Source: a bacterium (GTDB taxonomy: Bacteria; Cyanobacteriota; Vampirovibrionia; Vampirovibrionales; Vampirovibrionaceae). From it: 64,000 nt of DNA. The stretch's first letter is position 1; each line of letters begins with the position of its first letter. The translations under genes were made by a program, and so were the position numbers. Below, in pieces: positions 1 through 64,000 of this stretch. Where the stretch lies: the NCBI GenBank assembly GCA_030429585.1, contig JAUIEU010000001.1:987994-1051993 (forward strand), given 5' to 3'. Under the pieces are notes generated by a model that saw nothing but the letters and a program-made list of their open reading frames with translations, had not been told where the DNA came from and did not search any database.

Positions 1-133
1 CCCCTACAACAACACCCAACACCAAGGCCATAAACACCTGTAATGTTAGCGATGGCTTTTGTTGCCACCAGCGTTTAGGGGGCAATTTGCCTAGTGTTGT
101 ATCGGCAGCAGCAGTACGCGCAGGTGGTGTCAT
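1..133 (-). CDS. N-terminal fragment of a probable dicarboxylate/amino acid:cation (DAACS-type) symporter, truncated by the window edge
   Basis: Own translation from ATG at 133 (minus): MTPPARTAAADTTLGKLPPKRWWQQKPSLTLQVFMALVLGVVVG; the SLTLQVxxALVLGVVxG start resembles DAACS symporters. Only 44 aa visible. Confidence 0.4.
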   Translation of the reverse strand, partial: MTPPARTAAADTTLGKLPPKRWWQQKPSLTLQVFMALVLGVVVG

Positions 134-339
134 AAAATACAATCCCAAAAAATGTTAAGCCAGCATCAAACCCCATCAGTATACCGAGGACACTATCAAA
201 ACAACAGTATCAATCGCACAGTAACCGTTAATGTGCTAAACGCATGAATATGGTAAACACACGAAACACAGGGGGTGATACCAGTATTAAGACGCCAACG
301 CCCCCAATTGTGCCCCTAGTTGGCTTATTTGTAACAATG

Positions 340-372
340 AAAAAAAGGGGCAGGCACCAGTCTGCCTACCCC
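340..372 (-). terminator. Rho-independent terminator downstream of the 419..1063 gene
   Basis: Minus strand reads GGGGTAGGCAG-actggtg-CCTGCCCC followed by TTTTTTT. Confidence 0.75.
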
Positions 373-418
373 AGTGATGATGTTCGGTATGGGAAATTAA
401 AAAATAAGTTATAGGTAA

Positions 419-1063
419 TTAGTTAGTGGATGCTTTTAACCATTGCTCTGGTGAAAACGCCATTTTTAGGCGATGTTTTACCGTTTCCACTTTGCCCATC
501 CAGGCTTCCACCCGGTTTAGCATCATTAAGCTTTTAGCATAGGCGGCCAGGTTGGCATTGCATTTTTCGCCACCAGCAAACTCTTCCAAAATATTAGTAG
601 CATCTCGGTGGTGGATAAACACATTACCAAAGGCTGCTAATACGGCGTTCTCCATTTTTGGAGAAATACCAATGCACAACTCCAGGGCCAAAATTTTAAT
701 CAGCTCTTTATCGTTGGTTTCTCGTGCTTGGCGGGCCATGGCCAAAAAGCGTTGGCGTTGGCTTTTGCTGTAAGGGCCGCCGCGGCGTTTTTCCATGCGG
801 GTAATGTAACCCTTCACATAGTTTTCTTCCAGGTTAATATTGTCCGTTTCAATAGCGTCTAGCATTTCGCTATATTTTTCATCCAGCTCTTTTAGGGCAT
901 TTTCAGCCGCTTCGTGCTGGGCATTCTGGCGCTTTTTCTCACCTTCGTCGCTTAATTGCGTCATATCTTCTACCGGGGTTAGCAAGCCCAGCAACGAGGT
1001 TTCTTTCGCGTCAGAGACAGATTTTTTTTGGATAGCAAATCCAGACCGAACAGCAGTGATCAT
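419..1063 (-). CDS. Hypothetical protein
   Basis: 214-aa ORF with a terminator immediately downstream; no family recognised. Confidence 0.7.
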   Translation of the reverse strand: MITAVRSGFAIQKKSVSDAKETSLLGLLTPVEDMTQLSDEGEKKRQNAQHEAAENALKELDEKYSEMLDAIETDNINLEENYVKGYITRMEKRRGGPYSKSQRQRFLAMARQARETNDKELIKILALELCIGISPKMENAVLAAFGNVFIHHRDATNILEEFAGGEKCNANLAAYAKSLMMLNRVEAWMGKVETVKHRLKMAFSPEQWLKASTN

Positions 1064-1303
1064 CCGTTTTTCTAGTCCTTAAACACATCAATAAAAATAA
1101 CAAGGTTAAAACACCACCCACACTGCATATTGTGCGGGCAAACCATTCAACAAGGTGTCGTCAATATCTATCTAGCAGAATGATGTTTGTAACAAATTAC
1201 TTAGCTCTAACAGAATGTAAACATCTTGCCTGCCAAGGGTTTCCAAGAGTTTTCTTAGGAAAGTAAATGGATTGTAACAGAGAATCTATACGATTGAAAT
1301 AGC

Positions 1304-1337
1304 ATATTCAAAAATAATTTGTTTTATTTTTGAATAT
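1304..1337. repeat. Perfect 14-bp AT-rich inverted repeat
   Basis: ATATTCAAAAATAA-tttgtt-TTATTTTTGAATAT, just 3' of otsB. Confidence 0.8.
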
Positions 1338-1365
1338 TAGAAAAATGGCGATGTTTCATCGTCAG

Positions 1366-2226
1366 CTAGCCAATAATCGCATGCAACCACTTGCCCACTG
1401 CAGCCACATCTGCTAACCCGTACTGGGCACCCGTTGTAGCCTGCCCGCCAACGTGTATACCTGCCCCGCCCATGCGCGCAACCGTCGTAAAGCCAGCATC
1501 ATCTGTTTTGTCATCGCCTACAAATAACAACGTGGGTTGGGCGTTACCCGCCACAAAGGGCTGCCAGTAGGAAGTAATTTTTTCAATGCCCGCGCCTTTG
1601 TTAAAGGCTGTGGGGACAATCTCAATTACTTTTTTACCGGCTTGCAACCTAAACTGGGCCTGTATCTCCGGCGATTCTTGGTAATGTTGACGAAAAATAG
1701 CTTCTGCCTGTTGGGCCACATCATCTGCCGCCTGCCGATAATGGAGCGCAAAACAATGATGTTTTTCTTCAATGGCTAAACCTAGGCCTAACCATTGCTC
1801 CGGCGGATACGCCTTACCCAAAGCCTGGGTAACATGGGCCATAAACGCGTTAGAAAGCACCGGGTACGAATCCGATGGTTTCTCCGCCCAGGTATACGCC
1901 TTGCTGTTAGCCTGCCATACTTGCATTTCGCCACCATGCAACCCACACAATACATCCGGGGTTAAGGCATGTGGGGCCATAAACCCCTGTAGCTGGGCAA
2001 TATTACGGCCACTCAGCAATGCCCAACGGATATGCTCATGGGCAGAAAGATTGGCTAAGGTCGCCGCCATCGTGTCATCCAACATCGCGTCTTCTGGGCG
2101 AGCCACAATGGGGGTGAGGGTACCGTCATAATCCAACACCAACCACAAGGGGCTATCCTTACTGGGAGCAGGGAAGGTGTCACTCTGCACAGGGGGCAGG
2201 GCATCGGTGGGTACGGTAATGGTCAT
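1366..2226 (-). CDS. otsB: Trehalose-6-phosphate phosphatase
   Basis: HAD motifs LVLDYDGTLTPI and LFVGDDKTDDAGF; adjacent to otsA. Confidence 0.93.
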   Translation of the reverse strand: MTITVPTDALPPVQSDTFPAPSKDSPLWLVLDYDGTLTPIVARPEDAMLDDTMAATLANLSAHEHIRWALLSGRNIAQLQGFMAPHALTPDVLCGLHGGEMQVWQANSKAYTWAEKPSDSYPVLSNAFMAHVTQALGKAYPPEQWLGLGLAIEEKHHCFALHYRQAADDVAQQAEAIFRQHYQESPEIQAQFRLQAGKKVIEIVPTAFNKGAGIEKITSYWQPFVAGNAQPTLLFVGDDKTDDAGFTTVARMGGAGIHVGGQATTGAQYGLADVAAVGKWLHAIIG

Positions 2227-2271
2227 AAGGAGTGGGGGCTTATCTATACTGACAAAATGAACAAGTACAGG

Positions 2272-3789
2272 TTACACGGCTTGCCGGGCCACCACCGCCT
2301 GCTGAAAAGCAGCCAAGTAGCTATTGACCCAATAATGGATGTCTCGCGATTCCACCTGCTCTCGGCAGGCTGCCATCCGCGATTGCTTTTCATCACTCGG
2401 TAGGGTAAGTACATTATAAATGGCTTCTTCCATACGGTGTTGGCTGTATGGGTTTACCACAAAGGCCTCGGGCAGTTCATCGGCAGCGCCTGCCAATTCG
2501 CTTAAAATTAAGGCGCCCCGGTTCTCTTGCTGGATGGCGCAATACTCCTTAGCCACCAGGTTCATGCCATCGCGGATAGGGGTAACCATGGCAAAATCGG
2601 CAGCCATAAAGTACGGCAGCAATTCATCTTTCGTAAAATTGCGGCAGAAAAACTGAATCGGCGTCCACGTGCCTTCCGCCAGTCGCCCGTTGATGCGGCC
2701 CACGGTTTGCTCCACATCATCCCGCAGGGTTTGGTAGGTGCCTACCTTGGCACGACTTGGGGCCGCAATTTGCACAAACTGCACCCGCCGCTTAAATTCT
2801 GGGTATTTTATAAAAAAGGCTTCCAAAGCTTCCAAGCGCTCAATAATGCCCTTGGTGTAATCCAGCCGGTCCACCCCAATGCCTAAAAAACTAACGCCTA
2901 AGCGCTCGTAATTCGCCCGAAGTGCTTCGGCCTGGGCTTGCATGGCGGGTTGGCTGGCCTGCTGCTGCAAGGTCGCCACATCCAAACTAATCGGGAAGGC
3001 GCCCACCGTAATCACACGCCCATCCGTTCGCACCTGGCTAGTGGCCATATCCACGGTGGCCTCGTTAGGTAGCAATTTAGCCACACATTTTAAAAAGTGG
3101 TTGGCATAATCGCGGGTATGGAAGCCAATTAAGTCGCTCCCCAGCATCCCGCGCAACAACTCGCGGCGGTAGGGCAAGGTACGGAATAACTCGTAACTAG
3201 GGAAGGGGATATGATTAAAAAAACCAATCCGGTGTTGGGGCGATGCTTCCCTGATTAACTGAGGCACCAACAGTAACTGGTAATCATGTACCCACGTCCA
3301 ATCGCCAGGCTGGGCATTGGCCATCACCGCATCGGCAAATTTTTGGTTAGCGCTAACATAGTTGGGCCAGTTTCGGCTTTCTGTAAAGTTACACTGGCTT
3401 ACAAAATAATGGAACAAGGGCCACAACAAATCATTGGCAAAGCCATTGTAATAATAGGTAATTTCTTTTTTAGTAAGGGGTACCGTGGCCACCGTATAGG
3501 GCAGCTCGCCCTTATGTTCTTCCAACGCAGTGCGTTGTTCTGGCTGCAAGGGGGTGGCCCCTTCCCAGCTAATCCATAAGCCTTGCACGGCGGTAGTGCT
3601 GCTATCCGTATTTAGTACGGGCTCTAACGCCGTCACCAAGCCGCCGGTTGTCATGTTTAGCCGGTAGTGGTTATTCTCCTGCACCAACTCATACGGCTCT
3701 CGGTTAGTAACCACCACCAACCGATGATTGCTTGGCAAGGTATGGGGGGCCGTATCGATGGGTTCAGTGGCAGGGTTTAACGTAGGCAT
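2272..3789 (-). CDS. otsA: Trehalose-6-phosphate synthase (GT20)
   Basis: GT20 motifs: [71 protein letters not shown]. Confidence 0.95.
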
Positions 3790-3864
3790 GGGGTAAGGGG
3801 TACCAGGGTTAGGGCAGTTGGTATAATAGGCAGAAGAAGAGGAAGGGGGAGGGATTCTAAACCC

Positions 3865-6060
3865 TTATGGCGCAGACAGGGCGGACGGATCCATCTCTAG
3901 TAGAGCCATATCGTTATGGGCAGCCGTGGCGGCTGGCAGCCAAAAGGTCACCATAAATTGTTCGCCCGTTACCGATGCCGTAATGGTACCACCCATCGCC
4001 TCTACTAGGCCGCGGGTAATAAACAGGCCCAAGCCCGTACCACGCGTGGTACGGGTAGTGGTATCATCCATCCGCTTAAATTTTTCAAACAGGCTGGCCA
4101 CGGCTTCCGTACTGGCGGGCAAGGTTTCTGGCGGGCAAGGGTTTGCCACCGATATGGCCCAACCATTGGTCTCTTCTGGATTATCCGATTGTGGGGCAAC
4201 AGCAACGGTAATGGTTTCGTTGGGGGTGCCGTATTTCATGGCATTATCCAGCAAATTCACCAACACTTGTTCTAGTCGGTCGCTATCCGCCAGCACCATA
4301 GGGGCAGGGGCATCGTCCAGGGCGTCATCATCATCCTTACTGGCATCCACTGGGTCAACCTCAGGGAAATCCAGGGTAATCCCCATGGGGGCTTCATCTC
4401 GCTGGCTTTGCAACACCAACGCCCGAGAGCGTTCCATAATAGGGCGCAACTTAACCGGTGCCAACGCTATGCGCAGGTGGTGCTGCTCCAGCTCTGGAAT
4501 CACCAGCAAGTCATCCACTAGCCGGTTTAGCCTATCCGCTTGGCGCTTAATGGTTTTTAAGCTCTTTAGCCGCATGTCTCCATCCAGGGTATCGTCATAA
4601 CGGATTAACCGAGAGGTGTACCCTTTAATGCTGGTAAGGGGGGTCCGCAGCTCGTGGCTTACCGTATCAATCAGGTTGCTTTTCATCTTATCCAGTTCGG
4701 CTAATTTATCGTTTGCGGTGCGTAGCTCTTGGGTTAGGGTTTCGCTTTCTTCCCAGGCTTCTTCGCGGCGGCGGCTCATTCGGTTAAATTCGCCGGTTAA
4801 AAAGATAATCTCAAAGGGGGTAAACCAATTGGTAATCAAACGGATTCGGCGAGAATAGCGCCCTTCTGCCAAAGCCTGGATACCTTTAATAAGCTGCCGA
4901 AAGTTACGCCGAATACTAGAGGTATACACAAAGGTGAAAGTGCCCACCAATAATAAATGGGCCAAAATAAGCAACAAGGTTTGGGTACGGGCCCGTTTTA
5001 CATACTTTTGCCGCACCTCATAGGGCGATTCCACCACCACGCCCCAGCCATTGGGCAGCTTCATTAATACTTTTTCTACCGGGGGGCGGGCATCGTCTTC
5101 ATCCACCACCTCGTCTTTAATCTCTTGGCGCCATTTAGCGGGCAACGGCAGCTTTTCCCACACCCAATAGGCCGCCTGCTGCACCGAGCCCGTCACTGGC
5201 GAAAGCCATTCTGCCACGCGTTTAAACCACAAAGGTTTTTCTGGGCGGGCCAGTACTTGGCTAACCCCTGGCCGCAAGGAGGTAAGCGCCTGCTGCCAAT
5301 CATCACCATCATCCATAAAAGGCGTTGCCGAAGTGGTGGCCTTGTTGGCTAGCGCCTTTAAGCGTTCGCGCATCACCGCATCCGGCCCTGCAATTAAATT
5401 GCCGTGGGCATCCACCAAAAAGAACCCCTTATCTAGCTTGGCATTTTGGGCATGCACCACACTGGTTAAGTAGTTGGCCTGTGTTCTCAGCACCATAACG
5501 GCTGGGCCATTAGTGCTGTCTGTTAAATGCTTATCTGGCAGGGCTTGCTGCAATTGCAACACATAACGCACCGCTTTCTTGCCTTCTGGTACGGCCTGCA
5601 AGCGCACCACCGGGTTAGGTTGGGTAGCACCGGCAGACATAACCGCAGGCAGCAAACCACCCGCCTTCCCCAAAGGAATCTCTGGCCGGGTTAGCGAAAT
5701 GAGCCGCTCGCCCCCCGCCGAATACAGGCCAATGGCATCCACCTCGTTAGGCAAGGCCAACACCTGTTTCAACACGTCACTGGCCGATCGGTCGTCTCGC
5801 AACCCATCGGCGACCACCTTGCCAATAAGCCTGGCCTGGGCTTGCTGGCTGGCCATTTGGGCAGAAATATCCGTGTAGATAATTTCGGCAGTATGCTCGG
5901 TAAAGCGCACCAGTTCTTTTTTTAAGGCTTTTTGGTTAATGCCATAAATAATAAAACTAAGGGTAAGCAGGGGGATAAACACCACCAGGGCCACGTACAG
6001 CAAAATTTGCTCGTACAACCGCAGGGCGGGTAGCTTTTTAGAAATTGCCTTAAGGGCCAT
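3865..6060 (-). CDS. Membrane sensor histidine kinase (HAMP, HisKA, HATPase_c)
   Basis: H-box DTVSHELRTPLTSIKGYTSRL, N-box NLLDNAMKYG, G-box GTGLGLFITRGLVEAMGG; N-terminal TM. Confidence 0.93.
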   Translation of the reverse strand: MALKAISKKLPALRLYEQILLYVALVVFIPLLTLSFIIYGINQKALKKELVRFTEHTAEIIYTDISAQMASQQAQARLIGKVVADGLRDDRSASDVLKQVLALPNEVDAIGLYSAGGERLISLTRPEIPLGKAGGLLPAVMSAGATQPNPVVRLQAVPEGKKAVRYVLQLQQALPDKHLTDSTNGPAVMVLRTQANYLTSVVHAQNAKLDKGFFLVDAHGNLIAGPDAVMRERLKALANKATTSATPFMDDGDDWQQALTSLRPGVSQVLARPEKPLWFKRVAEWLSPVTGSVQQAAYWVWEKLPLPAKWRQEIKDEVVDEDDARPPVEKVLMKLPNGWGVVVESPYEVRQKYVKRARTQTLLLILAHLLLVGTFTFVYTSSIRRNFRQLIKGIQALAEGRYSRRIRLITNWFTPFEIIFLTGEFNRMSRRREEAWEESETLTQELRTANDKLAELDKMKSNLIDTVSHELRTPLTSIKGYTSRLIRYDDTLDGDMRLKSLKTIKRQADRLNRLVDDLLVIPELEQHHLRIALAPVKLRPIMERSRALVLQSQRDEAPMGITLDFPEVDPVDASKDDDDALDDAPAPMVLADSDRLEQVLVNLLDNAMKYGTPNETITVAVAPQSDNPEETNGWAISVANPCPPETLPASTEAVASLFEKFKRMDDTTTRTTRGTGLGLFITRGLVEAMGGTITASVTGEQFMVTFWLPAATAAHNDMALLEMDPSALSAP

Positions 6061-6071
6061 AGTAATAGGTT

Positions 6072-6887
6072 CTACCGTTGGGCGGCCGGTTCCGGCGAAG
6101 GGGCATCCATGGATGGGGTGACCGTATCATCCTGGGGGCTGGCCTGTTGGTAAGGGTTAAGCCGGTAACCCACATTGGTAACCGTTTCCACATAAATGGG
6201 TTTCTTGGCATCGTCTTCTATTTTTTGACGCAACCCACCCATATGGACCCGTAACATGCGCACATCTTCGTCGGCATCATAGCCCCACACATCTTTTAGT
6301 AGAGTGGCCAAACGTACGGGTTCGTTGGCGTTTTGCATAAGGCAGTATAAAATTTCAAACTCGGTAGGGGTTAGCTTAATGCGCTCGTCGTTCACGCACA
6401 CTTCTAACGAAGTAGGCAGCAAGCGAATATCGCCAGCTTCCAGGCGCTCTGGTGTTTTAGGCAACACATCCGCCTCAATCGGGTTTTGGGTTCCCTTACC
6501 CGCCTCTCGGTTAAGGGCCCCTGTTCGCCGAAACAAAGCCCGCATCCGCACCATTAGCTCTTGGAATTCAAAAGGCTTTACCAGGTAATCATCTACCCCG
6601 GCGTTAAACCCGCGCACCTTATCCGCCAAGGTGCCTTTGGCGGTTAGCATAATAATGGGCAATTCCTTACCATTGGGCAGGTGCCGGATTTTTTGGCAGG
6701 CCTCGTACCCATCCATGCGGGGCATCATCACATCAATAATCATCAAGTCGTAGGCGGTTTCCGTCACTTTTTTAACCGCCGCGGCCCCGTCCGCTGCTGT
6801 GTGCACGTCAAAGCGCATCAGTTCTAAATCCAATTTTAGCAGGTCGGTAATTTCCGGGTCATCATCGACTACCAATATGCGTACCAT
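6072..6887 (-). CDS. OmpR/PhoB-family response regulator
   Basis: ILVVDDDPEITDLL receiver, DVMMPRMDGYEA phosphoacceptor region, winged-helix LTPTEFEILYCLMQNANEPV; in operon with the kinase. Confidence 0.93.
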   Translation of the reverse strand: MVRILVVDDDPEITDLLKLDLELMRFDVHTAADGAAAVKKVTETAYDLMIIDVMMPRMDGYEACQKIRHLPNGKELPIIMLTAKGTLADKVRGFNAGVDDYLVKPFEFQELMVRMRALFRRTGALNREAGKGTQNPIEADVLPKTPERLEAGDIRLLPTSLEVCVNDERIKLTPTEFEILYCLMQNANEPVRLATLLKDVWGYDADEDVRMLRVHMGGLRQKIEDDAKKPIYVETVTNVGYRLNPYQQASPQDDTVTPSMDAPSPEPAAQR

Positions 6888-6993
6888 GGCCAGGTTCCTA
6901 TTTCGCGGGGTTGGGGGCTGCTACTGCAGACAATGGGTTTACATTATAAGCCAGTCTGGCCCCGGTTTCCAGAATTCCTCTATAATAAACCCC

Positions 6994-7383
6994 ATGAACA
7001 CCCAAACATTACCCCAACAGCTTTATGCCGCCCGCGGGGCCACCACCGTTGCCCCCCACACCCCTAAGGCCTACACCACCCACCTAGTGGCCCTATTAAC
7101 CACCCTGTGCCAAGCCAACCACATTACCCCACCGGCTATTGTGGCGGTGTGGTTTACGGTTACCCCGGATTTAACCTGCGATAACCCAGCCCGCATTGCC
7201 CGCACCCACCTGCCTGGCTGGGAGCACGTGGCCATGCTGTGTGCCACCGAACCCACCGTGGAAGACACCCCCCAGGCCACTTACCCAAGCCATTGTGTAC
7301 GGGTGCTGATTCAGTGGTATGGGGCCCCTGGCCACACGCCCCAATTTACCTACCAAAACGGCTGCCAAACCCTGCGCTCCTAA
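6994..7383 (+). CDS. aroH: AroH-type chorismate mutase (true start likely 6994 inside the ORF-track 6799..7383)
   Basis: From ATG 6994: LYAARGATTVAPHTPKAY...VWFTVTPDLTCDNPARIAR...GWEHVAMLCATEPTV...HCVRVLIQWY...FTYQNGCQTLR; matches the AroH pattern RGATTV / TPDL / GW..VP..C..E / C.RV / Y......R. Confidence 0.85.
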   Translation: MNTQTLPQQLYAARGATTVAPHTPKAYTTHLVALLTTLCQANHITPPAIVAVWFTVTPDLTCDNPARIARTHLPGWEHVAMLCATEPTVEDTPQATYPSHCVRVLIQWYGAPGHTPQFTYQNGCQTLRS

Positions 7384-7404
7384 AACACACCGTAACGATA
7401 TTGT

Positions 7405-9186
7405 TTAACCTTGGTTGGCATTGAGCTGAGCCACCAGGCCGTTTAAGGCATTACCCTGGTTTTGCATTTGGCTGTACACCCGCTCCATTTGGGTAAACTG
7501 CTGCCGTAGCAACTGCTCCCTGGATTCTAAGCGGCGCTCCATCGCCTCTATTCGGTCATTCAAGCTCTCTACCTGGCTATCAATAGAGTTGGTTTTCCCC
7601 ACAAACAGCCCGTCTTCCGTAGGGTCGGGGTCATCTTTAGTGGCTTGCTCTAATAGGCTTTGCAATTGCTCTAACATGCCGCCGGTGCCTGTCATCAGCA
7701 GTTCCACTTCGGCAGGGTTGGTGTTTAAGGCTTCTTCTAGCTTGGCGCTATCCACCGTGTACACCGCAGATACCCCTTCGCCATTGGTAGACCCTACCGC
7801 CCCGGTGCTAATGCCAATGGCCGCCAGGTTGTTAAATTCGGTTAGGCCCAGCCCATCAATAGAAGACGACAACACCCCTCGAATATCGCTTTTAAAGCGG
7901 GTCATGCTGGATTCGCCCTTTAGGTAGCCATTCCCTTGAGGGTCGGTTTGCTCGTTAATAAGGGCAAACACACTGTTAATATGCTTAACAAACTCATCCA
8001 CCTTACCGGTTAAGGGTTCATTATCTCGGCTAATGGCAATTTCAATAGTGTTGCCCACATCGGCAGATTCTAAATTGAGGGTAACGCCCTCTAGCCCTGT
8101 AATTGCATTGGTAACGTTATTGCTGGTGCTGTAAAGCAAGCTGCCATTTAAATTAAAACTGGCATTTTGGCCCGCCGTTTGGCTAATGGTGGTATCGGCG
8201 CCTACAATTAGGCCGGTAGCGGTTAAAAAGTTACCGGTACCATCCGCCAGCTGAATCAACTCGCTGCCTGTATCCGTACTTTTTAGCTCTAGTCGATTCG
8301 TTGTACGGTTAATGCTGGCCGTTACCCCAACGGCAGGGTCGTTGTTAATCTCTGCCACTAAATCCGTTAAGCTTTGGCCGGTGGTATCAAACTCCACGCC
8401 GTTAATGGTAAAGGTGCCATCCGTTACAGCAGTATTCATACCACTGGCAACATCGCTGATTTCTGCCGCTGTATTAAGGTGGGTTAAAGGTTGGCTGCCT
8501 GTAATATTGGTGGCGGTTTTGTTGCCGGTGGTTAATCGGGCCATGTTGGCAAAGTTGCTGCTATCGTTTTGGGCCCCCATTTGCACATTGGTGCCGCCAG
8601 TAAAATCAATACTAATGGCCCCACCCACCACACTGGCACCCGTAATGCCGCCCCCAATGGCGGTAATTTGGTTGAGTACATCGCTTAAGGGCTGGGTGGT
8701 ATCCACCGTAATGGTGTGGGCGGTACCATCCACAAACATGGTAAAGTCCCCATCGGTAAAGGCGCCACCCGCCAGTTCGCTAATGGTGCTGGCACTGGTT
8801 GCCAAGGCACCTAGTTCGCCCTGGCCAGTGGCCTTGGTAGCCGTGGCTAGCTGAAGCACTTCCACCTGTAGGGTTTGCGGGGCAGCACTTTCCGTCACAT
8901 CCACGGAAAGGATGGACTGGGCATCCTCCGGTACGCTGGCCTGCTTAGAACGAAACAAATTGTCATCCAGCACACTATCTGCCAATAACGCATTTGTAGA
9001 GCCCAGCAAGGTATTGGCCCGGCCCGCAATATTATCCACCTGCGCCTTGGTAATGTTTAGTTGGGTGATGCGTTGCTGCAACAAGGTGGCAGGGCGACGC
9101 TCAATAGCAATCAACTGCTCAATCAAGCTGGCAGTATCCAAACCACTGGCCAAACCGCTGGCTGAAAAAACGGGGCCGGAACTCAT
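7405..9186 (-). CDS. fliD: Flagellar hook-associated protein 2 (filament cap)
   Basis: N-term FSASGLASGLDTASLIEQLIAIERRPATLLQQRI and C-term DSQVESLNDRIEAMERRLESREQLLRQQFTQMERVYSQMQNQGNAL are FliD hallmarks. Confidence 0.95.
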   Translation of the reverse strand: MSSGPVFSASGLASGLDTASLIEQLIAIERRPATLLQQRITQLNITKAQVDNIAGRANTLLGSTNALLADSVLDDNLFRSKQASVPEDAQSILSVDVTESAAPQTLQVEVLQLATATKATGQGELGALATSASTISELAGGAFTDGDFTMFVDGTAHTITVDTTQPLSDVLNQITAIGGGITGASVVGGAISIDFTGGTNVQMGAQNDSSNFANMARLTTGNKTATNITGSQPLTHLNTAAEISDVASGMNTAVTDGTFTINGVEFDTTGQSLTDLVAEINNDPAVGVTASINRTTNRLELKSTDTGSELIQLADGTGNFLTATGLIVGADTTISQTAGQNASFNLNGSLLYSTSNNVTNAITGLEGVTLNLESADVGNTIEIAISRDNEPLTGKVDEFVKHINSVFALINEQTDPQGNGYLKGESSMTRFKSDIRGVLSSSIDGLGLTEFNNLAAIGISTGAVGSTNGEGVSAVYTVDSAKLEEALNTNPAEVELLMTGTGGMLEQLQSLLEQATKDDPDPTEDGLFVGKTNSIDSQVESLNDRIEAMERRLESREQLLRQQFTQMERVYSQMQNQGNALNGLVAQLNANQG

Positions 9187-9451
9187 AGGGCGTACTTTCT
9201 GTCATGGGTAATACGTAAGTGTGGGGTCACGGCCCATAATCCGGCAGATTACGGGCAGACTAGATACCCCTAGTATGGCCTGTAACCCTGGCAATCTCAC
9301 CCACTATCTATGGGATTCCTGCCGGATAGTGTGCCCGCGGCCTTACACCATTTAATGTAGCCGTACCATTAAAATTGCAGTGCTTTCTTTCCATCCCAGC
9401 CGGAATGCATTATCCTGAGTAGGTTTATATTTTCCTTCCATAGAAGCTTTT

Positions 9452-12370
9452 TTGGCCATGCTCCAACTTGTTAATAAAATCCTCGGCGACCCTAACCAAC
9501 GCAAAGTGCGCAAACTCATGCCTACGGTGGATATGATTAACCACCTAGAAACAGACATGGAAACCCTTAGCGATGACGAGCTACGCGCCAAAACCCAGTG
9601 GTTTATGGAAGAACTGGCCAATCGCCCCACCGACCCCAACCCTACCAAAGACCGAAAGCTGGAAAAAGAAACGCTAGACTTTTTATTACCCGAAGCCTTT
9701 GCCGTGGTGCGAGAAGCGGGTAAACGGGTGCTGAATATGCGCCACTACGATATGCAGCTTGTAGGCGGCATGGTGCTGCACAATGGTGGCATTGCCGAAA
9801 TGCGCACCGGCGAAGGAAAAACCCTGGTGGCCACCTTGCCGGCCTACCTTAATGCCCTTACCGGCAAAGGCGTGCATGTAATTACGGTAAACGATTACCT
9901 GGCCCGCCGCGATGCCGAATGGATGGGGCAACTGTACACCTTTTTAGGGCTGGATGTGGGCGTCGTGCTCAGTGGCCAGCACGGGCCAGAGGCCATGGCC
10001 GCCAAACGGCAAGCGTACCGAGCCCATATTACCTACGGCACCAACAACGAGTTTGGCTTTGATTACCTACGCGATAACATGGCCACCACCAAAAGCGACC
10101 GGGTGCAACGCCCCTACCACTACGCCATTATTGATGAAGTGGACAGCATCTTGATTGATGAAGCCCGAACACCGCTTATTATTAGTGGCCGCGTGGCCCA
10201 AAGCGCCGAGCTATACAACACCATGGCCCGGTTAGCGCCCCAATTTAAAGCAGATATTGACTACACCGTGGATGAAAAAGCCCGCAACATCATCCTGACG
10301 GAAGAAGGCATTGACCGTGCCCAAGGCTTATTAAAGGTAGACGATCTCTTTGATATCCAAACCAACTATGCCCATCACCTGCTGCAAGCCCTAAAAGCCC
10401 AAGAGCTATTTGTAGCCGACCAACACTACGTGGTGAAAGATAACAAAGTGGTGATTGTGGATGAATTTACCGGCCGCATGATGGACGGACGCCGTTGGAG
10501 CGAAGGCCTGCATCAAGCGGTAGAAGCCAAGGAAGGGGTCCACATTCAGGATGAAACCCAAACCCTGGCCAGCATTACCTATCAAAACCTATTCCGCTTG
10601 TACCCTAAGCTAAGCGGCATGACGGGTACAGCCATGACGGAAGAAGCGGAATTTGGCAAAATTTATAACCTGGGCGTTACCGCCATCCCCACCAACCGGC
10701 CAGACCAACGCAAAGACATGGCCGACACCATTTATAAAACAGAAGATGTGAAGTACCTGCAAGCCATTGAAGATTTGGTGGAATATCACCAAGAAGGCCG
10801 CCCGGTACTGGTAGGTACAGCCAGTATTGAAAAATCTGAATTGCTAGGCACCCTGCTCAGCAAACCCATGGCTTTTATTAAGCACATGCACAAAAAAATG
10901 GCTTACATTGAAAAGTTTTTACCTGAAGAGCTCAAAAAAGACCCCACCGTTGCCAAGCTCATCAAAAACCCAGAATCCTTAACCAGTGATGCCATTAAAG
11001 CCCTAAGCAACCAAGATGGCGTTAAAGGCGATGTGGCCCTGTATCTCCAACAACTGGCCCGCAGCAAACGCACCTTAGAAGCCATCCAACAGGGCATCCC
11101 CCACCATGTGCTAAACGCCAAGCACCACGAGCGCGAAGCCTACATTGTGGCCCAAGCCGGGCGAAAAGGCGCCATTACCATTGCCACCAACATGGCGGGC
11201 CGTGGTACGGATATTTTGCTGGGCGGTAACCCAGAGTTTTTAGCCCGAGAAGAACTAGCCGCCAAAGGCACCGATTGGCGCGAAGTACCCGAGCAAGACT
11301 ACCTGGATTTAGTAGCTGCCAAAAAAGTAATTACGGATGCTGAAAAAGCAGAAGTGATTGACCTGGGCGGGCTGCATATTATGGGCACCGAACGCCACGA
11401 AAGCCGCCGAATTGATAACCAACTCCGCGGGCGGGCCGCGCGCCAAGGCGACCCCGGCAGCACCCGGTTTTATCTCTCGCTAGGCGACCACCTAATGCGC
11501 ATTTTTGGTGGCGACCGCGTGGCCGGGCTAATGGATATGCTAAACGTGGATGAAACCATGCCCATTGCCGCCAAAATGGTAAGCGGCGTGATTGAAACCG
11601 CCCAACGGCGAGTAGAATCCTTCCACTTTGACATGCGGAAAAACGTACTAAAGTACGATGACGTGCTGACCGAGCAACGCAAACTAATTTACGACCAACG
11701 CAACCAAGTGCTAGAAGGTATCCGACTTCGGGCCAGCTTTCTCTCCATGGTGGATGCCGTGATGGAACGCATGGTGGCTAATCACATCCCTTTTGAAGGC
11801 GACCCCCAAGACTGGGAAGACGAATCCGTCAAAGACATGGTGGACCAACTCCACGCCACCCTACCTCAGCTGGCGGAAAAAATCACGGTGGATACCATCA
11901 TGGAGCAAGCCAACGGCTTTGGCGTGGTGGAACTGTTTCAAACGGAAGCCCGGAACGTTTACAGCACCATGGAAGAAGCCTTAACCAAGGCCGCTGCCGA
12001 TTTAAAAGCAGAGCATGGTATTAGCCTGGTAGGCATTGCCGATGACCCGGATGAAATGACGGGTGACCAGCCTAAGGAGCTAGACCCAGAGGTGTATGGC
12101 GAAAACCCCAACCACCCCATGCGCCGTGTGGAGCGCGAAATTTTGCTAAGCGTGATTGATAAAAAATGGATTGATTACCTGCACAATTTAGACGCCCTAC
12201 GCGACGGCATTGGCTTGCGTGCCTACGGGCAAAAAGACCCCTTGCTGGAATACAAGCGCGAAGCCTTTGATATGTTTCAGGGGTTAACGTATGAGATCCA
12301 ACGCGAAACGGTGAACCTGCTCTTCCGCAGCAAAATAGAAATCGCCGTCGAGCAACCGGTATCTGCCTAA
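9452..12370 (+). CDS. secA: Preprotein translocase ATPase SecA
   Basis: MRTGEGKTLVATLPAYLNAL, DEVDSILIDEARTPLIISG, TNMAGRGTDI, GLHIMGTERHESRRIDNQLRGRAARQGDPG; no zinc-binding C-terminus visible. Confidence 0.97.
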   Translation: MAMLQLVNKILGDPNQRKVRKLMPTVDMINHLETDMETLSDDELRAKTQWFMEELANRPTDPNPTKDRKLEKETLDFLLPEAFAVVREAGKRVLNMRHYDMQLVGGMVLHNGGIAEMRTGEGKTLVATLPAYLNALTGKGVHVITVNDYLARRDAEWMGQLYTFLGLDVGVVLSGQHGPEAMAAKRQAYRAHITYGTNNEFGFDYLRDNMATTKSDRVQRPYHYAIIDEVDSILIDEARTPLIISGRVAQSAELYNTMARLAPQFKADIDYTVDEKARNIILTEEGIDRAQGLLKVDDLFDIQTNYAHHLLQALKAQELFVADQHYVVKDNKVVIVDEFTGRMMDGRRWSEGLHQAVEAKEGVHIQDETQTLASITYQNLFRLYPKLSGMTGTAMTEEAEFGKIYNLGVTAIPTNRPDQRKDMADTIYKTEDVKYLQAIEDLVEYHQEGRPVLVGTASIEKSELLGTLLSKPMAFIKHMHKKMAYIEKFLPEELKKDPTVAKLIKNPESLTSDAIKALSNQDGVKGDVALYLQQLARSKRTLEAIQQGIPHHVLNAKHHEREAYIVAQAGRKGAITIATNMAGRGTDILLGGNPEFLAREELAAKGTDWREVPEQDYLDLVAAKKVITDAEKAEVIDLGGLHIMGTERHESRRIDNQLRGRAARQGDPGSTRFYLSLGDHLMRIFGGDRVAGLMDMLNVDETMPIAAKMVSGVIETAQRRVESFHFDMRKNVLKYDDVLTEQRKLIYDQRNQVLEGIRLRASFLSMVDAVMERMVANHIPFEGDPQDWEDESVKDMVDQLHATLPQLAEKITVDTIMEQANGFGVVELFQTEARNVYSTMEEALTKAAADLKAEHGISLVGIADDPDEMTGDQPKELDPEVYGENPNHPMRRVEREILLSVIDKKWIDYLHNLDALRDGIGLRAYGQKDPLLEYKREAFDMFQGLTYEIQRETVNLLFRSKIEIAVEQPVSA

Positions 12371-12479
12371 CAGGCCTTTAATTGCTGCTATTTAATCCTA
12401 ATATTTATCCGGTTAATCATCTTTTAACCTGCTAGTATGATGCTGTTGGTGTAGCCATAGCTAATTAAGGGCACCCCTG

Positions 12480-12803
12480 ATGATATCTGACAACAAAGCA
12501 TTTTACATAAACCTATGGGCCAACATTAAACAATACGGGCCTATTGCCATATTTTTTATCAGTCTTTTTTTTTCTGCCCTGCCTTTCATCACAACCTATT
12601 TCAATATTGACTTAAGCCTACTAAAACATCCTGAAAATATAGTAAACGTTTACTTTTTAATCCTTTTTCAACTCCTTATTGCTTCAATTACTCTAAATAA
12701 AAAATGGTCTATAAAAATCATTTCAATTTTTATATGGGGAATTTTTGCTTATTGGTATGGGTTCTTATTTTTTCTTTCCGTGGCACTTAACGGCCTTATT
12801 TAA
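12480..12803 (+). CDS. Small hypothetical membrane protein
   Basis: 107-aa ORF with several hydrophobic segments in a locally AT-rich stretch. Confidence 0.55.
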   Translation: MISDNKAFYINLWANIKQYGPIAIFFISLFFSALPFITTYFNIDLSLLKHPENIVNVYFLILFQLLIASITLNKKWSIKIISIFIWGIFAYWYGFLFFLSVALNGLI

Positions 12804-13234
12804 TTCCAAGGTACCCACCATCCCAAGTTGATAGTGGTGATGGAGGACGGTAAATAAACTCTGGTCCATACATTCCTATTGTTTCTCTTTGCAAAACCAG
12901 AGAGAGTGCCAGCGGCATTTACATACAACAAACGAGCATCCGGCCGGGGACCGGTATAGTCATCCTCGTATGCCCAACCATCCAGCATTTCTGGTGGGTG
13001 ATACTGGGGTAGGCCTGTTTTCCATGCCGCATAATCATTTAGTTGAGGAACCAACGGTTGCGCCGCCCGGTAATTATCCAAGGCATCTGCAGTGGCCTGC
13101 CAATCTATATGGCTTACCGCTTTAACCACACCGCCAGCAACTGCTTTAATCGCATTACCTATCGCATGCCAAAATCCACCGCCGTTATCATCAGTGTGTT
13201 CCACGTGTCCTTGCTGTGGCTCCATCGTCAACAA
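12800..13234 (-). CDS. Hypothetical protein
   Basis: 144-aa ORF; no recognisable family. Confidence 0.5.
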   Translation of the reverse strand: MLTMEPQQGHVEHTDDNGGGFWHAIGNAIKAVAGGVVKAVSHIDWQATADALDNYRAAQPLVPQLNDYAAWKTGLPQYHPPEMLDGWAYEDDYTGPRPDARLLYVNAAGTLSGFAKRNNRNVWTRVYLPSSITTINLGWWVPWN

Positions 13235-13386
13235 TCCTTTAACTAAAAAGTGCCTTAGCCCCCATGGTAAAGCCTGCCCACGGCACCCTCATAGCGAAAC
13301 TTATTTACGATCGTCCCCATCATCAACCCGATTTATCATCACCCAAAAAAATAATCACAACGCACGACGGTCGTCTGCTACCTTAC

Positions 13387-13716
13387 TTACCCGAAGGTTT
13401 TAAAGGTGGATTCGATGTTTTTTGAAATTACTTTTCGTACCGCATCCATTTCGGCCTGCACGGCTTCGCGTTGGCTATCCACACGCCGCAGTTGCAGTTC
13501 CAGTTGCTTATCAATCAGCTGAAGGGCCTGAATCCGCATTTGAATTTGCACTGCCCCTGGCGAATCGGGCTCTAAATTACTGGTAACGGTAAACAACTGG
13601 CTGGTAATGTTAGCCAAATACATACGAGATTGATTGATAAATTGCCCCTCTAGCTCAAGGTCACTTTTGCGAGCCGTGAGGAGTAAAAATCGTGCTTGGC
13701 TGGCGGCTAGGCCCAC
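13387..13716 (-). CDS. Hypothetical coiled-coil protein with MGLAASQARFLLLTARKSDLE N-terminus
   Basis: 109 aa, helical; N-terminal motif resembles a repeated small-protein family I associate with Melainabacteria-type genomes. Confidence 0.65.
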   Translation of the reverse strand: MGLAASQARFLLLTARKSDLELEGQFINQSRMYLANITSQLFTVTSNLEPDSPGAVQIQMRIQALQLIDKQLELQLRRVDSQREAVQAEMDAVRKVISKNIESTFKTFG

Positions 13717-13955
13717 GAGTCAATCATCCTATGGTTAGTAAAGGGTAAGGTCATAAAGCCATACCTGGCAAAAACAACGTTATTAACGTCCGCAAGGGGG
13801 GTATTCGTTTCCAACAGTGTTTCCTCATCAGTGCCAGATGGATGGCAATAAGGCGGTTTTAGCAGTGTTTCCAACACGCAGGCAAAAACTACCTCAGATC
13901 CGGTATCGGGCAGTGGGGGTAAAACTTTAGGGTATTTAGTAAACAGCCTAAGCAA
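13707..13955 (-). CDS. Hypothetical small ORF, overlapping the next gene by ~10 nt
   Basis: 82-aa ORF; weak support. Confidence 0.25.
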   Translation of the reverse strand: MLRLFTKYPKVLPPLPDTGSEVVFACVLETLLKPPYCHPSGTDEETLLETNTPLADVNNVVFARYGFMTLPFTNHRMIDSWA

Positions 13956-14091
13956 CTGTTACCAAGGCCCACGGCACCGTATGCGGCATATGGTGGAATA
14001 TGGTGGTTACCCACTTGTCATAACCGGGTGCGGGCCTCTACACTAAACAGCATTACCCCAATGCCCATTACCCGAGTACCCAAAACTGGCC

Positions 14092-14715
14092 ATGGCTTCT
14101 TTACTTTCTACGGATAACCCCTTTGCAAGCGAAACAGCGCCCCCACTCCCTGGCGATACTGGCGCCCGTAACCGTTGGTACGACAACACCCCCATGGCCT
14201 TTAACGCCATTGGGTGGATGCTCTCCTTTAGCCCTTCCATCCAACATACGTTGTGCGGTTACCTCGTCCCTATTATCGAACTGTATAAAAAACAACGCCA
14301 AGAAACCGAGTGGCTTAAATCCATGGGGTCAGAAAAGGTTTTGTCTCTGTATCAGGCGCAGCAAAAGCGCCGAGATTGTGACCAGCGCCAAGAAACCTTT
14401 AAAATGCTAAGCAAAATTAAAACCTTGGGCGATAGTGACCGAGATGCTGTTGTGCACCACCTACACCTTATTATTAGTGGCATCCGCTTATACCATGGAG
14501 TGTGTTTTGAAATGAGCATGACCCCGCGCACGGCAGACATTCGCTCGTTAATAGAAACATACCGGCAAGAAGGCCACGCCAGCATGATGAGCGCCTTAGG
14601 TGAGCTAAAAGGCAAATTTGAATCCCGGCAGCCATCGCCTCCGTCCTCACCAGAAAAGTCTTCTCCAGCAGCTCCTACCGGTACTATTGGCATGCGCAGC
14701 CGAGATCGTTCTTAG
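14092..14715 (+). CDS. Hypothetical protein, paralog of 14783..15412
   Basis: Shares GARNRW..(D)..P.A.NA(I/V)GW(M/L)L(S/A)F, SLYQAQQKRR/SMYQSRLRRR and C-terminal GMRSR with the next ORF. Confidence 0.75.
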   Translation: MASLLSTDNPFASETAPPLPGDTGARNRWYDNTPMAFNAIGWMLSFSPSIQHTLCGYLVPIIELYKKQRQETEWLKSMGSEKVLSLYQAQQKRRDCDQRQETFKMLSKIKTLGDSDRDAVVHHLHLIISGIRLYHGVCFEMSMTPRTADIRSLIETYRQEGHASMMSALGELKGKFESRQPSPPSSPEKSSPAAPTGTIGMRSRDRS

Positions 14716-14782
14716 ACAGAGTTTTGTAACAGTCCACTAGCAGGAACTTTACTCGGCATAATGCTTCTATTTAGCTATAACC

Positions 14783-15412
14783 ATGACAAACGACTTAAAT
14801 AACCCCTATAACAGCCCAACACCGCCGAGTAATCCCAACGATTCCGGCGCCCGTAACCGCTGGACGGACGAAGACCCTACCACCGCCAATGCGGTTGGTT
14901 GGCTATTGGCTTTTCCTAAGGCAGTGATTATTGCCTTGGCGCAACCCCTCCTAAACATGACGGAACACCAGCACCAACAACTGGAAGACGATTCCAGCGT
15001 TAAATCCCTGGGTGCAGACAAAGTGATGTCTATGTACCAATCTCGTCTGCGCCGTCGCTCATCCGATAAAGAACCCGAAGTGTTTCGGTTTTTAAACCGG
15101 CTAAAAGCCCTACCCACCAACCTACGAAATGTGATGATAGGCCATACGGTGGCCATGGTAAACGGCACTCGTTTGTACCTTAAAGCCTGCGTGGATAATG
15201 GTGTATCGCCTAAAATTTCCGATATTCACCGCATCACCGATGAATACCGCCGTGGCGGCAATAACGGATTAAACGCCCTGCTAGCAGAAATAACCACGGG
15301 CCTACACGTTATGCCAGAGGCCCCTGTAGAACCTGCCCCCGCCCCTGCCGAACCAGATCCCACCCCAGCCCCACCGCCATCGTCTGGCAGTGGTATGCGG
15401 TCTCGAAAATAA
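14783..15412 (+). CDS. Hypothetical protein, paralog of 14092..14715
   Basis: See previous; proline/alanine-rich linker before GMRSRK. Confidence 0.75.
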   Translation: MTNDLNNPYNSPTPPSNPNDSGARNRWTDEDPTTANAVGWLLAFPKAVIIALAQPLLNMTEHQHQQLEDDSSVKSLGADKVMSMYQSRLRRRSSDKEPEVFRFLNRLKALPTNLRNVMIGHTVAMVNGTRLYLKACVDNGVSPKISDIHRITDEYRRGGNNGLNALLAEITTGLHVMPEAPVEPAPAPAEPDPTPAPPPSSGSGMRSRK

Positions 15413-15462
15413 ATACCAACGGCACGCTGCCTAGCGAACCAAACCCTGCTTGCCGTTTCCAA

Positions 15463-16317
15463 CTACTGGGTAAACGCCAAAATGCCCTGCTTACCTACAG
15501 GTGCTTTTACCGTGTGGCACGCATCAATGCATTCGCCGCAATTCCAACACCCCTTAAATTCACCCACCTTATCCACCGCCCGTGGGTCAATGGTAACAGG
15601 GCATATCTGCAAGCATCCTGTGCAGGTGCCGCATGCTTGCTGGTCTGCGTCGCCCTGGTAGGCAATCGTCATGGGGGGGTGCTTGCCCTGCACAAAGGCC
15701 ATGGCCGATTGCGCCATGCCATACGGGCACGTGGTTTTGCAAAACAGGTGCCCCATACATAAGGCAAACAACCCAATAAAGGTAAGCAACCCTTGGCCTA
15801 ACAAGGCAGCAGGATGAGCAGGCTGCCCCTTAAAATCGCCCAATATCACGGGCCAATCCACCACATAGTGGAGCAACAACACAGCCAGCCCCCAGCACAA
15901 CCCTAGCCCCACCAACACTACCGCTATTTTTACTGGCACCGTTATGGCAGGGGCACGATTAAGTACACGTTGCACGTTATGGGGCATAGGTTCTATGCCC
16001 AGAGCACCCCTAAAAGCACGGGTGGCTTCCGTTAAACTATTATGGGGGCACACCCACCCGCAAAACACGCGGCCTTTTTGCCAGGTAACAGCCGCAATGG
16101 CCAGCACCAAAGCATAAAACCCAATGGGGATAGGCGCTAAGCTCCACCAGCTAAAGGGGTAGGCCTGGCCAACATAAACCACCTGCTGGCTAACCACATC
16201 CACCCGAAGCAAGCCTAAGGCAGGGGCACAAAAAAACAGCACTAAGCACAGGGGGTGCACCACAGCACGGCGCCAAAAATGGTAGGGGTATTGGGTGGGG
16301 TGTATGGGGATACGCAT
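15463..16317 (-). CDS. Membrane 4Fe-4S ferredoxin-type protein (CcoG/RdxA/NapH-like); start likely 16317 rather than 16365
   Basis: GRVFCGWVCPHNSLTEATRAFRG, CKTTCPYGMAQ, CGTCTGCLQICPV, CWNCGECIDACH plus TM segments. Confidence 0.82.
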   Translation of the reverse strand: MRIPIHPTQYPYHFWRRAVVHPLCLVLFFCAPALGLLRVDVVSQQVVYVGQAYPFSWWSLAPIPIGFYALVLAIAAVTWQKGRVFCGWVCPHNSLTEATRAFRGALGIEPMPHNVQRVLNRAPAITVPVKIAVVLVGLGLCWGLAVLLLHYVVDWPVILGDFKGQPAHPAALLGQGLLTFIGLFALCMGHLFCKTTCPYGMAQSAMAFVQGKHPPMTIAYQGDADQQACGTCTGCLQICPVTIDPRAVDKVGEFKGCWNCGECIDACHTVKAPVGKQGILAFTQ

Positions 16318-16590
16318 CGTGTGCCTACGGTAAACAAAACATACCCTTATAGCGATACAGGCCACACAAACCAGCGGTTAAGCGCCTCCTTCTCCACCAG
16401 ATAGAGGAACTTACCGGTACTAGGGCCCCAATATCCCCTGTTTATTGGAGGAGCCGGACACCACACCACCGTATGATAGAAGTGGATTGTTGTGGTGGAC
16501 CAACTTGTTTGGGACCAGCACTAAAACTTGTAAGAGAGACCCTTAACCCGCCCTAACTTACTGGCGGGGAAACGAAAGAGCATTATTGCC

Positions 16591-17040
16591 ATGCCAATGG
16601 GATTTGATTTTACCAACAACGTGCTAGCCAAGGCGCTAAACGGCCACTGGGCCAGACACGAGGCTATTAGCAGTAACCTGGCCAACGTGGAAACCCCCGG
16701 TTACAAGCGCAAGCATGTCCACTTTGAAGGCAAACTATCTAAGGCCATTGCCCAACACCGCGGCAACCGTGGTAGTAACGGCATTGGTGATGAACCCCTA
16801 GCCATGAAGGGCAGCCACCCTTCCCATGCCCAAATAGGGGCCACCAGCAGCAGAATTAACGACGTGGAACCCACCCTAGTGGTGGATGAAAACTACAGCA
16901 CCCGCCCCGATGACAACGGCGTGGATGTAGAAGTTGAAATGGTCACCCTGGCTCAAAACACCGAGCACTACCTGGCCTTAAGCAACATCCAAGGCCGCTT
17001 ACTACGCAGCGCCAAAAGCGTTCTGCACGATATAACCTAG
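16591..17040 (+). CDS. flgB: Flagellar basal-body rod protein FlgB
   Basis: ISSNLANVETPGYKRKHVHFE; GVDVEVEMVTLAQNTEHYLAL; operon context. Confidence 0.93.
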   Translation: MPMGFDFTNNVLAKALNGHWARHEAISSNLANVETPGYKRKHVHFEGKLSKAIAQHRGNRGSNGIGDEPLAMKGSHPSHAQIGATSSRINDVEPTLVVDENYSTRPDDNGVDVEVEMVTLAQNTEHYLALSNIQGRLLRSAKSVLHDIT

Positions 17041-17094
17041 CGCCGCTAGCACAGCCCCCCTAACCCAGATTTAACCTAAGAGAGAGCCCGTCCC

Positions 17095-17619
17095 ATGGAT
17101 AGTTATTCCATAACCGCCAGCGCACTAACTGCCCAACGCCTAAGAATGAACGTGATTAGTGGCAACCTAGCCAATGCCAACACCACCCGCCAAGCGGATG
17201 GTACCCCCGGTGCCTACCACCGTAAAAACGTGGTGTTTACCCCCATTACCGGCAACAGCGCAGACGCTAGCAAATTTACCAAACATACCAACAAGGGCGA
17301 TATGGCCCTGCGCGGCAACAGTAGCCGCAGTCTAACCGCCGATGGCCGCCCCTATATGCAAGCCGGTGTATTCCACAGCGAGCAAGTGGGCGAAGGCGTA
17401 CAGGTAATGGAAATTACCGATGACACCGACAACCCCATGCGGAAAGTCTACGACCCATCCCACCCCGATTCTGACGATACAGGCTATGTGGAACTGCCTA
17501 ACGTCAACGTGGTGAACGAGATGATCGACCTTATTTCTGCCAGCCGCGCCTACGAAGCCAACGTCACCGCCTTCCAATCCTACAAGGCCATGCAACAAGC
17601 CACCATCGATAACATGTAA
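17095..17619 (+). CDS. flgC: Flagellar basal-body rod protein FlgC
   Basis: ASALTAQRLRMNVISGNLANANTTR; VYDPSHPDSDDTGYVELPNVNVVNEMIDLISASRAYEANVTAFQSYKAM. Confidence 0.95.
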   Translation: MDSYSITASALTAQRLRMNVISGNLANANTTRQADGTPGAYHRKNVVFTPITGNSADASKFTKHTNKGDMALRGNSSRSLTADGRPYMQAGVFHSEQVGEGVQVMEITDDTDNPMRKVYDPSHPDSDDTGYVELPNVNVVNEMIDLISASRAYEANVTAFQSYKAMQQATIDNM

Positions 17620-17684
17620 CCCCCCTAACCCAAGCATTACACACCTTTTTTAACACCACACTTATACAGAGAGAGACCCCCATC

Positions 17685-18032
17685 ATGGATATTGCTAACC
17701 TAGCCGGTGCGTTAGATACCACCATGAACCAAATGCAATCCAGCCAATCGGTTAGCCGTGGGCTGGGTATTAAAGGGCCAGACAGCCCTGAATCGCCCCT
17801 TGGCGAAACTTTAAACAGCTTTGGCAGCCTCCTCACCAAAGAGATGGATAAGATTAACGTGCTAGATGCCGACGCCCGAGCCAACGTGCAAAATTATGCG
17901 GCTGGCGGCGATGTACCCCTCCACCAAGTGATTATGTCGGTAGAGAAAGCGGATATGGCCTTAAAGATGGCCAGCCAAGTGCGCAACAAACTGGTAGGCG
18001 CCTACCAAGAAATCAGTCGTATGCAGGTGTAG
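17685..18032 (+). CDS. fliE: Flagellar hook-basal body complex protein FliE
   Basis: VPLHQVIMSVEKADMALKMASQVRNKLVGAYQEISRMQV. Confidence 0.93.
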   Translation: MDIANLAGALDTTMNQMQSSQSVSRGLGIKGPDSPESPLGETLNSFGSLLTKEMDKINVLDADARANVQNYAAGGDVPLHQVIMSVEKADMALKMASQVRNKLVGAYQEISRMQV

Positions 18033-18180
18033 TAAATACAGCCGCATTGCTACAATGTGGCCAGCACCATTGGTGTGACAGTTAATTAACAGCGTTATCA
18101 GAGAGATTTATACCAAAAACCATCACCTCCCGGTGGATTGTGGACTTACTCAATAGTGGGACAGAGATTGGCAGAACCAG

Positions 18181-19776
18181 ATGGATAAACTTAAATTTGC
18201 ACTAGAAGAATTTTTTGAGCGGTGGATTGTACTTAGTTTTGCCCAAAAAATAACCATGGGTACCATTATTGTAGCCATTGGTTTTGCTGGGTTCTTTCTC
18301 TTTCAGCAATCTAACAACGATTATGACGTGCTGTACTCCAACCTAAACTTAAGCGATGCGGCCAGCGTGGTGGCTAAATTAAAAGATGAAAAACAGCCTT
18401 TTAAACTTGCCGATGGCGGCAGCACCATTTTAGTACCCGCCAGCCGTAAAAATGGCCTGGTATTGGATACGGTTAGCGACCTAAGTGGCGAATCCGCCAT
18501 TAACCTAACCCAAATCCCGCCCGTGGTTAGTGGCGACATCCAAAAAGAGTGGATTAAAACCCTAAACAGCAACGCCATTGTATCGGTATTAAAAACCATC
18601 CGTGGGGTTAAAAACGCCAAGGTTATCGTATCTCAGCCAGAAGAAACCCTGTTTACCGAAGAGGAAGAGCCCCCACGCGCCAGCGTTATGCTAATGGTGG
18701 AACCTGGCCTGCGACTGCGCGATGAGCAAATTAAAACCATAAAATCCTTAGTGGCCCATGCCGTACCTGGCTTATTACCCGAGAATGTGGCCGTGGCCGA
18801 TAACGCCGGCAACTCGTTAGAAGGGCCTGGTTCGATGGGGTCGGTTATTTCTAGCGCCGATTTACGCAAAAAGCATTTTGAAAAAGAAGCCGCCAGCAAA
18901 ATCCGCAACATGCTAGCCCCTGTGGTGGGTAAAGAAAATGTGGTGGTTACCGTTAGCGCGGATTTAAACTTTGACCAATCCAAAAGCCATATCCACCGAA
19001 TCATACCAACCGGTACCGATGGCAGCCGACCCGTTGGCGTAGCCATTAGCCAGCAAACCCAAACCGAAAATTACAGTGGCGATAAAGACAAGGTAGGCGG
19101 CCAAGCCGGCGCCGATACTAACCTGCCCACCTATAGCGGTGTGGATGACAATGCCAACGGCAATAAAGATAAAAACTATGCCTTTGGTAAAACCACCACC
19201 AATTTTGAAGTGAGCAAAGAAGATAAAACCATTGTCTATGCCCCTGGGCAAATCCAACGGTTAAGTGTGGCTGTGGTGCTTAACAAAGTACTCACCGCCC
19301 AAGAAACCACTGAAATAAAAGAGTTGGTGGCCAACGCCGGTGGGTTAGATTATGCCCGTGGCGATTCGGTTGATATTAAAGGCTTCCAGTTTACGGAAGT
19401 ACTGGGTGCCGATGCCGCCAAACAATTACTCGCCGCAGAAGAAGCCCAACAGCGGGCCTTCTGGATTCAGCTAGCCACCATTATCTCGGTTAGCATCGTG
19501 GTACTGGTTGCCAGCATCCTCTTCTACAACCTTATTAAAGCGCCTGCCACTCGCGGACAAATTGTTCACATCCCACAAGATGTTGCCCCACCAGAACCCA
19601 TTGTGATTGAAGCGCCCCCAGAACTAGAGATGGAAGCACCCCCACCACCGCTGCCCATTGTAGAAACCCAACTAGACCCTGAAATTGAACAAATGAGAGA
19701 CGCCATTGGTGGCGCCATTGACCAGGATGCCAATGAAGCAGCCCGACTACTCACCGCTTACATGCGAGATGGCTAA
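18181..19776 (+). CDS. fliF: Flagellar MS-ring protein FliF
   Basis: YDVLYSNLNLSDAASVVAKLKD, VVTVSADLNFDQ, PGQIQRLSVAVVLNK; position before fliG. Confidence 0.95.
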   Translation: MDKLKFALEEFFERWIVLSFAQKITMGTIIVAIGFAGFFLFQQSNNDYDVLYSNLNLSDAASVVAKLKDEKQPFKLADGGSTILVPASRKNGLVLDTVSDLSGESAINLTQIPPVVSGDIQKEWIKTLNSNAIVSVLKTIRGVKNAKVIVSQPEETLFTEEEEPPRASVMLMVEPGLRLRDEQIKTIKSLVAHAVPGLLPENVAVADNAGNSLEGPGSMGSVISSADLRKKHFEKEAASKIRNMLAPVVGKENVVVTVSADLNFDQSKSHIHRIIPTGTDGSRPVGVAISQQTQTENYSGDKDKVGGQAGADTNLPTYSGVDDNANGNKDKNYAFGKTTTNFEVSKEDKTIVYAPGQIQRLSVAVVLNKVLTAQETTEIKELVANAGGLDYARGDSVDIKGFQFTEVLGADAAKQLLAAEEAQQRAFWIQLATIISVSIVVLVASILFYNLIKAPATRGQIVHIPQDVAPPEPIVIEAPPELEMEAPPPPLPIVETQLDPEIEQMRDAIGGAIDQDANEAARLLTAYMRDG

Positions 19777-19849
19777 TAACCAATACCAGCAAAACAGCCC
19801 CTAAACAAAACTAACCACACGATTTAAAAGAGAGAGATTTTAAAGCGCC

Positions 19850-20875
19850 ATGGCAGAAGTAACAAACGCAAACCTAATGAGCAAGCAGCAAAAAGTAGCT
19901 GCCTTGCTAATTGCCATGGGCCCAGAAAAAGCCTCCGAAATTTTGCGCAGCATCCCGGATGAAGGCGAAGTAGAAGCCATTGCCATGGAAATTGCCTCCA
20001 TGAACAAGGTGTCACCCGAAGTAGTGAACGCCATCATGGAAGAATTTTACTCCTTATTCCAAGCCACCGGCTACATTAGCACCGGTGGTGTAAACTATGC
20101 CAAACAACTCTTAAAAAACGCCTATGGCGATAACGAAGCGGATAATATTTTGGAACGCCTGGTTTCTACCATGCAAACCAACCCCTTCCAGTTTTTTAAT
20201 AACGCGGATCCTCAACAACTGGCCACGTCGTTTCAAAACGAGAACCCTCAACTTATTTCCTTAATTTTGGCCTACTTAAAGCCGGATGTTTCCGCCGCTA
20301 TTCTGGGTAACCTAAACCCAGATATCCAATTGGATGTGGCCACCCGTATTGCAAAAATGGACCGCACCAACCCAGAAGTATTGCGAGAAGTAGAACGCAT
20401 TTTAGAAGGCAAATTCTCTAGCCTAATGGCCGCCGATTTTACCCTGGCTGGCGGTGTGGAAGCCTTGGCAGAAATCCTCAACCGTTCCGACCGCACCACG
20501 GAAAAAGGGATTTTGGATCACTTCGAAGTAAGCGACCCCGAAATGAGCGAAGAAGTGCGCAACCTCATGTTCGTATTCGAAGATATTATCTACCTAGACG
20601 ATCGTTCCATTCAGCGCGTCCTGCGCGAAGTAGAAACCAAAGATTTAGGCATGTCGCTTAAAGGGGTGGATTCTACCGTACAGGATAAAGTACTGAAAAA
20701 CATGAGTGAACGTGCCGCCGAAATGCTGATGGAAGATATGGAATTCATGGGGCCTGTTCGTTCTCGTGATGTACAGGAAAAACAAAGCTTTATTGTTGGC
20801 ATTATCCGCGCCTTAGAAGCCAGCGGCGAAATTACCGTTGCCCGCGGCGGCGAGGATGATGAGCTCATCGAATAA
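19850..20875 (+). CDS. fliG: Flagellar motor switch protein FliG
   Basis: QQKVAALLIAMGPEKASEIL, EHPQ-like NENPQLISLILAYLKP, FVFEDIIYLDDRSIQRVLREV, NMSERAAEMLMEDMEFMGPVRSRDV. Confidence 0.97.
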   Translation: MAEVTNANLMSKQQKVAALLIAMGPEKASEILRSIPDEGEVEAIAMEIASMNKVSPEVVNAIMEEFYSLFQATGYISTGGVNYAKQLLKNAYGDNEADNILERLVSTMQTNPFQFFNNADPQQLATSFQNENPQLISLILAYLKPDVSAAILGNLNPDIQLDVATRIAKMDRTNPEVLREVERILEGKFSSLMAADFTLAGGVEALAEILNRSDRTTEKGILDHFEVSDPEMSEEVRNLMFVFEDIIYLDDRSIQRVLREVETKDLGMSLKGVDSTVQDKVLKNMSERAAEMLMEDMEFMGPVRSRDVQEKQSFIVGIIRALEASGEITVARGGEDDELIE

Positions 20876-20939
20876 TCCCCCACACTAACAAAACACCTAC
20901 CCCCACCCTATTGTTTACCCCTGTAACCCCCACTGACTG

Positions 20940-22148
20940 ATGAGCCGACTAAACCCAAACCAAATCCAGCTAGGCGATACTGTACAAGTTGCTGGCCCCA
21001 CCGACCGCGAGGCGTACATTCGTCAAACGCTGGAACGGTTGCGCAATGAAAAAATTACCCAGGCAGAAGCGGAAGTCGCCGATATATTGGCCCGTGCCAA
21101 GGCGGAAGCAGAGGCTCTGATTGCTGAAGCCCACCAACAAGCTGCCGGTATTGTGGCCAGCGGCGAAGACGAAAAACAACAGGCCTATGATGAAGGTGTG
21201 CAACAAGGCCACACACAAGGGTACGAAGATGGGTACCGCGAAGGCCGCGAGCAAGCGGAAGATGATACAGAAACCTTGTTACTCAGTAGCAACATTTTAA
21301 TAGAGCGCGCCTACCAGGCCCAGCACCAAATATTAGATAATTTTACCCCCCAAGCCGCCACCATTCTTAAAGCCATATTAGAACAAGCCCTACACACCAC
21401 CCTTAACCAATACACCAACCAACACTGGGAAACACTGCTAACCAGCATTTTATGCGAGCTAACGGAAAGCAGCCAATACCGACTGGTGGTAAGCGCCGAA
21501 GCCTACAAGCAATTTAAAGAACTCAGCCCCCGCATTGCCAAAGCCTTTGATGATGGCACCCGATTAGTGGTTGATGTGGATGACCAACTGGCTGTGCATG
21601 AAATGTATGTGATTAGTGATGAAGGCACGGTAGATATTTCGCCCGGCTCGCAGGCCGAAGAGTTGCTTAAGGCGGTTATTCCACAATTAAATATTACCGA
21701 AATTACCCCAGAAACCATTAACCCAGATGACGAAACCGAACAGCTTAACCAAATTAGAGAAGGGTTTTTTAACCAGTACCAACAACGCCACCTGCCCCCC
21801 ACAGAAGCAACTGACCCCAATCAAAACGATAACGCACCAGTAAACAACGCCCCTCAAACGGCCGAGCCAACAACAGCACCTGCGCCCCAACCGGAAGAAC
21901 CCTTACCACCAGCACCGTTGCCAACCATGGCACCCAACGAATCAGAAACACCGTTGCCAGACCCAACCAATGGCCCGGCAACCACCGAAGCAAACCAAGC
22001 CGCTCCACCACCCCCTGCACTCCCCCCACTACCAACTGCGGAGCCCGCATCGGACAGTTCATCTGCCCTACCGGATGACCCCCTCGGGAAAATCGAAGCC
22101 CCCCAAGAAGCCCTGGATTTTGACGGCTTTGGCGACATTGATCTGTAG
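20940..22148 (+). CDS. fliH: Flagellar assembly protein FliH with long Pro/Ala-rich C-terminal tail
   Basis: Coiled-coil and FliH/YscL-like core, GYEDGYREGREQAEDD motif, located between fliG and fliI. Confidence 0.88.
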   Translation: MSRLNPNQIQLGDTVQVAGPTDREAYIRQTLERLRNEKITQAEAEVADILARAKAEAEALIAEAHQQAAGIVASGEDEKQQAYDEGVQQGHTQGYEDGYREGREQAEDDTETLLLSSNILIERAYQAQHQILDNFTPQAATILKAILEQALHTTLNQYTNQHWETLLTSILCELTESSQYRLVVSAEAYKQFKELSPRIAKAFDDGTRLVVDVDDQLAVHEMYVISDEGTVDISPGSQAEELLKAVIPQLNITEITPETINPDDETEQLNQIREGFFNQYQQRHLPPTEATDPNQNDNAPVNNAPQTAEPTTAPAPQPEEPLPPAPLPTMAPNESETPLPDPTNGPATTEANQAAPPPPALPPLPTAEPASDSSSALPDDPLGKIEAPQEALDFDGFGDIDL

Positions 22149-22200
22149 GCCCAAAAAACCCCGCCCCTACGCACCCCATTAACCTTATAGACCTCCCCCC

Positions 22201-23559
22201 ATGACCCTGGATTTATCCCTACCCCCCATCACCCCAGCGCTGCCCACACCCGTAGAGGCCGCCCTAAACAAAACGCGCCCCTACCGCTCCTTAGGTCGGG
22301 TAGAAGAAGTGATTGGCCTGGTAATACAAGCCCGTGGGCTCGGTGCCCAAATGGGCGAACTCTGCCACATCCATACCGGCAGCCCCCACCAACCTATTTT
22401 ACCGGCAGAAGTGGTGGGATTCCGCGAGAACAGCTTACTGCTTATGCCACTTGGCGAAATGACCCATATCGCCCCTGGCTGCCGGGTAGAAGCCACCGGG
22501 GATAGTTTTAAAATCCATGTAGGGCCAGAGCTTAAAGGCCGCATTTTAGATGGCCTAGGCACCCCCATTGATGACCGTTACCCCCTATCTACCAATACCA
22601 AATACCGTATTGATAGCCGTTCGCCTCACCCCTTAAAGCGAAAAGATATTAAAGATAGTTTGTACCTAGGCGTTAAAGCCATTGATGCCTTTACCACCGT
22701 AGGCAAAGGCCAACGGGTTGGTATTTTTGCAGGCTCTGGTGTGGGTAAAAGTACTACTATGGGCATGATTGCCCGAAACGCCAGCGCGGATATTAACGTG
22801 ATTGCCCTCATCGGTGAACGGGGCCGGGAAGTGCAGGATTTTATCGATAACAGCCTGGGCGACGAGGGCATGAAAAAAAGCATCGTCATTGTGGCCACCT
22901 CCGACCAGCCCGCCCTGATTAAAATTAAAGCCGCCCTGGTAGCCACCAGCATTGCAGAATATTTTAGGGAACAAGGCCGAGACGTGGTGCTGATGATGGA
23001 CAGCGTAACCCGTGTGGCCATGGCCCTGCGCGAAGTAGGCCTAGCCATTGGCGAACCCCCCACCACCAAAGGCTACACCCCCAGTGTGTTTGCCTTTATG
23101 CCTAAATTGTTAGAACGCGCTGGCATGGGCGAGCAAGGCAGCATTACCGGCCTGTACACCGTACTGGTAGAAGGCGACGATTTTAATGAGCCTGTGGCGG
23201 ATATGACCCGCGGCCTGCTGGATGGCCACATACTGCTAACCCGAGAACTGGCCGAGCAGAACCACTTCCCGGCCATTGATGTACTCAAATCCGTGAGTCG
23301 GGTATTCCCCCACATTACCGCTAAAGAGCACCAACAGGCCGCCAGCAAAATTAAAGACATGATGGCCACCTACCAAAAAAATGAAGACCTGATTAACATT
23401 GGCGCCTATGTAACGGGCAGCAATGCCAAAGTCGATGCCGCTGTTAATCTCCACGATGACATTAACACTCTATTGCAGCAGGGTATTGAAGAAGTTATCC
23501 CCCCAGAGCATTTAGCCGCCTGGATGGGGCATTTAACCCAACAAATTAGCCAAACCTAG
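22201..23559 (+). CDS. fliI: Flagellum-specific ATPase FliI
   Basis: Walker A GIFAGSGVGKSTTMGMIAR, VVLMMDSVTRVAMALREVGLAIGEPPTTKGYTPSVFAFMPKLLERAG. Confidence 0.97.
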   Translation: MTLDLSLPPITPALPTPVEAALNKTRPYRSLGRVEEVIGLVIQARGLGAQMGELCHIHTGSPHQPILPAEVVGFRENSLLLMPLGEMTHIAPGCRVEATGDSFKIHVGPELKGRILDGLGTPIDDRYPLSTNTKYRIDSRSPHPLKRKDIKDSLYLGVKAIDAFTTVGKGQRVGIFAGSGVGKSTTMGMIARNASADINVIALIGERGREVQDFIDNSLGDEGMKKSIVIVATSDQPALIKIKAALVATSIAEYFREQGRDVVLMMDSVTRVAMALREVGLAIGEPPTTKGYTPSVFAFMPKLLERAGMGEQGSITGLYTVLVEGDDFNEPVADMTRGLLDGHILLTRELAEQNHFPAIDVLKSVSRVFPHITAKEHQQAASKIKDMMATYQKNEDLINIGAYVTGSNAKVDAAVNLHDDINTLLQQGIEEVIPPEHLAAWMGHLTQQISQT

Positions 23560-23696
23560 CTGCCTAAGCGCGTTTTTATTACTATGTAAACCTGGGCCAA
23601 TCCAAGAATAGTGCTTCCAGGCCAATCCACGTATAATGGCTAGTTCTATTGCTGTTTTTTACCCTTTAGATTAACTGGTGATAGTTCGTTTAGTGT

Positions 23697-25004
23697 TTGG
23701 ACAGAGGGGCCGCCGTGAGCTCTCCACTTGCCTTAATGGCACAAGCTGCCGATACCCACACTGCCGATTGGGCCCTAGAGCCCTTTTTGCTGGATCTCAT
23801 TATTATCTTGTTCACCGCCAAAGTGTTTGGCGATGTGGCCAAGCGGGTAGGCATCCCTGTTGTACTGGGCGAACTCCTTGGCGGGGCCATTATTGGCGTT
23901 TACGGGCTAGGCTTTTTAGATATCAGCCCCATTATCCACCTCCTTGGGCAAATCGGCCTTATTATTTTGCTGTTTGAAATTGGGCTAGAAACGGACATTG
24001 CCGAACTGGTAAAGCTTGGCCCGCGCAGCATGGCGGTGGCTGCCGTTGGTATTATTGTGCCACTGGCTGGCGGTTACTTTTTTGCCCAGGCCGTTGGGCT
24101 GCCCCCTTTGGCGGCGCTCCTTATTGGTGGGGCCTTTAGCGCTACCAGCATTGGTATTTCCGTACGGGCTTTGGCAGAACTAGGCGAGCAAAAAAGCACA
24201 GAAGGCCAAATTGTACTGGGCGCCGCCCTCATTGATGACGTCATCGGCCTATTGCTGCTCTCCGTTATTACCGCCCTAATGGCCCAACAAAGCGGGGGTG
24301 CCGGTAATTCTCAAAACCTAATGCAGGTTATCCTGCTGACGTTATCCTTCCCAGTGGTAGCCTTTATTTTAGGGGTTACCTTAACCAAGCCGCTGCTGTA
24401 CTGGGTAGACCGGATGACCGTCCGCGGTGCCATTGTGATTGTGTCGTTGGTGATGGCCTTGGGTTTTGCGTGGCTAGCCAGCCTATTTGGCACCTCGCCC
24501 ATTATTGGCGCCTTTGCCGCCGGGCTTATTCTCGCCCGCACCCACCGTGCCGATGCCATTGAGCAACAGCTTAAGCCCATTTCTGACGTGTTTACGCCTA
24601 TTTTCTTTGTCAGCATTGGCGCCGCCATGAACATCCAATTGCTGAACCCCTTTAATGCAGACAATCATCATATTTTGCTTATCGCCCTTGGGGCGTCTAC
24701 GGTGGCCTTTGGTACCAAAATTATCAGCGGGTTTGCCGCCTATGGCAAAGGTATCCGAAAATTAATGGTAGGGGTATCCATGGCCCCACGAGGCGAGGTG
24801 GTGCTTATTTTTGCCCAGCTAGGCCTGGCCGCCAGCTTAATAGATAGCGATTGGTTTGCCATACTAATTATTGTAATTGCCACCACCGCCATGATTTCGC
24901 CCCTATTGCTAAAGCTGGTGCTGGGTAAAATGCACCGGGTACAAAAAATCCGAAGCTACTGCGAAATTGACTTGGCCGGCTACGAAAGTGAACAACGCCT
25001 GTAA
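23697..25004 (+). CDS. Cation:proton antiporter (Kef/CPA2 type)
   Basis: GIPVVLGELLGGAIIG, LLFEIGLETDI, ALIDDVIGLLLLSV; about 12 hydrophobic segments. Start codon uncertain. Confidence 0.9.
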   Translation: MDRGAAVSSPLALMAQAADTHTADWALEPFLLDLIIILFTAKVFGDVAKRVGIPVVLGELLGGAIIGVYGLGFLDISPIIHLLGQIGLIILLFEIGLETDIAELVKLGPRSMAVAAVGIIVPLAGGYFFAQAVGLPPLAALLIGGAFSATSIGISVRALAELGEQKSTEGQIVLGAALIDDVIGLLLLSVITALMAQQSGGAGNSQNLMQVILLTLSFPVVAFILGVTLTKPLLYWVDRMTVRGAIVIVSLVMALGFAWLASLFGTSPIIGAFAAGLILARTHRADAIEQQLKPISDVFTPIFFVSIGAAMNIQLLNPFNADNHHILLIALGASTVAFGTKIISGFAAYGKGIRKLMVGVSMAPRGEVVLIFAQLGLAASLIDSDWFAILIIVIATTAMISPLLLKLVLGKMHRVQKIRSYCEIDLAGYESEQRL

Positions 25005-25100
25005 GGGCCAGTAAATTTATAATAATCACCCGCCTTTATTATGTCAGCCAGGTAACTTTAACAATAACCTGGCACCTTAACCTTAGCTAACCTCTTTTAA

Positions 25101-25772
25101 ATGACGCCACTTACCCCCTCCTCACAACCTTCGTCTTACCCTAGCAAGCCGTTTTTGTTTTACGAGGCACCTGAAGCCAACCAAAAGCCGTATTTAAAGG
25201 TGATGAAGTATTACGTGGGGCCCAACCAAAATACAGACGCACGGTATTATTTACAGGAAAAAAGCGGTTATGTGGGTATTTTGCCCATTTTAAAAGATAA
25301 ACACGGCGATGACTTTGTGGTGTTGGCTAACCAAAAGCGGCACAGTTACAAAGGCACCCTTAATGACACCGGGCAAAACATTGAATTGGTGGGGGGCTGT
25401 GTTGAACCAGGCGAAACCCCTGAAGAGGCTGCCGCCAAAGAATTAAAAGAAGAATTTGGCTTGGCGTTAAGTAAAGGCCAACAGTCTAAACTCGAACCTT
25501 TGCCCTTTCCTATGGCGCTGGTGTCTAAAATGCCGCAATGGTGGCATTTGTTTAGCATTACCCTACCCAAAGAAACCACCCAATTTAAAGATGACGCCCG
25601 CGAACTGGAAATTGATGAACAATTAAACGGGCTTAAGCGGATTATTGTACCCGTTAAAGGCATTATGGATTGGTTAAAAACCAAAGCCAACCAAGGTGTG
25701 GCCATTAACGTGGGGGTGTTTACCGCCATTAGCCATTACCTAAACCAAAAGCACGCAAAACACGCTGCCTAA
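25101..25772 (+). CDS. NUDIX hydrolase
   Basis: Nudix box GGCVEPGETPEEAAAKELKEEFGL. Confidence 0.9.
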   Translation: MTPLTPSSQPSSYPSKPFLFYEAPEANQKPYLKVMKYYVGPNQNTDARYYLQEKSGYVGILPILKDKHGDDFVVLANQKRHSYKGTLNDTGQNIELVGGCVEPGETPEEAAAKELKEEFGLALSKGQQSKLEPLPFPMALVSKMPQWWHLFSITLPKETTQFKDDARELEIDEQLNGLKRIIVPVKGIMDWLKTKANQGVAINVGVFTAISHYLNQKHAKHAA

Positions 25773-25867
25773 CCAACACGTTAACGGTTACACAAACGCA
25801 ATTTTCTTTGTTTAGAGATTTTCTAAGATTACACCTACTCAGTTAAAAAACACTTAGGAAGTTTACT

Positions 25868-26374
25868 ATGCCCATATCGTCTTTGCCCCCATTACCCCAA
25901 TTTAGTATGTCCAAATTTATTGTTACTCCGTTTTATGAGGATGAAAATTCACCGAAATCGAATAGACATGGTAAGGTCAAAGGCAGTGTTGAAGAGACTG
26001 TAAACGGAATCGCTAAAGCGCTCAAAGGCATTGGTAAGGAGTCTCTAGTAACAATACTCACACGAGATGATAAATTTGGTGGAAACAATTGCCCAATTAC
26101 CAAAAAACTAACTGATAAACACAATATTCATGTCGCCAAGGTTCCATATTTGGATATACATGATTCCAACCAATATACATACAATGATTTAATTGTACAC
26201 ACAGGAAAAGCTGGGAAAAAAGCATTAAATAAAACAAAAGAACTCCAAGCATTTAGAACTGAAAAAATTTCTGATACGCTTTGGGCTAAGTATCTTAAAC
26301 GTTTTTATAAAAACGAACGACTCACAAGGAAAAAATCTATTCCATTATTTTCGATAAAAGAACTTTTAGAATAA
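25868..26374 (+). CDS. Hypothetical protein in an AT-rich patch
   Basis: 168-aa ORF; composition differs from neighbours. Confidence 0.6.
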   Translation: MPISSLPPLPQFSMSKFIVTPFYEDENSPKSNRHGKVKGSVEETVNGIAKALKGIGKESLVTILTRDDKFGGNNCPITKKLTDKHNIHVAKVPYLDIHDSNQYTYNDLIVHTGKAGKKALNKTKELQAFRTEKISDTLWAKYLKRFYKNERLTRKKSIPLFSIKELLE

Positions 26375-26387
26375 GTAAGGCACGTTA

Positions 26388-28706
26388 TTAACCGTCGTTT
26401 TTATCCCCGCGGCCACTGTTGCCACCTACGCGGAATTGTTGGCGTTTCACCCCCATCACATCGGGGATGCGCTTAATGGCATTTTTAACACGCTCCACAT
26501 GGTGGGCATTGGTCACATCCACCGTTAATTCAATGGTGGCGGTCCCATCGGCACTCATTTTTACCCGCACGTTGCTAATGTTGGTGTGGGTATCGGCAAT
26601 GCGGGCCAAAATATCTTTCATCACGCCCACGCGGTCAATCACATGTACTTCTAGCCGCACCGTGTGGGTTTGGTGGAAGGCTTCCACGTCTTCTTCCCAA
26701 AACAGGGCCATTTTTCGCTCAACGGTCACATGGTCCAGGTTCTTACAATCGCTTCGGTGGACCATTACCCCACGGCTACGCGTCACCACGCCCACAATAT
26801 CTTCGCCAGGCACGGGCGTACAGCAGCGGGCCAAGTGGTACAACATACCCGCCAACGCAGGAATAGGCGATTTTTTTCCGGGGGTGCGGATGCGATGCTT
26901 TTGGAATTTTTTAATCTGCTCCAGCACATCTTCTTGTGGGGCCACCGCCTGCATTTTTTTAAGGCGATTGACCACCCGGGTTAAGTTAAGCTCGCCATAC
27001 CCCACAGCAACCAGCAAATCATCGGCGGTTTCATAGTTCAGCTCATTGGCCACTTTTAGCAGTTCGCCACTTTGCACCGCATCATCGTATGCAGCGCGGC
27101 TTAGTTTTTCTTCTAACAAACGGCGCCCGCCTGTGGCGTGTTCATCCCTCATGTGGAATTTAAACCATTGGCGAATTTTATTTTTAGCCGCCTGGGTTTT
27201 AACAAAGTGGAGCCAATCCAGCCGAGGTTGGGCATTTTTACGACGAATAATTTCTACAATATCGCCATTGCTTAGCTGGTAATTTAGGGGCACCATTTTA
27301 CTGTTTACCACCGCCCCACTGGTGGTATGGCCCACTTCTGTATGGATGCGATACGCAAAATCCACACACGTGCTGCCCACCGGCAAGTCCACCACATGGC
27401 CCTTGGGGCTAAACACAAATACATCATCTTGGAAGAGATCCAACTTAACCAGCTCCACATAGCCGCTGGCATCTTCCACGTCGTCTTGGGCATTCAACAT
27501 TTGCCGCAATAACGAAAGTTTATCATCGCTGGATTCATCCAATTTACGGCCGCCAGAATCCCCTTCTTTGTACTTCCAGTGGGCGGCAATCCCATATTCC
27601 GCTACTTGGTGCATCTCCGTGGTACGGATTTGTACTTCTAACGGGCGCGCCATAGGGCCCATAACCGTGGTATGCAAACTGCGGTACAGGTTGCTTTTGG
27701 GCATGGCAATATAATCTTTAAAGCGGCCTGGCATCGGGGCAAAGGTGTTGTGCACAATCCCCAACACGCTATAGCAATCGCCTTCTGTCGGTACAATAAC
27801 GCGCACAGCACTAATATCGTAAATATCTTTAATTTCTTTTTTCTGGCCATCTATTTTGCAAAAAATACTATAGTGATTCTTCAACCGGCCCGTAATGGTG
27901 GCATCAATATTTAGGGCCTGTAGCTGGTGGCCAATACGGTCAATCACATATTCCAAAGTTTTTTGACGGCTGTCTCGCGTATCCATCAAGTTGTTGTCAA
28001 TAGCGGCGTAGGCATCTGCATCCATATACTTTAGGGAGAGATCTTCCAGCTCTGCCTTTAGCTTACCAATACCCAACCGGTTAGCCAGGGGGGCAAAAAT
28101 TTCTAAGGTTTCTTTGGCAATGCGCTGTTGTTTTTCTGGCCGCAGGTGGTGCAAGGTGCGCATATTGTGGAGCCGGTCGCTCAACTTCACCACAATCACA
28201 CGGATATCTTTAGCCATGGCCAAAAACATACGCCTAAAGTTTTCTGCCTGCCGATCTTCGCTAGAGGAAAAGGCAAATTTACCCAGCTTAGTAACCCCTT
28301 CAACCAAGGCGGCAGTTTCTTCGCCAAACTGCTTGGTTAAAGTCTCTTTGGTGGCCTCGGTATCCTCAATGGTATCGTGGAGCAAGGCAGCCATAATGGC
28401 AAAGGTATCTTGGGTAAATTCCGCCACAATCATGGCCACATTAACGGGGTGCACAATGTAGTTTTCGCCATTTTTGCGCACTTGTCCGTCGTGCATTTGT
28501 CGGGCGTATTCAAAGGCAGCCTTTACCTGGCTCAACTGCTCTGATGTGTAATTTAGCCCACGCAGCATGGCTTGGAGTTCAACAAACAGCTCGTCTTCTT
28601 TTAACGGCTTACCTGCCACCGTTTGGGGGGGTTGGGCAGACAACGACGGTTTGGGCACTGACGAGGTATCAGGGGCGGGTTCGGAAGGCGAAGGCTGTTG
28701 AGACAT
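26388..28706 (-). CDS. rel: RelA/SpoT-type (p)ppGpp synthetase/hydrolase (HD, RelA_SpoT, TGS, ACT)
   Basis: HD: HPVNVAMIVAEFTQDTFAIMAALLHDTIEDT; VVKLSDRLHNMRTL; synthetase YDISAVRVIVPTEGDCYSVLGIVH..FKDYIAMPKSNLYRSLHTTVMGP; TGS FSPKGHVVDLPVGSTCVDFAYRIHTEVGH. Confidence 0.96.
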   Translation of the reverse strand: MSQQPSPSEPAPDTSSVPKPSLSAQPPQTVAGKPLKEDELFVELQAMLRGLNYTSEQLSQVKAAFEYARQMHDGQVRKNGENYIVHPVNVAMIVAEFTQDTFAIMAALLHDTIEDTEATKETLTKQFGEETAALVEGVTKLGKFAFSSSEDRQAENFRRMFLAMAKDIRVIVVKLSDRLHNMRTLHHLRPEKQQRIAKETLEIFAPLANRLGIGKLKAELEDLSLKYMDADAYAAIDNNLMDTRDSRQKTLEYVIDRIGHQLQALNIDATITGRLKNHYSIFCKIDGQKKEIKDIYDISAVRVIVPTEGDCYSVLGIVHNTFAPMPGRFKDYIAMPKSNLYRSLHTTVMGPMARPLEVQIRTTEMHQVAEYGIAAHWKYKEGDSGGRKLDESSDDKLSLLRQMLNAQDDVEDASGYVELVKLDLFQDDVFVFSPKGHVVDLPVGSTCVDFAYRIHTEVGHTTSGAVVNSKMVPLNYQLSNGDIVEIIRRKNAQPRLDWLHFVKTQAAKNKIRQWFKFHMRDEHATGGRRLLEEKLSRAAYDDAVQSGELLKVANELNYETADDLLVAVGYGELNLTRVVNRLKKMQAVAPQEDVLEQIKKFQKHRIRTPGKKSPIPALAGMLYHLARCCTPVPGEDIVGVVTRSRGVMVHRSDCKNLDHVTVERKMALFWEEDVEAFHQTHTVRLEVHVIDRVGVMKDILARIADTHTNISNVRVKMSADGTATIELTVDVTNAHHVERVKNAIKRIPDVMGVKRQQFRVGGNSGRGDKNDG

Positions 28707-28825
28707 AGGCTAAAACAGTAAAACCGAAAAGTTAGGGGGTTAAATTAGGAATCCCTATTGTACCCTAGGTGTCCACCCCTGGTGGCAATTACCCCTAAAA
28801 ACGCACTAAGCAGAGGAGAAAAAAC

Positions 28826-29863
28826 CTAAAACGCCTGTAATGCCATGGTAACCGCCTGTTGCAGTCGGGTGGCCATGGCCTCGGTTGTATCGGCAGGGGT
28901 GTAAAACACGGGCGTTGCCTGAACCCCCACACCATACGGCCCCCACTGCTCTGCATTGGTAGGCCCATACAAGGCCACAAAACGCCGCACCCCTGCTGCT
29001 GCCGCCATATGTAACGGCCCACTATCCACCCCCACATAGGCCACCGCCTGCTGCAATAAAGGGGGTAGCTGGGTTAAGGTCGTTTGGCCCGCCACATTCC
29101 ATACCAGCACCCCCGCATTGTGGGCCAAATCGTCTAAGCCCTCTCTATCCTGCGCCAGACCCGTAGCCATCACGCTAAACCCATTGGCCCCCAACCACTG
29201 TAACGCAGGGGTAAACACCGCCAAGGGCAATTGTTTACTGGCAGAGGCACTCGCCGTATGAAACACCACCACCGGCTTATTGCCAAACCCAGGAGGCTGA
29301 GTATCGGCTAAGGCGGCCATGGCCACCTTGTCGGCCTCTGTTGTATGGAGAGACAAGCTTGTGGGCGGGCCAGGATTAGGCACACTTAGCCCCACCGCCT
29401 TAATCACCCCCCAGTGATGAATAACTTGATGAATGCGGGTATCCGATGGCGGGTAGGGGGCAGTGTAGGTTAAGTGCAAACCCCACCGTTGGAACCCAAT
29501 CGGGGCAAACAACCGCTGCATGTCATACCCCACCCGAACAGGGATGCCCGCCACCTTGCAGCGGTGGGCCATGGTGGCGGATTTTCTGAAAATACACGCA
29601 TGGGTAAACGGTCCCGCCTTTATCTTCGCAGGCCAATCATCCGCTTCCACAATAACAGTATCGATAGCCGGGTGGGCTTGGGCCAGGCTGGCAGTTGCCG
29701 GGCTGCATAACATGGTAATGGTGGGGGGCTGCTCCCCAGCGGCTGCAAAGGCCGCCTTAATGTGGGCCGCCATGGGCAGGGTCAGTACGGTATCCCCCAC
29801 AAAACGCAGGGGCACCAGCAATACGGCTGATTGAGAGGTAATAGATGCGTTGCTAACGACCAT
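28826..29863 (-). CDS. Glycosyltransferase family 9 (heptosyltransferase-like)
   Basis: LLVPLRFVGDTVLTLPMAAHIKAAF; AYVGVDSGPLHMAAAAGVRRFVALYGPTNAEQWGPYG. Confidence 0.9.
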   Translation of the reverse strand: MVVSNASITSQSAVLLVPLRFVGDTVLTLPMAAHIKAAFAAAGEQPPTITMLCSPATASLAQAHPAIDTVIVEADDWPAKIKAGPFTHACIFRKSATMAHRCKVAGIPVRVGYDMQRLFAPIGFQRWGLHLTYTAPYPPSDTRIHQVIHHWGVIKAVGLSVPNPGPPTSLSLHTTEADKVAMAALADTQPPGFGNKPVVVFHTASASASKQLPLAVFTPALQWLGANGFSVMATGLAQDREGLDDLAHNAGVLVWNVAGQTTLTQLPPLLQQAVAYVGVDSGPLHMAAAAGVRRFVALYGPTNAEQWGPYGVGVQATPVFYTPADTTEAMATRLQQAVTMALQAF

Positions 29864-29870
29864 GTCTCCA

Positions 29871-30365
29871 TTACTGCCGCTGAACCGGCACCTTAGGCAT
29901 CAGGCGCCAAAAAACAAACACGGTGGCTAGCCCTAACAAAATTTGGCCCAATGTTGTTATCATCAACACTCGCAGCAAGCGCGGAAACACGACGATCCAC
30001 AGCATTAGCCACAACCACCAGGGCACGTTACCAAACAAGCGCTTCACTATACGGTTTATTGGGTGGCTACTACCAGTAGCAGGGGTAAAGGTGCCATCGC
30101 TAGCCCATTGCCGTTCACGGTCATAGCAGGCACGTTTAGTGGCATCGCCTAGCACGTTATAGGCCTGGTTAATGGCTTTCATCCGTTCTTCTGCATGTTG
30201 AGTAGATGACGCCCCGCGGTAACGATCCGGGTGGTGTTGCTTAACCAACGCCCGATACGCCCCGTGGATCACCTCATCGCTAGCATCCGGTGCCACTTGC
30301 AACACCGCATACCAATCAGGCGGTTGATGATTCGGATCGGCGTTGGCCATAAGAAGTGTTGCCAA
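29871..30365 (-). CDS. DnaJ-domain membrane protein
   Basis: J-domain DWYAVLQVAPDASDEVIHGAYRALVKQHHPDRYRG with HPD; C-terminal TM segments. Confidence 0.9.
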   Translation of the reverse strand: MATLLMANADPNHQPPDWYAVLQVAPDASDEVIHGAYRALVKQHHPDRYRGASSTQHAEERMKAINQAYNVLGDATKRACYDRERQWASDGTFTPATGSSHPINRIVKRLFGNVPWWLWLMLWIVVFPRLLRVLMITTLGQILLGLATVFVFWRLMPKVPVQRQ

Positions 30366-30426
30366 GGAAGAACTAACCTAGCCAGCCTAGCATAAGTGGC
30401 CCACTAGGGGAGAAAACACGTTACCT

Positions 30427-31200
30427 TTAAGCGGGCAAAAAGCCACGTGGGTTTTTAACCACGCCGTGGTTTAGCACTTCAAAATGCAGGTGGGGGCCAC
30501 TGGTATTCCCCGTCATGCCCACACGGCCTATAACCTGGGTGCGTTCTACCAGTTGGCCAACGCGTACACGGGCACTGCGCAAATGGGCGTATTTGGTTAC
30601 CACGCCATTGCCATGGCGAATCAGCACCGTGCGCCCGTAGCCTTGCTTAAAGCCCACAAAGGTAACCACACCCTTACGAGCACTGTGTACCGGGGTGCCC
30701 ATAGGGGTCGTTAAATCTAAGCCACGGTGCAGGCGGCCCCAACGGTAACCAAAGCCACTGCTTAAGCGATACGTTTTTAAAGGCCACGCCATACTACCGC
30801 GGGCATCAAAGGCAGGGTCATCCCAAAAGTGCCATTGCAGGGTTTCCACTGGCTCTGGAGGGGCAGTTGACGCTGGGGCTGTGGTTTCTTCCACAGGGGC
30901 TTTAAAATACAACACCGGCATTAAATCGGCATCCTCCCCCATAAATGGCGAAATCGCCGCTCCAAGGGGCAGTACTGCTACTTCTTGCAGTAGGGCATCT
31001 TTTAATCGCTGTTGGGTCACTGCTGGGTGCTCGGCCAACGCCGTTGCCGCAGACCCTACCGCCGCTTGAGCCGCCGGGGTGCCACCGATACTTGCCATCA
31101 TGGTAAGCAGGGCGCAGGTTAAAATTACTAAACGCAGGGCTAAGGGCCTGAGTACCGCATTGGGTGCCACATTAGCTATCAATCGAACAATCATCATCAT
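30427..31200 (-). CDS. M23-family peptidase (LytM domain)
   Basis: GFGYRWGRLHRGLDLTTPMGTPVHSARKGVVTFVGFKQGYGRTVLIRHGNGVVTKYAHL...GMTGNTSGPHLHFEV. Confidence 0.93.
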   Translation of the reverse strand: MMMIVRLIANVAPNAVLRPLALRLVILTCALLTMMASIGGTPAAQAAVGSAATALAEHPAVTQQRLKDALLQEVAVLPLGAAISPFMGEDADLMPVLYFKAPVEETTAPASTAPPEPVETLQWHFWDDPAFDARGSMAWPLKTYRLSSGFGYRWGRLHRGLDLTTPMGTPVHSARKGVVTFVGFKQGYGRTVLIRHGNGVVTKYAHLRSARVRVGQLVERTQVIGRVGMTGNTSGPHLHFEVLNHGVVKNPRGFLPA

Positions 31201-31388
31201 CTCTATAAAAAACGTAAGTTAAGTCAGGTGTGTGTGTAAATGTCTTAGGAGTACTAAGGATCTAACAAGAATAATGGTGCCCTGTCAGCAAAATAGGGAG
31301 CCATCATCACCAGTTGTTACATTTGCAATACCAGGTATTTAAACTCACCCCCGCCATGGTTTTGTTATACGGGTGTTTCTGGCACTAT

Positions 31389-31416
31389 TGGTTGGTCTAA
31401 AATGGTTGGTCTAAAA
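31389..31416. repeat. Perfect 14-bp tandem direct repeat (TGGTTGGTCTAAAA x2) upstream of pdxJ
   Basis: Read directly at 31389-31402 and 31403-31416. Confidence 0.85.
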
Positions 31417-31501
31417 TCGTATTGCATCAGGCCTTGTAGCTGCTAAACAGGGCAACAAGTTCCTTACCCACTCATCCGTAACGTCATAAAGATAAACCAC
31501 C

Positions 31502-32248
31502 ATGCCAACTGCCGATACCGCTGCCATCCGTTTAGGGGTGAATATTGACCATATTGCCACCCTGCGGAATGCCCGTGGCACGCCCTACCCCAGCGTGGTG
31601 GCCGCCGCGTTGGCCTCCCAGGCCAACGGTGCCGATGGCATTACCGCCCACCTGCGCGAAGACCGCCGCCATGTAAAAGACGCCGACCTGTTTGACCTGA
31701 AGGCCGCCATTAGTTTGCCCCTAAACATGGAAATGGCCAACACCGATGAAATGGTAGCCATTGCCTTAACGCTTCAACCCCATATGGTAACGTTGGTGCC
31801 AGAACGCCGAGAAGAGCTAACCACTGAAGGCGGGCTAGACGTGATTACCCACCAAGCCGCCTTAACCCGCAGCACCCAAGCCCTAACGGATGCCGGGATT
31901 CGGGTAAGCTTATTTATTGAGCCCGATAACGCCCAAGTGGATGCCAGCAAGGCGATTGGCGCGGAGTTGGTGGAATTTCATACCGGTAAATACTGCCACC
32001 AACACCTGGCTGGCGACCCCACCGGCAGCGAGCTACAACGCCTGCATGCCGCCGCCCAATATGCGGTAGACAGCGGGGTTATTGTAAACGCTGGCCATGG
32101 CCTAACCCAAGATAATGTGGGCCCCGTGCTTAGTTTACCCGGCCTGTACGAGTTAAACATTGGCCACGCCATTGTGGCCGATGCCGTGGTGATGGGTATG
32201 GGCGAGGCCGTGGCCACCATGAACCGCTTACTAAAGCAGGGCCGCTAA
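31502..32248 (+). CDS. pdxJ: Pyridoxine 5'-phosphate synthase
   Basis: RLGVNIDHIATLRNARGTPYPS, ADGITAHLREDRRHVKD, LNMEMA, VTLVPERREELTTEGGLDV, ELNIGHAIVADAV. Confidence 0.97.
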   Translation: MPTADTAAIRLGVNIDHIATLRNARGTPYPSVVAAALASQANGADGITAHLREDRRHVKDADLFDLKAAISLPLNMEMANTDEMVAIALTLQPHMVTLVPERREELTTEGGLDVITHQAALTRSTQALTDAGIRVSLFIEPDNAQVDASKAIGAELVEFHTGKYCHQHLAGDPTGSELQRLHAAAQYAVDSGVIVNAGHGLTQDNVGPVLSLPGLYELNIGHAIVADAVVMGMGEAVATMNRLLKQGR

Positions 32249-32260
32249 CTGGCCGTGCCC

Positions 32261-32911
32261 CTAGTGTTTCTCAAACACCACCAGGGTTTCTTGCCGCTGA
32301 CGAGACGCCACCGAATTTAAGCACCCCACAGCCCACACCGGCTTAAAGCAGGGAGCAAAGGTATCCAGCAAGGTGTCGTAAGCCGTGCCATAGGGCGGGC
32401 CGCCAGCCTCAATGGGGATTTCCGTCCAAAACAAGCCCAGTAACACACCGCCAGGTTGCAACATGGCTGCCGTATTGGCCACATAATCACCCCGGCAACG
32501 GGGTGGAATGGCGCAAAAACAGGTGTGTTCCACCACCATGGCAAAGTCGCCGTGGGGTAGCGTATCCTGTTGTAAAACATCTATTTGGGCCGTGGCAAAA
32601 TGGCCAGGGTACAAGCGGGTGGCTTCTGCATTGGCCCCCGCAGAAAAATCCATGGCCGTTATCGCATACCCGGCACTGGCAAATAGGGCGGCATCGTGGC
32701 CTCGGCCGGCCCCTACCACCGCCACCTTAGCCCCTGGTGAAGGCAACAACGCACGATGGGCTTGCAGCACGCCAATAAACGGCGGCGCCGGGGCACCTAA
32801 ATCCCACGGGGTTTGCTTTGTATCATAGCGGCCCTGCCAAAAGGCCACCATATCAGGCGTCAATGGAGAAGATAAGGTCATACCACCTAGTATCTCATAA
32901 GGCGAACCCAC
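32261..32911 (-). CDS. SAM-dependent methyltransferase, thiopurine S-methyltransferase (TPMT)-like
   Basis: FWQGRYDTKQTPWDLGAPAPPF, VVGAGRGHDAALFASAGYAITAMDFS, VVEHTCFCAI. Start may be 32881 or nearby. Confidence 0.85.
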   Translation of the reverse strand: MGSPYEILGGMTLSSPLTPDMVAFWQGRYDTKQTPWDLGAPAPPFIGVLQAHRALLPSPGAKVAVVGAGRGHDAALFASAGYAITAMDFSAGANAEATRLYPGHFATAQIDVLQQDTLPHGDFAMVVEHTCFCAIPPRCRGDYVANTAAMLQPGGVLLGLFWTEIPIEAGGPPYGTAYDTLLDTFAPCFKPVWAVGCLNSVASRQRQETLVVFEKH

Positions 32912-33008
32912 ACCAACACCCTGCCACCGCGCAACCTATCGCCTTGACGGACGTTATAGCTGTATCGACTGTATAAATACCGTATAACGATAAAGTGTAA
33001 TCGCACCC

Positions 33009-33620
33009 ATGCTTGGCCCAGACGTCATTACTGGAAACCACCCCGGCCCCTACAACGCCACCTACCCCGGCAGCTACGGGGCCAATGCCGCCGTGCGCAC
33101 CTGGCAGGTATACCGCCAAAACCCTACCGCCATCGGGCAAGCAACCATCCAGCTAACCCCTGCCCCGGTAAAACAGAACCCTCAAGCCTTTATGGCCAAC
33201 CTGTTAGGCTACAGTGCTGAAGATTTTAAGGCCAACGATAGCAACCAAAATGGCGCTATTTGTATAAAAGAGCTTACCCACTGGTTTGGTAACATTAGCC
33301 AACACCCCCAAACCGCTGCCAAATTAGCCCACCAATGGTTAAACAGCCACGATGTAAACAACGATAAGCAGATTGACCTAACCGAACATACCGCCAGTGT
33401 ACTGCTGGATACCAATGCCAGTGGGTATTTAAACGGCTCCACCCCCGCCGAGCAAGCCAGCACCTTTTACCAAAGCACGGGCTATAGCACCCCCCAACAA
33501 CGCAATGCCCACCACACAGCCATGTTTAACCAACCCCAGCACGTTAACCAAACGCTGGGCCGCCTAATAACCACCTTTAACCTTACCGGGTGGTTGCGCG
33601 CCTTTGGCCTAACCCAGTAG
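33009..33620 (+). CDS. EF-hand-containing hypothetical protein
   Basis: Tandem Ca-loop-like segments DSNQNGAICIKEL, DVNNDKQIDLTEH, DTNASGYLNGS. Confidence 0.7.
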   Translation: MLGPDVITGNHPGPYNATYPGSYGANAAVRTWQVYRQNPTAIGQATIQLTPAPVKQNPQAFMANLLGYSAEDFKANDSNQNGAICIKELTHWFGNISQHPQTAAKLAHQWLNSHDVNNDKQIDLTEHTASVLLDTNASGYLNGSTPAEQASTFYQSTGYSTPQQRNAHHTAMFNQPQHVNQTLGRLITTFNLTGWLRAFGLTQ

Positions 33621-33646
33621 AACCCTCTACTGTTTTACAGGCTTGC

Positions 33647-34774
33647 TTACGCGCCTTTGGGGGTAATATCCACCACTTGGCTGCCAGCACTAGGGCCAAG
33701 CGCAGCTTTGGCTTTATCGTCTGTGACTTTCACCCACAAGGTTTGTAAAAACATCATCACCATGGTGACGATAAGATACAACATTACCCCAGCAGGGATG
33801 GGAATAAAAAACAATACGCCCACAAACATTAAAGGCATAAATTTCATCAGCTTGGCTTGGGGGTTATCCGCCACCGCAGCACCCGATTGCATGACTTGCT
33901 GATACAACACCGTAACCAAGGCATACAGGCCAATAAGTAACAGCATGCCTTTATGGACTTCTTTTTCGCCCAATTGGGTCGGCACGGTAGAAGCCAGTGT
34001 CCAGCCTTGGGCAGAAGGGTTATCCGCTGCTGCTGCCGCCATATCCGTCGGGGCAAAGTGCAAGGTTTCTACTTCTTTGGTTCCGTCGTTCACCATAACA
34101 AGTTGGGCAGATTTAATTAACTTAACAAAGCTTTCAGCAAACCCATCTTTGCCCAAGTGGCGGGCATTTAAGGTTATCGTCATCGGTTCGCCAGGAATTA
34201 AAGGCTGCGGATTAACCTGCAGTACCTTGCGGGCATCCCGAATCGGGTATTCAGCCGTGGTGCCCGAGTCAAAATCCACGGTTAAGGTATTGGCCGTTAC
34301 AAATTTATCGTTGGCTTCTACATCCATAATGTTATCGTTCGCCGCCCCAGCATGGCTGGTAAGGGTTTGAGACAGGTGGCCAAAGCCAAAAATTGTTTCG
34401 TGACCGGCAACCGCTAAAAAGTTAGGGCTAATAAGCATGCCATACAAGCCAATAAAAATAGGCAGTTGAATTAACATGGGCAGGCAGCCCGCCAGCGGAT
34501 TAAACTTGTGCTCGGCGTAAAATTTCATCATTTCTGCCTGCATTTGCTGCGGGCTATCTTTAAATTTTTCTTGCAGCTGCTTTAGCTTGGGCTGCAATTC
34601 CTGCATCTTTTTCATGCTACGGGTTTGGGTATTGTTTAGGGGCCACAATATTAAGCGGATACCCATGGTTAGCAGCACAATGGCCAAGGCATACCCACCG
34701 GCCAAGCCCAGGTTATCCTGAAACTCTTTAATCAGTTGCAATAAATAAAATAAAGCGTTGTTAATAATATCCAC
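33647..34774 (-). CDS. yidC: Membrane protein insertase YidC
   Basis: GGYALAIVLLTMGIRLILWPLNNTQTRSMKKMQELQPKLKQLQEKFKDSPQQMQAEMMKFYAEHKFNPLAGCLPMLIQLPIFIGLYGML. Confidence 0.97.
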   Translation of the reverse strand: MDIINNALFYLLQLIKEFQDNLGLAGGYALAIVLLTMGIRLILWPLNNTQTRSMKKMQELQPKLKQLQEKFKDSPQQMQAEMMKFYAEHKFNPLAGCLPMLIQLPIFIGLYGMLISPNFLAVAGHETIFGFGHLSQTLTSHAGAANDNIMDVEANDKFVTANTLTVDFDSGTTAEYPIRDARKVLQVNPQPLIPGEPMTITLNARHLGKDGFAESFVKLIKSAQLVMVNDGTKEVETLHFAPTDMAAAAADNPSAQGWTLASTVPTQLGEKEVHKGMLLLIGLYALVTVLYQQVMQSGAAVADNPQAKLMKFMPLMFVGVLFFIPIPAGVMLYLIVTMVMMFLQTLWVKVTDDKAKAALGPSAGSQVVDITPKGA

Positions 34775-34862
34775 GGGTGTTTAATCTCCACAAAAGCGGC
34801 CACACAAGTTAGTACAATTTGGGCCAATCAGCTCCCTACTATCCCCAAAGCACTGGGCGGTT

Positions 34863-35105
34863 TCAAGTTATTTTGGCAGAAGGTGGCACGGCATCCACAC
34901 CACCGGGGTGCCACGGGTGGCAGCGGCCAATGCGTTTGGCACCCAACCATCCCCCTTTCAATACCCCGTGCTGCTGTATAGCGCCCACCATGTAGTGAGA
35001 ACACGTGGGGGTAAACCGGCACTGGGCAGGCCATAAATAAGAGCAAGCCTGATACACACGAATGGCAGCAATACATAAACGGCTAAGGATGGTAGACAGA
35101 GCCAT
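34863..35105 (-). CDS. yidD: Membrane protein insertion efficiency factor YidD
   Basis: [68 protein letters not shown]. Confidence 0.95.
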
Positions 35106-35533
35106 TAAACCAAGCCCCCCGCCACAACTGATTTAGGCACAGTGGATGCTTTGGGAAAGGACACCCCCGTAACCTTGCCTAAGGCGCCTGCCAAGGCAGA
35201 CGACAATGCCGAATAAGGCTGACCCACCGCCAATTTTCTCACCACCACAACCCAGCCTGCCTGGGCAAAGGTAACCCCAGATGCTGCCAAGGTTGGGTAA
35301 CCCACCCTTCGGCACCACTCTCGTAGTTGGCGTTTTAACCGGTTGCGCACCACGGCAGATTTGTGGACTTTTCGGCTAATTACAAAGCCAATGGGCGGGG
35401 GCGATAACGGCGGCGCCTGACCAGTTAAGGGTACGGGTAAACACACCAACAGCCGATGGCGGGCCATCGGCTGTTGAGTTAATGCTTTGGCAAAGGCCGT
35501 GCGATGACGCAGGCGATACCGTTTAGCCAACAT
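35105..35533 (-). CDS. rnpA: Ribonuclease P protein component
   Basis: [18 protein letters not shown]..., [27 protein letters not shown]; between yidD and rpmH. Confidence 0.93.
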
Positions 35534-35552
35534 AAAGGCGTTACTTTATGGC

Positions 35553-35687
35553 TTAAATAGCAACCTTGTGGCGCCCTTTGGCACGACGACGGTTGAGGGT
35601 ACGACGCCCGGTAGCAGTACGCATACGGGTACGAAAGCCACTGACGCGAAGGCGCTTGCGATTGGTGCCGCCTAAAGTGCGTTTCAT
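35553..35687 (-). CDS. rpmH: 50S ribosomal protein L34
   Basis: Own translation (44 aa, absent from the ORF track): [44 protein letters not shown]. Confidence 0.97.
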
Positions 35688-35810
35688 AATTAATATCTCC
35701 AAAACAGGGGGTTAAAAGCGATAGAGCAATGCGGCAACAACCACATTACTACAGAGCTTGGCATAATAGGCAAAACATACCGCCATGGCAACGCTGGGCC
35801 CCACATCCTA

Positions 35811-36614
35811 TTACAAGGATTTTACAGCCACCAAGCAATGGCGCTTTTTACCATAGCCTGGGCGCTTTTCCCAGTCAAACCCAGCTGCTGCCAAGCCATC
35901 GCGCACTGGGCGGGCTACCGTAAAGGTGGCCAGCTTGGCCTCTTCAGTGCTATGGCGCCCAACAGCCGCTAGCACTTCGGGGGCCCACATGGTCAGGTTT
36001 TTAGCGGGGGCAAAACCATCCAGGTACCAGGCATCCATAGCAGTAGGCATATGGGTCATTGCCTGGGCCACAGGCTGGCACAACAAGGTTAGCCTTATCT
36101 GCGGGGTCAACGCCACGGAAACCACCCCTGAAAACGCACCCGACACGGCACTGCCTGGCACGTGGTAGGCTGCCACTAAAGCCTGATAATACGGGGCCAA
36201 TACGGGCCACTGTTCCACCGTTTTGGCCGCCACAGCAGAAAAGTCTTGGGGCGACAGCGGGTGGCCTTCCACCGCCACATAATGCCAATGTGCCGGGCGG
36301 TGGGCAGGGTCGGCCGCTTGCCACGCCTGCCAAGTTGCCACCAAATTAAGCCCCGTACCAAAGCCTAATTCGCCTACCGTGGCGGTGTGCGTTCCTGTAT
36401 AAGCATAAGGCCAACCCACCCCAGCCACATACACATACTGGCTTTCCGCCAAGCCATCAACGCGGCTGTAATACACATCGTCGTACCCGGTGGCCACTGG
36501 CACCCCATCCACCCACACCAAGGGGGCAGGCAAGGATAATAACGAATCAGTGGAGAAGTAAGGCACGGCTAACGACAAATGGCTCAGTCTGTAACGCCCC
36601 TTCATCCTACGCAA
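35811..36614 (-). CDS. mnmD: MnmC-like tRNA (5-methylaminomethyl-2-thiouridine)-methyltransferase (MnmD domain only)
   Basis: ESQYVYVAGVG, VGELGFGTGLNLVATWQAW, HYVAVEGHPLSPQDF, MDAWYLDGFAPAKNLTMWAPEVLAAVGRHS, GYGKKRHCL. Confidence 0.88.
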   Translation of the reverse strand: MRRMKGRYRLSHLSLAVPYFSTDSLLSLPAPLVWVDGVPVATGYDDVYYSRVDGLAESQYVYVAGVGWPYAYTGTHTATVGELGFGTGLNLVATWQAWQAADPAHRPAHWHYVAVEGHPLSPQDFSAVAAKTVEQWPVLAPYYQALVAAYHVPGSAVSGAFSGVVSVALTPQIRLTLLCQPVAQAMTHMPTAMDAWYLDGFAPAKNLTMWAPEVLAAVGRHSTEEAKLATFTVARPVRDGLAAAGFDWEKRPGYGKKRHCLVAVKSL

Positions 36615-37179
36615 GACACGCCTGGAATCAAGGCGGTTTAGCCCCTTAGCCCGCCTACGACACCTGTAAGTTGTAACAAACCGTTACAAGACATTGACAA
36701 GCGACTCTATTTCTATCCACCCAAGCCTTTACCGATGTCTGACCCCTTGGCCCAACACCGTATAACAATTCGAGGGCTGTCGTATGTAACAAGTACCCCA
36801 GTGTGATGATCGTCGTTTTTTGGCCTTGTGCTACTGTATCCAAACTATCGCTGTACCCCCTTTGGGGCGCAAGCCAATCAACCCACATCAATCACCTTAT
36901 TTGGGTAGAGAGTTCACTCCCACCCCACGCCTGCACACTGGTTAGACGCCATCGGCACCCAAGATTTGTTGTTGTGACACGAGACCGCTAAAACGGTAGT
37001 AAGAAAGAACATGCAATCCCTCCCCCTACGGCCAAAACATTAGGTTTAGTGAGCACCCGTAGCGATAGGCCCCTTGCACCCCCTGGTTAGACGCCAACCC
37101 AACATTGTCATCCGCCTTTCCTAACACTTATTCGGCCTATGGCCCTATAACCTGGCCCACGCGCCAGCAACAGTGGTAG
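36615..37179. other. Candidate oriC intergenic region between mnmD and dnaA
   Basis: Largest divergent intergenic region next to the dnaA / rpmH-rnpA-yidD-yidC cluster; contains repeated sequences. No clean TTATCCACA DnaA boxes seen. Confidence 0.5.
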
Positions 37180-38847
37180 ATGGCGTGCCCCTGGCGTGGC
37201 TTATTCTGTTTTATCTGGTTTTTTTGGTCCCTACTTTTGTCCATGCCCGTTGCTGCCTACACCCTGCCACACCCTGCCACGGCACCTATAGACGATCACT
37301 ACCAGCCCCCCCTCCTCGATCCACGCGATGGAGAAGTGTCCTTTTCCCAGGGCTTTTCTCAAGGCCACCTAACCCCTAATAATGCCATGGCCGCCCAAGC
37401 GCCCCCGGCGTTAGGCCATCCCCCCGTGCACGCCTTATGGCCCCAGCTCTGCGAGGCCCTCTCTAGCAGTTTGTCTGCCGCAACGGTACACACCTGGCTT
37501 ATCCCCCTCCAGGCGGTAGACATCCAATACACGGCCCCCTGCACCCTAACCCTAGGCACCGACAGTGCCTTTAAACGCGATTGGGTTAGCAAGCACTACG
37601 CCACCGCTATTGGCAACGCCCTAACGGATGCCACCGGCATGCCCAACTGGCAACTGGCCATTACAGTCCAAGCCCCCAACGCGGCCCAAACCCAGCTACT
37701 GGCCGCCGAAGACGACACCCCTGCCCACACGGCAGCCCCACCCCAATTAAACGCCAGCGAGCGCCACTACCTACATGCGCCAGAAAGCCACCAAACCCTA
37801 CACCCATCGCTACGGCAACTGGCCTATAACAGCCGCTCGTTAAACCCAAAGTACACCTTTGATACATTGGTAACCGGCCAACACAACGAATTTGCCGTGG
37901 CGGCCGCCCAGCTACTGGCCCAACAACCCGGCCAACGCTACAACCCGCTAATGATTTACGGCGGCACCGGCCTGGGTAAAACCCACCTGCTGCACGCCAT
38001 TGGCCACCACATACAACGCCACAGAGACGACGCCAGCGTGTGCGTGGTTACCGCCGAGCAATTTACCAACGAGCTGATTAACGCCGTTAACAAAAAACAG
38101 TGGCAGCCCTTCCGTAACCGCTACCGCCAAGCCGATGTGCTGCTGATTGATGACGTGCAATTTTTAGGCGGCAAAGAGCGCACCCAACAAGAGTTTTTCC
38201 ACACCCTAAACACCCTAACGGAAACCGGCAAACAGGTTGTACTAACCAGCGACCGCTGCCCTGCCGAACTGCAAGGGCTGGATGAACGCCTACGCAGCCG
38301 CTTTGATATGGGGCTGCTAGTAAAGGTAACCTCGCCAGATGATGATACCCGCCGCGCGATTTTAACCAAAAAAGCCGAAGATGCGCAGCTATTTTTAACA
38401 CCCGAGCTAGCCGACTACTTGGTAGACGCCTTTTACGATAATGTTCGACAGTTAGAAGGTGGCCTAAACACAGTGGCCGCCTACACCGAACTACAACACA
38501 AGCTGCCCAGCCTAGCCGTTATGGAAAGCCTGACAGGCCACGTGGCTAAAAAACACGCCAATGTGCCCACCCCTAACCAAGTATTGGGTGCCGTTAGTGC
38601 CCACTGCAATATTAGTATAGAGGCCATTACCGGGCCACAGCGCAGCAAACCGATTGCCCATGCGAGGCAACTGGCCATGCATTGTATGCGCCAATTAACG
38701 CCGGCGAGTTTGACGGACATTGGCCACCACATAGGCGGGCGCCAACACAGCACGGTGCTGCATGCGTGCCAAAAGGTGCACGCACTGGCTCAACAGGATA
38801 CGGACATCCGGCATGATATTAAGGCGATTGAACACTTGTTGAGCTAA
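37180..38847 (+). CDS. dnaA: Chromosomal replication initiator DnaA (translation start probably downstream, e.g. ATG 37387)
   Basis: NPLMIYGGTGLGKTHLLHAIGHH, VLLIDDVQFLGGKERTQQEFFHTLN, RLRSRFDMGLLVKV, DIGHHIGGRQHSTVLHA. Domain I begins near HALWPQLCEALSSSLSAATVHTWL, well inside the ORF. Confidence 0.96.
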   Translation: MACPWRGLFCFIWFFWSLLLSMPVAAYTLPHPATAPIDDHYQPPLLDPRDGEVSFSQGFSQGHLTPNNAMAAQAPPALGHPPVHALWPQLCEALSSSLSAATVHTWLIPLQAVDIQYTAPCTLTLGTDSAFKRDWVSKHYATAIGNALTDATGMPNWQLAITVQAPNAAQTQLLAAEDDTPAHTAAPPQLNASERHYLHAPESHQTLHPSLRQLAYNSRSLNPKYTFDTLVTGQHNEFAVAAAQLLAQQPGQRYNPLMIYGGTGLGKTHLLHAIGHHIQRHRDDASVCVVTAEQFTNELINAVNKKQWQPFRNRYRQADVLLIDDVQFLGGKERTQQEFFHTLNTLTETGKQVVLTSDRCPAELQGLDERLRSRFDMGLLVKVTSPDDDTRRAILTKKAEDAQLFLTPELADYLVDAFYDNVRQLEGGLNTVAAYTELQHKLPSLAVMESLTGHVAKKHANVPTPNQVLGAVSAHCNISIEAITGPQRSKPIAHARQLAMHCMRQLTPASLTDIGHHIGGRQHSTVLHACQKVHALAQQDTDIRHDIKAIEHLLS

Positions 38848-48382: not shown

Positions 48383-49759
48383 TTAGCCATTAATGGCGGA
48401 TGTTGCCCGCGGCAAAGGCTGTTTAAATAACCTGCTATAACGCTGGGCAAACTGCTCTTGCTCTGCTGTGGCCTTTTTACGGGTGTACCAGTTATTCATT
48501 AGTGGCGAAATAAGCCCTGTTAGCGCCGTGGCCCCCAACAGCCCCAGCCAACTGGCTTGTTTAGCGGCACGGTAAGCCCCGTGCTGGGTATCCCCATTAA
48601 CTGCGTTATACACTCGGTTTAGTTTTTTAAGGGCGGGTAGCCCCAGCCAACCTTTTTCCACAATGGGTAGGCCCCACCGCTTTTTTTGGAATAACCGCCC
48701 CAACACGCCGCCAAACAAATCATCGCCAACGGTATAGGTTACCGCCATTACACTGGTTTTAATAATGGATTCCCGCCGCTCGTGGTTATCCCTTGCCGAC
48801 AACACCTCTGCCAACATCCAGCCAGCAAACCCACCCCACGCCACAATCCATTTGCTCATAAAAATACCATTATTATAATCAAAGGCCTTGTTTAGCTTGC
48901 GCAGCGCTTTACCTACTAGGGATTTACCTTTGCTTTTAACCCCAGCTAGTATAATCAGTGGTAAGGTCGTATCCACCGCCAATACAGAAAGCACCGAGGT
49001 AATAAATTTTTTCCGCTTATTGGTGTCGTACTCTTTGGATTTTTCTTCTAAAAAAGTTTCGGTGGTGTAGTTAAACTCGCCGCTAAACCCCTTTCGGCCA
49101 GAAAGTCTCTCTGTCATTTCCTTTTTACCCCATACCGACGACAGGTTCGCAAAGGCAATTAACGCCACATCCAAGGCCACAATCCGCATTTTTGTTTTTA
49201 GCAACCGCTTCCTAAAAGCGGTATCTTTCAGGGCGGTGGTTAAGGCTTCTACCGATTTAAAGCCCACATCTTTTACCAACTGGGCCGCTTTTTCCGCGGA
49301 TACCGACGCCAAGGCACTGCCGTTTAACGCCCCCCAAGGTACCCGCAAGGGCGAGGTTCTACCCAGGTTAGCAATTCGATGGTTTAACCGATTAAACCAC
49401 CCCTGGCCATGCGGCTTAAATACCGGTTTTTTATTAAAATAATGGGCAAAATCTTTCCTAAAGCCATCTTCCGAGCGGTGGTTAATGCGTTTTTCTAAAA
49501 TAATAGGCCCAGCAATAGCAAGCAACAGCCACGGCACAGAAACCCAGGCCACTTCCAACCGTTCATAAACATTACGCGCCACCAACATGCCGGACGGCAT
49601 CAGGCCAAACAGCTCAATAAAGGAGCGGTTTAACACATCGTTATTATGAAACGCCACCGAAAAGGGCAGTCCACTGCGCACCCCAAAGCCCGGCGGTTGG
49701 CCTGACGGCCCAGCCTGAGTGCCCATGGCAGGTTTAGGAGATGAGGATAACGCTTGCAC
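48383..49759 (-). CDS. Hypothetical membrane-associated protein
   Basis: 458 aa; multiple hydrophobic segments; C-terminal GLISPLMNNWYTRKKATAEQE resembles VKFNEWYTNQEYKRLKTE of the 43500..44828 product. Confidence 0.68.
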   Translation of the reverse strand: MQALSSSPKPAMGTQAGPSGQPPGFGVRSGLPFSVAFHNNDVLNRSFIELFGLMPSGMLVARNVYERLEVAWVSVPWLLLAIAGPIILEKRINHRSEDGFRKDFAHYFNKKPVFKPHGQGWFNRLNHRIANLGRTSPLRVPWGALNGSALASVSAEKAAQLVKDVGFKSVEALTTALKDTAFRKRLLKTKMRIVALDVALIAFANLSSVWGKKEMTERLSGRKGFSGEFNYTTETFLEEKSKEYDTNKRKKFITSVLSVLAVDTTLPLIILAGVKSKGKSLVGKALRKLNKAFDYNNGIFMSKWIVAWGGFAGWMLAEVLSARDNHERRESIIKTSVMAVTYTVGDDLFGGVLGRLFQKKRWGLPIVEKGWLGLPALKKLNRVYNAVNGDTQHGAYRAAKQASWLGLLGATALTGLISPLMNNWYTRKKATAEQEQFAQRYSRLFKQPLPRATSAING

Positions 49760-49818
49760 AGGACCGTATTACAACCCAATACCATACCCCTAACAACGCC
49801 CCTGCAAAGCACGGATTG

Positions 49819-50736
49819 TTAGGCCGCCAATAACGCCGCCCCTAAGGAAAGCAACATATCCGGATGCTCAGAGAGCAACATTTCCGTCAGCAAGCCCTCA
49901 TCCGCCATGGCAGGCACCATCACTAAAAAATCATCGCTTAATTGTTCCAACAGCTTTAGCACAATGCCCTTTGGAAAAACCACACTGGCCCGTAGCAATT
50001 CTGGCATGGTTACCCGTTGGTAGGCGTGAGCTAAAAAGGCGTCACTCATCCGCATCAGCAGTTCGGGCTGTTTTTTAAATATATGAATCATTAACGGGTG
50101 CATGGCCTTGTAAGGCAAAAATTTCAATCCCTCTAATACCTGGCCCTTTTTCATGCGCTGTAGCATGGGCAGCATTTCTCGTTTACTTAGGTGCTCTATT
50201 TTTTGGCCTGTAATTTTTCCCATTAATAGTAATAAAAACTTTTTATCCAGCTGCATTAGCCGTTTAGCCAGCAAGCCCATGGGTAGCTGGTGGCTTTTTA
50301 ACATGTGGATCATCTCTGGCATGCGCATTTTTTCTACCAAATGCTTTAAGCCAAACATTTTAAGCAACAACTTCACTTGAATATGCATGGGGAGCATCCA
50401 TACCAGGCGTAGCAATTTTTCTCGGCTAAAAAACCGTAAGCCTCGCAATAACGTTTCTTTAGGCATTTGGGCCATAATGCGCAACCAATCGGGGCGACGC
50501 AACAGCTTTAAAATCATGGGGGCGTTTTTACTTAAATCCAGTAGTTTTAAAATCTCGCGGGCATCTTGCAGGCGCCAGTTATTCTCTTTTAAAAACCGGG
50601 TGCCATCCGTGCTTTTGGCTGGGTCTAAGTCTTTTTCTAAGGCAACGCCATTCAATTTTTTCAAATCAATATAGCTAACCTGTTTCGCCGCCATGGCCGC
50701 CAATAAATTTTCCGCCAGTATGGCATCAATTTTCAC
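49819..50736 (-). CDS. Met/Leu-rich alpha-helical repeat protein (superficially MgtE-N/FliG-like)
   Basis: 305 aa with recurring LLxxL(P/F)xxxLLxxL modules, e.g. KETLLRGLRFFSREKLLRLVWMLPMHIQVKLLLKMFGL. Confidence 0.7.
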   Translation of the reverse strand: MKIDAILAENLLAAMAAKQVSYIDLKKLNGVALEKDLDPAKSTDGTRFLKENNWRLQDAREILKLLDLSKNAPMILKLLRRPDWLRIMAQMPKETLLRGLRFFSREKLLRLVWMLPMHIQVKLLLKMFGLKHLVEKMRMPEMIHMLKSHQLPMGLLAKRLMQLDKKFLLLLMGKITGQKIEHLSKREMLPMLQRMKKGQVLEGLKFLPYKAMHPLMIHIFKKQPELLMRMSDAFLAHAYQRVTMPELLRASVVFPKGIVLKLLEQLSDDFLVMVPAMADEGLLTEMLLSEHPDMLLSLGAALLAA

Positions 50737-50772
50737 AACCGTTCCTCAAGTCTCAATAAAGCAATAACCAGC

Positions 50773-50920
50773 AGAGAGTGGGTTATTTGGCGGAAGGACG
50801 CCGTAGTTTCTAGGAAGCCTTAAACGTAGCGACAGGAGCGTATAAACACATACGTGACTGAGCGAGGATTGAGGATGACACCGAAAATACAAGTCATCAC
50901 GTCAAATAACACATCTCTCT
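50773..50920. repeat. Imperfect inverted repeat enclosing ~107 bp with further internal hairpins (MITE-like or structured RNA)
   Basis: Left arm GAGAGTGGGTTATTTGGCG, right arm CGTCAAATAACACATCTCTC; internal CGTAT-aaacac-ATACG and GATGAC-accgaaaatacaa-GTCATC. Confidence 0.65.
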
Positions 50921-50999
50921 ATGGAACGTATCGGCAAAACCACGTCTAGTCTTTAATATATCCTGCTATAATAGGCTTGTTCACTGTGGAGATACGCCC

Positions 51000-53513
51000 T
51001 TGTTCACTCGTCATCGTTATTTACTCGCCCTGCCCTTAGGCCTACTGCTGGCGCTTGTACTGCTGGCCCAACCTGTACTGGCCATGTCGCCAGCGGCATT
51101 AAAGTTGTACCAAACCGGCATGGCTGCCCTGCGCGATAACCAACCGACCCAGGCCCTCAATGCCTTTGAATCCGCTTTAAGCAAAACCCCCAACGATGCT
51201 GTACTGCATCAGGTAATGGGCGAAACTTACAGCCAACTAGGCCAACACCAAGCCGCGCTTAACCACTATACGCAAGTACTGCAACTCCACCCCCGCGATA
51301 CAGGTGCCCTATTAAGCATTGGCCGCGAATGGGAAGCGTTAAACGAACCTGCCAAAGCCCTAGACGCCTACGCCACCGTGCTGCAACGCCAGCCCGATTA
51401 CGCCTTTGCCCACTATGCCATTGCCCAAGTAGAGCTAAAGCAGCAGCATTGGCCCATGGCCATTAGTGCCCTACAGCGGTTTTTGCAAACCTACCCCCAA
51501 CACCTACAAGCACGGCGCCAACTGGCCAACGCTTACAAAGCCAATGGCCAGCCTAAAAAGGCGGTAGAGGTATATGAGCAGTTGTCTTCGGATTTTCCTA
51601 CGGAATTTACCGACCGCCTGCCCTTGGCCCGCGCCCTAAATGCCAGCCAACAACACCAAAAGGCCTTACAAATACTTCAGCAAGACAGCGTTAAAACCGG
51701 GTTTGCTTCGCCAGAAGTATTAAACGAGCAAGGCTACGCCCACCTAGCCCTAGGCAATGCTGGCTTTGCCCGCGATGCCTTTGTGCAAGCCTTTCAACAA
51801 TCGCCAGACAACCCGGCCACCCAGCTTGGGCTGGCCCAAGCCTACCTACAAACCCACCAGGCAGATAGCGCCATCCCCTTATTTTTAAGCTACACCATCG
51901 AACACCCGAGTGATCTCCACGCCCAGCAACAACTGGGGCAGGCCTACCTGCAAACCCAACAGTTAGAACGCGCCATTAGCACCCTAACCCCCCTATTAGA
52001 CAACCCCACCAATACCAACGAAACCCTATACTGGCTGCGCAGCAACATTGCCTTGGCCCACCAACAATTAGATACCCCCGAGCAACCCGCCCCCCAGCAC
52101 CTACAGCAGGCCATTGCCCTATACGAACGCATTGGCGAAGAAGCCGCCCAACAGCAAGACTGGGCCACCCTAACCAACCTGGCGCTGGCCTACCACCAAC
52201 AAGGCCAGCTGCCCCAAGCCCTAACCCTATACCAAGCACTACTTAACCAACCGGATACCGCCACCCACGCCACCTTAAAAGGCGATGCCGCCCGCGCCAT
52301 GGTGGCTGCCGCCAACACCGCCTTAGCCAACAACGATACCCAAACTGCCAAAACATGGTTACAACAGGCCAACACCCTATCTACCCATGCCCAACAACCC
52401 ATCCCAGAAATTAGCTTACTCAACGCCAGCATTGCCCTGTCGGACTATCACCACACCCTAAACAATGACAACACCACAAACGCATCGGCAAGCCCTGTGC
52501 CAGCCCCCTTACTAGCAACGCCTTCGGTACGGTACCACCAAGCCCTAGCTGCCAATCACCAAGCCTTGGTTCACTGGCCCAACGAACCCAATCTTATCCA
52601 ACAGCGGGTAGAATTATTACTAAACAACCCTAGCGAAACAGGCGACCCCTCTAAAGATACGCTAACCGCCACCCAGCAATTACTGCGCAGCGCTGTAGAC
52701 GACTATATGCTGGCGGATGATACCGATAAATCCATGCTTCCGGCGCCCTTATTGCTGGCCAAAGCCCAGCTAGCCTACGCCGAAAACAGCCTGTCGGACG
52801 CCACTAACCAGTACCAAAACTATCTTAACCACCCCAACATTAACCTTACTGCCAACGAACAAGCTGCCCATTGGCTAACCTTGGCCCAATGGTACCAAGC
52901 TGCCAAACAGCCTAATAATGTGTTAAATGCCACCCAACGTGCCACCGAATTAGACGATACCAATGTGGCGGCTTGGACAAACCTGGCCACCCTACACGCC
53001 CAAAACAAACAATGGGAGCAGGCCAAGGCAGCCTACCAACAGGCCCTACACGCCCAGCCAAACGCCCCTACCGCCTTATACGGGCTAGCCGTTACCTACG
53101 AGCAACTTAAGCAGCCTGCGCTGGCTATCCCCCAGTACCAAGCCTACCTTACCAGCGGCAATGCCGATTATGCTGATGTATCTAAACAGCGCTTAACTGC
53201 TTTGCTAAAAACCGTGCCCAAAACCCCAGCGCCTATAGCGCCAAAGCAGCCTTCAGCCAGTGTTACACCAGCTGCCAACCCTCAAAACACTATAGTGACT
53301 GAACCCATTAACGCGGCGCCGGCGACCAATGTTATCCCCGGCCAGCCTATGAATTTTACCATTGGTGGCAAAAAACCGATTAATATTCGCCTGAATGTGA
53401 ACGAGATCCACATGCCTGCTGCCATTAGTGCCCCCGCCACCGAAGTTACTGCTGACCCCACCCCTGTGGCGCCCATGCCTGCCTTGCGTTATGATGCCCA
53501 GCCCATGGATTAA
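51000..53513 (+). CDS. Tetratricopeptide repeat protein with signal peptide
   Basis: Many TPR units (e.g. ALHQVMGETYSQLGQHQAALNHYTQVLQLHPRD); hydrophobic N-terminus LLALPLGLLLALVLLAQPVLA. Confidence 0.93.
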   Translation: MFTRHRYLLALPLGLLLALVLLAQPVLAMSPAALKLYQTGMAALRDNQPTQALNAFESALSKTPNDAVLHQVMGETYSQLGQHQAALNHYTQVLQLHPRDTGALLSIGREWEALNEPAKALDAYATVLQRQPDYAFAHYAIAQVELKQQHWPMAISALQRFLQTYPQHLQARRQLANAYKANGQPKKAVEVYEQLSSDFPTEFTDRLPLARALNASQQHQKALQILQQDSVKTGFASPEVLNEQGYAHLALGNAGFARDAFVQAFQQSPDNPATQLGLAQAYLQTHQADSAIPLFLSYTIEHPSDLHAQQQLGQAYLQTQQLERAISTLTPLLDNPTNTNETLYWLRSNIALAHQQLDTPEQPAPQHLQQAIALYERIGEEAAQQQDWATLTNLALAYHQQGQLPQALTLYQALLNQPDTATHATLKGDAARAMVAAANTALANNDTQTAKTWLQQANTLSTHAQQPIPEISLLNASIALSDYHHTLNNDNTTNASASPVPAPLLATPSVRYHQALAANHQALVHWPNEPNLIQQRVELLLNNPSETGDPSKDTLTATQQLLRSAVDDYMLADDTDKSMLPAPLLLAKAQLAYAENSLSDATNQYQNYLNHPNINLTANEQAAHWLTLAQWYQAAKQPNNVLNATQRATELDDTNVAAWTNLATLHAQNKQWEQAKAAYQQALHAQPNAPTALYGLAVTYEQLKQPALAIPQYQAYLTSGNADYADVSKQRLTALLKTVPKTPAPIAPKQPSASVTPAANPQNTIVTEPINAAPATNVIPGQPMNFTIGGKKPINIRLNVNEIHMPAAISAPATEVTADPTPVAPMPALRYDAQPMD

Positions 53514-53564
53514 TACCCCCACAAGGTATCTGCTTTTTTACCAAATTAATGCCAGAGCAAATTT

Positions 53565-54194
53565 ATGACAATTACGATTGAAACGATTACCCACGCCCCC
53601 TTTAACGCCAACAGCTATATTATCCATAAGCAAGGCAGCACCGATGCGTTTTTAGTGGATTGCGGGCGCGACTGCCGCGCCATTAAACAGTATTTAAATA
53701 CCAACAACTTAGAATACGAAGACGTGTTACATACCCACGCCTTTATTGAGTGCCTAGAAGGCCAACCCACCCTGCGCGAAACCGATGACCTAATTGCCCA
53801 CATGAGCCCCATGGATGAATTTTGGCTAGCGCACTTGGATACCCAAGCCATTGTATTAAGCGTAGAGACCGTGCCCCAAGCCTTTGTCGACCAACAAGTA
53901 CTTCATGATGATGTACTGACCTGCGCTGGGCTAGACGTGCACGTGATTGAAACCCCTGGCATTAGCCCTGGCAGTATTACCTACTATGTACCCGAAGCGA
54001 ACGCCGCCTTTGTCGGTGATGTTATCCGCGATGGTGGGTTGGGGCCGCTGGATTTACCCTACACCAGCGCCAAAAACCTGCGTGATTCCATTGAGCAACG
54101 CCTGCTAACCTTGCCAGAAGATACCATGCTATACCCTAGCCGTGGCCCAGCCATGGTGGTAAGCCAACTAAAAAACCTTGCTGTCCCAGCCTAA
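53565..54194 (+). CDS. Metallo-beta-lactamase-fold protein with degenerate metal-binding motifs
   Basis: Fold motifs aligned by eye: NSYIIH..DAFLVDCG, VLHTHAFIECLEG, IETPGISPGSITYYVPE..AAFVGDVI, LYPSRGPAMVV. Confidence 0.8.
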   Translation: MTITIETITHAPFNANSYIIHKQGSTDAFLVDCGRDCRAIKQYLNTNNLEYEDVLHTHAFIECLEGQPTLRETDDLIAHMSPMDEFWLAHLDTQAIVLSVETVPQAFVDQQVLHDDVLTCAGLDVHVIETPGISPGSITYYVPEANAAFVGDVIRDGGLGPLDLPYTSAKNLRDSIEQRLLTLPEDTMLYPSRGPAMVVSQLKNLAVPA

Positions 54195-54221
54195 AAGAAT
54201 ACGCTCCACTCTATAAAGGAC

Positions 54222-54455
54222 AATTCAGCGGCTAAAGCCGGTGCGGGGTGTAGAATGCGACGCATGAACACCCCAGCAGACCAATCGGCGGGTAAGCATT
54301 GCCCGTGATGCTAAAAAATTGGCAAGCGCAGCCGCCGTTGGAAAGGCGCATAGCAAGCGTACCGTCACATAACTAACGTTAGGGAGAGGTTTGGAGACAC
54401 CCTGTCTCCAATGGGAGTGGAGAGGGCTAGTCCTCTCCAAAAAAATCTAACCGTC
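54222..54455 (+). ncRNA. Copy 2 of the repeated structured intergenic element; strand inferred
   Basis: GCGGCT(54228-54233)/AGCCGC(54330-54335); GGGGTGT(54245-54251)/ACACCCC(54268-54274); GGAGACA-ccc-TGTCTCC(54393-54409); GGAGAGG/CCTCTCC(54419-54438). Confidence 0.7.
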
Positions 54456-54474
54456 GTAAAAAAGTAATTCTAAA

Positions 54475-54915
54475 CTATTTACGATATTCAACGGTCACAT
54501 CGGTGCTAATGCCGCCACGGGGGGTCATAACGGCGCTAACTTTTAGGTATTTTGGGTTAATGGCGGCAATAATATCATCGCGCACTTTATTAACCGCATT
54601 TTCGTAAAAAATACCTACATTACGGTAACCCAACATGTAATATTTAAAGGCTTTTAGCTCTATTACATGGGTATCAGGTTGGTACTCTACGGTAATGTCG
54701 CCAAAATCAGGCAGGCCTGTCATGGGGCACACGGCGGTAAATTCTGGGCAGCGGATGGTAATGGTGTAATCGCGGTCGGCATTCGTGTTTTCCCATGCTT
54801 CAATGGGGCTAAACTGCATAGCCTCGGGGGTGGTTACTGGGCAAATTTTAGTAATATCGCTATTTTGCGGGGCACCGGTGGGCGATAATTTTCGATCGGA
54901 AGCAGCAGTAGGCAT
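54475..54915 (-). CDS. queF: NADPH-dependent 7-cyano-7-deazaguanine reductase
   Basis: CPEFTAVCPMTGLPDFGDITVEYQPD, VIELKAFKYYMLGYRNVGIFYENAVNKVRDD, MTPRGGIST. Confidence 0.95.
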   Translation of the reverse strand: MPTAASDRKLSPTGAPQNSDITKICPVTTPEAMQFSPIEAWENTNADRDYTITIRCPEFTAVCPMTGLPDFGDITVEYQPDTHVIELKAFKYYMLGYRNVGIFYENAVNKVRDDIIAAINPKYLKVSAVMTPRGGISTDVTVEYRK

Positions 54916-55065
54916 AGGGGCTATCTCTATTATTAAATTAGTAAAGAATGCCCCTATTGTAAGCCCTCATAGGTCTGCGTCTACCAAACAGGCAGCCTTG
55001 CTGTGCTTATGGCACAATATGGCCACTTATTAATTGGATTATTGGCAAGTAGGAGCCACCGCCCC

Positions 55066-56676
55066 ATGGATACCTTAACCAGCACCCTTCAGCCTGGCAG
55101 CGAGCTATTTACCGAAAATACCACGGCTATGGACGAGCACGTTAACCTATTAAAAGAACGGCTAACCCAAGTGCACCAAGGCGGCGGCGACACCCTGATA
55201 GCCAAACACCAAAAACGCGGCAAACTGTTTGTACGAGACCGTATTAACACCCTGCTAGACGAAGGTAGCCCTTTTTTAGAAATTAGCGCCCTAGCCGCAT
55301 GGGATATGTACGAAGGTGCTGCCCCCGGCGCCGGTGTGGTGGCTGGTGTGGGCACGGTGCACGGCACCCCCTGCATGATTGTGGCCAATGATGCCACCGT
55401 AAAAGGCGGCACGTATTTCCCCATGACGGTAAAAAAACACCTGCGCGCCCAAGAGATTGCCGAACAAAACCACCTGCCGTGTATTTACTTGGTAGATAGC
55501 GGCGGCGCGTTTTTGCCGCTTCAGGCAGAGGTTTTCCCCGATAAAGAACATTTTGGACGGATTTTCTATAATCAGGCCCAGATGAGTGCTAAAAAGATTC
55601 CGCAAATTGCAGTGGTAATGGGCAGCTGTACCGCCGGTGGGGCCTACGTGCCCGCCATGTGCGATGAAACTATTATTGTGAAAGAGCAAGGCACTATTTT
55701 CCTCGGTGGCCCACCCCTAGTAAAAGCCGCTACGGGCGAAGAAGTAAGCGCCGAAGAGCTGGGCGGGGCCGATACCCACTGCCGTATTAGTGGCGTTAGC
55801 GACCACTACGCCATGGATGACGAAGACGCCCTAGCCATTACCCGCAACATTGTAGAAAACTTAAACCGCCCCAAGCAACATTGGCTAAACCGTTCTGCCC
55901 CGCAAGAGCCTGCTTTTCCGGCAGATGACTTGTATAGCATTGTGAATGCGGATACCAAAAAGCCCTTCGATATCCATGATGTAATTGCGCGCCTCGTCGA
56001 TGGCAGTGAATTCCACGAATTTAAAGCTCTGTACGGCAGCACGCTGGTGTGCGGTTTTGCCAAAATTTGGGGCTACCCCGTCGGTATTATTGCCAACAAC
56101 GGCGTGCTATTTAGCGAAAGTGCCCAAAAAGGCGCCCACTTTGTAGAACTGTGCTGTCAGCGCAATATTCCGCTAGTGTTTTTACAAAATATTACTGGCT
56201 TTATGGTGGGCAAACAGTACGAGCATGGCGGCATTGCCAAAGATGGCGCCAAGTTTGTGATGGCCGTTAGTAACGCCAACGTGCCCAAACTCACCATGAT
56301 TATTGGCGGCAGTTACGGCGCCGGTAACTACGGCATGTGCGGCCGCGCGTACAATCCTCGCTTTTTGTGGATGTGGCCCAATGCCCGCATTAGCGTGATG
56401 GGGGGCGAACAAGCCGCCAATGTACTGCTAACCGTTAAACGAGATCAACTGGCTGCTAAAGGCAAACCCGCCATGACGCCTGAGGAAGAAGCTGCCTTTA
56501 AACAACCGATTTTGGATAAATACGAGGCCGAAAGCAGCGCTTATTACAGCACCGCCCGCCTATGGGATGACGGTATTATCGACCCCAAAGACAGCCGCAC
56601 CGTGCTTGGTTTATCGCTGGCCACCTGCGCCAATGGCCCCATAGAAGAGCACAAGCAGGGCGTCTTTAGGATGTAA
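55066..56676 (+). CDS. Acyl-CoA carboxylase beta (carboxyltransferase) subunit, methylcrotonyl-CoA carboxylase-like; start likely 55066
   Basis: [133 protein letters not shown]. Confidence 0.93.
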
Positions 56677-56733
56677 GCAATTTAATCGACAATTTGTTTT
56701 AATTTAGGGTAATAACAATCTTGAAACTTATAA

Positions 56734-57122
56734 ATGATGAATATTGCTATCTACCCAAAGTTTGGTCTCAATTGGCTTAAAACAAGTTATGAAGGGGCCA
56801 AGTTACTTAAAGAACATGGCTTTACTCGCAACGATGAAGTCATCGTCCTAACCTAAGCAGCCCTCAAGAATGTAAAAGTCGCTTTTTAAATACAGGTGTT
56901 CATTATGTTGAAGTACTTGATGTTAAGGTGCTTGACGTTAACGTACCTGAGACACCAGACGATAAGCGACAAACGGCACAAGCTTTCTTAAACACGCAAT
57001 ACATATATAACGAATTGCCACTAGGTGACCCCAGCGATATGGCGAAGAAAGCTTCTAACTTAGATAGCTTTACTAAAACTGGACTAGTAAAATTTAACCT
57101 TTCTGACAGTACCAAAGAGTAA
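56734..57122 (+). pseudogene. Frameshifted ORF pair, likely a degraded gene
   Basis: ATG 56734 frame reads MMNIAIYPKFGLNWLKTSYEGAKLLKEHGFTRNDEVIVLT* (stop at 56854-56856); the -1 frame continues LSSPQECKSRFLNTGVHYVEVLDVKVLDVNVPETPDDKRQ...STKE* to 57122. Confidence 0.5.
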
Positions 57123-57245
57123 ACCGCCAAAAGTACAAATAAGATTGAAGGCCCGTCATATAATATTAAGGTGTTCGCAATTGCCTTATATTGTTGGTAT
57201 GCTTGGTTTAACCTAATTATTTAATGTGCCAAGGAGACACTATAA

Positions 57246-58265
<1,020 letters not shown>

Positions 58266-58289
58266 ACTAAATAACAACCAACCCTTTTG

Positions 58290-58322
58290 GAGCCCCCTGT
58301 TAGTTTGCCTGACAGGGGGCTC
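58290..58322 (+). terminator. Strong hairpin between gap and tpiA (terminator/attenuator)
   Basis: GAGCCCCCTGT-tagtttgcctg-ACAGGGGGCTC then TACTTTATT. Confidence 0.7.
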
Positions 58323-58388
58323 TACTTTATTCGCCCCTGCGCTCTTGGTAAAGTGTGCCTACTATTATCAACGCACAGGCCCCTTTTC

Positions 58389-64000: not shown

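Follow-up and report, generated by a model that had tools for sequence, protein, structure and literature searches.

The locus lies in a 64,000-nt stretch of DNA (the window) from a genome of the Vampirovibrionales, which are non-photosynthetic, predatory or symbiotic relatives of cyanobacteria. A gene for an MBL-fold protein on the plus strand (53565-54194; Pfam Lactamase_B) faces a convergent gene on the minus strand (54475-54915), a putative queF after the naming in the original prediction, and the gap between them contains a complete 218-nt copy of a repeated element, copy 2 (54227-54444, plus strand, ends aligned over 24 copies). The stop codon of the MBL-fold gene is 32 nt 5′ of the element and that of the convergent gene is 30 nt 3′ of it. 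A covariance model of the 5′ domain of the element (R1) matched exactly two copies in the window by cmsearch, at 54227-54359 (E 6.6e-38) and at 42619-42752, the latter belonging to copy 1 (42619-42836, plus strand), which is located between an M23 peptidase gene and a convergent minus-strand gene at 42883. The folding z-score relative to shuffles was -4.56 on the plus strand and -4.23 on the minus strand.

The original prediction described a second copy of a structured RNA element between these two genes, taking it for a discrete unit whose 5′ end is sharp and which is not simply a rho-independent terminator on the plus strand. The R1 match places the copy there, and both of its ends lie just inside the interval first proposed. 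Alignment of 24 copies, which defines the ends from many examples, bore out a sharp 5′ boundary, positioned at AGCGGCT (54227); the ATTCAG taken as the shared start is a chance flank of the two window copies and is missing from the other 22. In 24/24 copies a GC hairpin and then an A-rich run form the 3′ end (54439-54445 in copy 2, plus strand, where a terminator would have its T-run), with CAAA kept and then an A-rich sequence, and a sense T-run was found in 0/24, which agrees with the exclusion of a rho-independent terminator. The proposed RNA structure was likewise upheld by the fold and by covariation.

The same structural plan is common to two genera: helix P1 closes a three-way junction with hairpins P2 and P3, and is followed by a linker, hairpins P4 and P5, an unpaired G-rich segment, hairpin P6 and the sequence CAAAA. 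On the plus strand of copy 2, the outer closing helix of P1 pairs 54228-54234 with 54351-54358 and the inner part pairs 54237-54239 with 54345-54347; outer and inner P1 together have 91-99 % of cells paired, with changes on both sides in five pairs. The P2 hairpin occupies 54242-54278 (54242-54251 paired with 54268-54278; 95.8 % paired, both-side changes in three pairs) and the P3 hairpin 54281-54341 (54281-54303 with 54321-54341; 97.9 % paired, one pair occurring as AU 13 times, UA 6 times and GC 4 times). Within P3 the internal loop, GGGURAGC/GCGCAGCC, is conserved and the apical loop is variable, being near random between copies. Conserved bases are confined to this internal loop and the apex of P2 (ACAAUGCG..AGCAU). 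The linker (54360-54386) is also variable, with a mean between-copy identity of 0.60 vs 0.54 for shuffled linkers. The 3′ part of the element forms two or three hairpins after the linker, including P5 (54391-54411; 54393-54399 with 54403-54409; 97.6 % paired, both-side changes in 6/7 pairs) and the terminal GC-rich P6 (54419-54438; 54419-54426 with 54431-54438; 96.9 % paired, both-side changes in 6/8 pairs), with the unpaired G-rich segment on its 5′ side. The 3′ G-runs raised the idea of a G-quadruplex, which was rejected because copy 2 itself has no GGG runs.

Across the copies of this genome, standard pairs made up 96.3 % of 1275 pair cells, and both-side changes were present at 26 pairs (75 cells), a result matched by 0/500 shuffles. 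Pairing fell to about 40 % when the partner was slid by one base. The homologue in the second genus (genome G003, same family) has the same architecture with an almost wholly different sequence, and P1 differs completely between the two genera yet is complementary in each. Non-standard combinations at paired positions were G-U rather than A-C in a ratio of 28:14 here and 23:8 in G003 (pooled 51:22, p 0.0009, indicative only since related copies are not independent), and this excess of G-U argues that the conserved form is the plus-strand RNA and not a DNA hairpin or the minus strand.

The genome containing the window (one contig, 2.21 Mb, 94.9 % complete) carries 24 dispersed copies, 11 on the plus and 13 on the minus strand. 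R1 matched 15 diverged copies in G003, and a second model built from these (R2) found about 31 copies in G003 and, when applied in return to this genome, 13. No element was found at E up to 2 in other genomes of the family or order, nor in the rest of the 382 genomes of the class (R1) or the 386 genomes of the phylum (R2), where covariance searches spanning over 40 genomes were run with stricter filters, so that weak matches may be missed. A BLASTN search with the element, covering 97 relatives as well as phages and plasmids, gave matches in this genome only. Three DNA patterns had no match in viral contigs and a fourth matched a single contig, unsupported by the models, while a degenerate DNA pattern searched in genome contigs returned mostly chance matches and two true ones, in the sister genome. 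Rfam, including HEARO, gave nothing at the gathering threshold and chance-level matches alone at E up to 5-10, and the literature searched held no RNA work on the Vampirovibrionales. The element is a family absent from Rfam and present in the Vampirovibrionales. Any function would not be a general one, because only two genera carry the element among the genomes sampled.

Thirteen of the 24 copies are in convergent gaps and eight are in same-direction gaps in the sense orientation; L019 is in a same-direction gap in the opposite orientation, L006 is in a divergent gap, and L018, with an upstream ORF lacking Pfam support, was left unassigned. A same-strand gene lies upstream of 21/23 resolved copies, usually 20-80 nt away, and at L006 and L019 the upstream gene points away from the element. 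When the composition of the window was used as an estimate for the genome, with convergent gaps accounting for 4.5 % and divergent gaps for 45 % of intergenic bases, the convergent class was far above random expectation (13/24, p 5e-12) and the divergent class far below it (2/24, p 1e-4). The ratio of sense to opposite orientation in same-direction gaps was 8:1 here and about 17:4 when G003 was added using mechanical gene calls (p 0.007). The convergent-gap context originally proposed thus describes both window copies and just 13/24 genome-wide, and the shared strand of the two window copies has no genome-wide meaning (11 plus, 13 minus), the actual rule being a position downstream of a gene in the same orientation. 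The genes that precede the copies vary widely in kind (sigma factor, PFK, SecF, BacA, PcsB-like peptidase and others), which disfavours a single regulon, and a shared regulon was sought among them and not found. In L019 the element (1501-1720) and the RNase P RNA (1774-2151, minus strand) run in opposite directions, with the element about 53 nt from the 3′ end of the RNase P RNA.

In this genome, 0/24 copies have an intrinsic terminator between the upstream stop codon and the element, and 0/24 have a sense T-run terminator in or after it. Intrinsic terminators were found at 2/30 transcription-unit ends in the window, which points to termination in this genome being mainly Rho-type or other, and the convergent gaps of the window mostly have neither element nor terminator. 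Intrinsic terminators are common near the copies in the sister genome, unlike the 2/30 in the window; about 10/31 G003 copies lie beyond the intrinsic terminator of the upstream gene and, for that reason, may not be co-transcribed with it. Upstream of the copies there is an AT-rich bump at about -15 to -9 (best -10-like score 2.93 vs 1.71 +/- 0.40 in shuffles) and a weak G/T preference at -2/-1, and no consistent -10 or -35 box was found, so that the promoter signal is weak and not fixed in position.

The core of the element is 88-98 % identical across copies, and the linker and loop are near random. Even the closest pairs, with cores 96-98 % identical, had linkers 56-81 % and P3 loops 47-71 % identical, against a shuffled null of 54 %. 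The core is intact in 21/24 copies and the weaker BLAST matches form no tail of decayed copies. L022:1416-1603 (minus strand) has an internal deletion that removes part of P3 and P1 (CAAGCGC to linker), the sole such truncation here. With linkers and loops this close to randomness around intact cores, no pair of copies is young and every copy is old. The core is probably under purifying selection in place, acting on the RNA, since copies that were dead at insertion should diverge evenly over core and linker; as an alternative to selection, there may have been long-lived active lineages with quick loss of dead copies.

Copy sites are almost never common to the two genera. A metalloprotease-NAD kinase gene pair is separated by the element in this genome, and in G003 the two genes overlap by 4 nt. 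Convergent gaps in the window measure 11-90 nt without the element and 280 and 334 nt with it, and removing 218 nt brings the latter near the range of the former, as expected of an inserted unit. Insertion of a unit, as originally suggested, is therefore favoured by the gap lengths and by one element-free syntenic pair, but insertion that was simple and recent cannot account for copies that are all old with their cores preserved. A fixed target or adjacent motif, which the original prediction suggested looking for, did not emerge beyond the weak G/T at -2/-1: flank matches averaged 4.79 vs 4.84 for mispaired flanks, giving no sign of target duplication in old copies whose duplications may have decayed. 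Terminal inverted repeats were absent, the 5′ AGCGGCTGAAGCC and 3′ CCCCCGTCAAAAC not being inverted copies. Core-site boxes of the kind found in integron attC sites did not stand out in the alignment. The Y1 (IS200-type) transposase domain PF01797 had no match in this genome (94.9 % complete; 5/14 control genomes positive), nor did the reverse transcriptase domain PF00078 (3/14 controls positive), as would be looked for in REP/RAYT systems and in SINE- or group II-like retrotransposed elements, respectively. The TnpB domain was found in neither genome, with positive controls matched, and the IscB RRXRR search was empty, with no positive control matching either. Copies are mildly clustered (9 distances between neighbouring copies <20 kb vs 4.5 expected, p 0.014). 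The only site common to both genera (L023 here, L224 in G003) has the order M23 peptidase (plus), element, isochorismatase-family gene (minus), and may have been inherited vertically or be a coincidence; a third genus (G005) also has this gene pair, and there the element gave no match. Six G003 loci (L226, L227, L228, L230, L231 and L233) are chimeras that fuse the 5′ or 3′ part of the element with a second repeat (..GGCGTGTTTA..TAAACAAGGCGTAAAT..TTACGCC..AAGCCCAGCTTGCTGGG). Replacement or interruption of part of the element by this second family suggests that several small repeat families have recombined or inserted into one another.

HEARO/OMEGA RNAs of IscB and TnpB elements are structured, about 200 nt long and present as many dispersed copies without a protein gene; the Rfam result and the absence of TnpB would set the element apart from them. 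The best functional parallel is ERIC/IRU of Enterobacteria, an intergenic interspersed repeat of about 127 bp that is co-transcribed with flanking genes and whose RNA fold alters upstream mRNA stability in an orientation-dependent manner (PMC2229807), but ERIC is a single long stem bounded by terminal inverted repeats and target duplications, whereas the element lacks such repeats, shows no sign of duplications and folds as a three-way junction with hairpins. BOX, RUP and SPRITE of Streptococcus pneumoniae are modular, structured once transcribed, enriched between convergent genes and found as mosaic copies (PMC3049150). The element resembles them in all four respects, but their fold and sequence are unrelated to it, and BOX and RUP have terminal inverted repeats resembling resident IS, whereas no partner of the element was found. 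REP/BIME sequences (GTAG and CGTC superfamilies) mostly sit right behind genes, in gaps of the convergent or same-direction type (PMC3733652), and 10/24 copies of the element start with the REP tag GTAG followed by a short palindrome; REP is, however, a single palindrome of 20-40 bp, whereas the element is a unit of about 218 nt in which GTAG is missing from the sister genus. The element is analogous to ERIC, BOX and REP, larger and more complex; it fits no sequence definition of ERIC, BOX, RUP, SPRITE or REP, and at most works like them without being a member.

The preferred explanation, with a probability of roughly 45 %, is that the element is a lineage-specific, multi-copy structured RNA, a once-mobile interspersed repeat now kept as a cis-acting module of 3′ untranslated regions. 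On this view it once spread as a small interspersed repeat, and mRNAs of the upstream genes would now carry it as their 3′ tail. There the three-way junction and terminal hairpins may act in cis on the formation or decay of the mRNA 3′ end, by blocking 3′ exonucleases and/or by offering proteins a binding platform, in a genome nearly without intrinsic terminators; the apex of P2 and the internal loop of P3 could be where a protein binds. This explanation is favoured by the fold, its conservation in two genera, the plus-strand RNA form, the placement at the 3′ ends of genes, and the age of the copies combined with their intact cores. It is weakened by the roughly one third of G003 copies past a terminator, by L006 and L019 with upstream genes that point away, by the restriction to two genera, and by the fact that selfish repeats likewise sit at gene 3′ ends (PMC3049150, PMC3733652). 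That last point belongs to the rival view that the element is mobile but non-autonomous and purely selfish (MITE- or REP-like), in which case its fold would serve transposition and its 3′-end insertions would survive as the least harmful. Dispersed copies in both genomes (24 and 31), sites that mostly differ between the genera, the metalloprotease-NAD kinase pair, the chimeric and nested copies, the mild clustering and the GTAG starts are all consistent with it, and the excess of convergent over divergent sites is the pattern of BOX, RUP, SPRITE and REP. We nevertheless consider it rather doubtful, as the hallmarks of mobility (terminal inverted repeats, target duplications, Y1 transposase, reverse transcriptase, TnpB) were not found here, and the copies, which should decay evenly if dead, mostly keep intact cores, with neither a young pair nor a decayed tail.

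A family of trans-acting sRNAs, released from 3′ untranslated regions or made from their own promoters, would combine a common scaffold with variable loops and linkers pairing with different targets. The conserved core with its copy-specific P3 loop and linker fits this, the sister-genus copies past a terminator would need their own promoter, and the A/T bump and G/T preference make one possible; the explanation is unlikely, because the promoter signal is weak, no copy has a T-run terminator, and loop and linker are near random rather than conserved in groups. Less probable still is a non-canonical or bidirectional transcription terminator. The scarcity of intrinsic terminators, the stable hairpins closing the 3′ end and convergent gaps in which the element is nearly everything between the two stop codons would suit that role, but the sequence past the last hairpin is A-rich rather than T-rich, most convergent gaps of the window manage with neither element nor terminator, true terminators sit 5′ of the element in the sister genus, and the conserved three-way junction far exceeds what a terminator needs.

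Maintenance of the fold while the sequence changes argues for an undescribed family of working RNA elements and not for junk or an ordinary stop signal. A broader proposal, put forward tentatively and with appreciable doubt, is a new class of complex non-coding RNA in bacteria with 24-31 paralogues per genome, each combining the common scaffold with a private loop and linker and selected at the 3′ ends of unrelated genes, either as genome-wide 3′-end control or as a family of sibling sRNAs binding a dedicated protein. Interspersed repeats downstream of genes are usually classed as selfish DNA. Whether such repeats became working mRNA 3′ ends is directly testable with this family, because it offers a large covarying fold, two independent lineage versions whose sequences have turned over almost completely, and a set of copies among which none is young and decay is not widespread. 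Among the G003 copies, a short repeat, GGTA(C/T)CCAAGCTGCGCTTGGAAGGCTTCGCT, recurs directly 5′ of several (L221, L230 and L056).
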